Of a stretch of 64,000 nt of DNA, positions 1-64,000 are shown piece by piece. Source of the stretch: Synechococcus sp. UW69 (lineage in GTDB: Bacteria; Cyanobacteriota; Cyanobacteriia; PCC-6307; Cyanobiaceae); the NCBI RefSeq assembly GCF_900474185.1, contig NZ_UCNW01000008.1, positions 248,001-312,000 of the forward strand, in the 5' to 3' direction. The notes beneath the pieces were generated by a model. It made no database searches, was not told the origin of the DNA, and saw nothing but the letters and a program-made list of their open reading frames with translations. Within the stretch, counting starts at the first letter, position 1. Each line of letters begins with the position of its first letter. The translations under genes were made by a program, and so were the position numbers.

Positions 1-236
1 ACCTGGTGGCTGCTGATGCGCGGCGGAGCTTGGGCCGATGGCTCACTCCAAGAGCGGTGGGAAGTCGTTTCGGTTCGGAAGCGTTGGCGTTGCTGCCGCT
101 GCAGTCGGTCCAACTCACTGTTGAGCCGCAACACCTCACGTCGAAGGGCATCGTTCTCCGCCAGCAACGCCTCAACATTGCTGGTAACCCGTTGTTCAGA
201 ACGTCCGCCAGACCAGTGACGCGGATCAAAACCCAA
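1..236 (-). CDS. Partial coiled-coil hypothetical protein, 5' part only
   Basis: The reading frame is open on the minus strand from a TTG codon at 236 to the left edge, so the C-terminal part is outside the window. The visible part begins MGFDPRHWSGG and continues into a leucine/glutamate-rich helix (VEALLAENDALRREVLRLNS) that looks like a short coiled coil. The TTG start is chosen because GGGAG lies about 7 nt upstream; the frame is closed just before by the TGA of the SDR gene, only 15 nt away, so the two are probably co-transcribed. Function unknown. Similar FDPRxW openings occur in picocyanobacterial proteins of unknown function, but I cannot confirm a family. Confidence 0.6.
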   Translation of the reverse strand, partial: MGFDPRHWSGGRSEQRVTSNVEALLAENDALRREVLRLNSELDRLQRQQRQRFRTETTSHRSWSEPSAQAPPRISSHQ

Positions 237-251
237 AGCGTTTCTCCCGTC

Positions 252-917
252 TCACCACGGCAATAGCTCACCATTGGCATGCCAGAAGCTGCCGCTGTTG
301 GCCATGGTCAAGGCATCAATCCGTGCCAACAGACCCTCCACCGCCTGCTCCGGGTGAATACCGCTTGGATTGAACTGGATCATCCGAGTACGCACCAATC
401 CAGGATGCAAAATTGCAACGGCGATGCCGAGTGGCTCCAGATCGATCGCCAATGATTTTCCGGCCATATTGAGGGCCACCTTCGACATCCGATAGCCATA
501 GGAACCTCCAGATGTGTTGTCATCAATGGAGCCCATACGGCTGGTCATCAACACCAACTTGGCACCACGGGGCATCTGATTCAGCAAAGCCCGGGCGAGC
601 AGCAGAGGAGCAAGGGCATTCACCTCAAACTGCCGAAGGATTCCCGTGGGATCCAGATCGGCCAACCGCATCGACTGCAGGATTCCGGCATTGAGGATGA
701 CGCCATCAAGCGGCAAGCCCGTCAAGCGGTGCACCAGATCATCGATGCATTGGCTGTCACTCAGTTCAAGGCCGGCTTCAACACGCACCCCTAGATGCTC
801 CAATTCATCACTGCTTTGACGGCAGACCGCCACCACCTCCTCGCCCCGGGCCTTGAGCTGACGGCAGTATTCCAACCCGATCCCACGGTTCGCGCCGGTG
901 ACCAGGAACGTCGACAT
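252..917 (-). CDS. Short-chain dehydrogenase/reductase
   Basis: A 221-residue classical SDR, a soluble NAD(P)(H)-dependent oxidoreductase with unknown substrate. The N-terminal Rossmann glycine motif TGANRGIG is at residues 7-14, the NAG motif follows near residue 96, the catalytic Ser lies in the SRMGS segment, and YGYRMSK supplies the Tyr-x3-Lys pair. A GxVxTxM-like segment (HPGLVRTRM) follows the active site. The length is slightly short of the usual 250 residues but all key motifs are present. It precedes the coiled-coil gene at 236 on the same strand. The substrate cannot be told from sequence. Confidence 0.9.
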   Translation of the reverse strand: MSTFLVTGANRGIGLEYCRQLKARGEEVVAVCRQSSDELEHLGVRVEAGLELSDSQCIDDLVHRLTGLPLDGVILNAGILQSMRLADLDPTGILRQFEVNALAPLLLARALLNQMPRGAKLVLMTSRMGSIDDNTSGGSYGYRMSKVALNMAGKSLAIDLEPLGIAVAILHPGLVRTRMIQFNPSGIHPEQAVEGLLARIDALTMANSGSFWHANGELLPW

Positions 918-986
918 GGGGAAATTTCAGCCACCGCCATCCTGCCCGCTCTTCCATCGATCCACCGAAGAGATCAAACGATTCGA

Positions 987-1199
987 TTAATCGGATAGAT
1001 CACCATCAACGCCGTACTGATGCAAACACTGCTTCACCGTGAGTACCGAAACTGTGCCGCCGGTCTCCGCATTGACGAGCAAATACGGGCAGCCTCGAAG
1101 AACACAGCGACGTCGTGCGTCGATGTAGGCATCAAAAGCGTGAGCATGGGAACACTCCTCCACCCAACCTTCGCTACTGAGATACCGCGTGAGAATCAT
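987..1199 (-). CDS. Small hypothetical protein, W-V-E-E family
   Basis: A 70-residue protein starting MILTRYLSSEGWVEE. The ATG at 1199 is preferred over the GTG at 1220 because GAGGA sits 8 nt before it. The core GWVEECSHAHAFDAYIDARR resembles the core of the next minus-strand gene upstream (1310-1495), QWIQEICFKTEFKAFVNART, in both spacing and residue type, so the two look like tandem paralogues. It has no signal peptide or membrane segment and is probably cytosolic. Function unknown. Confidence 0.65.
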   Translation of the reverse strand: MILTRYLSSEGWVEECSHAHAFDAYIDARRRCVLRGCPYLLVNAETGGTVSVLTVKQCLHQYGVDGDLSD

Positions 1200-1309
1200 G
1201 TCCAAAGTCCTCGAGGCCACTGGTTATGGCTCAGGACATCCCCCATCCCAAGAAGTGACCTGAAGTCTTCGGGATCACAGCGGCACTGAAGACACCAAAT
1301 CAAAGCGAT

Positions 1310-1495
1310 TCAAAAGGATTCAGCCGATCCCTGCACAACGGTGACCACCTGATTCCAGGTGGCATGAACCACGCGATAGGTCTTCAAGGTGGCACGTGAT
1401 TTGGTGCGGGCATTCACAAAGGCTTTGAACTCCGTTTTGAAGCAGATCTCCTGAATCCATTGCCCCCCTGAATCAAGCCTCTCGATGCAATACAT
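1310..1495 (-). CDS. Small hypothetical protein, paralogue of the 987-1199 protein
   Basis: A 61-residue protein with an ATG start at 1495. It shares the pattern W-[VI]-[EQ]-E-x5-[AE]-F-[DK]-A-[YF]-[IV]-[DN]-A-R with the gene at 987-1199, and both are followed by a hydrophobic VxVV/VSVL strand near the C-terminus. The pair is probably a small duplicated alpha/beta protein. No known function. Confidence 0.6.
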   Translation of the reverse strand: MYCIERLDSGGQWIQEICFKTEFKAFVNARTKSRATLKTYRVVHATWNQVVTVVQGSAESF

Positions 1496-1579
1496 CAGAC
1501 AAAAGTCGTTAAAAACATCACAACCGCAAAACTTTTGCTGAGCACAAAATCAAAAGGTGTAGTTCGGGATTGGGGCAAG

Positions 1580-1606
1580 AAAAAGCCCCCGCGGTTAACG
1601 GAGGCT
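1580..1606 (-). terminator. Rho-independent terminator of the 1709-2008 gene
   Basis: Read on the minus strand, AGCCTCCG, a short loop and CGGGGGCT form an imperfect stem followed by a run of five T. It lies about 100 nt after the stop of the exported protein gene at 1709-2008, so it most likely ends that transcript. Confidence 0.6.
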
Positions 1607-1708
1607 CAGGTGGTGTGAGGAGTCGACGTTTTTTTGACAAAGGCCGACACTGAGTTTCATAGCCCGATTTCACCGCGGCAGCACCACCAGCCACAAAGCT
1701 TTATCGGC

Positions 1709-2008
1709 TCAGAGATAAAGAACACTGTCGCGACAGCGCTGGAGGGCCTCACGAACAGCGATCAGCGCAGCTTCATCAGGCCTCTGCAGTCCAGCCGGCA
1801 CAACAATCAAATCATCTGGATCCAACCGGACCCTTGCCGAAAACCAGGTGCCAGGGCCTGGAACAGATGCACGGCAGATCGGCTCCTGCCTTTCATCCAA
1901 ACGGCGCTCAATCAACCAACCGTCCACACGGTCTAAGGGCTGGAACGCCGTTGCCTCAAAGGCAACAGGCGAAATCAGGATCAGCAGCAACACACGCACT
2001 GGCTGCAT
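1709..2008 (-). CDS. Exported small hypothetical protein
   Basis: About 99 residues starting MQPVRVLLLILISPVAF, a good signal peptide with likely cleavage near ATA-F; the ATG at 2008 is chosen because it puts the signal sequence at the N-terminus. The mature part has two cysteines (ICRAS and RCRDS) that could form a disulfide in the periplasm. It has its own terminator downstream and is divergent from the zinc-finger-like gene at 2104. No recognised family. Confidence 0.65.
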   Translation of the reverse strand: MQPVRVLLLILISPVAFEATAFQPLDRVDGWLIERRLDERQEPICRASVPGPGTWFSARVRLDPDDLIVVPAGLQRPDEAALIAVREALQRCRDSVLYL

Positions 2009-2103
2009 CACAACGCTGGAGCGGCGGAAGCACACCCATCGTCACAGAGAGCACCGGTTCGGCAGGGCCATTGCGTTAGAAGGGCGGCGTCGAGAAATCG
2101 TCG

Positions 2104-2289
2104 ATGCCGTTATTTCGCTGTGAGGGATGCTCGATGCGCATCGAACGATCGATGGAGGCCTACTGGCGCAACAAGGGGAAATTGCTGTGCTCCTCATGCC
2201 TAGACCGCCAGGACATGCCTCTAAAAACGACCGAGGACGGCCACAAGGATGGATCTTCCGGATTCCGTGACAACAGCAACAAAAGCTGA
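2104..2289 (+). CDS. Small zinc-ribbon-like protein
   Basis: A 61-residue protein with two CxxC knuckles, CEGC near residue 6 and CSSC near residue 29, spaced as in a treble-clef or zinc-ribbon fold (the seen pattern is C-x2-C-x19-C-x2-C). The C-terminal third is polar and probably disordered. Zinc binding is inferred from the knuckles. No partner or target can be named. Confidence 0.65.
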   Translation: MPLFRCEGCSMRIERSMEAYWRNKGKLLCSSCLDRQDMPLKTTEDGHKDGSSGFRDNSNKS

Positions 2290-2332
2290 CGCCATCTGTG
2301 GAAATGATGGCTGAGAAATTCTTTCCCGAACC

Positions 2333-2416
2333 ATGGGTTTCCTCGCCGTCGCCGGATGCATGCTCTTGGCCACAGCCATGTCTGCAGCACTCACCACCAA
2401 GCCTTCGAAAGCCTGA
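2333..2416 (+). CDS. Possible 27-residue membrane peptide
   Basis: The frame ATG to TGA encodes MGFLAVAGCMLLATAMSAAL plus a short TTKPSKA tail, which would be a single hydrophobic helix or a signal peptide. Support is only its composition and the strong terminator 30 nt downstream (2447-2476), which needs a transcript from this side. No Shine-Dalgarno is visible, so this may be a leader or untranslated RNA instead. Confidence 0.35.
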   Translation: MGFLAVAGCMLLATAMSAALTTKPSKA

Positions 2417-2446
2417 GCGCTCTGTAAGCAACTCACCAGCATGAAA

Positions 2447-2476
2447 GAAACCGGGCAATGCCCGGTTTCTTTTTTT
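2447..2476 (+). terminator. Strong intrinsic terminator
   Basis: GAAACCGGGC-AAT-GCCCGGTTTC is a perfect 10-bp stem followed by seven T. It ends whatever is transcribed rightwards from about 2100-2416. Confidence 0.9.
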
Positions 2477-2632
2477 GGCTCGACGCTGATGTGCAGATCA
2501 ATCACAACGAAGGCATAACGGCACTCCCATAGCCATGGCTCTTTTCTTTCACCAAAGAGATTTAGAAGTGCAAAACAAGCGTGCAAGTGGAACCCGCGTG
2601 GTTGTAGATCCTTGATCCCACGAAGGATTTCC

Positions 2633-2797
2633 ATGGCGAGCATCAGTCGAATCTGCGCCACCTCCAAGGGCTCAACAATTGATGCCATCGGTCAAGGCCG
2701 TTATCGCGTCTGCAATCGTCAGGAGGTGTGCTCAGAAGTAGAAGGCCTTTGGCAGGCCTATGAGACCCTGCGGCGCCAAGAACAATCCTTAGGTTGA
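2633..2797 (+). CDS. Small hypothetical protein
   Basis: A 54-residue protein beginning MASISRICATSKGSTIDAIG. It has a basic, cysteine-containing N-terminal half and a helical C-terminal half ending in WQAYETLRRQEQS. The ATG at 2633 is preferred over the upstream in-frame codon at 2612 because the latter would add an unrelated basic stretch. No family recognised. A terminator lies about 100 nt downstream. Confidence 0.55.
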   Translation: MASISRICATSKGSTIDAIGQGRYRVCNRQEVCSEVEGLWQAYETLRRQEQSLG

Positions 2798-2894
2798 TCC
2801 ACGCAATCAAGAATAGGTATCAACACTTACAGCGCCACTTTGTTCAGTACGTAACACTTAGTTCACCCCGGTGAGGGGTAATGCGTCGACTCCG

Positions 2895-2920
2895 GGAGGG
2901 CTTAGGGAACCCTCCTTTTT
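2895..2920 (+). terminator. Intrinsic terminator
   Basis: GGAGGG pairs with CCCTCC across a 9-nt loop and is followed by five T. Just upstream, ACCCC-GGTG-GGGGT (about 2865-2879) forms a second small hairpin, so the roughly 100 nt between the small gene at 2633 and here could also be a short structured RNA; I see no protein in that stretch. Confidence 0.7.
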
Positions 2921-2932
2921 CATGCGTGGTCT

Positions 2933-3106
2933 TCAGAGGTTCAGGCTTCCTGCGCTGTCTTCGCCGAACTCCAAATACAGACACCGGGCGTCTTCGGCTC
3001 GCCCACAATCAATCAGGTGTTGAACCCGTTCACGCCACCATTGCGACACACCAGAACTCAACTCCTTGTTGGGCAGACCTCCGAAAGATTCACTCACAGC
3101 AATCAT
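2933..3106 (-). CDS. Small hypothetical protein with WWRERV-LYLEF core
   Basis: A 57-residue frame whose body (SQWWRERVQHLIDCGRAEDA followed by RCLYLEFG) reads like a helix-turn-helix-strand and has natural amino-acid composition. Its ending CLYLEF is echoed by IYLEF at the end of the 5926-6231 protein on the same strand, which may be a distant relative. Start options are the ATG at 3106 or an in-frame GTG three codons later. Divergent from the small cysteine-containing gene at 3138. Confidence 0.6.
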   Translation of the reverse strand: MIAVSESFGGLPNKELSSGVSQWWRERVQHLIDCGRAEDARCLYLEFGEDSAGSLNL

Positions 3107-3137
3107 TCGTGTTGAACAACGCTAAGGAAGATTATTG

Positions 3138-3260
3138 ATGCACCGATTTGGGCTGTTACCTGCTGTTAGCAGCTGTTGTTACCCAACCGAATCGTTCTGC
3201 AAAATCGACAACAAAAATCGGTGTGTAGCCGTTCAACCGCCTGAAGAGCAGCCCTCGTGA
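3138..3260 (+). CDS. Small cysteine-containing hypothetical protein
   Basis: A 40-residue frame (MHRFGLLPAVSSCCYPTESF, then CKIDNKNRCVAVQ) with AAGGAAG placed 7 nt before the ATG, a good ribosome-binding site. It has four cysteines, two adjacent, and a short hydrophobic N-terminus that might be a weak signal. Function unknown. The codon use is acceptable but the frame is short, so confidence is moderate. Confidence 0.5.
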   Translation: MHRFGLLPAVSSCCYPTESFCKIDNKNRCVAVQPPEEQPS

Positions 3261-3305
3261 TTGACACGACCAGGCGGGGCGGATGGGGGCTTTCAGTGCT
3301 GAACC

Positions 3306-3644
3306 TCAACCGAAAGTGTTGCCGTTCCAGCCCCAGCAGCTGGCCTGGACATCTTCAAAGCCGATGTAAACCCGACTGGCGGGGATCCCGGTGCGCACCT
3401 GGATCAGTTCACAGAATGCGGCCGTCATCGCCGGTGGCCGGAGTGCGCCGATCGATTTCACCTCCACATAGGCGCAGGGCTCGTGGCTTCCGGCGAAGGT
3501 CATTGGTACTCCCGTCTCCAAGAGGGTCATCACGTACGCCTCCGGCTTGCCCGTTTGATTGGCCAACTCGGAGGAAAGCTCCTGCAGCAAAGCCGATCCA
3601 TCCTTAAGCGCCGGCAACGATGTGCGCACATTGATGAGGGGCAT
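3306..3644 (-). CDS. MIF/tautomerase-family protein
   Basis: A 112-residue protein of the macrophage migration inhibitory factor (phenylpyruvate/dopachrome tautomerase) family. It starts MPLINVRTS, so Pro2 becomes the N-terminal catalytic base after Met removal, which also decides this ATG over the upstream in-frame one at 3695. The middle strand motif YVEVKSIGAL and the RVYIGFEDV ending fit the trimeric family fold, as does the length. A perfect CIRCE-like inverted repeat lies 25 nt upstream (3669-3695), suggesting heat-stress control by HrcA. The physiological substrate in cyanobacteria is not known. Confidence 0.85.
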   Translation of the reverse strand: MPLINVRTSLPALKDGSALLQELSSELANQTGKPEAYVMTLLETGVPMTFAGSHEPCAYVEVKSIGALRPPAMTAAFCELIQVRTGIPASRVYIGFEDVQASCWGWNGNTFG

Positions 3645-3668
3645 TGCGGCAAGAAAGCTAGACAAAGC

Positions 3669-3695
3669 TTGGCACTCTCCAACAGCGAGTGCCAA
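3669..3695. promoter_or_regulatory. CIRCE-like operator (HrcA site)
   Basis: TTGGCACTC-N9-GAGTGCCAA is a perfect 9+9 inverted repeat with exactly the 9-nt spacer of the CIRCE element (consensus TTAGCACTC-N9-GAGTGCTAA). The single change A to G in one arm is matched by T to C in the other. It lies between the divergent MIF-family gene (start 3644) and a 31-codon frame (ATG at 3698). The resemblance is seen directly; binding by HrcA is inferred. Confidence 0.75.
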
Positions 3696-3697
3696 GC

Positions 3698-3793
3698 ATG
3701 ACTAACGATCAACATCAAACATTTCCAAAAGAAAAGATCCTCAATCTGAACAGCGTGCTTCAAAAAAAGCTCGTAAGTTCCCTAACAAAGTGA
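3698..3793 (+). CDS. 31-residue hypothetical peptide
   Basis: A short polar, lysine-rich frame (MTNDQHQTFPKEKILNLNSV) starting 2 nt after the CIRCE-like repeat and ending in a TGA that overlaps the GTG start of the next gene (GTGA at 3790-3793). The overlap suggests translational coupling. No Shine-Dalgarno is visible because the operator occupies that place. Could be a leader peptide. Confidence 0.4.
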   Translation: MTNDQHQTFPKEKILNLNSVLQKKLVSSLTK

Positions 3794-4143
3794 TCAGTGC
3801 CATGATCCTTCTTCATTTCTTTGGCCTGGGAGATGTTCTGCGCCGTTTTGAACTTGAGCAGATCACAGGCCTAAAATTGATGGGCTTCAGGCCTCTCAGC
3901 CTCGACGAGTTGATGCATTGGTCACAACACATTGCCGATCAACAAGACTGGGATGTTGATTCGATTCGGCAAGATGTCATCAGCATTTGGCTTGATCAAG
4001 CCGAAGACATCACCTGCTGGAGACAGCGACTGGATCGGGCGCCGACCGAAGTGGAACTGCTGGCAGGCATTGGCGATCAGAACACATGGAGAGATCATTG
4101 GGAAGGCATGCTGCGCCAAACACCACGTGCCGGCTGGCAATAA
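3790..4143 (+). CDS. Hypothetical helical protein
   Basis: About 117 residues, rich in Trp and acidic residues, with segments such as LDELMHWSQHIADQQDWDVD and WRDHWEGMLRQ that look all-helical. The first residues (MISAMILLHFFGLG) are hydrophobic but short. Start is GTG at 3790, overlapping the stop of the preceding short frame, or the ATG at 3802. Only 12 nt separate it from the GH57-family gene, so they likely share a transcript. No known family. Confidence 0.65.
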   Translation: MISAMILLHFFGLGDVLRRFELEQITGLKLMGFRPLSLDELMHWSQHIADQQDWDVDSIRQDVISIWLDQAEDITCWRQRLDRAPTEVELLAGIGDQNTWRDHWEGMLRQTPRAGWQ

Positions 4144-4155
4144 CGAGCGAATTCA

Positions 4156-5616
4156 ATGACAACCTGCCCACCGATCAGCGGCCGCGAACAGGACGTTGCG
4201 GCCTTGATGCTGAAGCCACGTCAGGCCTGGTCAACCAGCCCGATCAAGTTTGAGCAACTCCGTTCGGGATTTGCCTGTGCTCTCCACATGCACCAACCGA
4301 CGGTGCCAGCGGGAGCGGGCAACACATTGATTTCCCATCTTCAGTACATGCTGGATCACCCCAACGAAGGTGATAACCACAACGCTGAACCCTTCGCACA
4401 TTGCTACCGCCGTCTTGCCGAGCTCCTGCCAGAACTGATCAACGAGGGCTGCGCCCCAAGAATCATGCTCGACTATTCGGGCAATCTGCTCTGGGGAATC
4501 GAACAGATGGGGCGTCGCGATATCGGCGACGCACTTCATTACCTGGCCTGTGATTCCCTGATGCAGGAGCACGTGGAATGGCTTGGAACGTTTTGGAGTC
4601 ATGCCGTTGCCCCATCAACACCGATCCCAGACTTGAAACTGCAGATCAGCGCCTGGCAACAGCAGTTCGAGGCCTGTTTCGGCAGAGCAGCATTGGAACG
4701 CGTCAAGGGATTTTCCCCACCGGAGATGGCACTACCGAACCATCCCGACACCTTGTTCGAATTTGTCAAAGCCCTGAAGGATGCCGGATATCAGTGGCTA
4801 TTGGTCCAGGAGCACAGCGTCGAGCGCATCGACGGCAGCCCACTGCAGCGCGACCAGTGCTTTGTTCCCAATCGGCTTGTTGCCAGGAACAGCAAAGGCG
4901 AGGAAACCTGCATCACGGCGCTTATCAAGACCCAGGGCTCAGACACCAAGCTGGTGGGGCAAATGCAGCCTTATTACGAGGCGCTGGGCTGCGACCGCCA
5001 ACAGCTCGGCGAGGTCGATGTGCCATCGCTCGTCAGCCAGATTGCCGATGGAGAAAACGGGGGCGTGATGATGAATGAATTCCCTGAGGCGTTCCGTCAG
5101 GCCAATCGCCAAATCCGTGACAACCCCAATGGCACCGTTGCCATCAACGGCAGTGAATACATCGAAGCCCTTGAGCGGAGCGGGGTGAATCCCACCCACT
5201 TCCCGACCATTCAGGCTGTTCAGCAACACCGCCTCTGGAGAGAGGCCGGGGTCAACGCCACTGCAGACGGTATTCAGAGTGCGATCAACAGGCTGAGTGC
5301 CGCCGATGCCGACTTCAACATGGAGGGTGCGTCTTGGACCAACAACCTCAGCTGGGTGGAGGGTTACGCCAATGTGCTGGGCCCCATGAATCAACTGAGT
5401 GCCCAGTTTCATGCGCTGTTTGATCAGACAGTCGACAGAGACTCCTCGATCACCTGCACGCAGGCCTATCAAGAGTCGCTACTCCATGTACTGCTGCTGG
5501 AAACCAGCTGTTTTCGGTACTGGGGGCAAGGCGCTTGGACCGATTACGCCCACGAGATCCATCGCCGCGGAAACGAACGCCTCAGTCAGGAGGATTGTTC
5601 CAAGCTGTGCAGCTAA
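4156..5616 (+). CDS. Glycoside hydrolase family 57-like protein
   Basis: A 486-residue cytosolic protein. The HMHQP motif at residues 44-48 matches conserved region 1 of GH57 (amylopullulanase, alpha-amylase and branching-enzyme-like). Following segments such as IMLDYSGNLLWGIEQMG and the acidic FSPPEMALPNH near residue 190, which may carry the nucleophilic Glu, fit the (beta/alpha)7 barrel. GH57 members act on alpha-glucans, so a role in glycogen handling is reasonable, although glgB in this window is far away at 46.9 kb. The exact reaction is not determined by the sequence alone. It follows the 3790 gene closely. Confidence 0.8.
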   Translation: MTTCPPISGREQDVAALMLKPRQAWSTSPIKFEQLRSGFACALHMHQPTVPAGAGNTLISHLQYMLDHPNEGDNHNAEPFAHCYRRLAELLPELINEGCAPRIMLDYSGNLLWGIEQMGRRDIGDALHYLACDSLMQEHVEWLGTFWSHAVAPSTPIPDLKLQISAWQQQFEACFGRAALERVKGFSPPEMALPNHPDTLFEFVKALKDAGYQWLLVQEHSVERIDGSPLQRDQCFVPNRLVARNSKGEETCITALIKTQGSDTKLVGQMQPYYEALGCDRQQLGEVDVPSLVSQIADGENGGVMMNEFPEAFRQANRQIRDNPNGTVAINGSEYIEALERSGVNPTHFPTIQAVQQHRLWREAGVNATADGIQSAINRLSAADADFNMEGASWTNNLSWVEGYANVLGPMNQLSAQFHALFDQTVDRDSSITCTQAYQESLLHVLLLETSCFRYWGQGAWTDYAHEIHRRGNERLSQEDCSKLCS

Positions 5617-5651
5617 GCGGCCACAGCCGCGAACCAAAAACTGAGAAATGC

Positions 5652-5678
5652 TTTACAGAGCGTTACATGCGTGTAACG
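5652..5678 (+). promoter_or_regulatory. HLR1-like direct repeat and overlapping palindrome
   Basis: TTTACA at 5652 and GTTACA at 5662 are repeated with a 10-nt period, which is the spacing of the HLR1 element recognised by the cyanobacterial light-stress regulator RpaB (two (G/T)TTACA(T/A)(T/A) half-sites 2 nt apart). The second half-site is also the left arm of a perfect palindrome CGTTACA-TGCG-TGTAACG. It lies 24-50 nt before a small membrane-protein gene. The WW positions do not match the consensus, so this is a candidate only. Confidence 0.4.
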
Positions 5679-5701
5679 TGGGTGCAGTAGCAGGTCAAGT
5701 C

Positions 5702-5824
5702 ATGGGCGACTACACGACGGCGATCATCGCCATGGTTGGCATTGGCGTTGTCCTCACCGCAGCTGTCGTGTTCGCCTTGATGCAACCCAGCGACCTCCCC
5801 CCTATCGACGAGAACCGCAACTAA
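5702..5824 (+). CDS. Small single-span membrane protein
   Basis: A 40-residue protein, MGDYTTAIIAMVGIGVVLTA at the start then AVVFALMQPSDLPPIDENRN. One clear transmembrane helix (about residues 7-26) and an acidic/proline tail, the architecture of small thylakoid or high-light-type membrane subunits. AGGT lies about 7 nt upstream and an HLR1-like element precedes it. Too short for the supplied frame list but compositionally convincing. Directly followed, 2 nt later, by another small membrane frame. Confidence 0.65.
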   Translation: MGDYTTAIIAMVGIGVVLTAAVVFALMQPSDLPPIDENRN

Positions 5825-5826
5825 TC

Positions 5827-5922
5827 ATGGGGATCGGTACTGAGCTTCTGATGGCTATTGCTGAAATCGGGATCGCACTTTTGGTCGCGATTTCTCTTCC
5901 TGTCGCCGAGTCACCGAACTGA
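5827..5922 (+). CDS. 31-residue membrane peptide
   Basis: Starts 2 nt after the preceding stop: MGIGTELLMAIAEIGIALLV then AISLPVAESPN. It is almost entirely one hydrophobic helix with an acidic short tail. The tight spacing suggests an operon with the 40-residue membrane protein. It is convergent with the gene ending at 5926. Confidence 0.5.
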   Translation: MGIGTELLMAIAEIGIALLVAISLPVAESPN

Positions 5923-5925
5923 TAC

Positions 5926-6231
5926 TCAGGCGACACCTTTCAAGCGAAACTCAAGGTAAATCGAAGCTGCATCCCTCTCTCGATCAAGTTCGACTAAATC
6001 GCTGCATCTTGTTTGCATCCAGCCATCTGTCTCTCTCCAGATTTCAAGCCGATAACGTCGTTCGAGATTTTGTCCGGATCCTTCCATTGCTTCACTACGA
6101 GCTTCCCTAAAACGTAGTGAATTGATGATGACATCGTTTTTGATGTCAACGTTTACCCACCGAGGTGTTTCAGAGTTGATGCCCAGGAGCCAAAGAACTC
6201 GGCACGTTGAGTAAGTCTTGTTCAAGATCAC
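5926..6231 (-). CDS. Hypothetical protein ending IYLEFRLKG
   Basis: A frame of up to 101 residues; the natural-looking part begins at about residue 17 (GINSETPRWVNVDIKN) and runs through REARSEAMEGSGQNLERRYR to IYLEFRLKGVA. The listed GTG start at 6231 makes it overlap the upstream gene by 62 nt, and no better start is visible, so the N-terminus is uncertain. The IYLEF ending resembles CLYLEF of the 2933-3106 protein. Cytosolic, unknown function. Confidence 0.5.
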   Translation of the reverse strand: MILNKTYSTCRVLWLLGINSETPRWVNVDIKNDVIINSLRFREARSEAMEGSGQNLERRYRLEIWRETDGWMQTRCSDLVELDRERDAASIYLEFRLKGVA

Positions 6232-6358
6232 GCAGCAGAAGCGCCAGCCCCACCCCCATCAGTGCGAGAGCAGCACCTCGCTCCTGATCGCCAGCAGCCT
6301 CAACGGATCGAGCGAGCTCAAGATGTTGCGACCAGGAAAAGTGCATGAAAGCCATCAA
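6170..6358 (-). CDS. Small hypothetical helical protein
   Basis: About 62 residues with a long alanine/leucine-rich helical stretch (RGAALALMGVGLALLLRDLE) preceded by HFSWSQHLELARSVEAAG. In-frame starts exist at 6358 and a few codons later. The hydrophobic part could be an amphipathic or membrane helix. A 26-32 codon frame directly upstream on the same strand ends in a TGATG overlap with this start and could be translated too, but is too weak to call. Confidence 0.5.
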   Translation of the reverse strand: MMAFMHFSWSQHLELARSVEAAGDQERGAALALMGVGLALLLRDLEQDLLNVPSSLAPGHQL

Positions 6359-6529
6359 TCAATCCCATCCTGAGAAATAACCAGACGAGACAGACCAAAA
6401 AGCGACAACAGGCAATGCTCTGTCATCAAAACCATGTATGCAGCAGAACACATCCGACCTGAAACGTACCTGTTGTTACGACGACGCAGGAGCAGACAGA
6501 TACTTTGAGCCCAACTTGCCGACGTCACC

Positions 6530-6703
6530 ATGGAGCCCATTGCTCTGACACTTGGCCAACAGTTCGACTTGGAACAGCGGACTCGAGACATCAGCACGAT
6601 CACAGATGTCAAAGAGCTTCAGGAGATGAGCAAAGACCTGCTCTTGGCATGGCAGAAGGAGATCGCACGCTCACGGGCTGCAGCCTGCTCACAACTCAAA
6701 TAA
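6530..6703 (+). CDS. Small NblA-like helical protein, copy 1
   Basis: A 57-residue protein starting MEPIALTLGQQFDLEQRTRD and continuing as an uninterrupted helix (VKELQEMSKDLLLAWQKEIA). The L-x-L-x-QQF-x-[LA]-E opening is shared with the next gene and resembles the start of NblA/Ycf18-type phycobilisome-degradation adaptors (LTLEQQF), though the rest is not clearly NblA. If related, it would bind helical partners such as phycobiliproteins or an AAA+ adaptor; this is inference. It lies in a tandem pair. Confidence 0.65.
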   Translation: MEPIALTLGQQFDLEQRTRDISTITDVKELQEMSKDLLLAWQKEIARSRAAACSQLK

Positions 6704-6739
6704 CGTTTGATTAAAGTTGTCGCACTTCTTGGGTGAGCT

Positions 6740-6898
6740 GTGAACCTAAGTCTGCCTCAGCAATTCGAAGCTGAATCGATCAAGCGATCCATCGATGACA
6801 CCAATGACCTGGAAACGTTGAAAACCCTTGCCAGAGAACTTGCTGATCTTTACGTGCGACAGAGAGCAGCAACAGCATGGGTGATTGCTGAGCGTTAG
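6740..6898 (+). CDS. Small NblA-like helical protein, copy 2
   Basis: A 52-residue protein from a GTG start: MNLSLPQQFEAESIKRSIDD then LETLKTLARELADLYVRQRA. It aligns with the preceding gene at LxLxQQFxxE, the D-x-x-x-L-x-x-[LM] turn and the helical remainder, indicating an old tandem duplication. The 36-nt gap suggests co-transcription. It converges on the 6902 gene, whose stop is 3 nt away. Confidence 0.6.
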   Translation: MNLSLPQQFEAESIKRSIDDTNDLETLKTLARELADLYVRQRAATAWVIAER

Positions 6899-6901
6899 CC
6901 G

Positions 6902-7078
6902 CTACACCTTGCTGTCTTTGCGCCAGCGTCGTTCCAAGCGCAGACGGGCTTCATCAACCGTTTGTTGATTGAAAGGGGCAGCTTTCTTGCGGTAAGGACG
7001 CGTAATCGACCAAAACTTGACTGCAGAAGCAAACGCCACAACCAACCAGGCCAGCACAATCCAGCTTGGATTCGACAT
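6902..7078 (-). CDS. Small single-span membrane protein
   Basis: A 58-residue protein starting MSNPSWIVLAWLVVAFASAV, one transmembrane helix, followed by a strongly basic cytosolic tail (RPYRKKAAP, RLRLERRWRKDSK). The ATG at 7078 is chosen because the longer frame upstream adds a His/Gly-rich stretch read antisense to the next gene. Divergent from the 7100 gene. Function unknown. Confidence 0.65.
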   Translation of the reverse strand: MSNPSWIVLAWLVVAFASAVKFWSITRPYRKKAAPFNQQTVDEARLRLERRWRKDSKV

Positions 7079-7099
7079 CGTCTCCCACGCATCATCACC

Positions 7100-7279
7100 A
7101 TGATGGCGAAGCTGGTGCCCATCAGCTCTATCGGACCTCCAACCAGCACAAACGTGGATCCTGAAGCTCGTCAACTCGTGATCAGCCAGCTTGTGGTGAT
7201 TGCAGTGCCGGTAGGAACCCTGTTCGGGGTCTGGATTTGGATGCTCAACTGGAGCGGTCGTTCCCGCAGAGACCAGTGA
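7100..7279 (+). CDS. Small single-span membrane protein
   Basis: A 59-residue protein with a Pro/Ser-rich N-terminus (SIGPPTSTNVDPEARQLVIS) and one transmembrane helix (VVIAVPVGTLFGVWIWML) near the C-terminus. ATG at 7100 or 7103. Its end overlaps the GTG start of the DUF1499-like gene by 4 nt, pointing to a two-gene operon at the membrane. Confidence 0.6.
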   Translation: MMAKLVPISSIGPPTSTNVDPEARQLVISQLVVIAVPVGTLFGVWIWMLNWSGRSRRDQ

Positions 7280-7677
7280 CCTTTCTTGCCGGCCTACTGG
7301 CTCCAATCCTGATGTTGTTCCATCTCGTCGGCCCCGTTCCTGCCGATTTGGGAGTCAGCAACGGTGAGCTCCGTGCTTGCAAGACGACCGCTCACTGCGC
7401 AAGGGAAGTCTGGGCGAGCTCAGATCCAACCGCAGATTTCAACAAGCTGAACACGTTGGTTCGGCAGAGGCCCCGAATGGTTGTCGTCAACGAGAAAGAG
7501 GCCTACTTCCATGCGGAGGCAAGCAGCGCATTCTTCGGCTTCATTGACGACCTAGAAGTATTCGCAGACGAGGACAAGAGCCAGATTCAGGCACGCTCCG
7601 AGTCTCGGATCGGTGACTCTGACCTTGGTGTGAATACCGCAAGGATTTCGGAGCTGCGGTCGGCCCTCGAGCGCTGA
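7276..7677 (+). CDS. DUF1499-like exported protein
   Basis: About 133 residues from a GTG at 7276. A signal peptide or anchor (TFLAGLLAPILMLFHLVG) is followed by a motif C-x5-HC-AREVW and a compact domain containing PRMVVVNEKEAYFHAEASS, typical of DUF1499 proteins of cyanobacteria and plastids. It overlaps the upstream membrane-protein gene at GTGA (7276-7279). Probably faces the lumen or periplasm. Molecular function of the family is unknown. Confidence 0.7.
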   Translation: MTFLAGLLAPILMLFHLVGPVPADLGVSNGELRACKTTAHCAREVWASSDPTADFNKLNTLVRQRPRMVVVNEKEAYFHAEASSAFFGFIDDLEVFADEDKSQIQARSESRIGDSDLGVNTARISELRSALER

Positions 7678-7684
7678 AGAATCC

Positions 7685-7837
7685 TCACACCTTGGCTCGA
7701 CGCATATTGCGCACATCCAAGATCAACTCCTTGATACCCGCCACGAATCCGACAGCAGCTATCACCACAATGCCGGCGACTAGCACAGTTTCCACAAGAG
7801 CGCGAGGATCAAACCAATCAGACACGGCATGAACCAT
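7685..7837 (-). CDS. Small single-span membrane protein
   Basis: A 50-residue protein: MVHAVSDWFDPRALVETVLV, then a helix AGIVVIAAVGFVAGI and a basic tail LDVRNMRRAKV. It converges on the DUF1499-like gene, stop codons 8 nt apart, and is divergent from the DUF2130 gene. Missing from longer frame lists but with typical codon use and topology. Confidence 0.6.
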   Translation of the reverse strand: MVHAVSDWFDPRALVETVLVAGIVVIAAVGFVAGIKELILDVRNMRRAKV

Positions 7838-7913
7838 TGATCTGAACTCGTATTAGCCAGATCCCGATAAAATGCCACGACGTGGCGCGATCGAACAACA
7901 CAAAACGTCAGAC

Positions 7914-9290
7914 ATGCACGAGATCATCTGCCCCAACTGCAACACAGCCTTCAAGGTGGATGAAGCCGGCTATGCCGACATCCTGAAACAGGTCAGAGAT
8001 AGAGACTTTGAACAACAACTGAATAAACGACTTGCACTGGCGGAACAAGACAAGCGCAATGCCATCGAATTGGCCATTGCCAAAAAAGACACAGAAATGC
8101 AGACGCTTGAAGCCCAACTCAAGCAAAGTGCGATGCATCAAGAATTAGCGATTAAAGATGCTGTCAATAAAGCCGAGAAGCAGCGAGATCGCATCGCCGC
8201 CGAACTACAGCAAATGCGTGAACAACAGGCAACACAGCAACGCCTCGCAGAGACCAGATTCGCCAAAGAGATGCAGGCGGTGACGCTTCAGAAAGATAGT
8301 GAGCTTCGTGATTTGCAGGCACAGCTGAATGCCGGTTCGATGCAACAGCAGCTAGCAGTGAATGAAGCGGTGAGCACGGTTGAGAAGCAACGAGATGCTC
8401 TCCAAAGCGTTTTAAACGAAACAGAGCTGAAGCATCAACTGGAATCACAATCGCTCAAGGAACGCTATGAAACCCAGCTCAGTGACCGAGATCAAGCCAT
8501 AGAACGACTGCGCGACATGAAAGCGCGACTCTCCACCAAAATGGTGGGAGAAACCCTTGAACAGCACTGCGAAACCGAATTCAACCGCATTCGTGCTGCT
8601 GCTTTCCCGAAGGCCTACTTCGAAAAAGACAACGATGCCCGCAGTGGCAGCAAAGGCGATTATATCTTCCGCGACCAAGACGAACTCAACAATGAAATCA
8701 TCTCAATTATGTTTGAGATGAAAAACGAAGCCGACACAACAGCCACCAAGAAGAAAAACGAGGATTTTCTCAAAGAGCTCGATAAAGATAGAAATGAAAA
8801 GAACTGCGAGTATGCAGTTCTTGTATCGCTCCTCGAGCCCGAAAATGAATTGTATAATTCAGGAATTGTTGATGTTTCTCATCGCTATACAAAAACCTAT
8901 ATCATTCGGCCGCAGTTTTTTATTCCATTTATCACGTTGCTACGCAATGCTGCCATGAAATCGCTTGAGTACAAGGCAGAGCTTGCCCTTGTAAAAGCTC
9001 AGAATATTGATGTAACTAACTTCGAGAACGATCTCGAAACCTTCAAAACGGCATTCTCGCGAAACTACGACCTTGCCTCGAGACGCTTCCAAACCGCGAT
9101 TGATGAAATCGATAAATCCATTGATCATCTCCAAAAGACTAAGGATGCGCTGATGGGAGCTGATCGAAATCTTCGCCTCGCCAATGACAAAGCGCAGGAT
9201 GTCACCGTTAAAAAGTTGACCCGCAGAAATCCAACGATGGCAGCCAAGTTTGCCGATTTAGACAATTCAGCTGACCAACAATCCGCCTAA
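7914..9290 (+). CDS. DUF2130 nuclease-like coiled-coil protein
   Basis: A 458-residue protein with three parts. First, an N-terminal zinc knuckle CPNCNTAF at residues 5-12. Second, a long coiled coil of roughly 200 residues full of Glu, Lys and Gln ([20 protein letters not shown] and similar). Third, the DUF2130 domain with GSKGDYIF near residue 245 and MFEMKNEAD near residue 266, which together look like the D...ExK core of the PD-(D/E)XK nuclease fold as in RmuC-type proteins. The start MHEIICPNC is chosen because it places the knuckle at the usual N-terminal spot. The last third is more AT-rich than its neighbours. A zinc protein gene follows after 3 nt. Activity is not established for the family. 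Confidence 0.8.
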
Positions 9291-9293
9291 ACG

Positions 9294-9791
9294 ATGCCTT
9301 CCAGCCCACGCGACCGCATCGGTGAGGTTTACGGCAAGCTCACTGTCGTGCGCGCTTCCGAACGTCGAACCAAAGCAGGGAACGTTTACTGGTGGTGCCG
9401 CTGCAGCTGTGGAGCAGAGCGAGAGGTACCCAGCGACAAATTGTCGCTCAACACAGCGCGTCGCAAACCCACCGTGAACGCTTGCGAGCGTTGTGCGAGA
9501 GAACTCCAGATTGAAGGGGTTTATCGCAAAAACGATCGGGAGGAAAAAGAACGCCGCCAAGCAGCTGTTGAGGCCAGATCGAAATTGGTAGGACAAGTTC
9601 CCGAGCGCTGGCTGAAGCTGCCCCTCACTGATGCTCATGCTCGAGAGCAAGGGAAAAAACTCTTTTTTCGCGGAACAACCTGCCTTCGTGGACACTTGGC
9701 GCCCTATCGCATCAACGGCGGCTGCTTGGCTTGTTCTGGTCAGATGCCATCCGCGGCAAATTCGCCATCAACCAGGCCCACAGTGTCATGA
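9294..9791 (+). CDS. Two-module zinc-ribbon protein of AP2/HNH-associated type
   Basis: A 165-residue protein. The N-terminal module GEVYGKLTVV...WWCRCSCG...CERC has three cysteine knuckles and resembles the small zinc domain often seen with phage AP2/HNH proteins. The C-terminal module FFRGTTCLRGHLAPYR...CLAC is a second C-x2-GH-x(n)-C-x2-C ribbon like those found near HNH endonucleases. A basic linker joins them. No HNH catalytic residues are visible, so it is probably nucleic-acid binding only. It starts 3 nt after the DUF2130 gene. Its 3' end is overlapped by an antisense small gene. Confidence 0.7.
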   Translation: MPSSPRDRIGEVYGKLTVVRASERRTKAGNVYWWCRCSCGAEREVPSDKLSLNTARRKPTVNACERCARELQIEGVYRKNDREEKERRQAAVEARSKLVGQVPERWLKLPLTDAHAREQGKKLFFRGTTCLRGHLAPYRINGGCLACSGQMPSAANSPSTRPTVS

Positions 9792-9834
9792 TTGCGGCGC
9801 CGAATGCCAATAATGCTAGGAGTTTGGATTCCAT
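9712..9834 (-). CDS. 40-residue single-span membrane protein
   Basis: MESKLLALLAFGAAIMTLWA followed by WLMANLPRMASDQNKPSSRR: one transmembrane helix and a basic tail. Its ATG is immediately adjacent to the TAA of the upstream small gene (TAAATG). The last 80 nt run antisense inside the 3' end of the zinc-ribbon gene, which is unusual; both frames look genuine. Confidence 0.5.
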   Translation of the reverse strand: MESKLLALLAFGAAIMTLWAWLMANLPRMASDQNKPSSRR

Positions 9835-9933
9835 TTAAAGAAAGTCGAAATCGTCTTCAGAGTCACCAGAAAATGCATTCATAACGAGTGCAGAAAAAGG
9901 GACAAATACGGCTGCAAGCACAAGTATTTCCAC
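9835..9933 (-). CDS. 32-residue membrane protein with acidic tail
   Basis: From a GTG start at 9933: MEILVLAAVFVPFSALVMNA then FSGDSEDDFDFL. One transmembrane helix with a strongly acidic C-terminus, an architecture of small thylakoid subunits. An in-frame TAA lies upstream, so the GTG is the only reasonable start. It is followed with no gap by the 40-residue membrane protein, so the two are almost surely co-translated. Confidence 0.5.
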   Translation of the reverse strand: MEILVLAAVFVPFSALVMNAFSGDSEDDFDFL

Positions 9934-10103
9934 GGGCTTAGGAGGAGTCGATTCAACTTAACTGGGATTACTTTACAAAAAGTCATCAGCGCTACCGTTC
10001 CGCTGGGGTGAGTTCAAATACTCAATTCTCTGCCGTCATAGGCATTTCACTCTGTTGTCAGCCGTGAGGGCCGAATCAGACTGAGCTGAGTCGCAAGACG
10101 AAG

Positions 10104-10421
10104 ATGCCAAAGATGCTTAGAGCGGCCTCGGAAAGAATCCGCAGCCTGCTGAAGCCGCCGGTTCAACAGAGCATTTCCGAAGACCGGCTCCGCAATGATC
10201 GGCAGAGCTACTTCGCCATGACCCGAGCCCTGATCGATGCCCAGCTCGAATGGCGTGATCCTGAACTCACCTCACGCTTGTGGCAAGAGGTGGTCGACCG
10301 TGACATGGATCGTGGTCGCATCCTTCAACTCCTCTTCAGCGGTGAGGCACCCCATGACGACGAAGCTCTACAAAGGTCTGACATGGCCTATCTCCAGCTG
10401 ATCGATCCCAAGGATCCCTGA
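10104..10421 (+). CDS. Hypothetical helical protein
   Basis: A 105-residue acidic/basic helical protein with segments EDRLRNDRQSYFAMTRALID and DPELTSRLWQEVVDRDMDRG. In-frame ATG codons at 10104 and 10113 are both possible. No signal, membrane segment or known motif. The stretch between 9940 and 10104 contains no gene I can support. Confidence 0.6.
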   Translation: MPKMLRAASERIRSLLKPPVQQSISEDRLRNDRQSYFAMTRALIDAQLEWRDPELTSRLWQEVVDRDMDRGRILQLLFSGEAPHDDEALQRSDMAYLQLIDPKDP

Positions 10422-10433
10422 AGGAGCCTTCCT

Positions 10434-10589
10434 TCAAATCTCAAAGACGGTCCCCAGAAGCATGGCGGGATGGGTGGATTCTCCTGCTGTGCTGCGTTCC
10501 AGTTGAACCGCCATGACGCAATGGGCAAGGAATCGAACTGCCGATAGAACAGCCAGGCCAATGCACAGGGGGCAGTGCGTGATGGTCAA
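10434..10589 (-). CDS. Possible 51-residue membrane protein, TTG start
   Basis: A minus-strand frame from TTG, reading MTITHCPLCIGLAVLSAVRF then LAHCVMAVQLERSTAGE. It has one hydrophobic segment, a CPLC pair and natural codon use, but an uncommon start and no independent support. The plus strand here also has an open frame (10575-10886) that runs into rpsU and is judged spurious. The region 10590-10848 otherwise appears to be the rpsU promoter region and includes an eight-G run. Confidence 0.3.
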   Translation of the reverse strand: MTITHCPLCIGLAVLSAVRFLAHCVMAVQLERSTAGESTHPAMLLGTVFEI

Positions 10590-10848
10590 GACGAAGACCT
10601 GCTGAAGGTGATGGACCTATCCCAAAGCAGAAGCGTGGAAGCGCCACCATCTCTTCAACAAGCGTCACGCAAAAGAATGCAGGCAGCAAAGCAGTCCATA
10701 GGTCTTAAAGCCGAAGCGGGGCATCAGACCATTGAGCCACTGCTGAATTGCTCAGCGCGTTTCGAGCTGACTCGCCAAGGCTTGTCACGCCTTGCAGGGG
10801 GGGGATGGCTGTTAAAGTCGATGTTTATTGCTCTCTTTCGGGGAACGG

Positions 10849-11025
10849 ATGAGTCAGGTCACAGTCGGCGAGAACGAAGGTATTGAATCCGCGTTGCGTC
10901 GCTTCAAACGCTCCGTCGCCAAAGCCGGCATCTTTTCTGATCTGCGTCGGATCCGTCACCACGAAACCCCCGTTGAGAAGTACAAGCGCAAGCTGAAGCA
11001 ACGCTCCCGCAACCGCCGCCGCTGA
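10849..11025 (+). CDS. rpsU: 30S ribosomal protein S21
   Basis: A 58-residue, highly basic protein ([20 protein letters not shown] then [15 protein letters not shown]) that is a full-length bS21, a small-subunit protein near the anti-Shine-Dalgarno end of 16S rRNA. The start ATGAGTCAG is chosen because homologues begin at this point, 7 codons inside the longest frame. A perfect terminator follows 22 nt after the stop. It appears monocistronic. Confidence 0.95.
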
Positions 11026-11046
11026 TCCGGCCACGTCGATTCAACA

Positions 11047-11071
11047 AAACGGGCCCTAGGGCCCGTTTTTT
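11047..11071 (+). terminator. rpsU terminator
   Basis: AAACGGGC-CCTAGG-GCCCGTTT hairpin followed by T-rich sequence, immediately after rpsU. Between here and 11328 there is no clear gene; a 26-codon frame at 11079 has no support. Confidence 0.9.
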
Positions 11072-11327
11072 ATGAGCCATCAATTGCCCATAACAGACAA
11101 CGCCGAGGGAATCGGTTTCACCAGAAACGTCCAGGGCTTGTGTACTGCTTGAACTGCACGTCTCCTATGGGCGGAATGTCACGGTACGTCTCTGTTTTCG
11201 CCAGACTTAATCAACGCTTTAGACCGACAAAAACCACCCGATGGTGTTGTTCAACCCATTTTGTCCCATCAGTGCAGCAAAAATTGCCGGCCTGAAGGCC
11301 ACCATCGTCTTGCTGTTGGTGTTGCTG

Positions 11328-11480
11328 ATGAAGTCAAAACTGCTTCGAATCAAAATGTCTCTTCTGGGCTCTTTTCTGGGATTCGCCATGTTGGTGGGCT
11401 TCCTGTTGAGCGCTGGAGTTTTGACAGTGATCAGCGGCGGAGCCATTGCCTACGCCGCCATGCAGAACCGGAGCAACTGA
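11328..11480 (+). CDS. Small membrane protein
   Basis: About 50 residues from ATG 11328 (MKSKLLRIKMSLLGSFLGFA) or 27 nt later. It consists of a hydrophobic helix (MLVGFLLSAGVLTVISGGAI) and a short polar tail. The longer upstream frame from 11241 is less likely. It is 3 nt before the next membrane-protein gene, so an operon is likely. Confidence 0.55.
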   Translation: MKSKLLRIKMSLLGSFLGFAMLVGFLLSAGVLTVISGGAIAYAAMQNRSN

Positions 11481-11483
11481 GTC

Positions 11484-12152
11484 ATGCGCAACCGTCTTCC
11501 CTTGTTCAGTGGTCTTGCTCTGGCAACACTCGGTGTTTCAGGCCTGGCCGGTGGAGGTCTGCTTTGGAATTTTCAGGGTCGCACTTTGGGGCTCGGCAGC
11601 ACCGTGACATCGTTGGTGCTTTTGGGGATCAGCTTTGTATTGCTGCGACCTGAACCGCAAGTTCTACCCGTTGCAGCCAGCGAAGACACCCAGCCGATCA
11701 AAGTCAGAGCTCCTCAGGCTTCACTCCTCGGCTTGATCCTCGCCACCATCGGAACCCTTGGCATGGCTGGTTCGGGGCTGCTTTGGAATTTTCAGGGCCT
11801 GGCGTTTGGACTCACTGGCACCCTGACTGCCGCAGTGGCTCTTCTGCTGAGTCTTGTCTTTCTCTGGCCCCTCGGCTCAACCAAACTGACCAGACAAGGT
11901 GACACCTCGTCTGTTGCAATCAAGCCAATCAAGGTGGAAGCGGTTTCGCAAAACCCAACACCCACACCGACCACTGCTGAAGCCATTGCCGAAGTGTTGG
12001 CAGCTGAACAGAAAGAGAGTTCAGAACCGACACTCGTGAATTACGCCCCTCTGCATCTTCTTCCAGGGCAACGTTTATCAACACGTGCCAGACGCGGAGG
12101 AAGTTCTCTTGGTCGTTATCGTTCGATGGCTAAAGACCTTTTCCGGAGCTGA
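11484..12152 (+). CDS. Membrane protein with duplicated two-helix module
   Basis: A 222-residue protein made of two repeats of about 50 residues: GLLWNFQGRTLGLGSTVTSL in the first and GLLWNFQGLAFGLTGTLTAA in the second, each with two hydrophobic helices around a GLLWNFQG loop. A 60-residue polar tail follows, ending in basic residues (RARRGGSSLGRYRSMAKD). Likely four membrane helices with a cytosolic tail. The duplicated block shows an internal gene duplication. The 3' end overlaps the convergent 12130 gene by 23 nt. Confidence 0.7.
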   Translation: MRNRLPLFSGLALATLGVSGLAGGGLLWNFQGRTLGLGSTVTSLVLLGISFVLLRPEPQVLPVAASEDTQPIKVRAPQASLLGLILATIGTLGMAGSGLLWNFQGLAFGLTGTLTAAVALLLSLVFLWPLGSTKLTRQGDTSSVAIKPIKVEAVSQNPTPTPTTAEAIAEVLAAEQKESSEPTLVNYAPLHLLPGQRLSTRARRGGSSLGRYRSMAKDLFRS

Positions 12153-12405
12153 CGTCTCGCCAGACATTGCGGAGCTGGCGATGCCATGGAGTGATGTTGA
12201 CATCACGTCGATGCTCTCTCTTTAACGATCCATCAACACTGAATCCAGCTTCTTCCATGTCCCGTCGGAGACGTCGGGTGATAGGGATAAGCAAAATTGA
12301 CAGAACTAAAGCCGCAAGCAACAAAAAAGGAAGTAGAGAAAGCAGCCAAATAGTGCTCACCAGAGTGATCGTTGCGGCAAGACCAGTTTTCAGCCAACGA
12401 GGCAT
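12130..12405 (-). CDS. Small membrane protein
   Basis: A protein of about 91 residues, MPRWLKTGLAATITLVSTIW then a second hydrophobic run LLPFLLLAALVLSILLIPIT and a basic cytosolic tail. The ATG at 12405 has GGGGA about 8 nt upstream; an alternative ATG at 12438 overlaps the preceding stop as ATGA and would add 11 residues. It is the last of three small membrane genes on this strand. Confidence 0.65.
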   Translation of the reverse strand: MPRWLKTGLAATITLVSTIWLLSLLPFLLLAALVLSILLIPITRRLRRDMEEAGFSVDGSLKREHRRDVNITPWHRQLRNVWRDVSSGKGL

Positions 12406-12434
12406 GTTTATTCCCCGTTGGCCAGGCAGCTGTT

Positions 12435-12626
12435 TCATGTTTCAGAATGTTCACTCAGTTGGTAAAAAATCCTCTCAAGTTCACGGCGAAAAGCCCTGGA
12501 ATTGAGTGGTTCCCCTAAGCGTCTGCGACGATTTTTTTTCAGCATGACTCGAATCCAACTGATCTGCAGTGCAATCAGCAGAGAGGAGATGATCAGAAAG
12601 GGTGTCGCGAAATCATTCCACTCCAT
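12435..12626 (-). CDS. Small single-span membrane protein
   Basis: A 63-residue protein with a hydrophobic helix (PFLIISSLLIALQISWI) and a very basic segment (MLKKNRRRRLG) followed by RELERIFYQLSEHS. Its stop overlaps a possible start of the downstream gene (ATGA). Middle gene of a three-gene membrane cluster. Confidence 0.6.
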   Translation of the reverse strand: MEWNDFATPFLIISSLLIALQISWIRVMLKKNRRRRLGEPLNSRAFRRELERIFYQLSEHSET

Positions 12627-12632
12627 CCTTGC

Positions 12633-12788
12633 TCAATAACTGGATTGAGGCAGGGTGAAGCCAGACTGCATATGTCCAAAATCCAGCAGCACGTAAGTCA
12701 GCCAGATCAATACTGCTGCGACTCCAGCGCCGGCAGCAACCTTGGCCAATGAACGACCAATCATCTCCAACAGACTGACCTCTTTCAT
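12633..12788 (-). CDS. Small single-span membrane protein
   Basis: From ATG 12788: MKEVSLLEMIGRSLAKVAAG then a helix VAAVLIWLTYVLLDFG and a short tail. 51 residues. The upstream extension in the same frame passes through the terminator region and is not credible. First gene of a three-gene cluster; function unknown. Confidence 0.6.
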   Translation of the reverse strand: MKEVSLLEMIGRSLAKVAAGAGVAAVLIWLTYVLLDFGHMQSGFTLPQSSY

Positions 12789-12848
12789 CGCGTTGAACCA
12801 ACTCTTTCGATTCTGACGCCTCTCCACCCCAAACCGAAGCCAGCCAAC

Positions 12849-12872
12849 AAAAAAGCCCCGCAAGGCGGGGCT
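12849..12872 (-). terminator. Terminator of the DoxX gene
   Basis: On the minus strand AGCCCCGC-CTTG-GCGGGGCT is followed by six T. It lies 25 nt after the DoxX stop codon. Confidence 0.9.
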
Positions 12873-12896
12873 AAGTCAAACGAACAAGCGAGGTGT

Positions 12897-13394
12897 TCAG
12901 CGTCCGACAACTGCTTCTTCAAGAACACCGCTCTTGGAGAAGCCTTCATTCAGCTCAGCAGAAAACTCCATGTCTGGCTCGAGACGACGAGCAATGAGCT
13001 CATCAATGGAGAACACACCTGGGCCACAGGCCAACACGGCAACAGCTGCCGCGAAGTAGAGCCCGAGGAGCTCGAGGAGATAGATGTTGAAGCCAGCTGT
13101 GACGATGGCGTGATAGATGGCGACGGAGATGGTTCCCGCAACAGCCAATGCCCCCATCCGCGTCAACAATCCTGTGATCAGCAACCAGCTTCCGATCACT
13201 TCCGAGAACGCCGCGACATAGGAGAGCAAGATCGGAAAGGGCAGATGCAACGGACGAACGAATGCATCGGCAAAATTTTCGATATTGGCGAGCTTCTCGT
13301 AGCCGTGGTGAATCAGCAGAGCCCCCGTGAACACCCGGAGGACAAGCAGACCAAGGTCGCCTGCAATGGGACGGGAAAGAATGGCGCGAATCAC
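12897..13394 (-). CDS. DoxX family membrane protein
   Basis: A 165-residue protein with four predicted helices and the DoxX-type opening LGLLVLRVFTGALLIHHGYE, followed by ENFADAFVRPLHLPFP and FSEVIGSWLLITGLLTRMGA. DoxX-family proteins are inner-membrane subunits linked in other organisms to quinol oxidases or oxidative-stress complexes; the role here is unknown. The C-terminal 30 residues are a polar extension. It has its own terminator and lies downstream of cp12 on the same strand, separated by a 110-nt gap with a perfect palindrome. Confidence 0.85.
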   Translation of the reverse strand: MIRAILSRPIAGDLGLLVLRVFTGALLIHHGYEKLANIENFADAFVRPLHLPFPILLSYVAAFSEVIGSWLLITGLLTRMGALAVAGTISVAIYHAIVTAGFNIYLLELLGLYFAAAVAVLACGPGVFSIDELIARRLEPDMEFSAELNEGFSKSGVLEEAVVGR

Positions 13395-13411
13395 TGCAGA
13401 GCTAATCGACT

Positions 13412-13437
13412 ACACACAACTTAAATAAGTTGTGTGT
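13412..13437. repeat. Perfect 11-bp inverted repeat
   Basis: ACACACAACTT-AAAT-AAGTTGTGTGT lies just upstream of the DoxX start (13394). A second, GC-rich hairpin (GCGGGTCCGC...GCGGACCGC, about 13443-13472) follows towards cp12. Neither has a T-run, so they may be an operator or an RNA processing or attenuation structure rather than a terminator. Confidence 0.6.
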
Positions 13438-13504
13438 TGCAGTGCGGGTCCGCGCCAAGGGGCGGACCGCTGATGAGTACTTCTACTCAGCTCGCCTGGG
13501 CGAC

Positions 13505-13738
13505 TCAGTCGTCATAGACCAGGCACTCAGGCTCATCGGGATTTTGCTCACAGAACAGTTCCAGGGGAGAGGGGTCATGGGGATCATCGGGGAATTCCTT
13601 TTTGTGATCCAACAACCACTGCAGCTCTTCCGTGAGATGACGCACTTTGCCGTCGTTGTGATCAGACAGGGCCTTGAGGAACTCCTCTTGATCCTTCTGA
13701 ATGTGCTCGTCAATCGTTTTCATGACTTGGTCCGTCAT
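13505..13738 (-). CDS. cp12: CP12-type regulatory protein
   Basis: A 77-residue protein. The C-terminal block LELFCEQNPDEPECLVYDD carries the paired cysteines and YDD ending of CP12, the redox-switched protein that ties GAPDH and phosphoribulokinase into an inactive complex in the dark. The N-terminal half (TIDEHIQKDQEEFLKALSDH) is helical but has no cysteines, so only the GAPDH-binding C-terminal pair is present. Start is the ATG at 13738 or 13723. Calvin-cycle role is known for the family; loss of the N-terminal disulfide here is seen directly. Confidence 0.85.
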   Translation of the reverse strand: MTDQVMKTIDEHIQKDQEEFLKALSDHNDGKVRHLTEELQWLLDHKKEFPDDPHDPSPLELFCEQNPDEPECLVYDD

Positions 13739-13779
13739 CTGGCTGACATTGGGTTGTTAGCGAAGACGACCCATTTCGA

Positions 13780-13866
13780 TCAGTCGGTAGATCTACCTTT
13801 GTGGTCGAAAGCACACAACAGATCCTCCCAAGAACCCATCACGTCCTGTGACATCGCGGTAGCCAT
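13780..13866 (-). CDS. Possible 28-residue peptide
   Basis: MATAMSQDVMGSWEDLLCAF followed by DHKGRSTD, upstream of cp12 on the same strand. Composition is reasonable and it could be a small separate gene, but there is no visible ribosome-binding site. Confidence 0.3.
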   Translation of the reverse strand: MATAMSQDVMGSWEDLLCAFDHKGRSTD

Positions 13867-13911
13867 CTGACGCTCCCCGAAGGAAAGTCAGGGAGGCTGA
13901 TCATCCAGTGC

Positions 13912-14070
13912 ATGCCGTTTTCCGATCGCAGTGTTCTGACAGGACTTCTTGTCTTTGCCATAGGGGTTGTGCTCGGCATCGGGATTGGTTCGGCTAGCGC
14001 CGTATCGGCCCTGACCCAGGGGGCACCCGATGTTCTCCAGACATGGTCGGGTGTTGTGGCACTCCCTTGA
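13912..14070 (+). CDS. Small single-span membrane protein
   Basis: A 52-residue protein, MPFSDRSVLTGLLVFAIGVV then LGIGIGSASAVSALTQ, one glycine-rich helix followed by a short lumen- or periplasm-facing tail. The end of the helix looks like a possible signal-peptidase site (SASA-V). The 150 nt after it, up to 14219, hold no gene I can support. Confidence 0.6.
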   Translation: MPFSDRSVLTGLLVFAIGVVLGIGIGSASAVSALTQGAPDVLQTWSGVVALP

Positions 14071-14218
14071 AGGCTTGACTCCGCATCGTTTCCCGCCTAT
14101 CAGATGCTGAAATCGGGTGAGCTGCGCGATGTTGTCAAATGACCGAATGATTTTCAGTCGTGAGAAAAGAACGATTCGGCAATTGCTTAATCGACTGCAG
14201 CGGATTTTGTTTGGCTAG

Positions 14219-14389
14219 TTAGCGCGTTCCAATACTGATATTGCCAACACCAATCAGATGTTCGAGTCGCGCTGTGAGCTTCAACTCAGTGCGATCAAAG
14301 CCATCCTGATTTCCCGAAACGTAAGCAAGCTCTTCTGTGGTGATCACCTGGTGGGTGACAGCATCAAGGTAAATCTGAACCAGGGACAT
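14219..14389 (-). CDS. Small protein, paralogue of 18494-18676
   Basis: A 56-residue protein starting MSLVQIYLDAVTHQVITTEE. It matches the protein at 18494 over nearly all its length: [LI]-[FY]-L-[DE]-A-[VM]-x3-VIT-x2-E-[LM]-A-[WY]-V and a closing RLxxLIxxGxIxxGxR. The fold is probably three helices. The start at the internal ATG is chosen by that alignment. Function unknown. Confidence 0.7.
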   Translation of the reverse strand: MSLVQIYLDAVTHQVITTEELAYVSGNQDGFDRTELKLTARLEHLIGVGNISIGTR

Positions 14390-14466
14390 CCTCAACGTCA
14401 CCATTCGAAGGCCATCCTGGCAACACTGGAATGCAAACGGCGAATCGGGCCGCGAACGACAGAACT

Positions 14467-14964
14467 ATGGATCGGCAGACCATTCAGAACCTGATCAAGC
14501 AATGCAGCGTGGGACTGTTTGATCTGGCCTGTGCCGTCAGCGGACATCCAAGCTGGGATCTGAGCCTGCCTGTCGGAGTGATCGATGCAAGACGCACCAA
14601 ACCGAAACTGATCGTGAGTGCAATCGGCACGATCAACTCGACGTTGAAGGCCTCATCCACCATTGCTCACCCTTTGATGGTGCAGCTGTTCGAGCGTTTT
14701 GAAGACGTGGGCTTGGAACAAGCTCTCACCGAAATGAAGAACGGAGAGGAGGGAGAGGCTTTCGCAGAGGTTTGGCAGGCTTACAGGGATGAACGCCGTA
14801 GCGGTGATGCCCCAATGTGGAGCATCGAAGACGCCACGGCCTTCGTCGTGCAGTCTCGTGAGGCCCACGCTGACCGAGAGGTGGCATGCGTCGCCGTTCT
14901 CCCTGGGGAGCCCCATCGCATCATCACGTTTTCGGTGCCCATTGCCTTCCTGACACGAGATTGA
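14467..14964 (+). CDS. Hypothetical protein
   Basis: A protein of about 165 residues from ATG 14467 (MDRQTIQNLIKQCSVGLFDL). It has a hydrophobic middle segment (PKLIVSAIGTINSTLKASST), an acidic helical region (EMKNGEEGEAFAEVWQAYRD) and a beta-rich end (ACVAVLPGEPHRIITFSVP). No motif allows a functional call. It precedes the TauE/SafE gene by 35 nt on the same strand. Confidence 0.6.
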   Translation: MDRQTIQNLIKQCSVGLFDLACAVSGHPSWDLSLPVGVIDARRTKPKLIVSAIGTINSTLKASSTIAHPLMVQLFERFEDVGLEQALTEMKNGEEGEAFAEVWQAYRDERRSGDAPMWSIEDATAFVVQSREAHADREVACVAVLPGEPHRIITFSVPIAFLTRD

Positions 14965-14998
14965 ACAGGCCTATCGCGATGCGCCAAGCCAAGCAGGC

Positions 14999-15769
14999 AT
15001 GAGTGTTTCCGAACTGCTAACCCAAATCGCCCTCTTGGGTATTGCCATTGGAGCCAATGGCCTATCAGCACTAGCGGGCGGTGGCGCTGGACTGGTTCAA
15101 CTCCCAGCGCTCATCCTTCTTGGCCTTCCATTTGCCATGGCACTGGCCACTCATAAGGTTGCCAGCGTTGCTCTGGGGCTCGGAGCGACGGGGCGTCACT
15201 GGCGAGCCAGCAGCCTTGACCTCAAACGCTCTGCAGTGGTGCTCGGTGCCGGTTTACCGGGGGTCTGCTTGGGCGCCAGCATGGTTCTTGCCCTGCCAGA
15301 TCAAGCGGCCACCGCAAGCCTCGGTCTGCTGACGCTGGGGCTAGGGGTTTACTCGGCGCGGAAACCAGATCTGGGAACGATGGACGCGCCCCGCCCCCTG
15401 ACGGCCAGCACCGTCGGAGTCGGAGCCTGCGGACTGTTCATTATTGGAATCCTCAACGGTTCGCTGACCTCGGGGACAGGTTTGTTTGTCACCCTTTGGC
15501 TGGTGCGCTGGTTCGGACTGAGCTACGCGAGAGCCGTAGCCCACACGCTGGTTTTGGTGGGGTTGGGATGGAATGGAGTGGGAGCGCTGGTGCTGGGTTT
15601 GAGCGGAGAGATCCGCTGGGACTGGCTGCCAGCACTGGTTCTCGGATCGCTCATCGGAGGCTTTCTGGGCGCCCACTACTCACTTGTGAAAGGAAGTCGT
15701 CTGGTCAAACGATCCTTCGAAATCTTGGCGCTGCTGATGGGGGGATCTCTTCTAATCCGCTGTCTCTGA
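14999..15769 (+). CDS. TauE/SafE-family sulfite/anion exporter
   Basis: A 256-residue polytopic membrane protein with about eight helices in two similar halves. The first half contains IGANGLSALAGGGAGLVQLP and the second half GILNGSLTSGTGLFVTLWLV, the paired glycine-rich motifs of the TauE/SafE family. Family members export sulfite, sulfoacetate or related anions; the substrate here is unknown. Its 3' end overlaps the convergent 15752 gene by 18 nt. Confidence 0.85.
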   Translation: MSVSELLTQIALLGIAIGANGLSALAGGGAGLVQLPALILLGLPFAMALATHKVASVALGLGATGRHWRASSLDLKRSAVVLGAGLPGVCLGASMVLALPDQAATASLGLLTLGLGVYSARKPDLGTMDAPRPLTASTVGVGACGLFIIGILNGSLTSGTGLFVTLWLVRWFGLSYARAVAHTLVLVGLGWNGVGALVLGLSGEIRWDWLPALVLGSLIGGFLGAHYSLVKGSRLVKRSFEILALLMGGSLLIRCL

Positions 15770-16024
15770 ATCGGAGCCCTCAAGGAAACGCCCAGAGAAT
15801 CGCGTTGCCAGTACCACCGTTGCAGCCCCGTAGGCAATGAACGTCACCGCCTGACCAGCACTGGCTGTTTCATAGACCTCACCCGTCAGCAGCATCCAGT
15901 CCATCAGGGACGCCACAGTTCCCCAAATCACCACCCAGACGGACACATAAGCAACGCCACGAAAGGTCCGATCCACAAGCCCAGGGGTTAATCCTCTCAA
16001 CGCTAAGGGAAGCTGGTTGAACAA
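15752..16024 (-). CDS. Small membrane protein with two or three helices
   Basis: A 90-residue protein: FRGVAYVSVWVVIWGTVASL, then WMLLTGEVYETASAGQAVTF and a further helix AATVVLATRF, ending in an acidic tail GSDSETAD. Convergent with the TauE/SafE gene. No known family. Confidence 0.65.
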   Translation of the reverse strand: MFNQLPLALRGLTPGLVDRTFRGVAYVSVWVVIWGTVASLMDWMLLTGEVYETASAGQAVTFIAYGAATVVLATRFSGRFLEGSDSETAD

Positions 16025-16045
16025 GGAGGGCCGGCGGCTCCCGTA

Positions 16046-16342
16046 ATGTCGGTGATTGATCCGATTGAGGGGATGCCGAAGAAACGCCGCAAGCTCAACA
16101 AGGACATGGAAGCGGAAATGGCCGCTGCCAAGCGAAAAATTGAGCTAGTGGGCGCGCTGATCAACGACATCCGGAATGAAGACATCCAGGCTGAGTACCT
16201 CGGCGCCTTCACGCAGATCCGAAGCGCCGTGGTGAATCTCATCGCTAAGTACACCACCGACGGATTCTGCGAAGAAACAGAAGGCCTGCTCGCGCTTTAC
16301 AAGGGGCTGATCCAACAATTTGAAGAGGAGTACGAGCTCTGA
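16046..16342 (+). CDS. Hypothetical helical protein
   Basis: A 98-residue protein with a basic N-terminal segment (PKKRRKLNKDMEAEMAAAKR) and a helical acidic remainder (LLALYKGLIQQFEEEYEL). Probably an all-alpha cytosolic protein; start at ATG 16046 or the internal ATG 16073. No family recognised. Confidence 0.65.
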   Translation: MSVIDPIEGMPKKRRKLNKDMEAEMAAAKRKIELVGALINDIRNEDIQAEYLGAFTQIRSAVVNLIAKYTTDGFCEETEGLLALYKGLIQQFEEEYEL

Positions 16343-16422
16343 AGCGGAGATCACGTCGGTCGTCATGGGAACAGGCACTGACGTAGCGCACCGTTTAAGT
16401 TCATCGACCTTTGTTCCAAGCC

Positions 16423-16548
16423 ATGGCTCTTCGCCAGAACGACCCGCAGGTGTCACCACTGCGGCTGAAGATCACAGTTTTGATCGCCGGCTTCGGGCCA
16501 CTGCTCGCCGTCGGCCTCTGGCTGCAGTCCAAAGGTTTTTTCAACTGA
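16423..16548 (+). CDS. 41-residue single-span membrane protein
   Basis: MALRQNDPQVSPLRLKITVL then IAGFGPLLAVGLWLQSKGFFN. One transmembrane helix with a polar N-terminus. It ends 4 nt before the DUF481-like outer-membrane gene, so both may be co-expressed. Absent from longer frame lists, but composition and spacing are convincing. Confidence 0.6.
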   Translation: MALRQNDPQVSPLRLKITVLIAGFGPLLAVGLWLQSKGFFN

Positions 16549-16552
16549 CGCC

Positions 16553-17452
16553 ATGCACCGTTTTCTCGCCACCGCTGGACTGCTGTCCCTCGGCATGCTC
16601 CCCAGCCTGAGCTGGGCCGAAACCGTCAACTTGACCCTGCGCAACGGCGACAGTCTTCACGGGGAACTGATTGAGCGGAATTCAGAGGATGGAACGATGG
16701 TGCTCAACCACCCCCAGTTGGGGCGGTTGGAACTCACCGCAGAACAACTCCAACCGGCCGAAACCAAGCCCCTCTGGACAAGCTCTATATCCGCGGGTCT
16801 GATCGGCAATGAGAAGGACGGCGACAGCTCCATGTCGATCAGCTTCACCGGAAAAACCCGCTACAAAGATGAACAGCAGAAGCTGTCGTTGAGTGGCAGT
16901 TTCAATGCAAGTAAGTCGAAGGATTCGGGGGAGGCACTCTCCATCGATACGGAGAAGGGATCTGCGGAACTCCGATACGACAAACCCATCGGATCCAACC
17001 TCGATTTGTTTGCTCTGAGCAGTTACCAGTACAACGGCACCAATGATTCCGGGGTGAACACCGTGCTGGGAAACATCGGTGTGGCTTTCCCACTGATGAA
17101 GTCAGAAACAACTGATTTCACCGTGTCCATCGGTCCTTCGGTGCAGTGGAGCGGAGGAGGCATCACCTGTGCCAGCGACACGTTTTGCGGCAACACCTAC
17201 GGCGGCGCAACGCTCACCGCAGATCTCAGCTGGAAACCCATGCCAACGCTGAAGTTTGGACTTCAAAACCAATTCACAACGGTCTGGGCGAACGAGATTC
17301 AACCAGGCAACACCCTTACCGCTGAGGTCCGTTACTACCCCGCCGTGAACAGCAAGTTGTTCACAACATTGCGGGTTCAATCGATTTACCAAAGCATGAG
17401 CACTCCACAGGTGAACAACACCATCACAGCTCAGGTGGGCGCCGACTTCTGA
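16553..17452 (+). CDS. DUF481-like outer-membrane beta-barrel protein
   Basis: A 299-residue exported protein. A signal peptide (MHRFLATAGLLSLGML...SWA) is followed by a short beta domain (VNLTLRNGDSLHGELIERNS) and a long series of amphipathic strands such as SLSGSFNASKSKDSGEALS and LTAEVRYYPAVNSKLF. The last residue is Phe (VGADF), the usual outer-membrane barrel ending. This agrees with DUF481 barrels of Gram-negative bacteria. A CASDTFCG loop could form a disulfide. The stop overlaps the next start by one base (TGATG). Confidence 0.8.
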   Translation: MHRFLATAGLLSLGMLPSLSWAETVNLTLRNGDSLHGELIERNSEDGTMVLNHPQLGRLELTAEQLQPAETKPLWTSSISAGLIGNEKDGDSSMSISFTGKTRYKDEQQKLSLSGSFNASKSKDSGEALSIDTEKGSAELRYDKPIGSNLDLFALSSYQYNGTNDSGVNTVLGNIGVAFPLMKSETTDFTVSIGPSVQWSGGGITCASDTFCGNTYGGATLTADLSWKPMPTLKFGLQNQFTTVWANEIQPGNTLTAEVRYYPAVNSKLFTTLRVQSIYQSMSTPQVNNTITAQVGADF

Positions 17453-17901
17453 TGACAACACCACCCATGCTTCAACCGCCGCTGGACGCAGAACAGATCC
17501 GTGCCCTGTTCACCAAGCCCTACGGAACACCCGGGCCCACAGCTGCACAATGGAAGGCTGTTTACGCCGACGACGTTCACTTCACCGATCCAACCCAGGA
17601 ACGGCAGGGAATTGACGCTTACATCCTTGCCCAGGAAGGTCTGATGCAGCGCTGTGATGACGTTTTCCTGGAAACAGAAACGGTGGCGGTGAACGGAGAA
17701 ACAGCCTTCGTTGAATGGCGCATGGGCCTAAAAATCAAAGGGATTGAATTCATCTATCCCGGCGCAACCCGACTCAGCTTCAATCCAGATGGAAAGATCG
17801 GGGATCATCGTGATTATTTCGATTTCGTCGGTCCCACATTCGCTCCTGTTCCTGTGATTGGTGGGCTGGTGCGATGGCTGTACAAACGGTTCGTTGCCTG
17901 A
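17452..17901 (+). CDS. SnoaL/NTF2-like protein
   Basis: A 149-residue protein with the cone-shaped NTF2-like pattern: a helical N-terminal part, WKAVYADDVHFTDPTQERQG (typical 'D-V-x-F-x-D-P' strand), YILAQEGLMQRCDDVFLETE and later FNPDGKIGDHRDYFDFVG. This matches SnoaL-like polyketide-cyclase/limonene-epoxide-hydrolase-type families, many of which have unknown substrates. It follows the outer-membrane gene with a one-base overlap. Confidence 0.8.
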   Translation: MTTPPMLQPPLDAEQIRALFTKPYGTPGPTAAQWKAVYADDVHFTDPTQERQGIDAYILAQEGLMQRCDDVFLETETVAVNGETAFVEWRMGLKIKGIEFIYPGATRLSFNPDGKIGDHRDYFDFVGPTFAPVPVIGGLVRWLYKRFVA

Positions 17902-18436
17902 AACAGCACAGCAGGGGCATCTGTTGATCGGTCCCCCCGGCAGTGGAAAGTCCACCCTCGCCGGGATCCTCGCTCCATTGCTCCGTGCAAGGGTGATCTC
18001 CAACGACGCGCTGAGGAAACAGCTTTGGGGGGACGCAAACGTTCAAGGTCCCTGGCCTGAACTCGAACCCCTCCTCTATGAAGCCATCGACAGCGCCCTG
18101 GCTGCTGGCGAGAACGTGCTTTTGGATGCCACCCATGCGCAACTCAGCTGGCGCCAACGGTTGATGCACAGAGATTTAGGGGTGAGGCGCCTGAAGTGGA
18201 TCGGCTGGTGGCTACAGACACCGCTGGACCGCTGCCTTGTCTGGAACCAGTGCCGTGAACGAATGGTGCCGGAACAGGTGATTCATGCGATGCACCGAAC
18301 GCTGACCAGCCGTGCTGATCGACCCGATAAGAGAGAGGGATTCTCAAGTTTGATTCGCCTCAATCTCGCCAGCTCAGACCACCAAGAACAGATCAATCGA
18401 GCAGTTCAAACCATTCTTGGCCATGAAGAAAGGTAA
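17894..18436 (+). CDS. P-loop kinase (polynucleotide-kinase-like)
   Basis: About 180 residues. A Walker A motif HLLIGPPGSGKSTLAG lies at the N-terminus, followed by ISNDALRKQLWG and VLLDATHAQLSWRQRL, which fits the AAA/zeta-toxin/PNK-3' group of small-molecule or RNA kinases (D-A-T-x3-x-x-x-R motif). A late R-x-x-x-R region (RTLTSRADRPDKREG) may form the lid. The start is a TTG (17894 or 17858) overlapping the preceding gene; the shorter one puts the P-loop in the usual N-terminal place. Substrate unknown. Confidence 0.7.
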   Translation: MPETAQQGHLLIGPPGSGKSTLAGILAPLLRARVISNDALRKQLWGDANVQGPWPELEPLLYEAIDSALAAGENVLLDATHAQLSWRQRLMHRDLGVRRLKWIGWWLQTPLDRCLVWNQCRERMVPEQVIHAMHRTLTSRADRPDKREGFSSLIRLNLASSDHQEQINRAVQTILGHEER

Positions 18437-18493
18437 GCAGGTCATGCACGCCCCTTTGAGTCCCATCAACGTGATTTGAACAGCATCAGTGCC

Positions 18494-18676
18494 ATGACTC
18501 TCGGAGAACTGTTTCTGGAAGCCATGTCCACCGGCGTGATCACCAACGGTGAAATGGCGTGGGTGACCGACCGACAAGATCAATTCACGCGAACCGAGGA
18601 AGCCGTCGCGCAGCGACTCGGCCGACTCATCGACGAAGGCACGATTCAGCTGGGTTGCCGCATGCCGGCGGCCTGA
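18494..18676 (+). CDS. Small protein, paralogue of 14219-14389
   Basis: A 60-residue protein starting MTLGELFLEAMSTGVITNGE. It is clearly related to the gene at 14219-14389 on the other strand (see there for the shared pattern), ending GRLIDEGTIQLGCRMP. Divergence shows the duplication is not recent. Function unknown. Confidence 0.7.
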   Translation: MTLGELFLEAMSTGVITNGEMAWVTDRQDQFTRTEEAVAQRLGRLIDEGTIQLGCRMPAA

Positions 18677-18706
18677 GCAAGGGCAGTGCCTTGATGCAGT
18701 GCCCTA

Positions 18707-19108
18707 ATGACGCGCATTTCCTGCCGCTACACCGGCGACCTGCACTGCTCAGCAGAACATGGGCCCTCAGGCGTGGCATTGCACACCGATGCACCGCCTG
18801 ATCACGACGGACGTGGTGAAAGCTTTTCACCAACAGATTTGTTGGCCACCGCTCTTGGCACCTGCATCTTGACCGTGATGGGAATCACGGCCAAACGCCG
18901 AAATTGGACGGTTACTGATGCAGAAGCATCGGTGGAAAAAATCATGAGCCAATCGGGGCCCCGCAGGATCGAGACACTTCGGGTCAGCATCACCCTGCCG
19001 ATAGGGTTGTCAGAGGAGCAGGTTCAGTTGTTCAAACGTGTTGTGAATGACTGCCCTGTGAAACGCAATCTTGAGCCATCCATGACGATTGATTTGATCT
19101 GGTGCTGA
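18707..19108 (+). CDS. OsmC family peroxidase-like protein
   Basis: A 133-residue OsmC/Ohr-type protein, a thiol-dependent peroxidase fold. The first cysteine lies in ATALGTCILTVMGITAKRRN and the second in VVNDCPVKRNL, the standard pair for hydroperoxide reduction; ESFSPTDLLA is the family's helix N-cap. The central strand SITLPIGLSEEQVQLFKRVV is typical. It would detoxify organic hydroperoxides or act on an unknown substrate. Confidence 0.9.
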   Translation: MTRISCRYTGDLHCSAEHGPSGVALHTDAPPDHDGRGESFSPTDLLATALGTCILTVMGITAKRRNWTVTDAEASVEKIMSQSGPRRIETLRVSITLPIGLSEEQVQLFKRVVNDCPVKRNLEPSMTIDLIWC

Positions 19109-19169
19109 TCATCCGCATCGATCCAAAGACGGGTTTAAAGCGGAGATAAGAAGAGCAAGAGGAGGAATC

Positions 19170-19664
19170 GTGAGACTTCACTTCATACCGATTCATGTCT
19201 TCCGAGAAACTCCATCGGTGACCTTCTTTGATGCTGGGGTCCCAGGGAGCAATGGCACCGACGTGGTCGCCCACCATGGCGCCGCCACATCCCCCCCCGA
19301 TCAAGACGGCTCAGAGCAGTACTACGTCCACCGTCATCAGGTGGACAACAACCTGGTGTTAGAAGGAGCTCGTACTTTCACGCTGCTCAATCCAGCCTGG
19401 GATCACCCCCATCACATCATTCATTTGATCCGCGCGATGGGTGCTCTCCAAATCCCGATCGGGACCTACCACCGCTCAGTTTCCAGCATCGACGGCAGTC
19501 TGGTTCTGAACCAGTCCATGCGTGATCGCGAATTTGATTACAGAACGGAATTCATCCCCATACGACTTCAAGCACAAGAGGATCTCCGGAAAGCAAAAGC
19601 AACGGTTCCATGGATCTGGAGCTGGAAAGATGGGCACATCTGCAGAGATCACGGATCTCAGTGA
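19170..19664 (+). CDS. Cupin-like hypothetical protein
   Basis: A 164-residue protein with GAGGAGG directly upstream of a GTG start (19170), a strong ribosome-binding site. The central YYVHRHQVDNNLVLEGARTF and PHHIIHLIRAMGALQIPIGT resemble the two metal-binding strands of a cupin barrel, with several His that could bind a metal. The evidence for the fold is moderate and no substrate can be proposed. Its 3' end overlaps the 19658 gene by 7 nt. Confidence 0.6.
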   Translation: MRLHFIPIHVFRETPSVTFFDAGVPGSNGTDVVAHHGAATSPPDQDGSEQYYVHRHQVDNNLVLEGARTFTLLNPAWDHPHHIIHLIRAMGALQIPIGTYHRSVSSIDGSLVLNQSMRDREFDYRTEFIPIRLQAQEDLRKAKATVPWIWSWKDGHICRDHGSQ

Positions 19665-19810
19665 TGGTGTTTCCGTCGTCGTGAATGACGACGAATGCGC
19701 TTCACCAATCGGTCGCTGATGGCGTTATCCGCTGCACACTCCAGCTGATTCCAGCGCCATCCCAGCAAAGACAGCAATAAGACGATTGCAATTGCGATCA
19801 ACCAACCCAC
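19658..19810 (-). CDS. 50-residue membrane protein with very basic tail
   Basis: From a GTG start: MGWLIAIAIVLLLSLLGWRW then NQLECAADNAISDRLVKRIR and a final RRHSRRRKHHH. A single N-terminal transmembrane helix and a His/Arg-rich C-terminus that would lie in the cytosol and could contact nucleic acid or acidic lipids. An in-frame stop lies three codons upstream of the GTG. Unknown function. Confidence 0.5.
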   Translation of the reverse strand: MGWLIAIAIVLLLSLLGWRWNQLECAADNAISDRLVKRIRRHSRRRKHHH

Positions 19811-19832
19811 GGCTACAGCTCAGAGTGACAGC

Positions 19833-19988
19833 TCAGAGACAAAGACTGCTGGTCCAGAGTTCTTCCTCGTCACCGAGATGTGTCCGAACGCAGGTGGTCA
19901 CGCACTCACCATCATCAACCGAACAGGTGGTGATGCACTCAAGGCATGCCTCAACAGAATCCCAGGTTCCAGCCTGCTGTTGCTCCAT
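19833..19988 (-). CDS. 51-residue cysteine-rich helical protein
   Basis: MEQQQAGTWDSVEACLECIT then TCSVDDGECVTTCVRTHLGD. Five cysteines with C-x2-C-x3-C and C-x3-C spacing on helices, reminiscent of small Cys-rich four-helix proteins (DUF326/copper-storage-like), although much shorter. Metal binding is a guess from the spacing. It lies 22 nt before the GTG of the basic-tailed membrane protein on the same strand, suggesting a pair. Confidence 0.6.
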   Translation of the reverse strand: MEQQQAGTWDSVEACLECITTCSVDDGECVTTCVRTHLGDEEELWTSSLCL

Positions 19989-20073
19989 GGCGCTCTCAAC
20001 CGACTGAAGGAGTTGTAGGTCGCCGATGGATCTCTGTCACAGCTTCCATGAAGACGAGTGAAGGAGGCGGGTT

Positions 20074-20277
20074 TTAGCGCTGACCGTCCTGATCGAGGCT
20101 GAATTCCAGCAATGCTGCCGTGAGCAAGGTCTTCATCGTCTGCAGTGCCTCCTGCTCCCTTGGATCCGGCCCCCCAGGCCATTTCTCGAGATGAAAGCTC
20201 ACCGAGCGATGGAGCAGGCGAACAGCCTCGAGATCAAGATCGAACTGGAGCGTGGCGCGGGACTCACTCATATCCAC
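20074..20277 (-). CDS. Small hypothetical protein
   Basis: About 67 residues, MDMSESRATLQFDLDLEAVR then WPGGPDPREQEALQTMKTLL. The first ATG (20277) is chosen because AGGGAG lies 8 nt upstream. It looks like a small alpha/beta or helical cytosolic protein. It is divergent from the 20357 gene across a palindromic intergenic region. Confidence 0.65.
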   Translation of the reverse strand: MDMSESRATLQFDLDLEAVRLLHRSVSFHLEKWPGGPDPREQEALQTMKTLLTAALLEFSLDQDGQR

Positions 20278-20334
20278 ATTCTCCCTAACGCCGGCTCACC
20301 ATGGCCAGATCGTTGACAGCGAGAAACCTAGGGA

Positions 20335-20352
20335 GTAGTACACAATTACTAC
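20335..20352. promoter_or_regulatory. Perfect palindrome GTAGTA-N6-TACTAC
   Basis: An 18-bp hyphenated palindrome lies 4 nt before the ATG at 20357 and 57 nt before the divergent start at 20277. The GTA...TAC arms recall NtcA boxes, but the spacers available (N6, N9 or N12) do not fit GTA-N8-TAC. It may be an operator for another dimeric regulator. Confidence 0.4.
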
Positions 20353-20356
20353 ACTC

Positions 20357-20617
20357 ATGGCTATGGAGTCCTTGAACGTACCCCTTGCTGGGACTTGGCC
20401 ACCGATGGGCGCAGGGCAGCTACGGCCCAGTCGATCCCTCATGGTGTGCCTCACCTGCCAGCACTTTCAGCACACCCTTGCCGAGGCAGGAGTCACTCAG
20501 CCGGTCTGCGCACGCCATCAACAATTGCTCCCCCAGGGAGCACACCTTGATCACCGCTGCCACCAGTGGATGCAGCGACTGGAGAAGGAGATCGGCTGGT
20601 GCCCAGAGGGGGCCTAA
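20357..20617 (+). CDS. Cysteine/histidine-rich small protein
   Basis: An 86-residue protein. After a polar N-terminus it has CLTCQHFQHTLAEAG, CARHQQLLPQGAHLDHRCHQ and a final GWCPEG, so a set of Cys and His that could form one or two zinc sites. The clustering resembles small cyanobacterial zinc proteins without a known role. A palindrome precedes it and the psbA terminator lies just downstream. Confidence 0.65.
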   Translation: MAMESLNVPLAGTWPPMGAGQLRPSRSLMVCLTCQHFQHTLAEAGVTQPVCARHQQLLPQGAHLDHRCHQWMQRLEKEIGWCPEGA

Positions 20618-20647
20618 TTCGCTTCAAATCCTGCACAACCACAAACA

Positions 20648-20673
20648 AAAGCCCCCTCGTGAGAGGGGGCTTT
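20648..20673 (-). terminator. Terminator of psbA, probably bidirectional
   Basis: AAAGCCCCCTC-GTGA-GAGGGGGCTTT is a perfect 11-bp stem between psbA and the convergent 20357 gene. On the minus strand it is followed by TTTTGTTTG, supporting psbA termination; on the plus strand by a shorter T run. Confidence 0.85.
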
Positions 20674-20731
20674 CCGATTCAGTTGATCTGAATCGTTTGG
20701 TCTGTTCCAGAAGGAACAGGTTGATTCCAGA

Positions 20732-21808
20732 TCAACCGATGGCAGGAGCCTGCAGAGCCACAGGAGTGGACTCAACAGCAGCCAGGTCGAGGGGGAAGTT
20801 GTGAGCGTTGCGCTCGTGCATCACTTCCATGCCGAGGCCGGCACGGTTGATCATGTCGGCCCAGGTGTTCAGGACGCGGCCCTGACTATCCAGGATGGAC
20901 TGGTTGAAGTTGAAACCGTTCAGGTTGAAGGCCATGGTTGACACGCCCATGGACGTGAACCAGATGCCGACAACAGGCCAAGCACCCAGGAAGAAGTGAA
21001 GGCTACGGCTGTTGTTGAAGGAGGCGTATTGGAAGATCAGGCGACCGAAGTAACCGTGGGCAGCCACGATGTTGTAGGTCTCTTCCTCTTGGCCAAACTT
21101 GTAGCCGTAGTTCTGGGACTCGCTCTCGGTGGTTTCACGCACCAGGGAGGAGGTCACCAGGGAGCCGTGCATGGCGGAGAACAAGCTGCCGCCGAAGACA
21201 CCTGCGACGCCCAACATGTGGAAGGGGTGCATCAGGATGTTGTGCTCGGCCTGGAACACCAACATGTAGTTGAAGGTGCCAGAGATGCCCAGGGGCATTG
21301 CGTCAGAGAAGGAGCCCTGACCGAAGGGGTAAACCAGGAAGACAGCAGAGGCTGCAGCAACAGGTGCGCTGTAAGCAACGCAGATCCAGGGGCGCATGCC
21401 CAGGCGGTAGGAGAGTTCCCACTCACGACCCATGTAGGCGTAGATGCCGATGAGGAAGTGGAAAACAACCAGCTGGAAGGGGCCGCCGTTGTACAGCCAC
21501 TCATCGAGGGAAGCAGCTTCCCAGATGGGGTAGAAGTGCAGGCCGATGGCGTTTGAAGAAGGAACAACAGCACCGGAGATGATGTTGTTGCCGTAGATCA
21601 GGGAGCCAGCGACAGGCTCACGGATGCCATCGATATCGACAGGGGGTGCTGCGATAAACGCAATGGTGAAGCAGATGGTGGCCGCCAAGAGGCAGGGAAT
21701 CATCAGTACGCCGAACCAACCCACATAAATGCGGTTGTTGGTGTCGGTAACCCACTGACAAAAGGCTTCCCAATTGCTCTGGCGTCCGCTGCGAATTGCG
21801 GTGGACAT
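20732..21808 (-). CDS. psbA: Photosystem II D1 protein, D1:2-type
   Basis: A 358-residue full-length D1 reaction-centre protein of thylakoid PSII, binding P680, pheophytin, QB and the Mn4CaO5 cluster. It begins [16 protein letters not shown] (ATG at 21808, 11 codons inside the longest frame). The residue equivalent to standard position 130 is Glu ([13 protein letters not shown], Glu129 here), the high-light D1:2 form; D1:1 forms have Gln there. The C-terminus [19 protein letters not shown] contains the processing site after Ala344. The 5' leader holds a CCCC-ATTTTTT-GGGG hairpin and no clear Shine-Dalgarno. A terminator follows. Confidence 0.98.
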
Positions 21809-21940
21809 AGAAGAAAAGAAGACGAATGAACCTCTCCCCAAAAAATGGGGACAGGTGGACCAAGCCTATGGACGGAACCTTCCGTTACATGAGATTTAAA
21901 CAATCAGAATCAGGTCTCAAGCAATCTTCATTAAGCACTT

Positions 21941-21968
21941 CATGAAGCATTCATGAAGTTGCATGAAG
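21941..21968. repeat. Three CATGAAG direct repeats in phase
   Basis: CATGAAG occurs at 21941, 21952 and 21962, spacing 11 and 10 bp (about one helical turn). The third copy includes coding sequence of the DUF697-like gene, whose stop lies in the array. The array is about 135 nt upstream of the psbA start, where an upstream regulatory site could lie. Confidence 0.5.
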
Positions 21969-23264
21969 CAGCCAATCGCGTGATTGCTGAACGAAGCCGT
22001 TCCAGTTCAGCCGCTCCTGCTCAGCGGCCCGGGCCACGAGCAACGGGGCCTGCTGCTTCAACGCCACAAGATCCAGCTCATCCACACCCGCATTGACCGC
22101 CAGCCAATCCGCCATGGAACGTCCCACCACGCGGGTGAGATAGGCCGCACTGAGGGCTTGCATCGCTCCAGCGATGAGCCAGCTCCCCCCATCCAACTTG
22201 GCCAGACCCAGCAAGGTTTGTCCGGTCCACTCCACCACGCCCTGGGCCAGCGCCACACGCGCCAGCTGCGCCGCCGCTTCCCTGAGCACATCTGGCTGCA
22301 GCGACGTTCCCCAGATCTCTCCCATCTCCTTGATCATCAATCCGTTGGCCACCGCGACGGCAAGAAGATCAAGGCTTGGGACTGGGGATGCCAACACAGA
22401 ACCGGCAACCACCCATTGGGTGCGTTGCTGGATCTGCAGAAAGCGCTCACGCCGGAGCGACTCCAAGTCGCGCTGCCAGCGCCGGTGAAGATCAGCCAAA
22501 AGCCGCGGCCGCGTCTCGGAAGCCGCCTGTTTCAGCAAACGGCGCAAAGGCCCCAAAGCAGCCCGAAGCGACATCGACGGATCATGAACCAGAATTCGCT
22601 CACGCCAGCGATCGGGGAGATCAGCGACGAGAGCAGAGATGGCATCAGGCGACGCTTCCTGACCCTCGGGAGTCACAAGCAGCCAGGCGGGTTGATCATC
22701 CGGCAACTGCTGAAGCCAAAGCAGGTCTGAGGCCAGCAATGGAGTGCCCAGGGTGAACAGAATCAGGTCCTGATCCACCAGCCCACGAGGCCAACAGCGG
22801 CTGCCGTCAGTGATCAAGGGATGGCACAACGACAGGCTCAAAGACACCGAGCCTGCAAGAGATCGGCTGAGGTCCTCTGCGTTTGGTCCCTGATGGTCCC
22901 CCAGGGCGACCATCGCCATACGCACAGGACCGCTGCGCTCCACCACCAACTTCAATTCAGCGCGTCGGGCTAGATCCGCGGATGGTTGCTGCTCAAAACG
23001 TGCGAACTGATCCAGCACCTCCTGGCAGCGAGCAATCCATCCATCCAGAGACACCGGTGCTGCGAACCGCGGTTTGCTGGGCTTGCGGCCGAGCCAGATC
23101 ACCACGCCACCAGCAGCCAGGAGGCCCAGTCCTCCGCCGGGAACATGCATGACATCACTGATCAGCCAGTGTCCAGCAAGCAGGCCAGCTCCAGCCACAG
23201 CCAGCGGCCGCAGCAGCGACGTTGGTGGCATCACCAGATCTGGCAATGAAGCCGGGAATTTCAA
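21951..23264 (-). CDS. DUF697-like membrane protein
   Basis: A 437-residue protein. Two N-terminal helices (PLAVAGAGLLAGHWLISDVM and LGLLAAGGVVIWLG) are followed by a soluble region without nucleotide-binding motifs, and a C-terminal hydrophobic region (TQWVVAGSVLASPVPSLDLL, AGAMQALSAAYLTRVVGRSM) as in DUF697/YcjF proteins, which often accompany Era-like GTPases. No GTPase motif is present here. Start at 23264 or at an ATG 11 codons later. Upstream of psbA on the same strand, with an intergenic of 142 nt. Confidence 0.7.
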   Translation of the reverse strand: MKFPASLPDLVMPPTSLLRPLAVAGAGLLAGHWLISDVMHVPGGGLGLLAAGGVVIWLGRKPSKPRFAAPVSLDGWIARCQEVLDQFARFEQQPSADLARRAELKLVVERSGPVRMAMVALGDHQGPNAEDLSRSLAGSVSLSLSLCHPLITDGSRCWPRGLVDQDLILFTLGTPLLASDLLWLQQLPDDQPAWLLVTPEGQEASPDAISALVADLPDRWRERILVHDPSMSLRAALGPLRRLLKQAASETRPRLLADLHRRWQRDLESLRRERFLQIQQRTQWVVAGSVLASPVPSLDLLAVAVANGLMIKEMGEIWGTSLQPDVLREAAAQLARVALAQGVVEWTGQTLLGLAKLDGGSWLIAGAMQALSAAYLTRVVGRSMADWLAVNAGVDELDLVALKQQAPLLVARAAEQERLNWNGFVQQSRDWLLHATS

Positions 23265-23376
23265 CAGAGAGTCTGTTGTAGCAGTGGCCCTTCTTAGCTC
23301 AACCCAACTCCTGACACCAGGACTTCAGGTCAGAGGGAAGACTTCTCCATAACTTGGGAAGAAGACGGGTTCAGCC

Positions 23377-24303
23377 ATGACACAAAGTCATCCCAACCCG
23401 ATGGTCGACAACCGCAAGGGGGTGCGCAGGGTTCTCATGGTGGCTCTGGGCCTGAACATCACCATGTCGCTTCTGAAGCTTCTGGTGGGGGTCATGAGTG
23501 GATCCCTGGCGGTGATCGCGGATGCCATGCACAGCGCCACCGATGCCCTCTCCAGCCTCACGGGACTGGTCACGAACAAGCTCTCCGATCCACGGCCGGA
23601 TCGCGATCATCCCTATGGACATCGCAAATACGAGGCGGTCGGAGCCCTCGGAATCGCAGGTTTCATCCTGTTCACAGCCATCGAAATCCTCATGCGTTCA
23701 GGGGAGCGGCTCCTGGAGGGGCTGCCTCCCATTCGTGTCACGGGCCAGGAGCTTGTGCTGCTCACCCTTGTGCTGGGGTTCAATCTCCTGCTTGCGGGGT
23801 ATGAGCTGCGGGAAGGTCGGCGACTCAACAGCAACCTGCTCAAGGCGGATGCCCAGCATGCAGCGAGTGACGTCTGGACCACCGTGGTGGTGCTGGTGGG
23901 CATGGCAGGGGCGGTATGGCTGCAGGTGAGCTGGCTCGACGTTGCTTTGGCGATCCCCATGGCTCTGCTGCTGATCCGTGTCTGCTCGCAGGTGCTGCGC
24001 AGCACCTTGCCCTGGCTGGTGGACCACATGGCGATTGCCCCCGAGGCCATCTACGCCGAAGCGATGTCCACCGCCGGGGTGATGAATTGCCACGACATCG
24101 CCAGCCGCGGCGTGCTGGGTCAGCAGATCTTCATCGAAATGCATATGGTTGTCGATGCCGACGACCTCACCAAGGCGCACCAGATCACTGAGCAGGTGGA
24201 GGATCGCTTGGAGGAAACCTTCGGCCCGGTGCGGTGCACCATCCATCTGGAACCAAAGGACTACGTGGAGGACTGGATCACCTACACCGGTGCCCATGGC
24301 TGA
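23377..24303 (+). CDS. Cation diffusion facilitator (CDF) metal exporter
   Basis: A 308-residue CDF-family antiporter that exports divalent metal (Zn, Co, Mn or Fe) from the cytosol. Six membrane helices are present; the metal site is HSATD in helix 2 (IADAMHSATDALSSL) with HAASDVW in helix 5 as the second pair. The C-terminal cytosolic ferredoxin-like domain (IFIEMHMVVDADDLTKAHQI) is complete. The first histidines suggest an HD/HD-type site; metal specificity is not decidable. Its stop overlaps the next start by 8 nt. Confidence 0.9.
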   Translation: MTQSHPNPMVDNRKGVRRVLMVALGLNITMSLLKLLVGVMSGSLAVIADAMHSATDALSSLTGLVTNKLSDPRPDRDHPYGHRKYEAVGALGIAGFILFTAIEILMRSGERLLEGLPPIRVTGQELVLLTLVLGFNLLLAGYELREGRRLNSNLLKADAQHAASDVWTTVVVLVGMAGAVWLQVSWLDVALAIPMALLLIRVCSQVLRSTLPWLVDHMAIAPEAIYAEAMSTAGVMNCHDIASRGVLGQQIFIEMHMVVDADDLTKAHQITEQVEDRLEETFGPVRCTIHLEPKDYVEDWITYTGAHG

Positions 24304-24823
24304 AGCCGACACCGAAGTGACGCCGCTCGCCGGGCTGACAGAGCGTCAGCAGAGGGGCCTGATCGACGTACTCGACGAAGTCCGCCGCGCCAATGGCTGG
24401 TCTTGGCAACTGCCAGTTTTGCTTCAGGAACGCTGCTGGCTGAGGCTGTCCAGAACTCCCCTCACGGAGCTGCATCGCCTACTTCCCCCGGATGGGCGTG
24501 ATGAAGCCCCGGAACTGGTGCATTACCGGCGCCTGCTTCAGCAGGGGATGGATCCACTCTTGGCCCAGCAGAGCTGCTGGCATGACTTCGGCATGGAGGA
24601 CTGCCAGAGAGCTCTCCGGGAGTATTGGAGCAGCCGGGACACGGCCATCCACGGATGGACTGCCCAGCGGTACCGACAACTGGTGAGCAGCTACCGCGAG
24701 CGGATCGAACGGGGGATCACGGCTGTTCCGATGCTGGTGCTCGCTCGAAAGAACAGCGTTGAATGCCACCAGCTGCTCTGGATCACCGAAAACACCCCGG
24801 TGATGCGTCACACTTGCGCCTGA
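24296..24823 (+). CDS. Hypothetical protein
   Basis: A 175-residue protein starting at an ATG (24296) that overlaps the CDF gene stop. It is rich in Trp, Arg and acidic residues (LIDVLDEVRRANGWSWQLPV, FGMEDCQRALREYWSSRD), with no signal or membrane segment. No conserved catalytic motif is visible. Context suggests co-transcription with the CDF gene, but not necessarily a shared function. Confidence 0.7.
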   Translation: MAEADTEVTPLAGLTERQQRGLIDVLDEVRRANGWSWQLPVLLQERCWLRLSRTPLTELHRLLPPDGRDEAPELVHYRRLLQQGMDPLLAQQSCWHDFGMEDCQRALREYWSSRDTAIHGWTAQRYRQLVSSYRERIERGITAVPMLVLARKNSVECHQLLWITENTPVMRHTCA

Positions 24824-24839
24824 TTCCAGGCCATGGGCC

Positions 24840-25427
24840 ATGAGTGATTCCTACAGCGATCCCCAACATCAGGCGGGACAGGGAGACGGCGGCCGTGACG
24901 GCCAGCGCAGTCGTGGCAACCGTGCCGGCGGCCGCGAAGGCGGAGGCTTTCGAATTCGTCTGAGCGACAACGAAATGCGCTCGGCAAGGGCGCTACAAGA
25001 GGCATTCAATCTCCGCTCCACCGTTGCGGTCCTTGGTTTCGCGGTCCGCAGCCTGGGGCAGATGTTGGAGGACGGCCAACTCGACGCCCTGATCGAGCAG
25101 CAACGCAATCAGCCCGCCCGGAGTGGCCGCCGCGATGGCGGTGGTCGTGATGGAGGTGGTCGCGATGGAGGTGGTCGTGATGGAGGTGGTCGCGGTCGCC
25201 GGTTCGACGACGAGCGCAGCAGCAGAGGTTCCCGTCCGAACCCGTTTGCTCGCCCTGCCAAACCCCAACCCGAAGCACAGGTTGAACCAGTCGCGGAATC
25301 GACGGTGGAGTCGGTCGTGGAGTCTGAAGCGGCCCCAAGCGACGACACCAGTTCGACCCCCGTTGCGGATGGATCGGCCTTAGATGTGTCGACGGACGAG
25401 ACCAAAACCGAAACGACCGAGGACTGA
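24840..25427 (+). CDS. Hypothetical protein with RDGGG repeats
   Basis: A 195-residue protein. A low-complexity Gly/Arg/Asp N-terminus is followed by a compact helical core (DNEMRSARALQEAFNLRSTV), then by four 5-residue RDGGG repeats and an acidic Ser/Thr/Val-rich tail (VESEAAPSDDTSSTPVADGS). The layout suggests a disordered, possibly RNA- or membrane-surface-interacting protein; RGG-like repeats in other proteins bind RNA. The 15-bp DNA repeats are at 25131-25190. It ends 3 nt before trpS. Confidence 0.7.
   Translation: MSDSYSDPQHQAGQGDGGRDGQRSRGNRAGGREGGGFRIRLSDNEMRSARALQEAFNLRSTVAVLGFAVRSLGQMLEDGQLDALIEQQRNQPARSGRRDGGGRDGGGRDGGGRDGGGRGRRFDDERSSRGSRPNPFARPAKPQPEAQVEPVAESTVESVVESEAAPSDDTSSTPVADGSALDVSTDETKTETTED
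25131..25190 (+). repeat. Four 15-bp tandem coding repeats (RDGGG)
   Basis: Units at 25131, 25146, 25161 and 25176 read CG[CT]GATGG[CA]GGTGGT and encode RDGGG four times. Alternating CGC/CGT suggests duplication of 30-bp blocks. Such in-frame repeats often vary in number between strains. Confidence 0.9.
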
Positions 25428-25430
25428 TTG

Positions 25431-26444
25431 ATGAACCGGCCAAGGGTTCTTTCTGGGGTGCAACCGACAGGAGCGCTGCACCTCGGCAATTGGCTTGGTG
25501 CCATCCGCAACTGGGTTGACCTGCAGGAGAGCCACGACACCTTCGTCTGTGTGGTGGATCTCCACGCCATCACCGTTCCCCATGACCCCAGCCGTCTGGC
25601 TGAGGACACCCGCTCCACGGCTGCGCTCTACCTGGCCTGCGGCATGGACCCCAAGCGCTGCTCGGTGTTTGTGCAGAGCCAGGTGGCAGCCCACAGTGAA
25701 CTCTGCTGGCTCCTGAATTGCGTCACACCGCTCAATTGGCTGGAACGGATGATCCAGTTCAAGGAAAAGGCGGTGAAGCAAGGGGACAACGTGTCCGTGG
25801 GTCTGCTGGACTACCCGGTTCTGATGGCCGCCGACATCCTTCTCTATGACGCTGACCTTGTGCCCGTCGGTGAAGACCAAAAGCAGCACTTAGAACTGGC
25901 GCGTGACATCGCTCAGCAGCGCATCAATGCCCGTTTCGGTGACAAGGAAACGCCTGTACTCAAGGTTCCGAAACCTCTGATCCTCAAGGAGGGCGCTCGG
26001 GTCATGAGCCTGACTGATGGTCGCAGCAAGATGAGCAAGAGCGATCCGAATGAGGGAAGTCGCATCACGCTGCTGGACCCTCCAGAGCTGATCACCAAAA
26101 AGATAAAACGCGCCAAAACAGACCCCCTGCGGGGACTTGAATTCGACAACCCGGATCGACCGGAAACTGACAACCTCTTGGGGCTTTACGCGATCCTCAG
26201 CGGCAAGGGACGGGATCAGGCCGCCAGCGAATGCGCCGAGATGGGATGGGGGCAGTTCAAACCGATGCTGGCCGAAGCCACAGTGAACGCCCTGGAGCCC
26301 ATCCAGGTGCGCTATCGCGAGCTGATGAGCGACCCCGCGGAGCTCGACCAGGTGCTGAGCACGGGACGCGAAAAAGCCGAAACCGTGGCCAACGCCACGT
26401 TGGAGCGGGTTCGAGAGGCCCTGGGCTTTGCCCGACGAGCCTGA
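25431..26444 (+). CDS. trpS: Tryptophanyl-tRNA synthetase
   Basis: A 337-residue class I aminoacyl-tRNA synthetase that charges tRNA-Trp. The HIGH-like motif GALHLGNW is near residue 18 and the KMSKS motif SKMSKSDPNEG near residue 200. LLSG/PVLMAADILLYDADLV is a standard TrpRS segment. The ATG at 25431 is taken over the in-frame TTG at 25428. It follows the RDGGG-repeat gene by 3 nt. Confidence 0.97.
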   Translation: MNRPRVLSGVQPTGALHLGNWLGAIRNWVDLQESHDTFVCVVDLHAITVPHDPSRLAEDTRSTAALYLACGMDPKRCSVFVQSQVAAHSELCWLLNCVTPLNWLERMIQFKEKAVKQGDNVSVGLLDYPVLMAADILLYDADLVPVGEDQKQHLELARDIAQQRINARFGDKETPVLKVPKPLILKEGARVMSLTDGRSKMSKSDPNEGSRITLLDPPELITKKIKRAKTDPLRGLEFDNPDRPETDNLLGLYAILSGKGRDQAASECAEMGWGQFKPMLAEATVNALEPIQVRYRELMSDPAELDQVLSTGREKAETVANATLERVREALGFARRA

Positions 26445-26678
26445 TCACGACCAAAGACAACCATCAGCTGCTCTTATCAATACAAGGGATACGGCCTCTC
26501 CCCATACCCCAAGAGATTTGACGGAAACAATCGCAGCGACAGCAATGAGTCCCGGAAGACTCTCAGGACGCTCTCACTTGCGTAGACACAGCGATATCAC
26601 CATGTCAACCCCTCAGGAGCCGATCTCGCGCGGAGGCATCGTGGGCCAGCACTGTGACCGTCCACCTGATTGTCCTGC

Positions 26679-27344
26679 GTGCGTCATCTTTTTTCTGCGT
26701 CCAACAAAACCTCTCGTTGGAGCCGACCTCTGGTCGGTGCAGCGCTGACCGCAGGAATGGTTCTTTGCGCAGGAGCATCACAGCCCCCCCAAAGCACCCC
26801 AGATCTCCTGACAGATATCGGCCCCAGCAGTCGCGCCTCCCTGTCGTCAGGTAACGAGGGAGGCCGCTACGAGTTAACGCCTGAGCGACGCGCATTGCTC
26901 AACACCATCCGCTACGCCGAAGGCACCTGGAAAGACGGTGAAGACAAGGGCTACCAAATCATGTACGGGGGAGGTCAGTTCCAGGACCTCTCCCGTCATC
27001 CAGAGCGGGTGATCGTGAAGCGCTACACCAGCGCCGCTGCGGGTGCTTATCAGTTCCTGCCCAAGACCTGGAAAGGTGTAGCCCAGGAACTCAGGCTGTC
27101 CAGCTTCGAACCCAGGCACCAAGATCAGGCCGCACTACATCTCGCGGAGCGACGGGGTGCTCTGGATGAGATTGATCGGCAGGGTCTTACCAAGGACGCC
27201 ATGGCAAAGCTGGCACCCGAATGGGCATCCTTCCCAACCAAAGCCGGTCACTCCGCCTACGGGCAACCGGTGAAGAGTCATCAGGAGCTGGCAAGCTTTT
27301 ACAGCAGCAACCTGCGCCAGCTGAGAAGTCAGCTGGGTGCCTGA
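26679..27344 (+). CDS. Lambda-endolysin-like exported lytic transglycosylase (GH104)
   Basis: A protein of about 221 residues from GTG 26679 (or TTG 26670). An N-terminal signal/anchor (PLVGAALTAGMVLCAGAS) precedes a domain closely like lambda R endolysin: LNTIRYAEGTWK (catalytic Glu), GYQIMYGGGQFQDLSRHPER, SAAAGAYQFLPKTWKGVAQE, FEPRHQDQAALHLAERRGAL and WASFPTKAGHSAYG. These enzymes cleave peptidoglycan as lytic transglycosylases. The signal sequence shows it works in the periplasm of the host rather than waiting for a holin. Its 3' end overlaps the DUF2605-like gene by 16 nt. The 220 nt before it holds no gene I can support. Confidence 0.85.
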   Translation: MRHLFSASNKTSRWSRPLVGAALTAGMVLCAGASQPPQSTPDLLTDIGPSSRASLSSGNEGGRYELTPERRALLNTIRYAEGTWKDGEDKGYQIMYGGGQFQDLSRHPERVIVKRYTSAAAGAYQFLPKTWKGVAQELRLSSFEPRHQDQAALHLAERRGALDEIDRQGLTKDAMAKLAPEWASFPTKAGHSAYGQPVKSHQELASFYSSNLRQLRSQLGA

Positions 27345-27685
27345 GGAGAACGGGAGGAACCCAGCTTCGCGGCCAATGCCCACACCTCCGTGACCAAACC
27401 GTGCCAGGGGTTCATGACCTCCATGGAAACGGCCATGGGCTGTGTTGAGGCAGCCACCAGGGCACGTGTGGCAGCAATGGCCTTCATTCCCTCCTGCAGT
27501 CGCCGCTCCATGCTCTGACGCTCCTGGTGCGACATCACCGCATCCGGACAGGCCTGGAGAAGCTCCTCCCCGCGCTGAAACCAGTGCTCGAAGTCATCGA
27601 GAAGGGAAGCCAGCAGCTCGTCCAGCAGAGCACCGGCGTCCCGATTGGTTGACTCGCCCACGTGATGCCCTCGGGTCTCGCCCAT
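27329..27685 (-). CDS. DUF2605-like hypothetical protein
   Basis: A 118-residue helical cytosolic protein (DELLASLLDDFEHWFQRGEE, ERRLQEGMKAIAATRALVAA) typical of a cyanobacterial family I believe to be DUF2605. It lies divergently to thrS with starts 4 nt apart and converges on the lytic enzyme gene. Function unknown. Confidence 0.65.
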   Translation of the reverse strand: MGETRGHHVGESTNRDAGALLDELLASLLDDFEHWFQRGEELLQACPDAVMSHQERQSMERRLQEGMKAIAATRALVAASTQPMAVSMEVMNPWHGLVTEVWALAAKLGSSRSPQAPS

Positions 27686-27688
27686 AGG

Positions 27689-29521
27689 ATGGCGGGCCTC
27701 GTACCTGAACCGGTGAGCAGCGCTGCAGCAACCACCCCAGCCCCCTCAGCACCAGTGGTTCTGCCCAAGACCAGCGAAAGCGATCAACTGCTCAAAATCC
27801 GCCACTCGATGAGCCACGTGATGGCCATGGCTGTGCAGCAGCTGTTTCCCAAGGCACGCGTCACCATCGGGCCTTGGACCGAAACCGGGTTTTATTACGA
27901 CTTCGACAATCCCGATCCCTTCACAGAGGCTGATCTGAAGGCCATCAAGAAAGGGATGATCAAGATCATCAACAAGAAACTTCCCCTTGAACGGGTTGAG
28001 GTGAGCCGCGGCGAGGCCGAAGCAAAAATCAAGGCCCAGAACGAGCCCTACAAGCTGGAGATCCTCGAAGGCCTTCAGGAGCCCATCACCCTCTACACCT
28101 TGGGTGAGGCCTGGTGGGACCTGTGCGCAGGACCTCACGTGGACCACACGGGGCAGCTCAACGCCAAGGCCTTCGAGCTGGAAAGCGTGGCAGGCGCCTA
28201 CTGGCGAGGCGATGAAACCAAAGCGCAGCTGCAGCGCATCTACGGCACAGCCTGGGAAACCCCCGAACAACTGGCGGAGCACAAACGCCGCAAGGAAGAA
28301 GCCCTGCGCAGGGATCACCGACGCATCGGCAAAGACCTCGACCTCTTCTCCATCGAGGATGAAGCCGGTGCCGGCCTCGTGTTCTGGCACCCCCGCGGCG
28401 CCCGCATGCGCCTGCTTATCGAGGAGTTCTGGCGTCAAGCCCACTTCGAAGGCGGATACGAGCTCCTCTACACACCTCACGTGGCCGACATCAGCCTCTG
28501 GAAGACATCAGGCCACCTCGACTTCTACGCCGAAAGCATGTTTGGGCCGATGGAGGTGGACGAACGGGAATACCAGCTCAAACCGATGAACTGCCCGTTC
28601 CACGTGCTCACCTATGCCAGCAAGCTGCGCAGCTATCGGGAACTGCCGATTCGCTGGGCCGAACTCGGGACCGTTTATCGCTACGAGCGACCGGGCGTGA
28701 TGCACGGCCTGATGCGCGTGCGCGGCTTCACCCAGGACGATGCTCACGTGTTCTGCCTCCCGGAACAGATCAGCGACGAGATTCTGAAAATCCTCGATCT
28801 CACCGAGCGCATCCTCTCCACCTTCGATTTCAGCAACTACGAGATCAACCTCTCCACCCGACCGGACAAGTCGATCGGAGATGACGACGTCTGGGACCTC
28901 GCCACCAAGGGACTGATCGAGGCCCTGGAACGCAAGGGCTGGGCATACAAGATCGATGAAGGGGGCGGCGCCTTCTATGGCCCGAAGATCGATCTCAAAA
29001 TCGAAGACGCCATCGGCCGGATGTGGCAGTGCTCGACCATCCAGCTGGATTTCAACCTGCCGGAACGCTTCAAGCTCGACTACATCGCCGCCGACGGCAG
29101 CAAGCAGCGTCCGATCATGATCCACCGCGCCATCTTCGGCTCGCTGGAGCGCTTCTTCGGGATCATGACCGAAAACTATGCCGGCGATTACCCGTTCTGG
29201 CTGGCCCCTGAACAGGTGCGACTGCTGCCGGTCACCGACGAAGTGAAGCCCTACGCCGAACAGCTGCTGGACCAGCTCACCAAGGCCGGGGTACGCGCCA
29301 CAGTCGACCGCAGCGGCGACCGCCTCGGGAAGTTGATCCGCACCGGCGAACAGATGAAGATCCCTGTTCTGGCCGTCATCGGTGCGAAAGAAGCGGAGCA
29401 GAACGCTGTGAGCCTGCGCAGTCGCCGGGATGGTGATCTCGGGGTCACAGCAGTGGCCGACCTGCTCAGAGCTGCCCAGACGGCCAACAACCAACGCGCT
29501 GCAGGCCTGGAGCTGAATTGA
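27689..29521 (+). CDS. thrS: Threonyl-tRNA synthetase lacking the TGS domain
   Basis: A 610-residue class II synthetase that charges tRNA-Thr. The usual N-terminal TGS domain is absent: the protein starts with a 30-residue linker and goes straight into the editing domain, whose HxxxH (RHSMSHVMAMA) and CxxxH (DLCAGPHVDHTG) residues are intact. The catalytic core has motif 2 RYERPG...RVRGFTQDDAH, zinc ligands Cys in MNCPFH, His in DDAH and His in MIHRAIFGSLERF, and the C-terminal anticodon-binding domain. The start ATG 27689 follows from the gene layout. The stop overlaps the DUF1824-like gene. Confidence 0.95.
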   Translation: MAGLVPEPVSSAAATTPAPSAPVVLPKTSESDQLLKIRHSMSHVMAMAVQQLFPKARVTIGPWTETGFYYDFDNPDPFTEADLKAIKKGMIKIINKKLPLERVEVSRGEAEAKIKAQNEPYKLEILEGLQEPITLYTLGEAWWDLCAGPHVDHTGQLNAKAFELESVAGAYWRGDETKAQLQRIYGTAWETPEQLAEHKRRKEEALRRDHRRIGKDLDLFSIEDEAGAGLVFWHPRGARMRLLIEEFWRQAHFEGGYELLYTPHVADISLWKTSGHLDFYAESMFGPMEVDEREYQLKPMNCPFHVLTYASKLRSYRELPIRWAELGTVYRYERPGVMHGLMRVRGFTQDDAHVFCLPEQISDEILKILDLTERILSTFDFSNYEINLSTRPDKSIGDDDVWDLATKGLIEALERKGWAYKIDEGGGAFYGPKIDLKIEDAIGRMWQCSTIQLDFNLPERFKLDYIAADGSKQRPIMIHRAIFGSLERFFGIMTENYAGDYPFWLAPEQVRLLPVTDEVKPYAEQLLDQLTKAGVRATVDRSGDRLGKLIRTGEQMKIPVLAVIGAKEAEQNAVSLRSRRDGDLGVTAVADLLRAAQTANNQRAAGLELN

Positions 29522-29916
29522 TGACGGAGTCCCCTGTGAACAACCTGGCCGATCTCGCGCGTTTGCGTGGAGCACCAGAGCTGCTTCCTCAGACCAGAGA
29601 TCAGCTCCGCCAAGAGCTCAACCAGGCGATGGCCACCGCCCATTGGTTCACCATTGGCGTCATGGCCCCCTCCATGGATCAGGCGCTCTCAGCGCTGCGC
29701 AATCTGGAGCAAAGCCAACAGTGGGACTCCATGGAGCTTGTCGACAGCCCGGAGGGACCGGGTCCTGTTTTTCTGAAAGCCAACCAGAGGGGGGGGACAA
29801 TCCGGATTCGGATCGAGCACGGCCTCGGCGAAGGAATTCTGATCAGTGGGCACGGCGAGGACGAAACCACGCAAAGCACCACCTGGGGACCACTTCCACT
29901 GGACTTCTTCTCCTGA
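29521..29916 (+). CDS. DUF1824-like hypothetical protein
   Basis: A 131-residue cytosolic alpha/beta protein (HWFTIGVMAPSMDQALSALR, IRIRIEHGLGEGILISGHGE) of a cyanobacterial/plastid-lineage family I take to be DUF1824. ATG 29521 overlaps the thrS stop by one base. It lies between thrS and glucokinase and may share their transcript. Function unknown. Confidence 0.65.
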   Translation: MTESPVNNLADLARLRGAPELLPQTRDQLRQELNQAMATAHWFTIGVMAPSMDQALSALRNLEQSQQWDSMELVDSPEGPGPVFLKANQRGGTIRIRIEHGLGEGILISGHGEDETTQSTTWGPLPLDFFS

Positions 29917-29951
29917 CCTTCCCACGCTGGTAGGAGATACCGCGGGTTTGT

Positions 29952-30986
29952 ATGGCCACCCCCACACTCCTTGCAGGGGACATGGGAGGCACCAAGACCC
30001 TGCTTGCTCTTTACGAGAGTGACGGGAGTCAGCTTCGCCTGCTGCATCAGCAGCACTTCCGCTCCGGGGAATGGTCTTCTCTCGAGCCGATGCTCGGCAG
30101 CTTCCTCAACGATCGTCCAGCCGATCTTGCTGCTCCTGCTCATGCCTGCATCGCCGTCGCCGGTCCGGTACGTCAAAGGGAGGCTCGGATTACCAATCTG
30201 CCCTGGCGACTCCGGGAGGCCGACCTGGCTCATGCGGCGGGATTGGAACGTCTCGAGCTGGTCAACGACTTCGGCGTGCTGATTTACGGACTGCCCCACT
30301 TCAATGACAGCCAGCAAGTGATCCTTCAAAACGGTGAACAGGATCATGGCCCCCTGGCGATTCTTGGTGCCGGCACCGGTCTTGGTATGGCACGGGGACT
30401 GCGGACCGAACAGGGCTTGGTGGCAGTGGCAAGCGAGGGAGGGCACCGCGAGTTCGCCCCGCGCAATGAAGCGGAATGGAACCTGGCCTGTTGGCTCAAA
30501 CAGGATCTAGGCGTCAGCAGGCTGTCGATCGAGCGCATCGTGAGTGGCACCGGCCTGGGGCATGTGGCCCACTGGCTGCTTCAAAAACCCGATGCCGGAA
30601 TGCACCCCCTGCGCAGCGTTGCCGAAGCCTGGCGACGCAACAGCCCCAACGATCTTCCAGCACAGGTGAGCCTCGCTGCTGAAGAGGGAGACCCTTTGAT
30701 GCAGCGCGCATTGCAGTTATGGCTGGAGGCCTATGGATCAGCGGCAGGCGACCTTGCCCTGCAAGAACTCTGCACAGGAGGCCTCTGGGTCGGTGGTGGC
30801 ACCGCATCAAAACAATTAAAAGGACTGCGATCCGAAAACTTTCTCAACGCGATGCGCGACAAGGGACGCTTCCGCGAGCTGATTGAAGGGCTGCGGGTCA
30901 CGGCCGTGATCGATCCAGATGCCGGACTGTTCAGTGCCGCCTGCCGCGCACAGATGCTGGCGGAGTCAGGTGGGACACTGGCCTGA
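29952..30986 (+). CDS. glk: Glucokinase
   Basis: A 344-residue Glk-type (PF02685 family) glucokinase, ATP + glucose to glucose 6-phosphate. The phosphate-binding loop LAGDMGGTKTLLALYE is near residue 8; the catalytic base Asp lies in LVNDFGV, and the second phosphate loop LGAGTGLGMAR follows. SEGGHREFAP is the glucose-binding segment. It sits in a run trpS-thrS-glk-thrB. A second sugar kinase of ROK type is at 37922. Confidence 0.93.
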   Translation: MATPTLLAGDMGGTKTLLALYESDGSQLRLLHQQHFRSGEWSSLEPMLGSFLNDRPADLAAPAHACIAVAGPVRQREARITNLPWRLREADLAHAAGLERLELVNDFGVLIYGLPHFNDSQQVILQNGEQDHGPLAILGAGTGLGMARGLRTEQGLVAVASEGGHREFAPRNEAEWNLACWLKQDLGVSRLSIERIVSGTGLGHVAHWLLQKPDAGMHPLRSVAEAWRRNSPNDLPAQVSLAAEEGDPLMQRALQLWLEAYGSAAGDLALQELCTGGLWVGGGTASKQLKGLRSENFLNAMRDKGRFRELIEGLRVTAVIDPDAGLFSAACRAQMLAESGGTLA

Positions 30987-31000
30987 GCAGAGGATCAGCG

Positions 31001-31948
31001 ATGTCGCAGCCGCGCATCGGTCAGAAAGTGGTCGTTGACGTCCCGGCAACCACCGCCAATCTCGGACCAGGCTTTGACTGCCTCGGTGCTGCCCTCGATC
31101 TGAACAACCGTTTCGCGATGCGTCGGATCGAAGGCGGTGGTGAACGGTTTGAGCTGATTATTGAGGGTTCGGAGGGCAGCCACCTCCGCGGTGGGCCAGA
31201 GAATCTCGTTTACAGAGCGGCGCAACGGGTATGGAAGGCGGCTGGGCTCGAACCCGTTGCGCTGGAAGCACGGGTTCGGCTTGCGGTGCCACCGGCACGG
31301 GGACTGGGCAGCAGTGCCACGGCGATTGTGGCCGGATTAATGGGGGCCAATGCCCTCGTTGGTGAACCCCTCTCCAAGGAGAAGCTGCTGGAACTGGCCA
31401 TTGATATTGAAGGGCACCCCGACAACGTTGTGCCTTCTCTTCTGGGAGGGCTCTGCATGACCGCCAAGGCTGCATCCCAGCGCTGGCGAGTGGTTCGTTG
31501 CGAATGGACGCCGAGCGTGAAGGCCGTTGTTGCGATTCCATCGATTCGCCTCAGCACCAGCGAAGCCCGCCGCGCCATGCCCAAGGCCATCCCCGTTGGC
31601 GATGCAGTGGTGAACTTGGGTGCCCTGACGCTGCTGCTGCAGGGGCTCCGCACCGGCAATGGTGACCTGATCTCCGACGGCATGCATGATCGTCTGCACG
31701 AGCCCTACCGCTGGCGTCTGATCAAAGGCGGTGACCAGGTCAAACAGGCGGCGATGGACGCTGGAGCCTGGGGTTGCGCGATCAGCGGTGCAGGGCCGAG
31801 CGTCCTGGCGCTCTGCTCGGAAGACAAAGGCCCAGGCGTCAGCCGCGCCATGGTCAAAGCCTGGGAAGCGGCGGGAGTCGCCAGCCGTGCACCGGTACTG
31901 AATTTGCAGACCTCAGGCAGCCACTGGCAACCTGCGGAAGATGAGTAG
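31001..31948 (+). CDS. thrB: Homoserine kinase
   Basis: A 315-residue GHMP kinase catalysing homoserine + ATP to O-phosphohomoserine in threonine synthesis. The N-terminal strand VVDVPATTANLGPGFDCLG and the ATP-binding GHMP motif VPPARGLGSSATAIVAGL are intact, as is the C-terminal AISGAGPSVLALC. It follows glk by 14 nt on the same strand. Confidence 0.97.
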   Translation: MSQPRIGQKVVVDVPATTANLGPGFDCLGAALDLNNRFAMRRIEGGGERFELIIEGSEGSHLRGGPENLVYRAAQRVWKAAGLEPVALEARVRLAVPPARGLGSSATAIVAGLMGANALVGEPLSKEKLLELAIDIEGHPDNVVPSLLGGLCMTAKAASQRWRVVRCEWTPSVKAVVAIPSIRLSTSEARRAMPKAIPVGDAVVNLGALTLLLQGLRTGNGDLISDGMHDRLHEPYRWRLIKGGDQVKQAAMDAGAWGCAISGAGPSVLALCSEDKGPGVSRAMVKAWEAAGVASRAPVLNLQTSGSHWQPAEDE

Positions 31949-32005
31949 ATCCACCTAAACCGAGGGTTCAGCCCTGTTAGCTTTGTTAAAGATTGCAGAC
32001 AGGGA

Positions 32006-33541
32006 ATGGACGCTGGGTTAGCAGAGCTTGCTGTCTCGAGCAGTCCATTCCCCTGGTTATCCCTGATTGTGTTGCTGCCGGCGGCAGCAGCCCTGGTGCT
32101 GCCACTGGTGCCAGCCAGCGAGGACAAGCCATCCCCGGCGCCCAGGATCATCACGCTCATCGTCCTTCTGGTCGATCTGCTGCTGATGATGGGGGTGTTT
32201 GCCACCCGCTTCGACCCCAGCGCTGAAGGCCTCCAGTTGGTGGAACGTGTGAGCTGGCTCCCGGCCCTCGGCCTGGAGTGGTCCCTTGGTGTGGATGGTC
32301 TTTCCGCGCCTTTGGTCGTTCTCAGCGGCCTGGTGACCTTGCTCTCAGTAGCCGCCAGCTGGTCGGTTGAGCGCAAACCAAGGCTGTACTTCGCCCTGAT
32401 GCTGGTTCAGGCCTCTGCCCAGGGCCTGGTCTTTCTCTCCCAAGACTTCCTGCTCTTCTTCCTTGCCTGGGAATTGGAGCTGGTTCCCGTTTACCTGTTG
32501 ATCGCTATTTGGGGCGGACAGAACCGCCAATACGCCGCGACCAAATTCATCCTTTACACAGCGCTTGCCTCCTTGCTGATCCTGATCAGTGGTTTAGCGC
32601 TGGCCCTTTCGGGCGATTCCTTTACGTTCAACCTCACTGAACTGGCCGCTCGCTCCCCCGGCGGCAGCTTTGGTCTGTTGTGTTACCTGGGCTTCCTGAT
32701 CGGCTTCGGCGTCAAACTGCCGATGTTCCCTCTGCACACGTGGCTCCCGGATGCCCACGGTGAGGCGAATGCGCCGGTGTCGATGCTTCTGGCAGGTGTG
32801 CTCTTGAAAATGGGCGGATACGCGCTGCTCCGCTTCAACGTGCAGATGCTGCCGGATGCGCACTACACCCTCGCTCCTGCACTGGTGATCCTCGGGATCG
32901 TGAACATCGTCTACGGCGCCCTCAACGCCTTTGCCCAAGACAACGTGAAGCGCAGGATCGCTTGCAGCTCAGTCAGTCACATGGGATTTGTCCTTGTCGG
33001 GATCGGTGCCGTGGATGCACTGGGGATCAGCGGCGCGATGCTGCAAATGGTCAGCCACGGCCTGATCGCCGCCGCGATGTTCTTCGTGACAGGGGTGTTT
33101 TACGAGCGAACAAAAACTCTCTCAATTCCAAACATGGGCGGGTTGGCGAAAGCGTTGCCCATCACCTTCGCCTTCTTCCTGGCCAGCTCCCTGGCATCGC
33201 TGGCGCTGCCAGGTATGAGCGGCTTTATCAGTGAAATCACCGTGTTCCTTGGCATCACCAGCCAGGAAGCCTTCACCTCACTGTTCCGATCGATCACCGT
33301 GCTTCTGGCCGCCATCGGTCTTGTACTCACACCGATCTATCTGCTCTCCATGTGCAGGAGAGTGTTCTTTGGCCCAAGGATTCCTGCACTTGCCAGCGTG
33401 AATGACATGAGGCCTAGGGAATTGATCATTGGCCTCAGCCTGCTGGTACCAACCCTGGTGATCGGAATCTGGCCTCGCGTCGCAATGGATCTCTACGAGG
33501 CCTCCACCAATGCCCTCGCCCTGCAGTTCATCGCCAGCTGA
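32006..33541 (+). CDS. ndhD: NAD(P)H-quinone oxidoreductase subunit 4
   Basis: A 511-residue polytopic membrane subunit of the NDH-1 complex in cyclic electron flow, respiration and CO2 uptake. Roughly 14 helices; the conserved antiporter-like block [20 protein letters not shown] carries the key Lys and His, and [20 protein letters not shown] the Glu. Which NdhD paralogue (D1/D2 vs CO2-uptake D3/D4) cannot be fixed by eye. Separate from the thrB gene by 57 nt and immediately followed by the M3 peptidase gene. Confidence 0.93.
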
Positions 33542-33542
33542 A

Positions 33543-35648
33543 ATGACGACCTCTATTTCCCCCCTCCTTCGCGGCAAAGGGCTACCCGAGTTTCAGGCCA
33601 TTTCGCCAGAGCTGGTCAGCCAAGACATTCCTGTTCTCCTCGAACAGCTCGATCGAGCCTTCAGTGAGCTTGAGAAATCTCTGGAATCAGCCTTAGCGGG
33701 CCCGTCCCGACTCTCCTGGGACGCGGTCATGCAGCCGCTTCAGGCCATCGGCGAACGGCTGCGGTGGAGCTGGGGTGTGGTGTCTCACCTCAATGGCGTC
33801 TGCAATTCTCCCGAGCTACGCGATGCCCATGCCACCCAGCAGCCCGATGTTGTGCGTCTCAGCAACCGCCTGGGGCAAAGCCAGATTCTTCATCGGGCCC
33901 TGGAATCACTGCAAAGCAGTCCTGCCGATCCGCTGAACGCAACCCAACAGAGGATTCTGAAATCAGAGTTGCTGTCGATGCAGCAGCGCGGGGTTGGCCT
34001 CAGTGGCGATGAGAAAGCAGCTTTCAACCGCACCAGTGAGCGTCTGGCCGCACTCTCCACCCAGTTCGGAAACCACGTCCTCGATGCCACGCAGCAGTGG
34101 ACCCTGAAGCTCACCCAACCCAACGAGGTGGAAGGCCTGCCGCAAAGGGCTTTGGAAGCGCTGGCCGCAGCAGCGCGTGAGGCAGGGGACGCTGAGGCTT
34201 CCGCTGAATCCGGCCCCTGGCTGCTCGGGCTGGACATGCCCCGCTACCTGCCGTTCCTGACCCATGCCAAAAACCGTGCCCTGCGAGAACAGGCCTATCG
34301 CGCTCACGTGGGTCGAGCAAGCGAGGGAGAACTCGATAACCGTGCGTTGATTGAAGAAATCCTGACCCTGAGGAGAGAACAAGCCGCTCGCCTGGGCTAT
34401 GCCCACTGGGCTGATCTCAGCCTCAGCGCCAAAATGGCCGATGACGTGCCGGCGGTCGAAGCACTCCTGGAAGAACTCCGCGCTGCGGCCTATCCAGCAG
34501 CGGAGCAGGAACTGCGGGATCTCCAAGCCATCGCCAGGGAACACCAAGCCCCGGAAGCCGATGACTTGGCCCCCTGGGATGTCGCGTACTGGTCAGAGCG
34601 ACTGCGCCAATCCCGTTTCGACTTAGATCAAGAAGCTCTGCGCCCCTGGTTCCCGCTGCCGAAGGTTCTCGACGGTCTGTTCAGCCTCTGCTCACGGCTG
34701 TTTGACGTGGAGATTGTCGCCGCCGATGGCGAGGCACCGATCTGGAACGACGATGTTCGCTTCTTCCGGGTGAAACGCTCGGATGGCACACCGATCGCTG
34801 GCTTCTACCTGGACCCCTACAGCCGGCCGGCGAGCAAACGCGGTGGGGCCTGGATGGATGAATGCCTCGGCCTGAAGAAGCAACCGGATGGATCGGTGGT
34901 GCTGCCGGTGGCCTATCTGATCTGCAACCAGACTCCACCTGTCGGAGACACCCCCAGCCTGATGAGCTTCGAGGAGGTGGAGACCCTCTTCCATGAATTC
35001 GGCCATGGTCTCCAGCACATGCTCACCACCGTTGAAGAACCGGAAGCCGCCGGCATCAGCAACGTGGAATGGGATGCCGTTGAACTCCCCAGCCAGTTCA
35101 TGGAGAACTGGTGCCTCGATCACGCCACATTGATGGGCATGGCGCGCCACTGGCAGACCGGTGAACCTCTGCCTGAGGCTGAATTCAACAAGCTACGTAG
35201 CAGTCGCACCTTCAATGCGGGACTGGCCACCCTCCGGCAGGTTCACTTCGCCCTCAGTGACCTTCGCCTCCACAGCAAGTGGACTCCGGAGCTCGGCGTT
35301 ACGCCCGACGCGCTGCGCCGTGAGATCGCCGCGACCACCACAGTGATGGCTCCGATCCCAGAGGATCAATTCCTCTGTTCCTTCGGCCATATTTTTGCGG
35401 GCGGTTATTCAGCCGGGTACTACTCCTACAAATGGGCTGAAGTGCTGAGTGCGGATGCCTTCTCAGCATTTGAGGAGGTGGGTCTGGATCATGAGGATCG
35501 GGTTCGTGAAACCGGAGCTCGCTTCCGCGACACCGTGCTCAGCCTGGGTGGTAGCCGCTCCCCTTCGGAAGTCTTCGAAGCATTCCGCGGCCGCTCTGCA
35601 AGCACCGAGGCGCTGATTCGCCATTCCGGCCTGGTTGCCGCGGCCTGA
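33543..35648 (+). CDS. M3-family oligopeptidase (OpdA/PrlC-like)
   Basis: A 701-residue cytosolic metallopeptidase that degrades short peptides. The zinc-binding HEFGHGLQH motif is near residue 485, with the third ligand Glu in EWDAVELPSQF downstream. YSYKWAEVLSADAF near the C-terminus is characteristic of the family. The ATG at 33543 is 11 codons inside the longest frame and 1 nt after the ndhD stop. Probably involved in recycling of peptides and signal peptides. Confidence 0.95.
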   Translation: MTTSISPLLRGKGLPEFQAISPELVSQDIPVLLEQLDRAFSELEKSLESALAGPSRLSWDAVMQPLQAIGERLRWSWGVVSHLNGVCNSPELRDAHATQQPDVVRLSNRLGQSQILHRALESLQSSPADPLNATQQRILKSELLSMQQRGVGLSGDEKAAFNRTSERLAALSTQFGNHVLDATQQWTLKLTQPNEVEGLPQRALEALAAAAREAGDAEASAESGPWLLGLDMPRYLPFLTHAKNRALREQAYRAHVGRASEGELDNRALIEEILTLRREQAARLGYAHWADLSLSAKMADDVPAVEALLEELRAAAYPAAEQELRDLQAIAREHQAPEADDLAPWDVAYWSERLRQSRFDLDQEALRPWFPLPKVLDGLFSLCSRLFDVEIVAADGEAPIWNDDVRFFRVKRSDGTPIAGFYLDPYSRPASKRGGAWMDECLGLKKQPDGSVVLPVAYLICNQTPPVGDTPSLMSFEEVETLFHEFGHGLQHMLTTVEEPEAAGISNVEWDAVELPSQFMENWCLDHATLMGMARHWQTGEPLPEAEFNKLRSSRTFNAGLATLRQVHFALSDLRLHSKWTPELGVTPDALRREIAATTTVMAPIPEDQFLCSFGHIFAGGYSAGYYSYKWAEVLSADAFSAFEEVGLDHEDRVRETGARFRDTVLSLGGSRSPSEVFEAFRGRSASTEALIRHSGLVAAA

Positions 35649-35650
35649 AC

Positions 35651-36238
35651 TCAGTCGCGCAACGTGCTGCAAAGCCGTCGAAGGGCGGCGGGATGGCTAA
35701 TCAACTGCTGATGGGTCCAAACGGGGAGGCCCTCGCGACGACCCATCGGCAGAACGGCCCTCCAGCCTGGACACACCATCAGATCCCAGCGGCAAAAGAA
35801 GCTGCAGCACTCGATACCAGCCAGGGCCTTGGGCTGTCCATTCAGTTGCCGTAACAGGCGACTGCCCACTTTCATGTCTGCAGCGCCGGCCAGTAGCGGG
35901 CGGGGCACCAGCTGGGCGGCAAGGGTGCCCTGCTGTGGACTGCCCACGCTGAAGAAGCGCCTGGTGCGCTGCACCCCCCCCAGCTCCTGCAACCAGATCC
36001 TCCCGATCACTCCCCCCATCGAGAACCCCAGAAGATCAACTTCGGTGTCTGAACCGAAGCGCTCCTGAATGTGCTGATCCAAGCGAGACGCCAACTGACG
36101 TAAGGGGACCCACCCCAGACCATGGGGAAGGTGCGGCGCAAGCAACGGTCGATCCGGCTGGTCAAGCTCCTGAATCAGGCGGTGAAAGAGGCGGGGCGTG
36201 TCCCAGAGACCATGCACCAACACGAGGGGAGTGGTCAC
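35651..36238 (-). CDS. Alpha/beta hydrolase, lipase-like
   Basis: A 195-residue protein from a GTG start. It has VLVHGLWDTPRLFH (oxyanion-hole region) and the nucleophile elbow LLGFSMGGVIGR near residue 75, as in small EstA-type lipases, with a late His (QQLISHPAALRRL). The start GTG (36238) overlaps the folB stop (GTGA); the longer frame upstream is antisense-like and rejected. Lipid or ester substrate is unknown. Its 3' end is 3 nt from the M3 peptidase stop. Confidence 0.75.
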   Translation of the reverse strand: MTTPLVLVHGLWDTPRLFHRLIQELDQPDRPLLAPHLPHGLGWVPLRQLASRLDQHIQERFGSDTEVDLLGFSMGGVIGRIWLQELGGVQRTRRFFSVGSPQQGTLAAQLVPRPLLAGAADMKVGSRLLRQLNGQPKALAGIECCSFFCRWDLMVCPGWRAVLPMGRREGLPVWTHQQLISHPAALRRLCSTLRD

Positions 36239-36606
36239 AGCGCCGACGTCCCCCCGTGACGCGAGCGTTCCACGAACACCCGACCGTTGAACCCTGGAAC
36301 CGGTGCAGCACATTTGGTCAGTCGCAGCCAGACCGGGATGGGCCCGTACAGCGTTTCCAGACGATCCAGTACCTGCTCGCTGAAGTGCTCGATCGTGAGG
36401 CAATGAACCTGCTGGGACAGAGCTTGCAGGGCCTGAATCGCCACGCTGTAGTCAAGGCTCCGGCTCAGGTCGTCAGCTCCGGCGGCGGCAGTCAGATCGA
36501 GCTGAACACTGAAATCAAGGCTGAACCACTGGCCATCCCGGCGTTCGTGCTCCAACACCCCGACATGGGCCCACAAGCGGAGCTCCCGCACCCCGATGCA
36601 ATCCAT
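36235..36606 (-). CDS. folB: Dihydroneopterin aldolase
   Basis: A 123-residue enzyme of folate synthesis, cleaving 7,8-dihydroneopterin to 6-hydroxymethyl-dihydropterin and glycolaldehyde. IGVRELRLWAHVGVLEHERR holds the substrate Glu, SLDYSVAIQALQALSQQ the conserved Tyr, and TKCAAPVPGFNGRVFVERSR the catalytic Lys and pterin-binding tail. The gene overlaps proA by 1 nt and the hydrolase by 4 nt, so these genes form an operon. Confidence 0.95.
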   Translation of the reverse strand: MDCIGVRELRLWAHVGVLEHERRDGQWFSLDFSVQLDLTAAAGADDLSRSLDYSVAIQALQALSQQVHCLTIEHFSEQVLDRLETLYGPIPVWLRLTKCAAPVPGFNGRVFVERSRHGGTSAL

Positions 36607-37913
36607 CAGAGGGGCCGGTCGATGTGGGTGAAGGCACGGCTGCCGTTGGCGTAGTCGGCAGCGATGTGGCCCTCGCCGCGCAACCGGTAGCGGTACGTCA
36701 CCAGCCCCTCCAGACCGACCGGTCCCCGGGGCGGCAGGGTCTGGGTGCTAATTCCCACCTCAGCGCCGAATCCGTAGCGGAAACCATCGGCAAACCGGCT
36801 CGAGCAGTTGTGATAAACCCCGGCGCTGTCCACCGCCGCAAGGAAGCGATCAGCAGCCTTGGAATCCTCGGTGAGGATCACTTCGGTGTGACGCGACCCG
36901 TAAGAGCGGATGTGGTCGGTAGCTGCCTCCAGATCATCCACCAGCTTCACTGCCAGGATCAGATCCAGATACTCCGTGCTCCAGTCCTCCTCCGTGGCCG
37001 CTTCAGCCACACCAAGGGCCATGCTCTCCGCATCGCCCCGCAGCTGAACCCCGGCAGCCGCGAATGCCGGCAGTGCTGCAGCCAGAAAAGGCTTGGCAAT
37101 GGCCCGATGCACCAGCAACGTTTCGATGGCATTGCAGGCTGCGGGGTACTGGCTCTTGCTGTCCACCGCCACCCGAACGGCTTTATCGACGTCGGCAGCA
37201 GCATCCACGAAGAGATGGCAGACCCCATCGGCATGGCCGAGCACCGGGATGCGGGTGTTGTCCTGGATGAAGCGAACCAGTTCGTTGCTGCCCCTGGGGA
37301 TGATCAGATCCACGAGGCCATCCAGACGCAACAACGCCAGGCTCTCCTGACGTGTGGTGAGCAGCGCGAGGGCATCGGCAGACACCGGACTTGCCGCCAG
37401 ACCTGCCTGCAAGGCTTCCATCACGGCCTCGTTGGTGCAGCGCGCCTCACTGCCCCCCTTCAACAGGGCACCATTTCCCGAACGGATCGCCAGGGACGCG
37501 ATCTGCATGACCGCATCAGGCCTGGCTTCAAAGATCACACCCACCACCCCAAGCGGGACGGAAACCCGTTCCAGGACCAATCCGTGATCCAGCTCCCTAT
37601 GCAACTGGCGACAGCCCAGTGGATCGCTCAGGCTGGCCACCTTGCGGACGCCATCAATCGCTGCAGCCAACTTGGTTTCATCCAGCTTCAGCCTGGCCAT
37701 CAGGGCCGGTGCCAGCCCCTCGGTTGCAGACCGTTCAAGGTCTTGACGATTGGCAGCCAGGATGCTGCCGGCACGCTCGGTCAGGGCATCCGCCATCGCC
37801 TGGAGCGCCAGCGCCCGTTGGCCGTCATCGGTCTGCCCCAGATCAACAGCAGCACGGCGGACAGCCGCTGCACGCTGCAACAGCGCGGCGGAAGGCTCTG
37901 GAACGCTGGACAT
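36606..37913 (-). CDS. proA: Gamma-glutamyl phosphate reductase
   Basis: A 435-residue NADPH-dependent enzyme of proline synthesis that converts gamma-glutamyl phosphate to glutamate semialdehyde. The catalytic Cys lies in [16 protein letters not shown] and the C-terminal [19 protein letters not shown] motif is standard. The start MSSVPEPSA (37913) is preferred over the ATG at 37925 that overlaps the ROK gene. It lies in a minus-strand run ROK kinase-proA-folB-hydrolase. Confidence 0.97.
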
Positions 37914-37921
37914 CAACGCAA

Positions 37922-38830
37922 TCAATCTGGAGCCATCATCCCGTTCAGCCGCTGCAGGGCGAGCCGCGCAGCCCCAAGGCGTCCGGCGCCATTACCAAGG
38001 CAGGCGGCTTCGATGCGCAACCCCTCCCGCGACACGGCCTGAACCCGCGACTCCACTTCGCGTCGTACTGACGGGAGAAAGTGATGCGCTGCACCCGCCA
38101 GCCCACCACCCAGCAACACCAACTGAGGGGTAAAAACGTAAACCAAAGAGGCAACGCCACAGCCCAGACACTCGCCGTAACGATTCCAGACCTCAAGCGC
38201 AGCCGGATCACCGACATCGGCCTCTGCACTGAGCTGGCGGGGATCGCGATCGCAGAGCCGCCGCAGGCCCGTGATGCTCGCGAACTGCTCCAGGGAGCCA
38301 CGGTTGCCGCTGTTGCAGGCCGGACCATCGGGCTGCAACCCGATCAGCCCCGGTTCCGCCGCAGCACCGTTGTGGCCCGTAAACAACTCCCCCTGCAGGA
38401 GCACCCCCCCACCCACACCGGTGCCGAGAGTGAGCAGCACCACATCCTCCACACCCTGGGCAGCACCGAGCCAGGCCTCACCCACCACAGCACAGTTGCC
38501 GTCATTAGCGAGGGTGACCCGGCGATTGAGCCGTGACTCCAACCAGTCCGCCAGCGGCACGTCCTCCCAACCGGGCAAGTTGATGCAAACCCGCGCCACC
38601 CGGGCTGCCGCATCCATCGGACCAGGAAGCCCGATTCCAACAGCCTCGGCCTGGTGCTCCGGGTCGATCTTTGCGATGGCCTCACAAAGGGCCATGGTCA
38701 CGGCGCCAGGAACGGCGGGCTGCGGTGTGGGCCATTGCGCCTCCGCTAGCACCGTGCCATCGGAAGAGATCCGAGCCAGCTTGATCGCCGTGCCCCCAAG
38801 ATCCACACCGATCACCTGTGCAACAGGCAT
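37922..38830 (-). CDS. ROK-family sugar kinase
   Basis: A 302-residue ROK protein, likely a glucokinase-like sugar kinase. The ATP-phosphate loop [16 protein letters not shown] is at residues 6-21, [18 protein letters not shown] holds the catalytic Asp, and [20 protein letters not shown] follows. The canonical ROK zinc motif (CxCGxxGCxE) is replaced by [13 protein letters not shown], so zinc binding is probably lost or altered. It overlaps the proA frame's upstream ATG by 4 nt. No DNA-binding helix-turn-helix is present, so it is not a repressor. Confidence 0.88.
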
Positions 38831-38833
38831 GAC

Positions 38834-41800
38834 TCAGAACCGGAAGAACACCTGCAACTGGCTCTGCCAGGTGCCGTTGGCATCCACAGCCCCAGACACG
38901 GTGGTGTTCGGCGTCAGCCGATAGGAGACGGTTGCCTGGGGAGGAACATCGGTCGTGTTCGGTGCAGCCAAAACGGAGAGGTCGAACTTGTCGGTCAAAT
39001 CCACTCCGAACTCGGTCACCAGTGTGAATGTCGGCGGGACCCGGCCTGAGGTGCGCTCTTTCTCCGACTTGACATCGGGGGTGACGTAGGTCGGGAAAAT
39101 TGCCACCTGAAGCCTTTGCCCCATGGCATCGGTCAAGGTGCCCAGCACAGGAGAGAGCAACGACTGGCCCACAACTGTGGCCAGAGCGGCACCACTGCTT
39201 CCGCCCAAAGCCGACAGGGAATTACCGCCGATCAAGCCCAGCAGCTGCTGCTTGCTCATGGGTGGTGAGCTGCGTAAAACAAGGTTGTCGCTGCCAACCA
39301 GACGATTGGCCGGGCCAGTGGCCTGCACCGTGATCTTCACCAGCCGGAGCTGACCGCCTCCTGGGTAAGCACTGCCAGTGCCGTTGGCATCAAACAAGTT
39401 GGAGCTGGTGATCTGATCGCTGCTGCCCACGCTGACGGTGTCGGACACCCTGGATTTCATCGCGATATCGACATAGGGAACGAGCCCTAAGGAGGGTGTG
39501 AACACAGCAACATTCGCTGCCTGCGGATCCAAAGTGAACGTCGGGGAAAACGGTGGTATCGAGATCCGGCCGGAATTGAGCCGGATCACACCTCGCGCCT
39601 CCAAGGAGGGATCCAGGGGGCCGTTCAATGTCACCGCCCCTCCCCCTTTGAAATTGAGGAATGGTGGATTCAGCACCTGTAGATCAGGGCCGAGAGCAAG
39701 GCGTAAATTCTCGAAGCGAATCGCTGGCAGATTCGGCATGAACCCTTTCTGCTGATCCGGGCCCTGGATGGGTGTGTTGGGTCCCATCAGAACCAGAGGT
39801 TCCTGGAAATCCCACTTCTCCTCCAAAAGTTCGCTCACAGATTGGGAATCGGGCTGCACCGCTGCCGTGGGTCCCTCCACACCAGTGGGAATCAAACCTT
39901 GAAGTCCACCCCGCCGCACCCGTCCGAAGAATCCTGACTGCGGCCGAAGCGTGCCTCGAGACAGGGTCAGATCTCCAGAGAGGACGGGTTGCACCAAGGC
40001 ACCGGAGACCTGCAGTTCTCCATCGGCCTGGAACTGCACAATCGGCTGGCGAATCTGACCTTGGCTGAGTTGCAAGGTGAGGGGTGGAGCATCGCTCCGG
40101 GGAGCAAACAGGCCAAGCGTTCCTGAACCACTCAGCTTGCCGCCGCGGCCCACCTCGGCCTCAAGGCGTTGCACCAACACCCGATCGAAATCGAAGAGAA
40201 CCGAGGCGTTGATCCGGCTCAGCGCCTGTTCACCGATGCTGAGGTCACCGTTGGTGACGACTAGGAAGCCATTGGCTTGGGGTTGCTTCAGGGGCCCGCG
40301 CAACAGAAGTCGCAGATCCGTGCCCCCTTGCTTGACCGTCAGCGAATCGCCCGCAAGAAGCGTCAATACGCCAAGGGCATCCCCATGGCTTTCGATCTTC
40401 AGGTTCAGATCGGCATCAGGGTCGAAGGGAACGACCCCCGAAACGATGATGGGTTCCTTACTGTCCCCCCCCCTCAGGGCGAGATCCAGGCGGATCAATT
40501 CACGGTCGACGATGACCGATCGCTGCTCCAACTGCAGGGGTTGGCCCGCCAGACTTGCGGACTCGAGCACCAAATCGGAGACCAGCAGGGGCGCATCTCC
40601 GCTGAGGTCATAAATGCCGCGGATGCCAACGCTGCCGCGCAGCTGCGGCGGAACAGGTGCCAGCAACGCCAGCAGCGATAACGGAACCTGCAGCAGAGAG
40701 AGGTCACCGGATCCTCCGAACAGCGGGCCACGCAATGTGGCGACCATGGGTTCGAGCTGGAGAGCCTTGGCCTGGTCGTCCCCTTCAATCCACAGATGGG
40801 CCTTGGCGATGAGATCGGCCTTGAGATGCTTTGGATCAGGACCCTGGATCGTTCCCGAAACATTGACCCGTCCTTCCAAGCGCTCCAGCTCTGGTCCTTT
40901 GCTGGGATGGGCAAGGGCATAAGCCTCGAGAGCCCGTCGCGATTGCGCCAACGCTCGTAACTGCCCATCGAGGGAACCGCCGAAAGTATTGATGAACAAA
41001 GTTCCGAGATCCTCGGCACGCCCAGCGGCCAGACCGGGATGGGTGTCGTTCCCTCTCAATTGACGGGAAATGAGCGTCAGCCAGGTGACATCAAGACCTT
41101 CCGCCTCGATCTGGCTATGCATCCGCCCACCTAGACCTCCACGGCCCTTCAGCCGGATGCTGCCAACCAGGGGAATAAGCGTTGCATCTGCCTGAAAACG
41201 TCCATCCGTCAGGGATCCCTCCAAATTGAGGCTCTCCATGGCGACTCCTGCCAAGGAGGGTTCAGCGATCGCTGCAGACCCACTGACCGCGAACGGGGCC
41301 ATGGCCAGGCTCCCCTCACCCGTCAGCTGGCCAGCCAGCGCTTTGGGCTGGTTGACCGGCGCAACGATGAATCGAAGACCATCGATGTTGAGGTCCGCTG
41401 CACTCCATCGGTAGCGGCGTTGCCCACCTCTGGGCGCCAAACCGTCCAGGCGCAACTGCCCCTCACCACGGTCCAGACGCACGGCCTGAGGCCAACCATC
41501 TGCAGCGAGCTCGGCCACGAGCGAGCCGGGCACTGAGGGCTGCTGGGCCGCCATCTCAAGGCGAACGCCACGGCCGAGCACACCACTGAGGCGCCCTTGC
41601 CAACGCTCGGGAACCTGCAAGGCCCCGAAGCGGGGTTGGTCCAGCATCAGCCTGATATCTGGCTGCAGGGCTGACAGTGCACCGTTCAGTCGCCCCCGCG
41701 CCGCCACCCGGCCGTTCAAAGGCGTGCCGACCAAGGGGCTGAAGCGGCTCATTTCCAGAGGTTTGAGTTCAAAGCCGCTCTGCAGTTCACCGGCTTGAAA

Positions 41801-43279
41801 CCGCCCCTGCTCCAGTTGCAGAGGCAGGCGCGCTTCCGCCCGCAGCATCGGGCTGGTGAAGCGATCCAGCACCAGAGCCGAATCACCCGTGGACCATCGG
41901 GTCTGGAACGACCAGCGCTCCAGAAGAGGATTCACCGCCTGGCCAAGCTTCAGGGTCAGATCCGGTGAGGCCAAAGCACCACTGACGTCAACGGCTCCAA
42001 GGATCGGAGCGGTTTGACCCAACCCTGCCTGAAGCGACGGGACGGCAGACCAGAAGCGGGGATCAATCTGCAGCTCGGTGCTGCGCAGATCCAGGTTGGA
42101 TCCAATCGTTCCAGCAAGCCCGAAGCGAAGTCCAGGGGCGCTGAGCCGGAGCCGGTCCACCAAAACAGCCGGTTGCTGAGGTTGAAGCCAAGGGGTGCGC
42201 CACTGACCATCCAACGTCAGAGCCGTGTTGAGGCCCATGGTCTCCGGCAGCTGGAGCTGACCATCGGCGCTCCACCGGGGCTCCTCCCAGGGGCCCTGAA
42301 TCCGGAGCTTCAAGCGATCCTTGCTCGCGGGGCTGACATCTGAGCTGCGAACTTCAGCGCGAAGATCAAAGCGTTTGTTCAAAGCCACGGAGCCTGAGGC
42401 CAGAGCCTCAAACGATCCGAAACGCAGTGTTGCGGGCTCCAACTTCAGTTGATCACCCTTGCAACCAATGCTGAGGCGACGGCTCTGGACTGACGCAAGT
42501 TTGAGACGGTTCAGCCTGACTCCACCCCGGCAGTTCAAGGCGCCACCGGTCCAGCTGATCTGGATATCGCCCTGCAGTTGTCCTGAGGCAGCCAAATCCC
42601 CCGCGGGGGCCATGACCGTCCCGAACGGTTGCAGGTTGAGCCGATCCAGCCGACTGCGCAGCCTGAAGCTGGGGCGATCCCAGTGCCCTTGACCATCCAG
42701 GCGCAACGAGCCTTTGGAGTCGACCCAGCGCAGTGAAGATTCGGTGCTGAAAAATGCCTCCCCCAGCAGAACCGAGCCCTGGCTGCGGAGTTCAAGGGTC
42801 TGCCGCTGAGGGCCGAAACGCAGCCACGCGGGATCAGCCAACTTGTACTGAAGCCCAAGCCTCGGCAGGTCGCCTTCGCCGCTTGCAGGACCAAAGGTCC
42901 AGTAACGACCTGCCTCATTGGCCTCTAACTGGCCGCGCAGCTTGTGCAGGGTGATCTGAAGAACCGGCTGCAACCGCCGAAGACTGGCTAGGGGCGCAAG
43001 GCTGACCTCAAGTCCCGCCAGGCTCAGTTCAGAACGATCCACCTCTGACGGCAGGATCCGACTGGGGCCAATAGCCATCCCCCAGGGGCGTAATCCCTGG
43101 TAGGTGCCGAGTTTCAGCGGATGACCAAGAGGAGCCGAAAGAGCTCGCTCCAAGGTGGGACGGAAGCGGTCAACGGTGTGCTCCGCAACACGATCAAGGG
43201 CGATGAAACCCGCTGTTCCAGCACCGATCAGAACGAAACTGCCCGCTGCGAGCAAGGCTCTGCGCCGCGTTTTCCCCAT
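38834..43279 (-). CDS. TamB-like translocation/assembly protein
   Basis: A protein of about 1481 residues with an N-terminal membrane anchor (RALLAAGSFVLIGAGTAGFI) followed by more than a thousand residues of repeated beta-strands, ending in a DUF490/TamB C-terminal domain (LGLIGGNSLSALGGSSGAAL ... VSYRLTPNTTVSGAVDANG) and a final aromatic RF. TamB spans the periplasm and, with an Omp85-type partner, helps insert outer-membrane proteins or moves lipids between membranes. The ATG at 43279 is preferred over the TTG at 43312. The stop is 3 nt before the ROK kinase start, so it heads a long minus-strand operon. Confidence 0.9.
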   Translation of the reverse strand: MGKTRRRALLAAGSFVLIGAGTAGFIALDRVAEHTVDRFRPTLERALSAPLGHPLKLGTYQGLRPWGMAIGPSRILPSEVDRSELSLAGLEVSLAPLASLRRLQPVLQITLHKLRGQLEANEAGRYWTFGPASGEGDLPRLGLQYKLADPAWLRFGPQRQTLELRSQGSVLLGEAFFSTESSLRWVDSKGSLRLDGQGHWDRPSFRLRSRLDRLNLQPFGTVMAPAGDLAASGQLQGDIQISWTGGALNCRGGVRLNRLKLASVQSRRLSIGCKGDQLKLEPATLRFGSFEALASGSVALNKRFDLRAEVRSSDVSPASKDRLKLRIQGPWEEPRWSADGQLQLPETMGLNTALTLDGQWRTPWLQPQQPAVLVDRLRLSAPGLRFGLAGTIGSNLDLRSTELQIDPRFWSAVPSLQAGLGQTAPILGAVDVSGALASPDLTLKLGQAVNPLLERWSFQTRWSTGDSALVLDRFTSPMLRAEARLPLQLEQGRFQAGELQSGFELKPLEMSRFSPLVGTPLNGRVAARGRLNGALSALQPDIRLMLDQPRFGALQVPERWQGRLSGVLGRGVRLEMAAQQPSVPGSLVAELAADGWPQAVRLDRGEGQLRLDGLAPRGGQRRYRWSAADLNIDGLRFIVAPVNQPKALAGQLTGEGSLAMAPFAVSGSAAIAEPSLAGVAMESLNLEGSLTDGRFQADATLIPLVGSIRLKGRGGLGGRMHSQIEAEGLDVTWLTLISRQLRGNDTHPGLAAGRAEDLGTLFINTFGGSLDGQLRALAQSRRALEAYALAHPSKGPELERLEGRVNVSGTIQGPDPKHLKADLIAKAHLWIEGDDQAKALQLEPMVATLRGPLFGGSGDLSLLQVPLSLLALLAPVPPQLRGSVGIRGIYDLSGDAPLLVSDLVLESASLAGQPLQLEQRSVIVDRELIRLDLALRGGDSKEPIIVSGVVPFDPDADLNLKIESHGDALGVLTLLAGDSLTVKQGGTDLRLLLRGPLKQPQANGFLVVTNGDLSIGEQALSRINASVLFDFDRVLVQRLEAEVGRGGKLSGSGTLGLFAPRSDAPPLTLQLSQGQIRQPIVQFQADGELQVSGALVQPVLSGDLTLSRGTLRPQSGFFGRVRRGGLQGLIPTGVEGPTAAVQPDSQSVSELLEEKWDFQEPLVLMGPNTPIQGPDQQKGFMPNLPAIRFENLRLALGPDLQVLNPPFLNFKGGGAVTLNGPLDPSLEARGVIRLNSGRISIPPFSPTFTLDPQAANVAVFTPSLGLVPYVDIAMKSRVSDTVSVGSSDQITSSNLFDANGTGSAYPGGGQLRLVKITVQATGPANRLVGSDNLVLRSSPPMSKQQLLGLIGGNSLSALGGSSGAALATVVGQSLLSPVLGTLTDAMGQRLQVAIFPTYVTPDVKSEKERTSGRVPPTFTLVTEFGVDLTDKFDLSVLAAPNTTDVPPQATVSYRLTPNTTVSGAVDANGTWQSQLQVFFRF

Positions 43280-43345
43280 CAGACGCGACGGACATCCCGG
43301 AATCTCGCGCAATATAAGGAGACTGTTTTCAGTCCACCAGACCCC

Positions 43346-43783
43346 ATGTCCTTCGATCAGCTGTTGCTCACTGCCGCTCCCTGGCTGGGCTGGTCCGGTC
43401 TTGGGCTGGGATTGCTGACAGCTGTTGGTTTCCTCGCCCGTTGGGGCATCCGTTTTCGCCTGGTCGGCGTCAGCAGCTTCACGTTGTTGCTGGCGGTCAG
43501 CTGCTGGGCATTCGGCGTGAGCTATACCCCCCCCGTAGTGGTGGAGGGCGCTGTACGGGCACCGATCGTGTTCGACAACGGCAACGACCTGGTCGTGGCA
43601 CAGGTGCCTACCGACCTGGCGCCCTCAACAGTCCAGGCCACCCTGGAGCAACTGGAAGGGAACCTGCGTGGCTCCGGCCGCAGCAGCAGCACTGTGCTGG
43701 TGCGGTTGCGGGGAATCCAGACAGAAGGCGACGGCCAGGGCCGCCCCGTCATCCTTGGCGAGGTCAGCAAGACCTTTCGTTGA
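43346..43783 (+). CDS. ycf51: Ycf51-like membrane protein
   Basis: A 145-residue protein starting MSFDQLLLTAAPWLGWSGLG with two helices (about residues 8-30 and 42-62) and a C-terminal domain (LVVAQVPTDLAPSTVQATLE, TVLVRLRGIQTEGDGQGRPV) matching Ycf51/DUF2518 of cyanobacteria and red-lineage plastids. Function unknown. It is divergent from the TamB gene and overlaps the next gene by one base. Confidence 0.8.
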   Translation: MSFDQLLLTAAPWLGWSGLGLGLLTAVGFLARWGIRFRLVGVSSFTLLLAVSCWAFGVSYTPPVVVEGAVRAPIVFDNGNDLVVAQVPTDLAPSTVQATLEQLEGNLRGSGRSSSTVLVRLRGIQTEGDGQGRPVILGEVSKTFR

Positions 43784-44184
43784 TGCCGAACTTCAACGAC
43801 ACAATTCAGGAGCTTCCCCAGTCGTTTCGCAGGGAAAAACAGGAGCTTGATCAAGCCGGCATCAACCACTGGTCGTCCATCCGTGACCTCACGGATCTGG
43901 AGTTGAGCCAACTGGCCCGCAGCGGTCAGGCATCGGCCCGCAATCTCAAACGGCTACGGGGCATGGCGCACTTGGTCTGCGGGTTGGATCTTCCCCCCCA
44001 GGACGCGGCACTGCTAATGCATGCCGGCATTGCCACGCCGGCCGCTTTAGCGGCGTGCAGCCCCGAGCGCCTCGTACGCCAGACCGGCAGGCTGGAGCGC
44101 AGCCTCGGGACCAAAAGGCCAGCCGTCGTGGATCTGAAGGTGGCCGGCGACTGGATCCGACGCGCCAAACAACTTGCGAACTGA
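43783..44184 (+). CDS. DUF4332-like helix-hairpin-helix protein
   Basis: A 133-residue protein of helix-hairpin-helix type: LDQAGINHWSSIRDLTDLEL and HAGIATPAALAACSPERLVR are two repeats typical of DUF4332/HhH domains that usually bind DNA or protein. It overlaps ycf51 by one base (TGATG), so it is translated from the same mRNA. Cytosolic. Confidence 0.7.
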   Translation: MPNFNDTIQELPQSFRREKQELDQAGINHWSSIRDLTDLELSQLARSGQASARNLKRLRGMAHLVCGLDLPPQDAALLMHAGIATPAALAACSPERLVRQTGRLERSLGTKRPAVVDLKVAGDWIRRAKQLAN

Positions 44185-44230
44185 CCCCAACAGCCCTGAC
44201 TTGATGTCAAATCCTGCGTAAGAAGAATTT

Positions 44231-44512
44231 ATGAGGTTGTCCCCCCTGCGCACAGCTCTGTTTGCTTTGGCTCTGATCGGATCTCCCGCACTTGTGGGTG
44301 CTGCTGATTCAGATTTGCTCAACAGCGTCAAACGCAATCCTGAAAAAGCCAAGGCGATGTGTCGTTCATTCCGGGACATGAACGACAACGGCCAGTCGGC
44401 CTACTCCAAGAAAGCCACCCGCGAGGTCGCCACAAGTCAGAACCTGAACTTTCAGGATGCGGAAATCCTGGTGACCTACGTCGTGGGGATGCATTGCCCC
44501 GATGTCCGCTGA
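44231..44512 (+). CDS. Exported small protein
   Basis: A 93-residue protein with a good signal peptide (MRLSPLRTALFALALIGSPA ... GAA-DSDLL). The mature part has two cysteines (AMCRSF and MHCPDV) and helical segments (NPEKAKAMCRSFRDMNDNGQ, ILVTYVVGMHC). Probably periplasmic with a disulfide. Its end overlaps the CocE-type gene by 11 nt. No known function. Confidence 0.7.
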   Translation: MRLSPLRTALFALALIGSPALVGAADSDLLNSVKRNPEKAKAMCRSFRDMNDNGQSAYSKKATREVATSQNLNFQDAEILVTYVVGMHCPDVR

Positions 44513-46106
44513 GACCAATGGAGTTCACTGCCGCCATGCGGCGCTGACGCTTCCTGATGGCGTCGTGCTGCAGTCGAGGCTGTGGCACCCCAGCCGGGGC
44601 GGACCCTGGCCTGCCTTGCTGATGCGGCAACCCTATGGAAGCCGCATCGCCTCAACGGTCACCTACGCCCATCCAACATGGTGGGCCTCCCATGGATTCC
44701 TGGTCGTCGTTCAAGACGTGCGAGGTCAAGGGGAATCGGAAGGCAGCTTCGGGGGGTTTGGTCAGGAAGCGGCCGACACCACCGCCACCCACGCCTGGGT
44801 TCGCCAACTGCCGGAATGCAATGGCCGCCTTGGGGCCTACGGGTTTTCGTATCAGGGATTAACCCAGCTCACCGCAGCTGAATCCACGCCGCCACCGGAT
44901 TGCACAACACCGGCGATGACCGGACTGGACGAACGTCGCCACTGGAGTTGTGAAGGAGGCGCCCACTGGTGGCACCTAGGACTCGGCTGGGGGCTCCAGC
45001 TCGCCGCTCTTCAGGCACAGCGACGCGGAGATGCAACGGCCTGGCTGGAAATCCGCAGAAGCCTGGAAGACAACCGTTACCTGCGGGACGGGCCTGCACT
45101 GCTGCAACGCCATGACCCTGATGGCATGGCTTGGAGATGGTTGCAAAGCGACCCGGCCCAGGAGCAGCAATGGACGGTTCATCACCCCCCCGTGAGCTGG
45201 CTCCAACGCCCGATGCTGTTAATCGGCGGATGGTGGGACCCACATCTGGCAGGCCTTCTCGACCTCTGGTGTCGCAGCCAAGCCGCTGGAGGCCAGCCAT
45301 CACTCCATATCGGACCGGCCTCCCACCTGCAGTGGTGGCCGGAAACCCAGCAGCTCTTGCTGCAGTTCTTCCAAGAGCACTTACAGGATCGACCACCACT
45401 GGAGCCGGCGCCAACCAGCCAGCTCTGGAACATCACGGACCATCACTGGGACGCCATCCCCGCACCAGACGCGCTCGAAGCGATCTCATGGGGACTGCGA
45501 AGCCAGGGACTGGCCTGCATCGATCCACACGACGGTGCGCTCGTGACGGATGGAGAGGGAGAGGGCGGCGTCAGCATCGTTCATGACCCCTGGCGACCGG
45601 TTCCAGCTATTGGTGGACACCTCGGAACAAGCCCGGGCCCCGTGGACCGCTTTGCGGTTGATCAACGCAGCGACGTCGCAACATTCACCTCTGCACCTTT
45701 GGGGGCTGAACTTCTGCTGTCGGGTCAGCCGTTGCTGCTGCTGAACACCCAAGCAGACCAGCCAGGCTTTGATCTCTGCATCAGCCTGTCGCGCCTGCCT
45801 GCTGACGCCAACACAGTTGAGCAACTGAGTACGGGCGTCCTGCGAGTTCGAGGGGAAGGGGCGCTGACATCAGCCATCCGCAACGTGACACTTCAACCCC
45901 TTCAGGCCGCACTGGCTCAGGGAGATCGCTTGCGGATCTCAATCGCAGCAGCAGCGTGGCCTGCCATTGGCGTCAACCCTGGGCACGACGGCGTGCCCTG
46001 CGGAGCACCAAGCCCGGAGCATCGTGTGGTGACGCTGACACTCGAGCTTGCTGACTCCACCCTGCAGCTGAACCCCTTTGCCTCCGGCAGACTGAAGCTC
46101 GACTGA
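44502..46106 (+). CDS. CocE/NonD family hydrolase
   Basis: A 534-residue alpha/beta hydrolase of the cocaine-esterase/X-Pro dipeptidyl-peptidase group. The nucleophile is in LGAYGFSYQGLTQLTAAE, preceded by the oxyanion strand LVVVQDVRGQGESEG, and LLIGGWWDPHLAGLLDL holds the acid Asp. The C-terminal jelly-roll domain (LLLSGQPLLLLNTQADQPG, FDLCISLSRLPADANTVEQL) is typical. Substrate unknown; an amidase or esterase role is likely. Starts inside the end of the exported-protein gene. Confidence 0.88.
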   Translation: MSAETNGVHCRHAALTLPDGVVLQSRLWHPSRGGPWPALLMRQPYGSRIASTVTYAHPTWWASHGFLVVVQDVRGQGESEGSFGGFGQEAADTTATHAWVRQLPECNGRLGAYGFSYQGLTQLTAAESTPPPDCTTPAMTGLDERRHWSCEGGAHWWHLGLGWGLQLAALQAQRRGDATAWLEIRRSLEDNRYLRDGPALLQRHDPDGMAWRWLQSDPAQEQQWTVHHPPVSWLQRPMLLIGGWWDPHLAGLLDLWCRSQAAGGQPSLHIGPASHLQWWPETQQLLLQFFQEHLQDRPPLEPAPTSQLWNITDHHWDAIPAPDALEAISWGLRSQGLACIDPHDGALVTDGEGEGGVSIVHDPWRPVPAIGGHLGTSPGPVDRFAVDQRSDVATFTSAPLGAELLLSGQPLLLLNTQADQPGFDLCISLSRLPADANTVEQLSTGVLRVRGEGALTSAIRNVTLQPLQAALAQGDRLRISIAAAAWPAIGVNPGHDGVPCGAPSPEHRVVTLTLELADSTLQLNPFASGRLKLD

Positions 46107-46116
46107 TGTTTGTGCT

Positions 46117-46827
46117 TTGAAGCTCTCTGCTGCCCTGCTGGCCATCGCTCTGTCAGCCCCGATCGGGTTGATCAGTCCCGCAGCAGCGGAGGAGCTAACC
46201 AGGACTGAACTCACACCAGCCCAGGCAACAGCGGCCGCCGAAGTCCTGCTGGAGGCTCTGAAGGAACGCCAAGGGAACGTGATGCATGGCGCCCTAGCCG
46301 CTCCAGTCCAGACCAGTGTTGATGTCAAGACCGTCCAGGCTCGCCTTGACCAACGCGTAGCCATCGAAGCGAGCCGCATTGTCAGCGTGATTCCCGGCTA
46401 CAACACGACCACAATTGACGCTGTCGTGACCACCGCATCCGGGGACGAAGGGATGCTGATGGTGCTGGACGAGGACGGCAAGCTACTCGCCTGGAAGTGG
46501 ACCGATCAGATCCAACCCATCGAAACAACAGCGCTGGAATTCACCCGGGACCTTGCGGCAGGCCGTTGGATTGCCGCAAGGTCCAAGATGTCCTTGCAAC
46601 TTCAGGAAGAGCTGGCTCCTGGAGACCTGGAACGCAAGTGGACCAAGCTCAGCCGAGTCGCTGGTGGTTTCCGCAAGGTCAAGGACGCCGTAATCGCCCA
46701 CCAGGGGGGGGATCAGCAACTCGTCCTCGTGGCTGTTGCCTTCGGCAAGGCCACATCCAACTTGTTTGTGATCTTCGACGAACGTGGTCGGATCATCAAC
46801 GTCGACATTTCCAGGGACTTCGTCTGA
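46117..46827 (+). CDS. Exported protein with DUF3887-like domain
   Basis: A 236-residue protein from a TTG start (46117) with a signal peptide (MKLSAALLAIALSAPIGLIS...AAA). The rest has two similar parts: a short N-terminal helix-strand region and a C-terminal NTF2-like DUF3887-type domain (FTRDLAAGRWIAARSKMSLQ, LERKWTKLSRVAGGFRKVKD, VLVAVAFGKATSNLFVIFDE). Likely periplasmic. It follows the CocE-type gene by 10 nt. Confidence 0.65.
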   Translation: MKLSAALLAIALSAPIGLISPAAAEELTRTELTPAQATAAAEVLLEALKERQGNVMHGALAAPVQTSVDVKTVQARLDQRVAIEASRIVSVIPGYNTTTIDAVVTTASGDEGMLMVLDEDGKLLAWKWTDQIQPIETTALEFTRDLAAGRWIAARSKMSLQLQEELAPGDLERKWTKLSRVAGGFRKVKDAVIAHQGGDQQLVLVAVAFGKATSNLFVIFDERGRIINVDISRDFV

Positions 46828-46887
46828 AGATCAGCGGATTTGTTTCGTAAATCAGGCTTAACATCGCGCCCAATTCTTAGGTCTCCC

Positions 46888-49185
46888 ATGGGTGTCGCCG
46901 CAGTCCTCGACTGGATGGTGCAGGACGGCGAACGGTTGGCGAATTGTCGCCATGACCACCCGTTCGCGGTGCTCGGTCCCCAGCCCTCGGATCAGGGTTG
47001 GACCGTGCGGATGTGGATGCCAGAGGCCCAAAGCGTGACCCTGCTGGTGGCTGGCGAACAAATCGCCATGACCACGCCGAACCACCCCTGGGTGTTTGAG
47101 GCAGAGATCGGCAAGGACCCTGGCCTGGACTACCGGGTCCGAGTCGAACGAGGCGGCATCGTTCACGAACAGCACGATCCCTGGGCCTTCCGTGGTGAAT
47201 GGATGGGCGAAATGGATCGCCACCTGTTTGCTGAGGGCAACCATCACCACATCTGGCAAAAGATGGGTGCCCACCTCACCGAGCGAGAAGGCATCACGGG
47301 TGTGATGTTCTGCCTTTGGGCTCCCAACGCTCTGAGCGTCTCAGTCATCGGAGATCTGAACTCCTGGGACGGACGCCACCACCCCATGCAACAGCGTCTC
47401 GGGGGCATCTGGGAATTGTTCATTCCCGGACTCAATGAAGGGCATCTCTACAAATACGAAATCCGCACCCAGGACGGCCACTGCTACCAAAAGGCTGATC
47501 CCTACGGTTTCCAGCACGAAGTCCGCCCGGACAACAGCTCCGTGGTGGCCCGCCTGAACGGATACAGCTGGGACGACCAGGAGTGGATGCAGAAGCGGGA
47601 CAGCAGCAACGCGCTGGATCAACCCATCTCGGTGTATGAAATGCACCTGGGCAGCTGGATCCACGCCTCAGCGGAGGCGCCGTGGATTCAACCTGACGGG
47701 ACCCCCCGCAAACCGGTCCCTGCGGCGGACATGAAGCCCGGTGCTCGCCTCCTCACCTATGCCGAGCTCGCCGATCGCCTGATCCCCTACGTCAAGGAGA
47801 GGGGATTCACCCACATCGAGGTGATGCCGATCACCGAGCACCCCTTCGATGGGTCGTGGGGCTATCAGGTGACGGGTTGGTACGCCCCCACCAGCCGCTA
47901 CGGAACGCCTGATGAATTCCGGGCCTTCGTAGATCGCTGCCACGCCGAAGGGATCGGGGTGATCATCGATTGGGTTCCTGGCCATTTCCCGAAGGATGCC
48001 CATGGCCTTGCTTTCTTCGATGGTGCACACCTTTACGAACACAGCGATCCACGGATCGGGGAGCACAAGGAATGGGGCACCCTGATCTTCAACTACAGCC
48101 GCAATGAGGTTCGCAATTTCCTTGTTGCAAATCTGATCTTCTGGTTCGAGCAATTCCACATCGATGGCATTCGTGTGGATGCGGTGGCCTCGATGCTGTA
48201 TCGCGACTACCTGCGTCCCGATGGGGAATGGCTCCCGAATGAGAACGGCGGGCGGGAAAACACCGAGGCGGTCCGCTTCCTCCAACAAGCCAACCACGTG
48301 CTGTTCCAGCACTACCCCGGAGCCCTCTCCATTGCGGAGGAATCAACAACCTGGCCGATGGTGACGCAGCCAACGGACATCGGAGGGCTCGGATTCAACC
48401 TCAAATGGAACATGGGTTGGATGCACGACATGCTCGATTACTTCGAGCTGGACCCGTGGTTCCGCCAGTTCCATCAGAACAACATCACCTTCTCGATCTG
48501 GTACACCTACACCGAGAACTTCATGTTGGCGCTGAGCCACGATGAAGTGGTGCACGGCAAAAGCCATCTCCTGCACAAAATGCCAGGAGATGACTGGCAG
48601 AAGTACGCCAACACAAGGGCTTTGCTGGCCTACATGTGGACGCACCCCGGCAAGAAGACGATCTTTATGGGGATGGAATTCGGCCAGCGGGCCGAATGGA
48701 ACGTTTGGGGGGATCTGGAGTGGGATCTGCTCAACTACGAACCCCACAAAGGCATCCAGCGACTGGTGGATGACCTCAACGTTCTCTACAAGGCGGAACC
48801 GGCCCTGTGGCGTGACGACTTCGACCAGTTCGGCTTCCAGTGGATCGACTGCAATGACAACCGCCACTCCGTCATCAGCTTCATGCGTCGGGAGAGCAGC
48901 AGCGGCACCTGGCTCGTGGTGGTGGCGAACTTCACTCCCCAAAGCCACTCCCAGTACCGCGTGGGCGTTCCACTCGCGGGCTTCTACGAGGAGATCTTCA
49001 ACTCCGATGCGGCCAAATACGGCGGTAGCAACCTCGGCAACATGGGCGGCAAACCGACGGAAGAGTGGGGCATCCATGGCTACGAGAACTCCCTGGATCT
49101 CTGCCTGCCACCGCTGAGCCTGATGGTGTTCAAGCACGACCCGAAACGCAGCCTCAGCAGCAGCGAACCTGACAACATCCTGTGA
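46888..49185 (+). CDS. glgB: 1,4-alpha-glucan branching enzyme
   Basis: A 765-residue GH13 enzyme that makes alpha-1,6 branches in glycogen. After an N-terminal CBM48/early-set region ([29 protein letters not shown]) comes the catalytic barrel: [16 protein letters not shown] (nucleophile Asp), [14 protein letters not shown] (acid/base Glu) and [12 protein letters not shown] (transition-state Asp). The C-terminal beta domain ends [15 protein letters not shown]. The ATG 46888 fits homologue length. It works with GlgA/GlgC, not in this window. Confidence 0.98.
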
Positions 49186-49266
49186 CGAAGGTGATGACTA
49201 TCAGGGGGTGAAGCGCTAGTGGAGCCTTTGATTCAGGTAAGTTTTCGGCTGACCTGACCGGGCTTG

Positions 49267-50325
49267 ATGAGCGACTCTTTACCCCTGCTCCTGCGTGCTG
49301 CGCGAGGTGAATCGGTGGAGCGTCCTCCGGTTTGGATGATGCGCCAAGCCGGGCGCTACATGAAGATCTACCGGGACCTGCGGGACAAGTACCCCAGCTT
49401 CCGTGAGCGGTCCGAAAACCCAGATCTCTCCTATGAGATCTCGATGCAGCCGTTTCGTGCCTTCAAACCCGACGGCGTGATCCTGTTCTCCGACATCCTC
49501 ACGCCCCTGCCGGGGATGGGGATTGACTTCGACATCATCGAGAGCAAAGGTCCCCAGATTGGCGACCCCATCCGGAGCATGGCCCAGGTGGATGCCCTGC
49601 ACCCGCTGAACCCAGCCGAGTCGATGCCCTTCGTGGGAGAAGTTCTGGGACGTCTCCGCGAAAGCGTCGGAAACGAGGCGGCTGTTCTTGGTTTCGTCGG
49701 TGCCCCCTGGACCCTCGCCGCCTACGTGGTGGAGGGCAAGAGCAGCAAGAACTACGCGGTGATCAAGGCCATGGCCTTCCGCGAGCCTGACATGCTTCAC
49801 AAGCTGCTCGACCACTTCGCTGAGTCGATCGCCAATTACCTGCGCTACCAGATTGATTCCGGGGCTCAGGTGGTGCAGATGTTTGATTCCTGGGCTGGCC
49901 AGCTGAGCCCTGCTGATTACGACACCTTTGCTGCGCCTTATCAGAAAAAAGTGGTGGATCTGGTCAAGCAGACACACCCTGATACCCCCTTCATCCTCTA
50001 CATCTCCGGTAGCGCCGGTGTGCTCGAGCGGATGGCCAACACCGGCGTCGACATCATTTCGCTGGATTGGACGGTGGACATGGCCGAAGCCCTGGCGCGG
50101 TTGCCGGAGCACATCGGTGTTCAGGGCAATGTGGACCCCGGCCTGCTGTTCGGCACCCCAGAGGCGATCGAGGCTCGCATCGATGACTGCGTCCGCAAGG
50201 CCCGCGGTCGCAAGCACATCCTCAACCTGGGCCATGGAATCCTGCCGGGAACTCCCGAGGAGAACGGTGAAGCCTTCTTCCGCTCCGGCAAGAGCGTGAT
50301 GGACCGTCTCGGGGCTGCCGTTTGA
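49267..50325 (+). CDS. hemE: Uroporphyrinogen III decarboxylase
   Basis: A 352-residue enzyme of tetrapyrrole synthesis, converting uroporphyrinogen III to coproporphyrinogen III, on the path to heme and chlorophyll. [20 protein letters not shown] is the N-terminal signature with the essential Arg, [20 protein letters not shown] the Asp motif, and [19 protein letters not shown] the second signature. The ATG at 49267 is preferred over the adjacent TTG. Its stop overlaps the next gene by 4 nt. Confidence 0.98.
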
Positions 50326-51341
50326 CCCGCATCCTGGTGACCGGCGCCAGCGGCTGCGTCGGTCAGTACGTCTCCCGCTGGCTGCTGGAGAATTCCGAGG
50401 CAGAGTTGCTTCTCTGGCTGAGGGACCCCGCCAAGCTCAATGCTGTTCCTGCAGACCACCCACGCATCCGCCTTCTGGTGGGGGATCTTCGGGACACAGA
50501 CCGGTTTGCCCATGAGCTGGCAACCATCAACCGGGTGATCCACACCGCCACAGCCTGGGGTGATCCCGAGCGGGCCGAACAGGTGAATGTGGTGGCCGTG
50601 AAGCGGATGCTTGAGCTTCTGGATCCAGCCAAGCTGGAACAGGTCATCTATTTCTCAACGGCCAGCGTGCTCGACCGGCACCTACGTCCCCTGCCGGAAG
50701 CTCTGGCCTACGGCACGGAATACATCCAAACGAAGGCGCGCTGCCTCAGGGATCTTGAACAGCACCCCCTGGCCAGCAAAATCATCGCGGTGTTTCCCAC
50801 CTTGGTGTTTGGCGGACGGGTCGATGGGACCAGCCCCTTCCCCACCAGCTATCTCACCGAAGGCTTGGCTGAAGCGAGCCGTTGGCTGTGGCTGGCCCGT
50901 TGGCTGCGGGTGGATGCGAGCTTCCACTTCATCCATGCGGAAGACATCGCACGCATCTGCGGCCTGTTGTCAACACATCCCCATGAGCCAAACCGTGAGC
51001 CCGGTCAAGGGGCGCTGCGCCGTGTGGTCATGGGTCAACCAGCCATCTCGGTGAACGACACCGTGGCTACTCTCTGCCGGTGGCGAGGTGTTGCTCGCAC
51101 GCCAGGCATTCCGCTCTGGCCATGGCTGATTGAAACCCTGATCCGCGTTCTCCCTATTGAAGTGAACGCTTGGGACCGATTCAGCATTCGGCAGCGCCAC
51201 TTCATTCACGACCCGGTGACGCAGCCGGAACGCTTCGGTGGCCGCAGCCATGCCCCGGACTTAGCAACAGTTCTTAGTGATTCCGGCCTACCCAATCGCG
51301 GAAGCCCGAGAGCTTCGCGTAAAATCTCTGGATCGACATAG
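50322..51341 (+). CDS. NAD(P)-dependent epimerase/extended SDR
   Basis: A 339-residue extended SDR starting at a TTG that overlaps hemE (TTGA). The dinucleotide motif [15 protein letters not shown] is at residues 3-17, [11 protein letters not shown] holds the catalytic Ser/Thr, and YIQTK gives the Tyr-x3-Lys pair. The C-terminal region ([19 protein letters not shown] and [14 protein letters not shown]) is less typical, so the substrate (nucleotide sugar, chlorophyll-like or lipid) is unknown. Translational coupling to hemE hints at tetrapyrrole or pigment chemistry but is no proof. Confidence 0.85.
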
Positions 51342-51348
51342 CTCTTTC

Positions 51349-51708
51349 ATGCGCTCCGTCATCCGCACCGTTGCAGCTGCTTGCTGCGCCTTCCTGATGC
51401 TGATTGGCCTCAACGTTGGCAGCGCTCAAGCCGCCACCGTTGAGGTGAAGCTCGGCACAGACGCCGGCATGCTCGCTTTCGAACCTGCCACCGTGAACAT
51501 CAAGGCAGGCGACACCGTCAAGTTCGTCAACAACAAATTGGCACCTCACAACGCTGTCTTCGAAGGCAACGATGAGTACAGCCACTCTGATCTCGCCTTC
51601 AGCCCCGGCGAATCCTGGGAAGAAACCTTCGCTACCGCTGGCACCTTCGACTTCTACTGCGAGCCCCACCGTGGTGCTGGCATGGTCGGCAAGGTGATCG
51701 TCGAGTGA
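51349..51708 (+). CDS. petE: Plastocyanin
   Basis: A 119-residue type I copper protein carrying electrons from cytochrome b6f to photosystem I in the thylakoid lumen. A signal peptide ([20 protein letters not shown]...AQA) precedes the mature protein. Copper ligands are His in [12 protein letters not shown] and Cys, His and Met in [18 protein letters not shown]. The ATG 51349 is the one that starts the signal peptide. A long perfect terminator follows, so petE is likely monocistronic with its own control, apart from petJ. Confidence 0.97.
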
Positions 51709-51755
51709 TTCCAAAATTTCTCTAGAAATTAAGGTTTCATCCCAACTGAACTGAC

Positions 51756-51799
51756 AACCCTGAGCTGTGTGTCAATCACAGCTCAGGGTTCTTTTTTTT
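51756..51799 (+). terminator. petE terminator
   Basis: AACCCTGAGCTGTG-loop-CACAGCTCAGGGTT is a perfect 14-bp stem followed by C and eight T. It separates petE from petJ. Confidence 0.95.
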
Positions 51800-51840
51800 G
51801 CCAGAAACGATGGATACCTTGGAGTATTGAACGGATTTTG

Positions 51841-52200
51841 ATGGCACGCGCTGCAGGCCTGATCCTGACGCTCTTGATGATCGTCGGTTCGACTGATCTG
51901 CTGTCAGCCCCGGCGATGGCGATGGACACCTCAGCCTTTGAGCAAGGCGAGCAGATTTTCAACAGCAACTGCGCGGCCTGTCACATGGGAGGCGGCAATG
52001 TGATCAGCGCCAAACGCACGCTGAAGATCAGCGACTTGAGCAACCACGTTGAGGCCTACACGAGCGCCCCTTTGGAGGCTCTGGAGCATGAAATCGAGGA
52101 TGGCCTCAATGCAATGCCCGGCTATGCCGACAAACTGAGTGAAGAGGAGATCATTGCGGTGGCCACCTACGTCGAACAACGGGCTGAATTGGGCTGGTAA
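51841..52200 (+). CDS. petJ: Cytochrome c6
   Basis: A 119-residue lumenal heme protein that replaces plastocyanin when copper is scarce and also serves respiration. After a signal peptide (LILTLLMIVGS...AMA) the heme motif CAACH lies in FNSNCAACHMGGG, and the axial Met in LNAMPGYADKLS. The end ATYVEQRAELGW is typical. It is separated from petE by a strong terminator, consistent with opposite copper regulation. A Nif11-like peptide gene follows after 5 nt. Confidence 0.95.
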   Translation: MARAAGLILTLLMIVGSTDLLSAPAMAMDTSAFEQGEQIFNSNCAACHMGGGNVISAKRTLKISDLSNHVEAYTSAPLEALEHEIEDGLNAMPGYADKLSEEEIIAVATYVEQRAELGW

Positions 52201-52205
52201 GTGCG

Positions 52206-52448
52206 ATGAGTCGTGAAGCTCTTCAAGATTTTCTGCGGGCGATCGAGCATCACCAGGGATTGCGACGCGATGCTGCGCGTTGCAGCGATGACATCGAATT
52301 GCTGGCCCTGGCCCAGCGCCATGGCTTCGACGTGATCCAGCGAGATCTCCGCGACGATGCTCAGGAATCAGCCATCACTCGCTGGTTTAAAACCAGCAGG
52401 ATCCAACGCTCCTTTCAATCACCACCCTCTCAATCAAGACCGTCCTGA
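52206..52448 (+). CDS. Nif11-domain peptide
   Basis: An 80-residue protein with the Nif11 pattern at the N-terminus: MSREALQDFLRAIEHHQGLR, then ELLALAQRHGFDVIQRDL. Nif11 domains occur both as stand-alone nitrogen-related small proteins and as leaders of lanthipeptide-type peptides. No double-glycine or Cys/Ser-rich core follows, only a basic Ser/Pro tail, so it is more likely stand-alone. It starts 5 nt after petJ and overlaps the next gene. Confidence 0.75.
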   Translation: MSREALQDFLRAIEHHQGLRRDAARCSDDIELLALAQRHGFDVIQRDLRDDAQESAITRWFKTSRIQRSFQSPPSQSRPS

Positions 52449-52843
52449 TGGCCGTTGTCACCCTGCTCAGTGATTTCATTGATGGCACCAGCATGGCTCT
52501 GGCCGAAGACACCGATGCCGCCGATCTGAACGCCTTCATGACCGCCAATCAAGGCCGGCTCTGGGCAAGCGTGCAACAACGCCGAAGGCAGCGACGTCAA
52601 ACCGTCGTGCGCCGCGGCCCTGGAACGGTGTACTTCGCAGCGAATGCCACCGGCGCAGCCACTGTGGAGCGCTACCTCAGCAGCGAAACAGGATCAGAAG
52701 AGGAAGCCGCCGCCATGCAGGCCATGCAGGCCGCAGGGGTGGAAATTGCACCCCATGTGGGGGCTGACCGCGAGCGCGATGCACTGCTCAACGGTCAATT
52801 GCGGGGGCTGACCGACCAAGCCAAGGCCGAGGGTTTCGGCTGA
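52448..52843 (+). CDS. Hypothetical protein
   Basis: A 131-residue protein (MAVVTLLSDFIDGTSMALAE, then a basic RRRQRRQTVVRRGPG region and an acidic ending). No signal, membrane segment or motif. It overlaps the Nif11-like gene by one base and precedes another small gene by 19 nt, so all may be one transcript. Confidence 0.6.
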   Translation: MAVVTLLSDFIDGTSMALAEDTDAADLNAFMTANQGRLWASVQQRRRQRRQTVVRRGPGTVYFAANATGAATVERYLSSETGSEEEAAAMQAMQAAGVEIAPHVGADRERDALLNGQLRGLTDQAKAEGFG

Positions 52844-52862
52844 ACCAACCGACCACGACCCA

Positions 52863-53141
52863 ATGACGCTTCCCGACAACCCCCTGGGCCTAGAGAGTTT
52901 TGAGGAACTGGTCGACTGGACCGTCTCCTACCTCCACTTCAAACACGCACTTGAGGTCATTGCCTTCACCCCAGAGATCGCGACGGCCTACCTGAACAAC
53001 TTCAGCGACTTCAAAAGTCGCTACGCCACGGAGATGAAAAAGCAGGACATCCTGGAAGCCCGTCTTCCCAAGGAGATGCGAGAGACGATTGAGGCCGAAA
53101 ACGCTCACCGTGCATTGCTGAGGCAGCTCCTCAACGGTTGA
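52863..53141 (+). CDS. Hypothetical helical protein
   Basis: A 92-residue all-helical acidic protein (ELVDWTVSYLHFKHALEVIA, LEARLPKEMRETIEAENAHR). Probably soluble and cytosolic. Last of the four-gene petJ run; function unknown. Confidence 0.6.
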   Translation: MTLPDNPLGLESFEELVDWTVSYLHFKHALEVIAFTPEIATAYLNNFSDFKSRYATEMKKQDILEARLPKEMRETIEAENAHRALLRQLLNG

Positions 53142-53202
53142 TCAAGCATCAACTCAGCGCACGTCCTGACTCGCCAGATCAGACCCTGAATGAGACTGAA
53201 TC

Positions 53203-53412
53203 TCACGAAGCGGGATGGGCCTGTTTGGCAGCCTTCAGCACACCGAGGTAGAGGTCTTCGTCAATCTCGCGGATGTCGTACTCCGTCGGCTTCACCCCGT
53301 GATGGTGCTCATGGACGACCATCCAACAGCTGCGCTCCAACTCTCCGCCAGCTGTCGACGACAGCGCCAAACTCTTCTGGACGAGAGACTCCACCAGCTG
53401 TGGATCAGACAT
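53203..53412 (-). CDS. Hypothetical helical protein
   Basis: A 69-residue protein (MSDPQLVESLVQKSLALSST, then ERSCWMVVHEHHHGVKPTEY and YLGVLKAAKQAHPAS). The Trp/His-rich middle could bind a metal or cofactor. It is divergent from clpB, 144 nt away, and convergent with the 52863 gene. Confidence 0.6.
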   Translation of the reverse strand: MSDPQLVESLVQKSLALSSTAGGELERSCWMVVHEHHHGVKPTEYDIREIDEDLYLGVLKAAKQAHPAS

Positions 53413-53556
53413 CGGCCCTTCTCAGTTCGGCGAACTCTAAAAACCCATTCCGGTTTGCCGCCCCGTGGTGAGAGCACCCAACCGAATTCTTCGGTTTGCC
53501 CCCTCGGGCCTCGCATCAATCGCCATACGGTGAACGGAGTTTGAAGCGCATCAGAG

Positions 53557-56145
53557 ATGCAACCCACGGCGGAACAGTTCACTGAAAAAGCCTGGGCCGC
53601 CATCGTCGCCGCCCAGCAACTGGCGCAAACCAGCAAACATCAGCACCTTGAAACGGAGCATCTGCTGCTGGCTCTTCTGCAGCAGAACGGTCTGGCTGGC
53701 CGAATTCTGAGCAAAGCAGGTGTCGACGTCGCCAATTTCCAAGCGTCGGTCGAGACCCATCTCAAGCAGCAACCCAGCCTTGGATCTCCACCGGAATCAG
53801 TCTTTCTGGGACGTTCCCTGAACAGCTGCCTGGATCGAGCAGAAACAGCCCGTGATGGATTCAGCGACAGCTACATCGCTATCGAACATCTGTTGCTGGC
53901 CTTGGCAGACGATGAGCGCTGCGGAAGGCAACTGCTCAGCCAAGCGGGCGTTGATACCACCAAACTCAAAGAAGCCATTACTGCTGTGCGAGGCAACCAG
54001 ACGGTGACCGATCAGAACCCAGAGGGGACCTATGAATCCCTCGAAAAGTATGGGAGGGACCTGACGGCAGCTGCCCGTGACGGCAAGCTAGACCCGGTGA
54101 TCGGGCGGGACGAGGAGATCCGACGCACGATCCAGATCCTCAGCCGACGCACCAAGAACAACCCCGTGCTGATTGGCGAACCGGGGGTTGGCAAAACCGC
54201 AATTGTGGAGGGACTGGCACAGCGGATCGTCAACGGTGACGTACCGCAGGCCTTGCAGAATCGTCAGCTCATCGCCCTCGACATGGGGGCCCTGATCGCT
54301 GGAGCGAAATACCGAGGCGAGTTTGAGGAACGCCTCAAAGCTGTGCTCAAGGAGGTCACCTCCTCCGAAGGCCAGATCGTGCTGTTCATCGATGAAATCC
54401 ACACGGTGGTGGGCGCAGGAGCCACCGGTGGAGCCATGGACGCCAGCAACCTGCTCAAACCGATGCTGGCCCGGGGAGAACTCCGCTGCATCGGTGCCAC
54501 CACCCTTGATGAGCATCGACAGCACATCGAAAAGGACCCTGCCCTGGAGCGACGCTTCCAGCAAGTGTTGGTGGATCAACCCACGGTGGAAGACACGATT
54601 TCCATCCTGCGCGGTCTCAAAGAGCGCTATGAGGTGCACCACGGCGTCCGCATTGCCGACAGTGCCCTGGTGGCTGCTGCTGTCTTGAGCAGCCGCTACA
54701 TCGCTGACCGCTTTTTGCCCGACAAAGCGATCGATCTGGTGGATGAATCCGCCGCGCGCCTGAAGATGGAGATCACCTCCAAACCTGAGGAGATCGATGA
54801 AATCGATCGCAAGATCCTGCAGCTGGAGATGGAAAAGCTCTCCCTCGGCCGTGAATCCGACAGTGCCAGCCAGGAACGGCTGCAACGGATCGAACGGGAA
54901 CTGGCGGAACTGGGCGAACAGCAAAGTTCGCTGAATGCCCAGTGGCAGCAGGAGAAAGGCGCCATCGACGAGCTCTCTTCGCTTAAAGAAGAGATCGAAC
55001 GGGTGCAGCTGCAGGTGGAACAAGCCAAGCGCAGCTACGACCTCAACAAAGCGGCGGAACTGGAATACGGCACCCTGGCCTCGCTGCAGAAGCAGTTGCT
55101 CGAGCAGGAAGCCCAGATCGCCTCGGAGGAGCCTGGTGAGAAAGGCTTGCTGCGGGAGGAGGTGAGTGAAGACGACATTGCCGAGGTGATCGCCAAGTGG
55201 ACCGGGATCCCCGTGGCGCGGCTGGTGCAGAGCGAAATGGAGAAGCTGCTGCAGCTGGAGGATGACCTGCATCAGCGGGTGATCGGCCAGAACCAGGCCG
55301 TCACCGCGGTGGCGGATGCGATCCAACGATCCAGGGCAGGCCTGAGCGACCCGAACCGCCCCATCGCCAGCTTCCTCTTTCTCGGCCCCACCGGTGTTGG
55401 CAAGACCGAACTCTCCAAAGCACTCGCCAACCGGCTGTTCGACAGCGATGACGCGATGGTGCGCATCGACATGTCGGAGTACATGGAGAAGCACACCGTC
55501 AGTCGTTTGATCGGTGCTCCCCCAGGCTATGTGGGTTATGAAGCAGGGGGCCAGCTCACCGAAGCGGTGCGTCGTCGGCCCTACGCCGTGATCCTGTTCG
55601 ACGAGGTGGAGAAAGCCCACCCCGATGTCTTCAACGTGATGCTGCAAATCCTCGATGACGGCCGCGTCACCGATGGGCAAGGCCGCACCGTGGACTTCAC
55701 CAACACGGTGCTGATTCTCACCAGCAACATCGGCAGCCAATCGATCCTTGAGCTGGCCGCTGATCCCGAGCAGCATGAAGCGATGGAAGCCAGGGTGAAT
55801 GAAGCTCTCCGGGCCCATTTCCGGCCGGAATTTCTCAATCGTCTGGACGATCAGATCATCTTCCACAGCCTCAGGCGGGAGGAACTGCGCCAGATCGTCA
55901 CCCTCCAGGTGGAACGCCTACGCAAGCGGCTGGCTGACCGCAAGCTGGAGCTCAGCCTGAGTGAAGGGGCCGCCGACTGGCTCGCCAGTGCCGGATATGA
56001 CCCTGTCTACGGGGCACGACCGCTGAAACGGGCTGTTCAACGGGAACTTGAGACTCCCATAGCAAAAGCGATCTTGGCGGGGCGCTATCGCGAGGGAGAA
56101 GCCATCCATGTAGAGATGGAGTCAGAACAAATTCGCTTGCTTTGA
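53557..56145 (+). CDS. clpB: ClpB disaggregase
   Basis: An 862-residue Hsp100 chaperone that, with DnaK, extracts proteins from aggregates after heat or light stress. It has the N-terminal Clp_N domain (residues 1-150), NBD1 with Walker A GEPGVGKT near residue 208, the coiled-coil M domain (about 410-530) and NBD2 with GPTGVGKTE near residue 609, arginine fingers and the C-terminal D2-small domain ([20 protein letters not shown]). Length is normal. The 5' region contains an AACCGAA-TTC-TTCGGTT inverted repeat but no CIRCE element. Downstream is an AT-rich island. Confidence 0.98.
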
Positions 56146-56174
56146 CAAAAGAAGCTAACGGTGTCTTTTAGGGC

Positions 56175-56537
56175 TTATTTACGGCTGGGCTTACCGTTAT
56201 GTATGACCGTTTCACCTTCTGTTGAAGTGACGCGCACGGTTCCCCCGCTCATTTGGACACCTGTGTAAAAACCGTTGATTTTTTCTACGGAGCGTCCTGG
56301 AACACCAGGTTGTACGGGATCCCCGATCATCAGTTCCCCGCGAACATGATTGAGATGGTCGAAGTTCTGCGTGAAGGAAAAGGCAAATCCCTCAGGACAG
56401 ATGTTGAAACGGTTGTGTCCTAATGGATCGCTCGGCATGCAGCCTGCAATAGCGTGTGGAGCATCGACAGCAGCTCCACAAACCATAAGAGCTCCCGACG
56501 TGAGTGTGATGGCTGCAGTCTTCAGGTAATGGTTCAT
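56175..56537 (-). CDS. Exported small protein of the 56-60 kb island
   Basis: A 120-residue protein with a signal peptide (LKTAAITLTSGALMVCGAAV...AIA) and two cysteines (AGCMPSD and NICPEGF) near the mature N-terminus, then beta-like GELMIGDPVQPGVPGRSVEK and GGTVRVTSTEGETVIHNG. It overlaps the upstream gene by one base (TGATG), so it is the last gene of a minus-strand run. No family. It lies 30 nt from the clpB stop. Confidence 0.65.
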   Translation of the reverse strand: MNHYLKTAAITLTSGALMVCGAAVDAPHAIAGCMPSDPLGHNRFNICPEGFAFSFTQNFDHLNHVRGELMIGDPVQPGVPGRSVEKINGFYTGVQMSGGTVRVTSTEGETVIHNGKPSRK

Positions 56538-57040
56538 CAGAAAGCATCCTTGAAGTCTTTGGGCTGCTCCACGCCAAATGTTGAGTTATTCAAGCCTGGC
56601 TGGAAGACATTGGGTGCATTGTTCTGCAGTTCTAGCACTGTTGACTGATCAGCTGCATCGGGTGTGCTTGTTGACTCAGGCTGAGGAGTCGATTGGGGTA
56701 TACCTAGGTTGTTGGAATCTATTTTTTCATCAGCGGCGTTGTTGCTTAGAGATTGGCAGCTCAAGGAAATCTGATTAACAATGCCAGTGTTTTGAAGAGC
56801 CAAGCATTCATAATTTTCTGTTTTTTCTTCACTCTCTGGAATGCTTTGGCATTCAACGATGGGCCATGACGTAATTAAACAGCCGAGTTTTTGATCTTCC
56901 CCACTTCCTGCCTTCCAGCAGGCTCCTGTCGCATCATGGTTGCCAATGCAGTAAACCGTCTGCGTAGGATTGGCAGATGCTTCAGAGAAGCTGACAGCTG
57001 GGTTGAACAGCAGAAAAATAAGGAAACAAAGACCTCGCAC
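56537..57040 (-). CDS. Exported Asn/Ser-rich protein
   Basis: A 167-residue protein from a GTG start with a signal peptide (RGLCFLIFLLFNPAVSFSEA). The mature protein has six cysteines (YCIGNH, ACWKAG, GCLITS, ECQS, ECLALQ, SCQSL), probably three disulfides, then a low-complexity Ser/Thr/Pro/Asn linker and an ending NNSTFGVEQPKDFKDAF. It reads like a secreted or surface protein. It lies in an AT-rich stretch unlike clpB or hisIE. Unknown function. Confidence 0.6.
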   Translation of the reverse strand: MRGLCFLIFLLFNPAVSFSEASANPTQTVYCIGNHDATGACWKAGSGEDQKLGCLITSWPIVECQSIPESEEKTENYECLALQNTGIVNQISLSCQSLSNNAADEKIDSNNLGIPQSTPQPESTSTPDAADQSTVLELQNNAPNVFQPGLNNSTFGVEQPKDFKDAF

Positions 57041-57082
57041 CGTTAAGTTGTAATGTTTGATCTGGATTGATCTTGACGTGGA

Positions 57083-57748
57083 TTAGTCGGTTGACAAGCG
57101 TGGAGTCTTGGCAATTCCGGCAGGTTTCGAATTGGTCGTTGACTTAGGGGAAGTTTTTCCATGAGCGTAGAGGGACCGCACCATGCCATTTTTTGTGATC
57201 ATGGGCTCACCCTCTTCTATAACGCATTTTTTGAGGGCGGGGAATTTGACGGGGTCAACAACGATTCCGTCTTTTGCCAATGAGACACACGTCTTGATCA
57301 GAGAAAGTTGTGTTGATATCACCCGATCTTTTGCTATTTGACGCGCCATCGTTTTGCAATCTTCGATTGCGCTGGAGCCAAAGGGAATGGTCATTCCTAC
57401 GGTTCCGTTAAACGATTTATTTCGGGATCCGTTGAAAGTGAACTCGTCAAAATTATCAGTATTTACTTTTCCCGCATTAGTGAGCATATAGAGCGATGGC
57501 GTTCTGCAAATAATTCCAGGCCCATAGCCAAAATCATTGTTAAACGCTGTGTTGGTTTGGTAGTTAATATTGGTTCCCCCCGTGGTGACTGAGGAGGCTG
57601 CGGGGGCTGCTGTGTTGCTTACGGTTGTATTGTTATTGGTCGCTTCTGCGTTGGCATGCTGGTTAAAAGCGCACAAAAAATTAATCGCAATCAACAATAA
57701 GGCGTGCAAAGTGAAGATATGGTTTCGCCTGTGAAGCTTGTAAGACAC
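57083..57748 (-). CDS. Exported Asn/Thr-rich protein
   Basis: A 221-residue protein from a GTG start. The signal peptide (FTLHALLLIAINFLCAFNQH...ANA) is followed by a Thr/Asn/Ala-rich stretch (TNNNTTVSNTAAPAASSVTT), then INYQTNTAFNNDFGYGPGII and a domain with four cysteines (ICRTPS, EDCKTM, KTCVSL, KKCVIE). It is followed after 42 nt by the 56537 gene. The 240 nt upstream (57749-57989) is AT-rich and holds no gene I can support. Confidence 0.6.
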   Translation of the reverse strand: MSYKLHRRNHIFTLHALLLIAINFLCAFNQHANAEATNNNTTVSNTAAPAASSVTTGGTNINYQTNTAFNNDFGYGPGIICRTPSLYMLTNAGKVNTDNFDEFTFNGSRNKSFNGTVGMTIPFGSSAIEDCKTMARQIAKDRVISTQLSLIKTCVSLAKDGIVVDPVKFPALKKCVIEEGEPMITKNGMVRSLYAHGKTSPKSTTNSKPAGIAKTPRLSTD

Positions 57749-57989
57749 TGCACAATTGTATTTCCTGTGATTTTATGGCAGTGCTGACGTCCTTGCAACC
57801 AATTCCGCTTTGTGCTCATCTCGAGTGTTTCGGCGGTTATGAATGCAGTCGTCTTGTTAAATGGTAATAACTGATACAAAAATCTAATTGCGTATTGTTC
57901 TTGTTGGCTCTTGCGATTTATTCCCTTCTTGTAGGGCTTTTGGCTTTATTTTTGCAGTGCCGAGCTGATTTTATTATTATTTATTTGGC

Positions 57990-58490
57990 TTAGAAGTTTT
58001 GGCTGAAGCTGCTTGTGAAGGCGCTTTGTTGTTGTTGGACTTTAATATTCAGTTCGTGAACCGCCATCGATGAGGCTGTGCCCTTGATGGGTTTTGAAGG
58101 GTCAGGATTCTCTATGGATTCCATCTCGGATGTGAATTTTGTGCCAGGTCCAAAAAGAAAAACATTCCTCGATTGAATCCCGTTGATGCTCATATTCCCT
58201 CCCCCTGGAGTCACGGTGAAGTTTGCGTTCGCATTGCCTTTGCTGTCTCCAAAAGCGTCGTCAATATAGCTGCCGGGTAGCAGATTCACTGTTGCACTGT
58301 TCTTTGTGCGTACGTTGCTGTTGGTGTCAATTGAATTCCGTACACCAAACGAATTTGTAATTGAAATTTGAAAATCTCTTGCGGAGCTTCCAGAGATTCT
58401 ATTCATTTGTTGGGCGGATGTCCTGGCGCTAAAAAAGAGCCCAAAAATCGAGACCAATATTATTAATAAATTGTATTTAGTTCGGGACAT
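57990..58490 (-). CDS. Exported island protein with C-terminal FSQNF tail, copy A
   Basis: A 166-residue protein with a signal peptide (YNLLIILVSIFGLFFSARTS-AQQ). The body has SITNSFGVRNSIDTNSNVRT and KNSATVNLLPGSYIDDAFGD, and ends SAFTSSFSQNF. Body and tail align with the next gene (58506), so the two are diverged tandem paralogues. The terminal Phe and preceding aromatic spacing recall outer-membrane sorting signals, but there is no barrel. 15 nt from the 58506 gene. Confidence 0.65.
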   Translation of the reverse strand: MSRTKYNLLIILVSIFGLFFSARTSAQQMNRISGSSARDFQISITNSFGVRNSIDTNSNVRTKNSATVNLLPGSYIDDAFGDSKGNANANFTVTPGGGNMSINGIQSRNVFLFGPGTKFTSEMESIENPDPSKPIKGTASSMAVHELNIKVQQQQSAFTSSFSQNF

Positions 58491-58505
58491 ACTGAGTATC
58501 CCGCT

Positions 58506-59162
58506 TTAGAAATTCTGAGAGAATGCGCTACTGAAAGATGTGTTCGAAATATCAACATTGATGTTGCTGTTCACATTGGCTGCAGCAGATGCGTTGGACA
58601 CGTTGGTGGCTGCATCGCTGGCGTCGCCTGAGTTGGTTAGCGATGTGTTGAAGGACGTTACAGCAGGGTCAAGGGTCATGTCGAATGCTGACGACATACC
58701 AGTCAGGCTTGTGCTGCCCTCAGCAAACTGAGCTTCGTCGACGGAATCGACATTTCCTGTCGTCCCTCCCGCACTGTTGAAGTTGGTGGTGCCGCCGCCC
58801 ACGGTGCGAACGTTCTTGATGTCAGCCGCAATCGAAGGTACGCCCCCCTCTTCAGCTGATGCGCCCAGAACCGTGGAGATTTTGCCTTCAAGTGGCTTTA
58901 AGGAAGCTTTGCTTTCAATAACCGTTCCCGACATGCCGCTCATGCTGGATGTCACGCCAAATGCGTTGCTCGTTCCAACCGAAAGGGTTGCTCTGGAGCC
59001 GTTGGACACATTGATGGTGACCGATTGGCCGGGCCCCGCTAGCTGCTCTGGTGGAAGATCTGGTGCTGTTTGGGCTTGCGAAGTAGGCGCAAAAGCCAAG
59101 CTTGCTGCAGCAATTGCAGTAGCAATAGATAAGCGCTGAAAATCAACCAATGGGATTTCCAC
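58506..59162 (-). CDS. Exported island protein with C-terminal FSQNF tail, copy B
   Basis: A 218-residue protein, GTG start, with a signal peptide (LSIATAIAAASLAFAPTSQA). The mature part is rich in Ser, Thr, Ala and Asn with a predicted beta-repeat feel: SVTINVSNGSRATLSVGTSN, GVTSSMSGMSGTVIESKASL. It ends SFSSAFSQNF, nearly the same as copy A. The region [SV]GTNxxFxVxSS and a later AxL segment are also found in the 59672 protein. Divergent from that gene across a repeated intergenic region. Function unknown. Confidence 0.65.
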   Translation of the reverse strand: MEIPLVDFQRLSIATAIAAASLAFAPTSQAQTAPDLPPEQLAGPGQSVTINVSNGSRATLSVGTSNAFGVTSSMSGMSGTVIESKASLKPLEGKISTVLGASAEEGGVPSIAADIKNVRTVGGGTTNFNSAGGTTGNVDSVDEAQFAEGSTSLTGMSSAFDMTLDPAVTSFNTSLTNSGDASDAATNVSNASAAANVNSNINVDISNTSFSSAFSQNF

Positions 59163-59258
59163 TTGGCTAGCCCTTAGACCTACGACTCAATCGTATACAC
59201 ACACTGAGCAAAAATCCGTTGTGTATTTGGCCTTAATCAGGCCTTCGATCAATATTTT

Positions 59259-59595
59259 GTATCAGAAAGAACTTAATTGGCAATTTGGTATTCAATCGAA
59301 CAATGGCAACATTGCGGATCTTGCATATTCATAAAATTTTTTGTAGCAAAATGGACATTTTTCGACGATTCAGTACCAAAACGAGCATGCGATTAACGCA
59401 TATTCCAAGTATTCGACAGACTTTCCGTATCACGAGGAACTTAATTGGCAATTTAGTATCCAAATGAACACTAAGACTATGCGCATCACGCATGTTAAAA
59501 ATTGTCTTGTAGCGGAAATAACATGTTCCGAAATTTTGGTAGCGCAATGAACATGCAAATCACGCATATTCCAAAATTAGGTATACCTGCGCTCT
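59259..59595. repeat. Duplicated 168-bp intergenic unit with four ATGCG-N5-CGCAT-type palindromes
   Basis: Two diverged copies (59259-59426 and 59427-about 59595) share a perfect 18-mer GAACTTAATTGGCAATTT at 59269 and 59437 (168 bp apart) and aligned flanks. Each copy carries two 15-bp hyphenated palindromes: 59312 (TTGCG-N5-TGCAT), 59387 (ATGCG-N5-CGCAT), 59479 (ATGCG-N5-CGCAT) and 59553 (ATGCA-N5-CGCAT). The 508-nt gap between the divergent exported-protein genes (59162 and 59672) is otherwise free of genes. Repeated operator sites or an abandoned mobile repeat are both possible. Confidence 0.8.
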
Positions 59596-59671
59596 TTTAA
59601 TCGGCAAGCCAGGTCTAATGTGAATGTGTTGGCGTATATGCGCTAGCACACTCTCAATTGGTTGCAACCCC

Positions 59672-60694
59672 ATGAGAAGACCACTTCTATTGGCTGCAGC
59701 GCTTTCCAGCGCAGTGGCCGTCGCCCTCGGCAGCAGCCCTGCCAAAGCCGACATGTTCAACATCAATGCTGCCGCTCCTGGCACGCTGACCTTCAGTGGC
59801 AGCGGCACCGCTCAGTTCAACAACTCGCTGGGCACCAACAACAGCTTCCAGGTGGGCTCCGCCACAAGCCTTGGCGTCAACGCTTCCACCTCATCGACTC
59901 CTGAATATGCAGTGACGTCGACAGCGACTTTGAATCTGGACACCACGTCCAACATGTCGCAGACCATCGGCACCTCCGGCGCTGGGCAATCGAAAACAGC
60001 CACCAGCACCCGTGCGCATGATGTGTCACGGAGCGCGATGAGCAGCCGCGGCTGGGAAAGCGAGTGGGAGTACGGTCGCGAGTACGAGAATCGTGCTGGT
60101 CAAACCACCACGTATGACTCCCAAGCTTCATACGAAGCCGCTTACAACTCTGAGTACAACGCCGAATACCAAAACGCATACTCTCAGGTCAAGTCCACCG
60201 AGTCGAGCTCGACATCGGATGGAACCATCAGTGGCGCTTTCAAAACGGTTGAGTACAGCCGATCCAACGCCTCAGGGGCAGCTGCAGACTGGGAAGCAAG
60301 TGCATCAGCTAGCGCCGAAGCAAAATACGGCAATAGCTATGACAGCTCGAGCGGCAATTATTCGTTCGCATCCGAAGCTGACTGGCAAGCCGCATACGAC
60401 GCCGAGTACAACTCCGCTTACTCCCGCGCATCTGCGGGGGCCAGCAAGTACTCCAATAGCAACGTGACGGTGAATGGCATCGGTTCAGATGCCGACATCG
60501 TCGCTGCTAGCGGTTCGACCTTCACCACAGATATTGGTGCAGGTAGTGGTACCGCTTCTGGCTCGACATCCACTGCACAGGGTTCAGCTGGAGCCAGCTT
60601 GAGCACAGTGTCTTTGGCCAACCAGTCGCAGTCCCAGACGGCATCAGCCTTCATTCAGTCGTTCGGTGGAACAACCACAGCTCCGGCTCAATAA
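59672..60694 (+). CDS. Exported Tyr/Ser-rich repeat protein
   Basis: A 340-residue protein with a signal peptide (RRPLLLAAALSSAVAVALGS...AKA) and a body made of Ser/Thr/Ala with regularly spaced Tyr. Two segments have period-4 Tyr: SYEAAYNSEYNAEYQNAYSQ and DWQAAYDAEYNSAYSRA. An N-terminal segment (LGTNNSFQVGSATSLGVNAS) matches the exported paralogues across the intergenic region, and near the end QTASAFIQSFGG resembles their SSAFSQNF tail. No cysteine. It may be a fibre or surface-layer-like protein; that is inference. A strong terminator follows. Confidence 0.7.
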   Translation: MRRPLLLAAALSSAVAVALGSSPAKADMFNINAAAPGTLTFSGSGTAQFNNSLGTNNSFQVGSATSLGVNASTSSTPEYAVTSTATLNLDTTSNMSQTIGTSGAGQSKTATSTRAHDVSRSAMSSRGWESEWEYGREYENRAGQTTTYDSQASYEAAYNSEYNAEYQNAYSQVKSTESSSTSDGTISGAFKTVEYSRSNASGAAADWEASASASAEAKYGNSYDSSSGNYSFASEADWQAAYDAEYNSAYSRASAGASKYSNSNVTVNGIGSDADIVAASGSTFTTDIGAGSGTASGSTSTAQGSAGASLSTVSLANQSQSQTASAFIQSFGGTTTAPAQ

Positions 60695-60716
60695 GGTCTT
60701 ACGCTTAATTCAACCC

Positions 60717-60746
60717 AAGCCCTCCCTCGCGAGAGGGCTTTTTTTT
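60717..60746 (+). terminator. Terminator of the Tyr-rich repeat gene
   Basis: AAGCCCTC-CCTCGC(GA)-GAGGGCTT hairpin followed by eight T counting the end of the stem, 22 nt after the stop of the 59672 gene. Confidence 0.85.
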
Positions 60747-60810
60747 GCTCAAAAACTTCAGATAATTGGGTCTATCATCTAGAGGCAAAGAATTTCATGC
60801 AGCAGCCAAC

Positions 60811-61464
60811 TCAAGATTTACATTGAGCCGCGAACCATTGCCCTGGTCCCTCCTGCCCTAGGGCACTCGCAATTTTCCAATCGGCGCAAGCACCCTTTAA
60901 GTCACCAGTCATTTCCCGTGTGATCCCTCGATTTCGATAAGCATCTGCCAAGCGGGGATCCAAGCGAATGGCTTGGCTGAAATCACTGATGGCAGCTTGA
61001 TTCTGCTGCAAAGCGCCACGGGTGACACCACGATTGGAGTAGGCCTTGGCATAGCCAGGGTCAATAGCGATAGCTCGATCAAGATCATTCAACGCCTCTT
61101 GAAATTGACCCATCCGGCCTTTCACCAGAGCCATCGCTGCAAAAGCTTTTGCATGCTTTGGATTCAAGTTAATGGCCTTCTGAAAATGCTGAATAGATTG
61201 CTGGTTCTGCTTGAACATTGATGCGATGCGGCCCTGATAATAATGATAACTGGGATCTCTTTTGTCCTTGAAATTGCGCATTAAGGACGCCGCTTTTTGG
61301 GTCTGCCCGAGATCAAGATAAAGATCAACTTTTGAATATTTGCCGTTAACACTTGGAGAGGCGTTGGCCAAATGAGCTTCGACTAAGAAACAAAAAAGAA
61401 TTAAAGATAGTCTTTTTTTAAATTTGAATTTCACTACCTTCTTGGCAAACGAGGCGACGGTCAT
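60811..61464 (-). CDS. Exported TPR-repeat protein
   Basis: A 217-residue protein with a signal peptide (FKKRLSLILFCFLVEAHLANA) and about four TPR units: SYHYYQGRIASMFKQNQQSI, AKAFAAMALVKGRMGQFQEA, AKAYSNRGVTRGALQQNQAA and ADAYRNRGITREMTGDLKGA. TPRs are protein-binding scaffolds; a final C-x-x near FAAQCKS could form a disulfide or be lipid-free. The ATG at 61464 is preferred over the TTG at 61488. It borders the exported-protein island and could assist it, but this is only positional. Confidence 0.8.
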   Translation of the reverse strand: MTVASFAKKVVKFKFKKRLSLILFCFLVEAHLANASPSVNGKYSKVDLYLDLGQTQKAASLMRNFKDKRDPSYHYYQGRIASMFKQNQQSIQHFQKAINLNPKHAKAFAAMALVKGRMGQFQEALNDLDRAIAIDPGYAKAYSNRGVTRGALQQNQAAISDFSQAIRLDPRLADAYRNRGITREMTGDLKGACADWKIASALGQEGPGQWFAAQCKS

Positions 61465-61565
61465 TGTTCGACTCAGTGTTTGCTGCAAAAGCTTTGTGAG
61501 TAATTTTACTAACAGGATGGGAAATTGCTAGCCATCCAGCGAGCTCGCAACAGAAGCCCCCACCG

Positions 61566-62060
61566 CTAAGGCATGAACCAAGGAGGCGTTGATTGGTAAA
61601 CAGCCGCATTGTTGCTGTTCTCCCGCGCCTCCACGCCATAGCAACAGGTGCGGCCACTGTCCCGCTCCTGCAGCAGCTCGTTGGCCCAGGTCCAGATCAA
61701 AGCCGCCGTTGCCTCCATGCCCACGTTCTCCATCACGCGGAGATCAATGGCCTGGAGGTCGTGCAGCCGCTGCCATTCCGCCAGCAGGGGATCGTCTGCA
61801 TTCACCAGAAAAGTGTGGTCGAACTGCTGCCGCAAGCGTTGTTCGAAGGGGCGCAGGCTGGAGAAATCAACAACAAACCCGCAGGCATCCAGCTCCGTTG
61901 CGGCGAACCAGAGGTTGAAACTGCGGCTGTACCCATGCACGAAGCGGCAATGGCCCTGGTGGCGCCACTGCCGGTGACAGCAGGGATAGCCGCTGAAGGC
62001 TTTGCTGCAGCTGTAGGGGGTCGGAGAAACGAGCAAGGGGTGAAACGCGGAATGGAGCAC
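61566..62060 (-). CDS. 6-pyruvoyltetrahydropterin/QueD-like synthase
   Basis: A protein of about 164 residues from a GTG start at 62060. Zinc ligands appear as HRQWRHQGHC and VHGYSRSF; SKAFSGYPCCHRQ has the catalytic Cys region and FDHTFLVNADDPLLAEW follows. The Glu of VGMEATAALIWTWANELL is the family's substrate-binding Glu. QueD makes 6-carboxytetrahydropterin for queuosine; PTPS makes pyruvoyltetrahydropterin. Which reaction applies is unclear because spacing differs from classical QueD. The longer frame to 62261 runs antisense inside hisIE and is rejected. Confidence 0.75.
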   Translation of the reverse strand: MLHSAFHPLLVSPTPYSCSKAFSGYPCCHRQWRHQGHCRFVHGYSRSFNLWFAATELDACGFVVDFSSLRPFEQRLRQQFDHTFLVNADDPLLAEWQRLHDLQAIDLRVMENVGMEATAALIWTWANELLQERDSGRTCCYGVEARENSNNAAVYQSTPPWFMP

Positions 62061-62102
62061 GCTGCGGGAAGATTCAGGCGTTGCCCGAATGTCCGAGGCC
62101 TG

Positions 62103-62771
62103 ATGCAGCCCCTCAGCCCCGCCTTCATTGACCAACTCCGTTTTAACGAAGCGGGGCTGATTCCAGCTGTGGCCCAGGACTGGCTGGATGGGGCCGTGCT
62201 GATGGTGGCCTGGATGAACCGGGACGCGATTGAAGCCACCCTGCGCAGCGGTGAGGTGCATTACTGGAGCCGCTCACGCCAGGAGCTCTGGCACAAAGGG
62301 GCCACAAGCGGTCACATCCAGACGATGCGGGAGATCCGCTACGACTGTGATGCCGACGTGCTGCTGGTGACCGTGGAACAGTCTGGAGATGTGGCCTGCC
62401 ACACCGGCTCCCGAAGCTGTTTCTACGAAAACAGCGATGCCCGAACGGCCGGTGGAGCCGAGGCTCTAGCGCCGCCAACGGATGCCTGCACCGAACTGTT
62501 CCGAGTGATCGAGGGGAGACGAAAGCAGCCGGAGGAAGGCAGCTACACCAACAAGCTGCTGGCGGGTGGAGACAACAGCATCCTCAAAAAAATCGGTGAG
62601 GAGAGTGCTGAATTCGTGATGGCCTGCAAAGACGACAACGCCGCCGAAATCGCTGGCGAGGCTGCGGACATCGTCTTCCACATGCAAGTGGCCCTGGCCC
62701 ATCACGGCGTGAGCTGGCGGCAGGTGCAGGAAGTGCTGGCAGCGCGCCGCGGCGCCCCGCGCCGCCACTAA
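62103..62771 (+). CDS. hisI: Bifunctional phosphoribosyl-AMP cyclohydrolase/phosphoribosyl-ATP pyrophosphatase
   Basis: A 222-residue fusion (HisIE) catalysing steps 2 and 3 of histidine synthesis. The HisI half has VLMVAWMNRDAIEATLRSGE, HYWSRSRQELWHKGATSGH and the zinc region RYDCDAD...VACHTGSRSCFY. The HisE half has LFRVIEGRRKQPEEGSYTNK, LKKIGEESAEFVMACKDDN and GEAADIVFHMQVAL, with the acidic metal-binding residues intact. The ATG at 62103 begins the HisI domain directly. It ends with a 4-nt overlap with the convergent transpeptidase gene. Confidence 0.96.
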   Translation: MQPLSPAFIDQLRFNEAGLIPAVAQDWLDGAVLMVAWMNRDAIEATLRSGEVHYWSRSRQELWHKGATSGHIQTMREIRYDCDADVLLVTVEQSGDVACHTGSRSCFYENSDARTAGGAEALAPPTDACTELFRVIEGRRKQPEEGSYTNKLLAGGDNSILKKIGEESAEFVMACKDDNAAEIAGEAADIVFHMQVALAHHGVSWRQVQEVLAARRGAPRRH

Positions 62772-63424
62772 GGCAGACAGGGGCTGTCGCTGCTGATCAC
62801 CACGTCATCGCCGAGCTTCACGGTGTCCAACAACACCCCCATGGTGAGCTGTCCGGCATTGATGCACCCTCCCGTCACCGCCTTACCGATCCGGGTCTCG
62901 TCGTTGGTGCCGTGAATGGCGAAGCTGTACCAGCGGAAGACGCCGTCGTAGGTGTTGAAACGAAAGGGCTGCTCGGTTGCCGGCACCGGAGCCAGGCTGA
63001 TGTAGCCGATGCCGTACTCACCGGTTTCCCCATCGCCTTTGAAGTCGATGGAGTTCATGTTGCTGAAGAGGGTTTCGCGCAGCTCCTCCTCCGTTTTTCC
63101 GGATTGCTCCACCAGTGAGGGGTCCATCTCGAAGCGGTCGTTGCTGAGGATGGCGTTGACCTGAAACGTTCCGAGCGGTGTGACGCCCTCTTCAAAGGTG
63201 GTGCCTTCACAACCGATGCCATGGCGACCATGGCCAACGGTGAAGCGCAAGGGTCCCTCAGCACGATCCAAAACACCTTCACTGGCTGCTGGATTGCTGC
63301 CGTTCAGCTGGATCCGAATCGGTTCCCGAACCTGAGGGTCCTGCAAGGAGGTGCCGGTGTCAGAGCGGCACCCCACGAGGCTCGCCATCAAGCCTGCCAT
63401 CACGAAAGAACGGAGCAGGTCCAC
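62768..63424 (-). CDS. L,D-transpeptidase (YkuD) lipoprotein
   Basis: A 218-residue protein from a GTG start. The lipobox LVGC (VMAGLMASLVGCRS) points to a lipid-anchored periplasmic enzyme. The YkuD motif is present as FAIHGTNDETRIGKAVTGGC, with the catalytic Cys in TGGCINAGQLTMG and the His in AIHGT. Such enzymes make 3-3 cross-links in peptidoglycan or attach proteins. An upstream extension (YNVxxFxEGVTPLGTFQVNA-like) forms the start of the domain. Convergent with hisIE. Confidence 0.85.
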   Translation of the reverse strand: MDLLRSFVMAGLMASLVGCRSDTGTSLQDPQVREPIRIQLNGSNPAASEGVLDRAEGPLRFTVGHGRHGIGCEGTTFEEGVTPLGTFQVNAILSNDRFEMDPSLVEQSGKTEEELRETLFSNMNSIDFKGDGETGEYGIGYISLAPVPATEQPFRFNTYDGVFRWYSFAIHGTNDETRIGKAVTGGCINAGQLTMGVLLDTVKLGDDVVISSDSPCLP

Positions 63425-63470
63425 ACATCGATCACGACTGAAGGCAGCATGCCGCGCCCGGATGGCGACG

Positions 63471-64000
63471 TCACTCCAGTGATTCAGATTCGGCCGGTTG
63501 GATGGACTGTCGAATCGTCGAACCGAATCGGGAGGGCTGCTGCATCACCCAGTCCAGCGTGAGGCGATCACGCTCCGATGGCACCAACACTGGACGTTCG
63601 CCTTGGCTGATCGCCAGGACATCGGTGGGCACCGAACTGTGGCCCCAGAGCCCGAAGGCATGGCCAAGTTCGTGCAAGGCCGTGGCCTGCAGTGCTTCAG
63701 CCCGCAAGCCGGGGGAAACCATCACCTTCACTTGAGGTTCAAGCCTTCGGCGGCCACTGCGCTGAGCATCCACAACCTGAAGTTGTGTGCGTCCGTTGCT
63801 GGCCCGCCACACCCCTGCCACCTGGCGACGGGCCGGACGCTGCCGATGAATCAGCACATTGGCCTTTTTCGGACTGTCCACCAGCGTGAGTGGAACCAAT
63901 GCACCCCAGGTGGTCAGCGCCGAGGACACCCCATCCAGCCAGCGTTGATCCCAACGGTTGGCCGGTGTGGCAGCTGCGGGCTGAACCCATATGCACCAGT
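63471..64000 (-). CDS. Partial metzincin-like zinc protease, 5' part outside window
   Basis: The minus-strand frame is open from the right edge to 63471; the 5' end is missing. The zinc motif ATALHELGHAFGLWGHS has the HExxHxxGxxH layout of metzincins (M10/matrixin-like), and QVKVMVSPGLRAEALQ is the preceding helix. Secreted or periplasmic location is likely for this family but the signal peptide would be outside the window. The partner L,D-transpeptidase gene follows 46 nt downstream on the same strand. Confidence 0.75.
   Translation of the reverse strand, partial: WCIWVQPAAATPANRWDQRWLDGVSSALTTWGALVPLTLVDSPKKANVLIHRQRPARRQVAGVWRASNGRTQLQVVDAQRSGRRRLEPQVKVMVSPGLRAEALQATALHELGHAFGLWGHSSVPTDVLAISQGERPVLVPSERDRLTLDWVMQQPSRFGSTIRQSIQPAESESLE

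Follow-up and report, generated by a model that had tools for sequence, protein, structure and literature searches.

A strain-specific seven-gene insert in Synechococcus sp. UW69 encodes homologous exported proteins that may form a surface structure

The window analyzed here is a stretch of 64,000 nucleotides from Synechococcus sp. UW69, in which the region between clpB and hisIE was originally predicted to be an AT-rich island; indeed, its GC content is 0.482 over positions 56175-61488 versus 0.587 in the remainder of the window. The clpB–hisIE gap measures 5,933 bp here versus 508-515 bp in eight genomes of near relatives. In DNA comparisons, the homology to five genomes of the same genus ends at 56120-56129 and restarts at 61603, and in three further genomes, whose gap contains an additional ORF, it ends at 56084-56086 and restarts at 61576-61617. 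These homology breaks, together with the gap size, delimit a strain-specific insert (56130..61602, no strand) of approximately 5.47 kb and seven genes: five minus-strand ORFs and one plus-strand ORF, as predicted, and an adjoining gene encoding an exported TPR protein (60811..61488, minus strand), assigned by Pfam TPR families and with homologues at other loci. The original prediction recognized the six ORFs but ended the island at 60746, although the homology to the empty sites restarts only at 61603. It did not extend to the seventh gene or recognize the insertion, nor did it note the C-terminal motif and the wider class of p3/p2 loci described below.

The six ORFs (p1 to p6) each start with a Sec-like signal peptide with an AxA-type site, as judged by inspection. 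On the minus strand, p1 (56175..56537) encodes 120 aa, p2 (56537..57040) encodes 167 aa with six cysteines and the C-terminus DFKDAF, p3 (57083..57748) encodes 221 aa with four conserved cysteines and a CRTP motif, p4 (57990..58490) encodes 166 aa ending in SFSQNF, and p5 (58506..59162) encodes 218 aa ending in AFSQNF. On the plus strand, p6 (59672..60694) is better started at the ATG at 59672 than at 59624, giving 340 aa with a clean signal peptide, and its C-terminus consists of FIQSF followed by a nine-residue tail. The Ser/Thr/Asn/Ala fraction past residue 25 is 0.23 in p1, 0.34 in p2, 0.39 in p3, 0.40 in p4, 0.49 in p5 and 0.54 in p6, so that the predicted richness in these residues fits p3 to p6. 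Multiple cysteines, announced for two proteins, are present in three (two in p1, six in p2 and four in p3 past residue 30, none in p4 to p6). A prophage origin of the island was considered and rejected, since a search of the phage collection with p6 returned nothing, ARAGORN returned zero tRNA on 53000-64000 and no integrase was seen among the ORFs. Rfam retrieved nothing at gathering score over the same interval.

In agreement with the predicted lack of known families, p1 to p6 matched none at cut-off in Pfam and NCBIfam and nothing in PADLOC at E 0.1. Across Pfam, NCBIfam, PHROGs, PADLOC and PDB-sequence searches, the only usable matches were those of p3 to phrog_1755 and of the seventh gene to TPR; the repeat region of the latter matched SspC (7.8e-4), PrimPol (9.1e-4) and TPR (0.024) in PADLOC. 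FlxA, OMP_b-brl (E 0.035) and NABP were under cut-off and were dropped as names. Structure prediction, proposed as a check of the original prediction, brought no fold match: the p3 model was poor (pLDDT 52.6) and unfit for fold searches, and the p4 model, of moderate quality (pLDDT 72.9, pTM 0.45), gave a best Foldseek E of 1.8e-3 at TM 0.14, Z ≤2.7 in VIA-align and nothing at E 0.001 in the viral library. Phage tail proteins and pore-toxin hairpins such as lysenin were rejected as the p4 fold, their scores being at noise level.

Profile comparison relates three of the proteins to each other. The hhalign E-values are 4.6e-11 for p4-p5, 2e-5 for p4-p6 and 1.6e-5 for p5-p6, with scores of 74.2, 42.3 and 44.0 versus maxima of 21.2, 16.6 and 17.4 in 60 shuffles each, and p5 against p3 gave nothing. 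By these profiles, p4, p5 and p6 are paralogues, presumably exported subunits. They share an aromatic C-terminal peptide, in its full form FxxxFxQx[FY], in which the F residues stand four positions apart (−1, −5 and −9), usually with Q at −3. The strict motif is found in 2/63 ORFs of the window and in 15 of the 145 ORFs of ten loci, always in p4, p5 or p6 and nowhere else among the ORFs checked.

This peptide could suggest an outer-membrane beta-barrel or export pore built as an oligomer, in which p4, p5 and p6 would each contribute a long amphipathic hairpin to a shared barrel, the C-terminal peptide would be a BAM-type signal and p3, p2 and p1 would be periplasmic partners or cargo. Most p4/p5 and several p6 end in F or Y, and the p4 model is predicted to contain two 27-residue strands with a weak resemblance to pore hairpins, e.g., lysenin. 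However, the beta-signal of outer-membrane proteins combines a terminal aromatic with alternating hydrophobic residues, in contrast to the four-residue spacing observed here; the motif is followed by a tail in several p6 and in two p4, and every fold score was at noise level. We regard a beta-barrel or pore as the less likely alternative.

The likely major subunit is p6, read as such because it has conserved stretches near both ends, a variable middle, where aromatic residues are often four apart, and five copies in one relative (G026). Flagellin- and pilin-type major subunits also have conserved end regions, a variable middle and multiple copies; this is an analogy only; p6 has no family match, and no pilus or flagellar gene was seen in the cassette. 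The C-ending codon use of p6 is the highest of its cluster in all eight clusters computed, with a margin of only 0.01 in L051 and L054. Its codon bias (0.73) is unexceptional among the window ORFs (mean 0.63, sd 0.13, maximum 0.88), and that of the L049 p6 (0.38) lies under the mean of the other ORFs (0.53). A functional amyloid or matrix acting like curli, with Ser/Asn/Thr/Tyr-rich proteins polymerizing extracellularly for aggregation or biofilm, would agree with the S+T+N+A+G+Q fractions past residue 25 (0.62 in p5 and 0.68 in p6) and with the tyrosine ladder of p6. Nevertheless, this ladder, mostly of four-residue spacing within Ala-containing sequence, looks by eye helical rather than cross-beta, and no curli or Fap family was retrieved at cut-off in Pfam or NCBIfam, making an amyloid quite improbable.

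The original prediction would have been contradicted by scattered orthologues without co-occurrence; instead, strong p3 and strong p4 matches were found in the identical nine of 300 family genomes. Eight of these nine also have p6 by search, and the ninth by BLAST in L053. The nine loci of the strict peptide-pattern scan are a lower bound, given the strictness of the patterns. In all 11 loci read, a p4-like gene immediately precedes p3 and p6 is also in the locus (L040–L045, being the same places as L051, L052, L050, L057, L055 and L049, were counted once, and the p3-like ORF of L046 was excluded from the cluster counts). The comparison of the locus across genomes, likewise proposed as a check, gives a gap of approximately 0.5 kb in the eight near relatives and, among picocyanobacteria of both marine and fresh waters, a sporadically recurring cassette core with conserved gene order. 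Most of the cassette is present in Synechococcus sp. 8F6 and in Cyanobium usitatum Tous. Homologues of p1 follow p2 or p3 in seven of the ten other loci (L019, L049, L050, L051, L053, L054 and L056), and the TPR homologue sits between p6 and p5 in L049, L053, L054 and L056. No TPR gene was found beside the cluster in 4/11 loci (L050, L051, L055 and L019, where the TPR query was not run and only a TPR-GT gene was seen). TPR-GT9 glycosyltransferase genes are nearby in G026, L050 and L057, inspection by eye showed long or giant surface-type ORFs close to the cluster in G026, L051 and L052, and an extra exported protein of L052 (= L041) contains LysM domains. The identical p3/p4 genome sets, the conserved core and the p4/p5/p6 homology make it well supported that the seven genes form one shared system, as had been suggested for the six.

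The repeated intergenic region between p5 and p6, noted in the original prediction, is real: on one strand of the divergent, putatively regulatory region (59255..59575, plus strand), eight 15-bp boxes resembling GTAnCnnAAnnRACA are spaced by 29-30 and 53-55 bp, with a period of ~84 bp, and shuffling the region 200 times never produced eight copies, the consensus having been derived from the region in which it was counted. Single boxes are not enriched window-wide (34 found versus 30.7 expected), and the array signal is the clustering of boxes. Tandem Repeats Finder did not detect the window's array, and no copy below E 0.8 was found elsewhere in the genome. Four palindromes resembling ATGC-N7-GCAT lie in the same region, a weak enrichment (2.18 expected; 17/100 shuffles reach four), and they fit a T-N11-A box. 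As candidate regulators, LysR-like genes adjoin p6 in L049 and L053, where the Pfam matches stay under cut-off; in this genome, the sole match is located elsewhere and has an internal stop. Promoter-like sites (9 versus 6.1 in shuffles, sd 2.2) are not clearly in excess, and the hairpin resembling an intrinsic terminator 3′ of p6 (60717..60740, plus strand) is one of seven such sites in the region versus 6.8 expected from shuffles. The idea of a divergent regulated unit is supported here by the array, but the divergent layout is peculiar to this genome, p6 being co-stranded with p5 to p1 in nine of the ten other loci and convergent in the tenth (L050).

The most conserved cassette member, p3, matches over residues 44-175 the PHROGs profile phrog_1755 (E 6e-7), a family of phage proteins of unknown function, with four cysteines aligned by eye in one alignment; its orthologue in G026 matches at E 1.3e-8 and its homologue in cyanophage S-CAM7 at E 3.4e-32. 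Homologues occur in 31 phage records, four of Synechococcus (best E 6e-15) and 27 of Vibrio, the latter weak (6e-4 or weaker), and in an apparent prophage of G013 (E 8e-4). Plasmids gave no match to p3, and strict peptide patterns confirmed no relative in viral_contigs, though phage records hold one. In contrast to p3, p6 has no relative in the phage collection, which was searched with p3 and p6. A surface shield or receptor mask against phages or grazers, blunted or mimicked by the p3-like phage proteins, would fit these homologues and the sporadic occurrence and variable genomic site of the cassette, but p6 is unmatched in the phage collection, and p1 to p6 match no known anti-phage defence family in PADLOC. 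We regard such a shield as improbable.

Together with a p2-like partner, p3 is also present in L066, L109, L111 and L112, three of which adjoin different small exported proteins. A C-terminal pattern (SVF/LSAF-like) marks 20/33 ORFs listed under loose filters in this second subtype, a count without background control for a pattern picked after the sequences were seen. Four small groups from this subtype, compared by hhalign, show no homology to p4–p6 (probability ≤3%). We raise as a tentative idea, about which we are rather doubtful, that the cassette represents a single subtype within a widespread and so far undescribed class of extracellular assembly systems of cyanobacteria, with a core of a four-cysteine p3 and a six-to-eight-cysteine p2, whose substrates would be cassette-specific, small, cysteine-poor exported subunits with a C-terminal aromatic peptide; a phage-captured p3 would perhaps interfere with or mimic it, and the picocyanobacterial products may include spinae-like appendages.

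For the cassette itself, we lean slightly towards a horizontally acquired seven-gene set making an exported, self-assembling surface fibre or coat; the earlier suggestion of a secreted or surface structure is strengthened, although it is still an inference. In favour of this reading stand the shared genome sets, the p4/p5/p6 paralogy with its C-terminal motif, the end conservation, copy number and within-cluster codon use of p6, and the LysM protein, surface-type ORFs and glycosyltransferase genes near some of the clusters. After acquisition by transfer, p1 to p6 would leave the cytoplasm via Sec; p6 would be the major subunit, and its paralogues p5 and p4 minor ones serving as initiator, connector or tip, the common aromatic peptide acting as a strand that joins subunits or is recognized at the outer membrane. 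Being prone to form disulphides, p3, p2 and p1 may anchor the polymer or take part in its assembly, and the TPR protein may be a periplasmic or outer-membrane assembly factor. Both p6 and a p5–p1 operon would be co-controlled from the divergent region through a helically phased operator array. Counting against a surface structure, no outer-membrane channel was seen in the cassette, and therefore the exit of the subunits from the cell is unexplained. The lack of a fold match, the ordinary codon bias of p6, the promoter-like sites not clearly above shuffles, the clusters where no TPR neighbour was found and the non-conserved divergent layout also speak against this explanation.

Curli and chaperone-usher fibres consist of Sec-exported subunits with accessory proteins, as would the cassette product. 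Nevertheless, CsgA/B repeats and Csg accessory families are absent at cut-off from p1 to p6 (Pfam, NCBIfam), and PapD, usher and SCPU families from all seven proteins. Likewise, p1 to p6 do not match the pilin family (N-terminal methylation) of type IV pili, having the Sec-like AxA-type signal instead. Chains of the jelly-roll Ena spore-appendage fibres appeared in the Foldseek search of the p4 model, at noise level (E 0.9 and worse, TM ~0.12). Spinae are described in passages of one source as rigid tubes able to induce microcolonies in Cyanobium (PMC8955281), and cyanobacterial appendages including spinae, in parts of another, as largely genetically uncharacterized (PMC4390875). Such tubes, which occur on picocyanobacteria and other bacteria, would suit a surface appendage of several subunits with a patchy distribution among marine and freshwater picocyanobacteria; this link is pure conjecture.

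Exported proteins are portrayed, in sections of a further source, as a highly lineage-specific and largely uncharacterized part of picocyanobacterial genomes (PMC4949707). Here, orphan ORFs become a delimited, apparently movable system of seven genes, whose homologous subunits can be recognized by a diagnostic motif at the C-terminus and which has relatives in a wider family. If a surface structure is indeed made, the cassette would supply the genes of appendages not yet described in these abundant phototrophs, and the carriage of p3 by phages would have a reason.

The six exported ORFs, the AT-rich composition and the intergenic repeats of the original prediction were all borne out in the window sequence, and none of the six proteins could be assigned to a known family at the cut-off in Pfam or NCBIfam, as had also been claimed. 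Five ORFs lie on the minus strand, p1 (56175-56537), p2 (56537-57040), p3 (57083-57748), p4 (57990-58490) and p5 (58506-59162), and p6 (59672-60694) on the plus strand; judged by eye, all six apparently start with a Sec signal peptide. The adjoining gene for an exported TPR protein (60811-61488) belongs to the same set. No literature on these genes was found in the open-licence papers searched, an absence that is weak evidence.

A ClpB-type match was retrieved in 32 of the 34 genomes of the genus and hisIE in 29, and the clpB orthologue and hisIE share a single contig in 27. From distances derived from the search rows, the gap between them measures 508-2,655 bp in 26 of these 27 genomes, compared with 5,933 bp in the window; in eight near relatives (G001, G008, G009, G019, G021, G028, G031 and G033) it is 508-515 bp, about 0.5 kb in place of the window's gap (56146-61602) with its seven-gene cassette. 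DNA homology ends at 56120-56129 and restarts at 61603 in alignments to G009, G021, G008, G031 and G001, and ends at 56084-56086 and restarts at 61576-61617 in those to G003, G029 and G026. Because homology breaks off and restarts at these points, the insert is about 5.47 kb long and contains exactly these seven genes. The extra ORFs held in the gap by G003, G029 and G026 show that it is a variable genomic site. Named by eye only, these ORFs are aquaporin-like in G003 and G029 and HupE/UreJ-like in G026; the gap in relatives was read, reversed, at L082 (506-1186), L084 (514-1158) and L087 (559-1185). No word of at least nine bases was found in common between 56081-56200 and 61541-61660, and no tRNA lies near the insert.

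The GC content of the cluster is below that of its flanks in eight of the 11 cassette loci compared (the flank in L050 being merely 1,627 bases) and not in G026 or either Prochlorococcus locus, so low GC alone is no proof of transfer. The empty site and the patchy distribution are better evidence for it. The alternative would be loss of the cassette from all other members of the genus; p4, p5 and p6 were each found in two of its 34 genomes, the window genome and G026.

Of the 300 family genomes searched, 19 have a p3 match, strong in nine (E no higher than 1.7e-84) and weak in ten (E 2e-16 to 4e-4); p4 has matches in precisely the nine strong genomes and in no weak one. A search found p6 in eight of the nine, and in the ninth (G117, which is L053 by coordinates) it is present by BLAST. 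In the class, p3 matches seven of 291 genomes, five of them weakly. A p3-pattern scan of 84,980 species genomes yielded nine confirmed loci (Synechococcus lacustris, Synechococcus 8F6, HJ21-Hayes, TMED19, three Cyanobium and two Prochlorococcus), which with the window and G026 make up the 11 compared. A p4-like gene immediately precedes p3 in all 11, each with p6 in the locus; the least certain p4 is that of L052, where the E-value against the p4 profile is, by coordinates, 2.7e-4 for the p3-adjacent gene and 1e-10 for the preceding ORF. A recognisable p5 lies ahead of p4 in eight loci, six with the full run p5-p4-p3-p2-p1 (window, L019 of G026, L049, L051, L053 and L056) and two, L050 and L054, retaining p5-p4-p3-p1. 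Different exported proteins stand upstream in L052, L055 and L057, one of those in L052 carrying LysM domains. On these comparative grounds, the co-occurrence of p3 and p4 and the kept gene order point to one system.

The positions of p6 and the TPR gene differ among loci. The order p6-TPR-p5-p4-p3-p2-p1 occupies one strand in L049, L053 and L056, and L054 is alike without p2; in the window the order is TPR-p6-p5-p4-p3-p2-p1, p6 being inverted; in L052 and L057, p6 adjoins a long TPR protein; and G026 shows p5-p4-p3-p2-p1-p6-p6, with three more p6 copies elsewhere. Directly after these two adjacent G026 copies comes a giant surface ORF, cadherin-like by eye, of at least 2,481 aa (L019 11557-18999, open). 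Genes joining TPR and glycosyltransferase family 9 lie near the cassette in three genomes (L019 3597-5384; L042, the same place as L050, 2208-4007; L043, the same place as L057, 12179-14050), GT9 having been tested in two and the third assigned by likeness; these enzymes might glycosylate Ser/Thr-rich subunits.

Profile comparisons show p4, p5 and p6 to be homologous to one another, with hhalign E-values of 4.6e-11 (p4-p5), 2e-5 (p4-p6) and 1.6e-5 (p5-p6) and scores far exceeding 60 column-shuffled controls per pair; p5 and p3 gave no match by hhalign. The p4 profile also retrieves p6 within the window genome (E 3e-4). The three share a C-terminal peptide whose strict form, with aromatics at -1, -5 and -9, occurs in two of 63 non-overlapping window ORFs of at least 100 aa, namely p4 and p5; across ten loci, 15 of 145 ORFs carry it, every one p4, p5 or p6. 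The strict form is not universal: p6 of the window, G026, L050, L051, L052 and L057 has FxQxF-like residues only, with a tail after them; p4 also ends in a tail in G026 and L050, and in L049, L054, L055 and L056 it fits only a looser form, which a few p2 and the LysM protein fit as well. The p6 protein has conserved stretches towards both ends, where the majority fraction is 0.55-0.72 at residues 41-100, 0.59 at 261-280 and 0.66 at 301-320, with lower values at 281-300 (0.42) and in the final 20 residues (0.46). Its middle is variable (0.30-0.49 at 101-260), and the most frequent spacing between its aromatics is four. In all eight clusters computed, of the 11, C-ending codons make up a larger fraction in p6 than in any other gene of the cluster (by a margin of only 0.01 in L051 and L054), which may reflect high expression; against other ORFs of the same locus, the p6 fraction is unexceptional in the window and low in L049. 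For p4, an AlphaFold model (pLDDT 72.9, pTM 0.45) has strands at 30-56 and 135-161, and structure searches with it gave no credible fold match.

Between p5 and p6, eight 15-bp boxes (GTAnCnnAAnnRACA-like) lie on one strand at 59259-59553, a number reached in none of 200 shuffles, alongside four imperfect ATGC-GCAT palindromes. Their spacings of 29, 55, 30, 54, 29, 53 and 30 bp give about 84 bp per pair, close to whole helical turns, and autocorrelation of the region peaks at 168, 166, 250 and 83-84 bp. The genome has no second copy of the array; in G026 the box, searched for with one motif expression, is absent ahead of p5 and of all five p6 copies, and L053 has an unlike, palindromic array (34 bp x 3.9) ahead of p6. 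A LysR-like relative of the regulator adjoining p6 in L049 and L053 is present in the window genome, with one internal TGA (G000:C8:505392-505862).

What the cassette makes is best read, with moderate confidence, as a putative exported, self-assembling fibre or coat on the cell surface. The rival readings are a pore complex in the outer membrane, a functional amyloid and a shield against phages or grazers.

The reach of p3 is wider than the cassette. It has homologues in 31 phage records (cyanophage S-CAM7 at E 6e-15; Vibrio phages weakly, at 6e-4 or worse) and matches phrog_1755, a phage family without assigned function. The p3-like proteins of S-CAM7 (L047 4989-5360) and Vibrio phage D274 (L048 4893-5402) have four cysteines that align with those of p3, and a further p3-like protein lies in a probable prophage of G013 (L046 8453-9133). 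Conserved cysteines number four in p3 and six in p2. Elsewhere, weakly matching relatives of p3 have surroundings that differ from the cassette. Of the 15 such loci read (L065-L069 and L106-L115), four have a p2-like gene (L066, L109, L111 and L112; E-values of 5e-9 to 2e-13 when the ORFs of a single locus were searched at a time) and seven have exported cysteine-poor neighbours (L066, L068, L069, L111, L112, L114 and L115), many with SVF, LSAF or a like peptide at the C-terminus; the small proteins of this kind that were compared showed no homology to p4-p6. Other exported proteins adjoin p3 in L065 and L067, and no run of small exported cysteine-poor proteins was seen in L106-L110 or L113. 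Runs with SVF/LSAF-like ends form a second type of p3 cluster at L066 (4275-8926), L069 (1997-5025), L112 (5573-9870) and L115 (1208-5429), with a p2-like partner in L066 and L112. Since p3, accompanied by p2 in four loci, recurs beside differing small exported proteins, the comparison suggests that p3 and p2 are general assembly or anchoring parts and the small proteins the subunits specific to each system.
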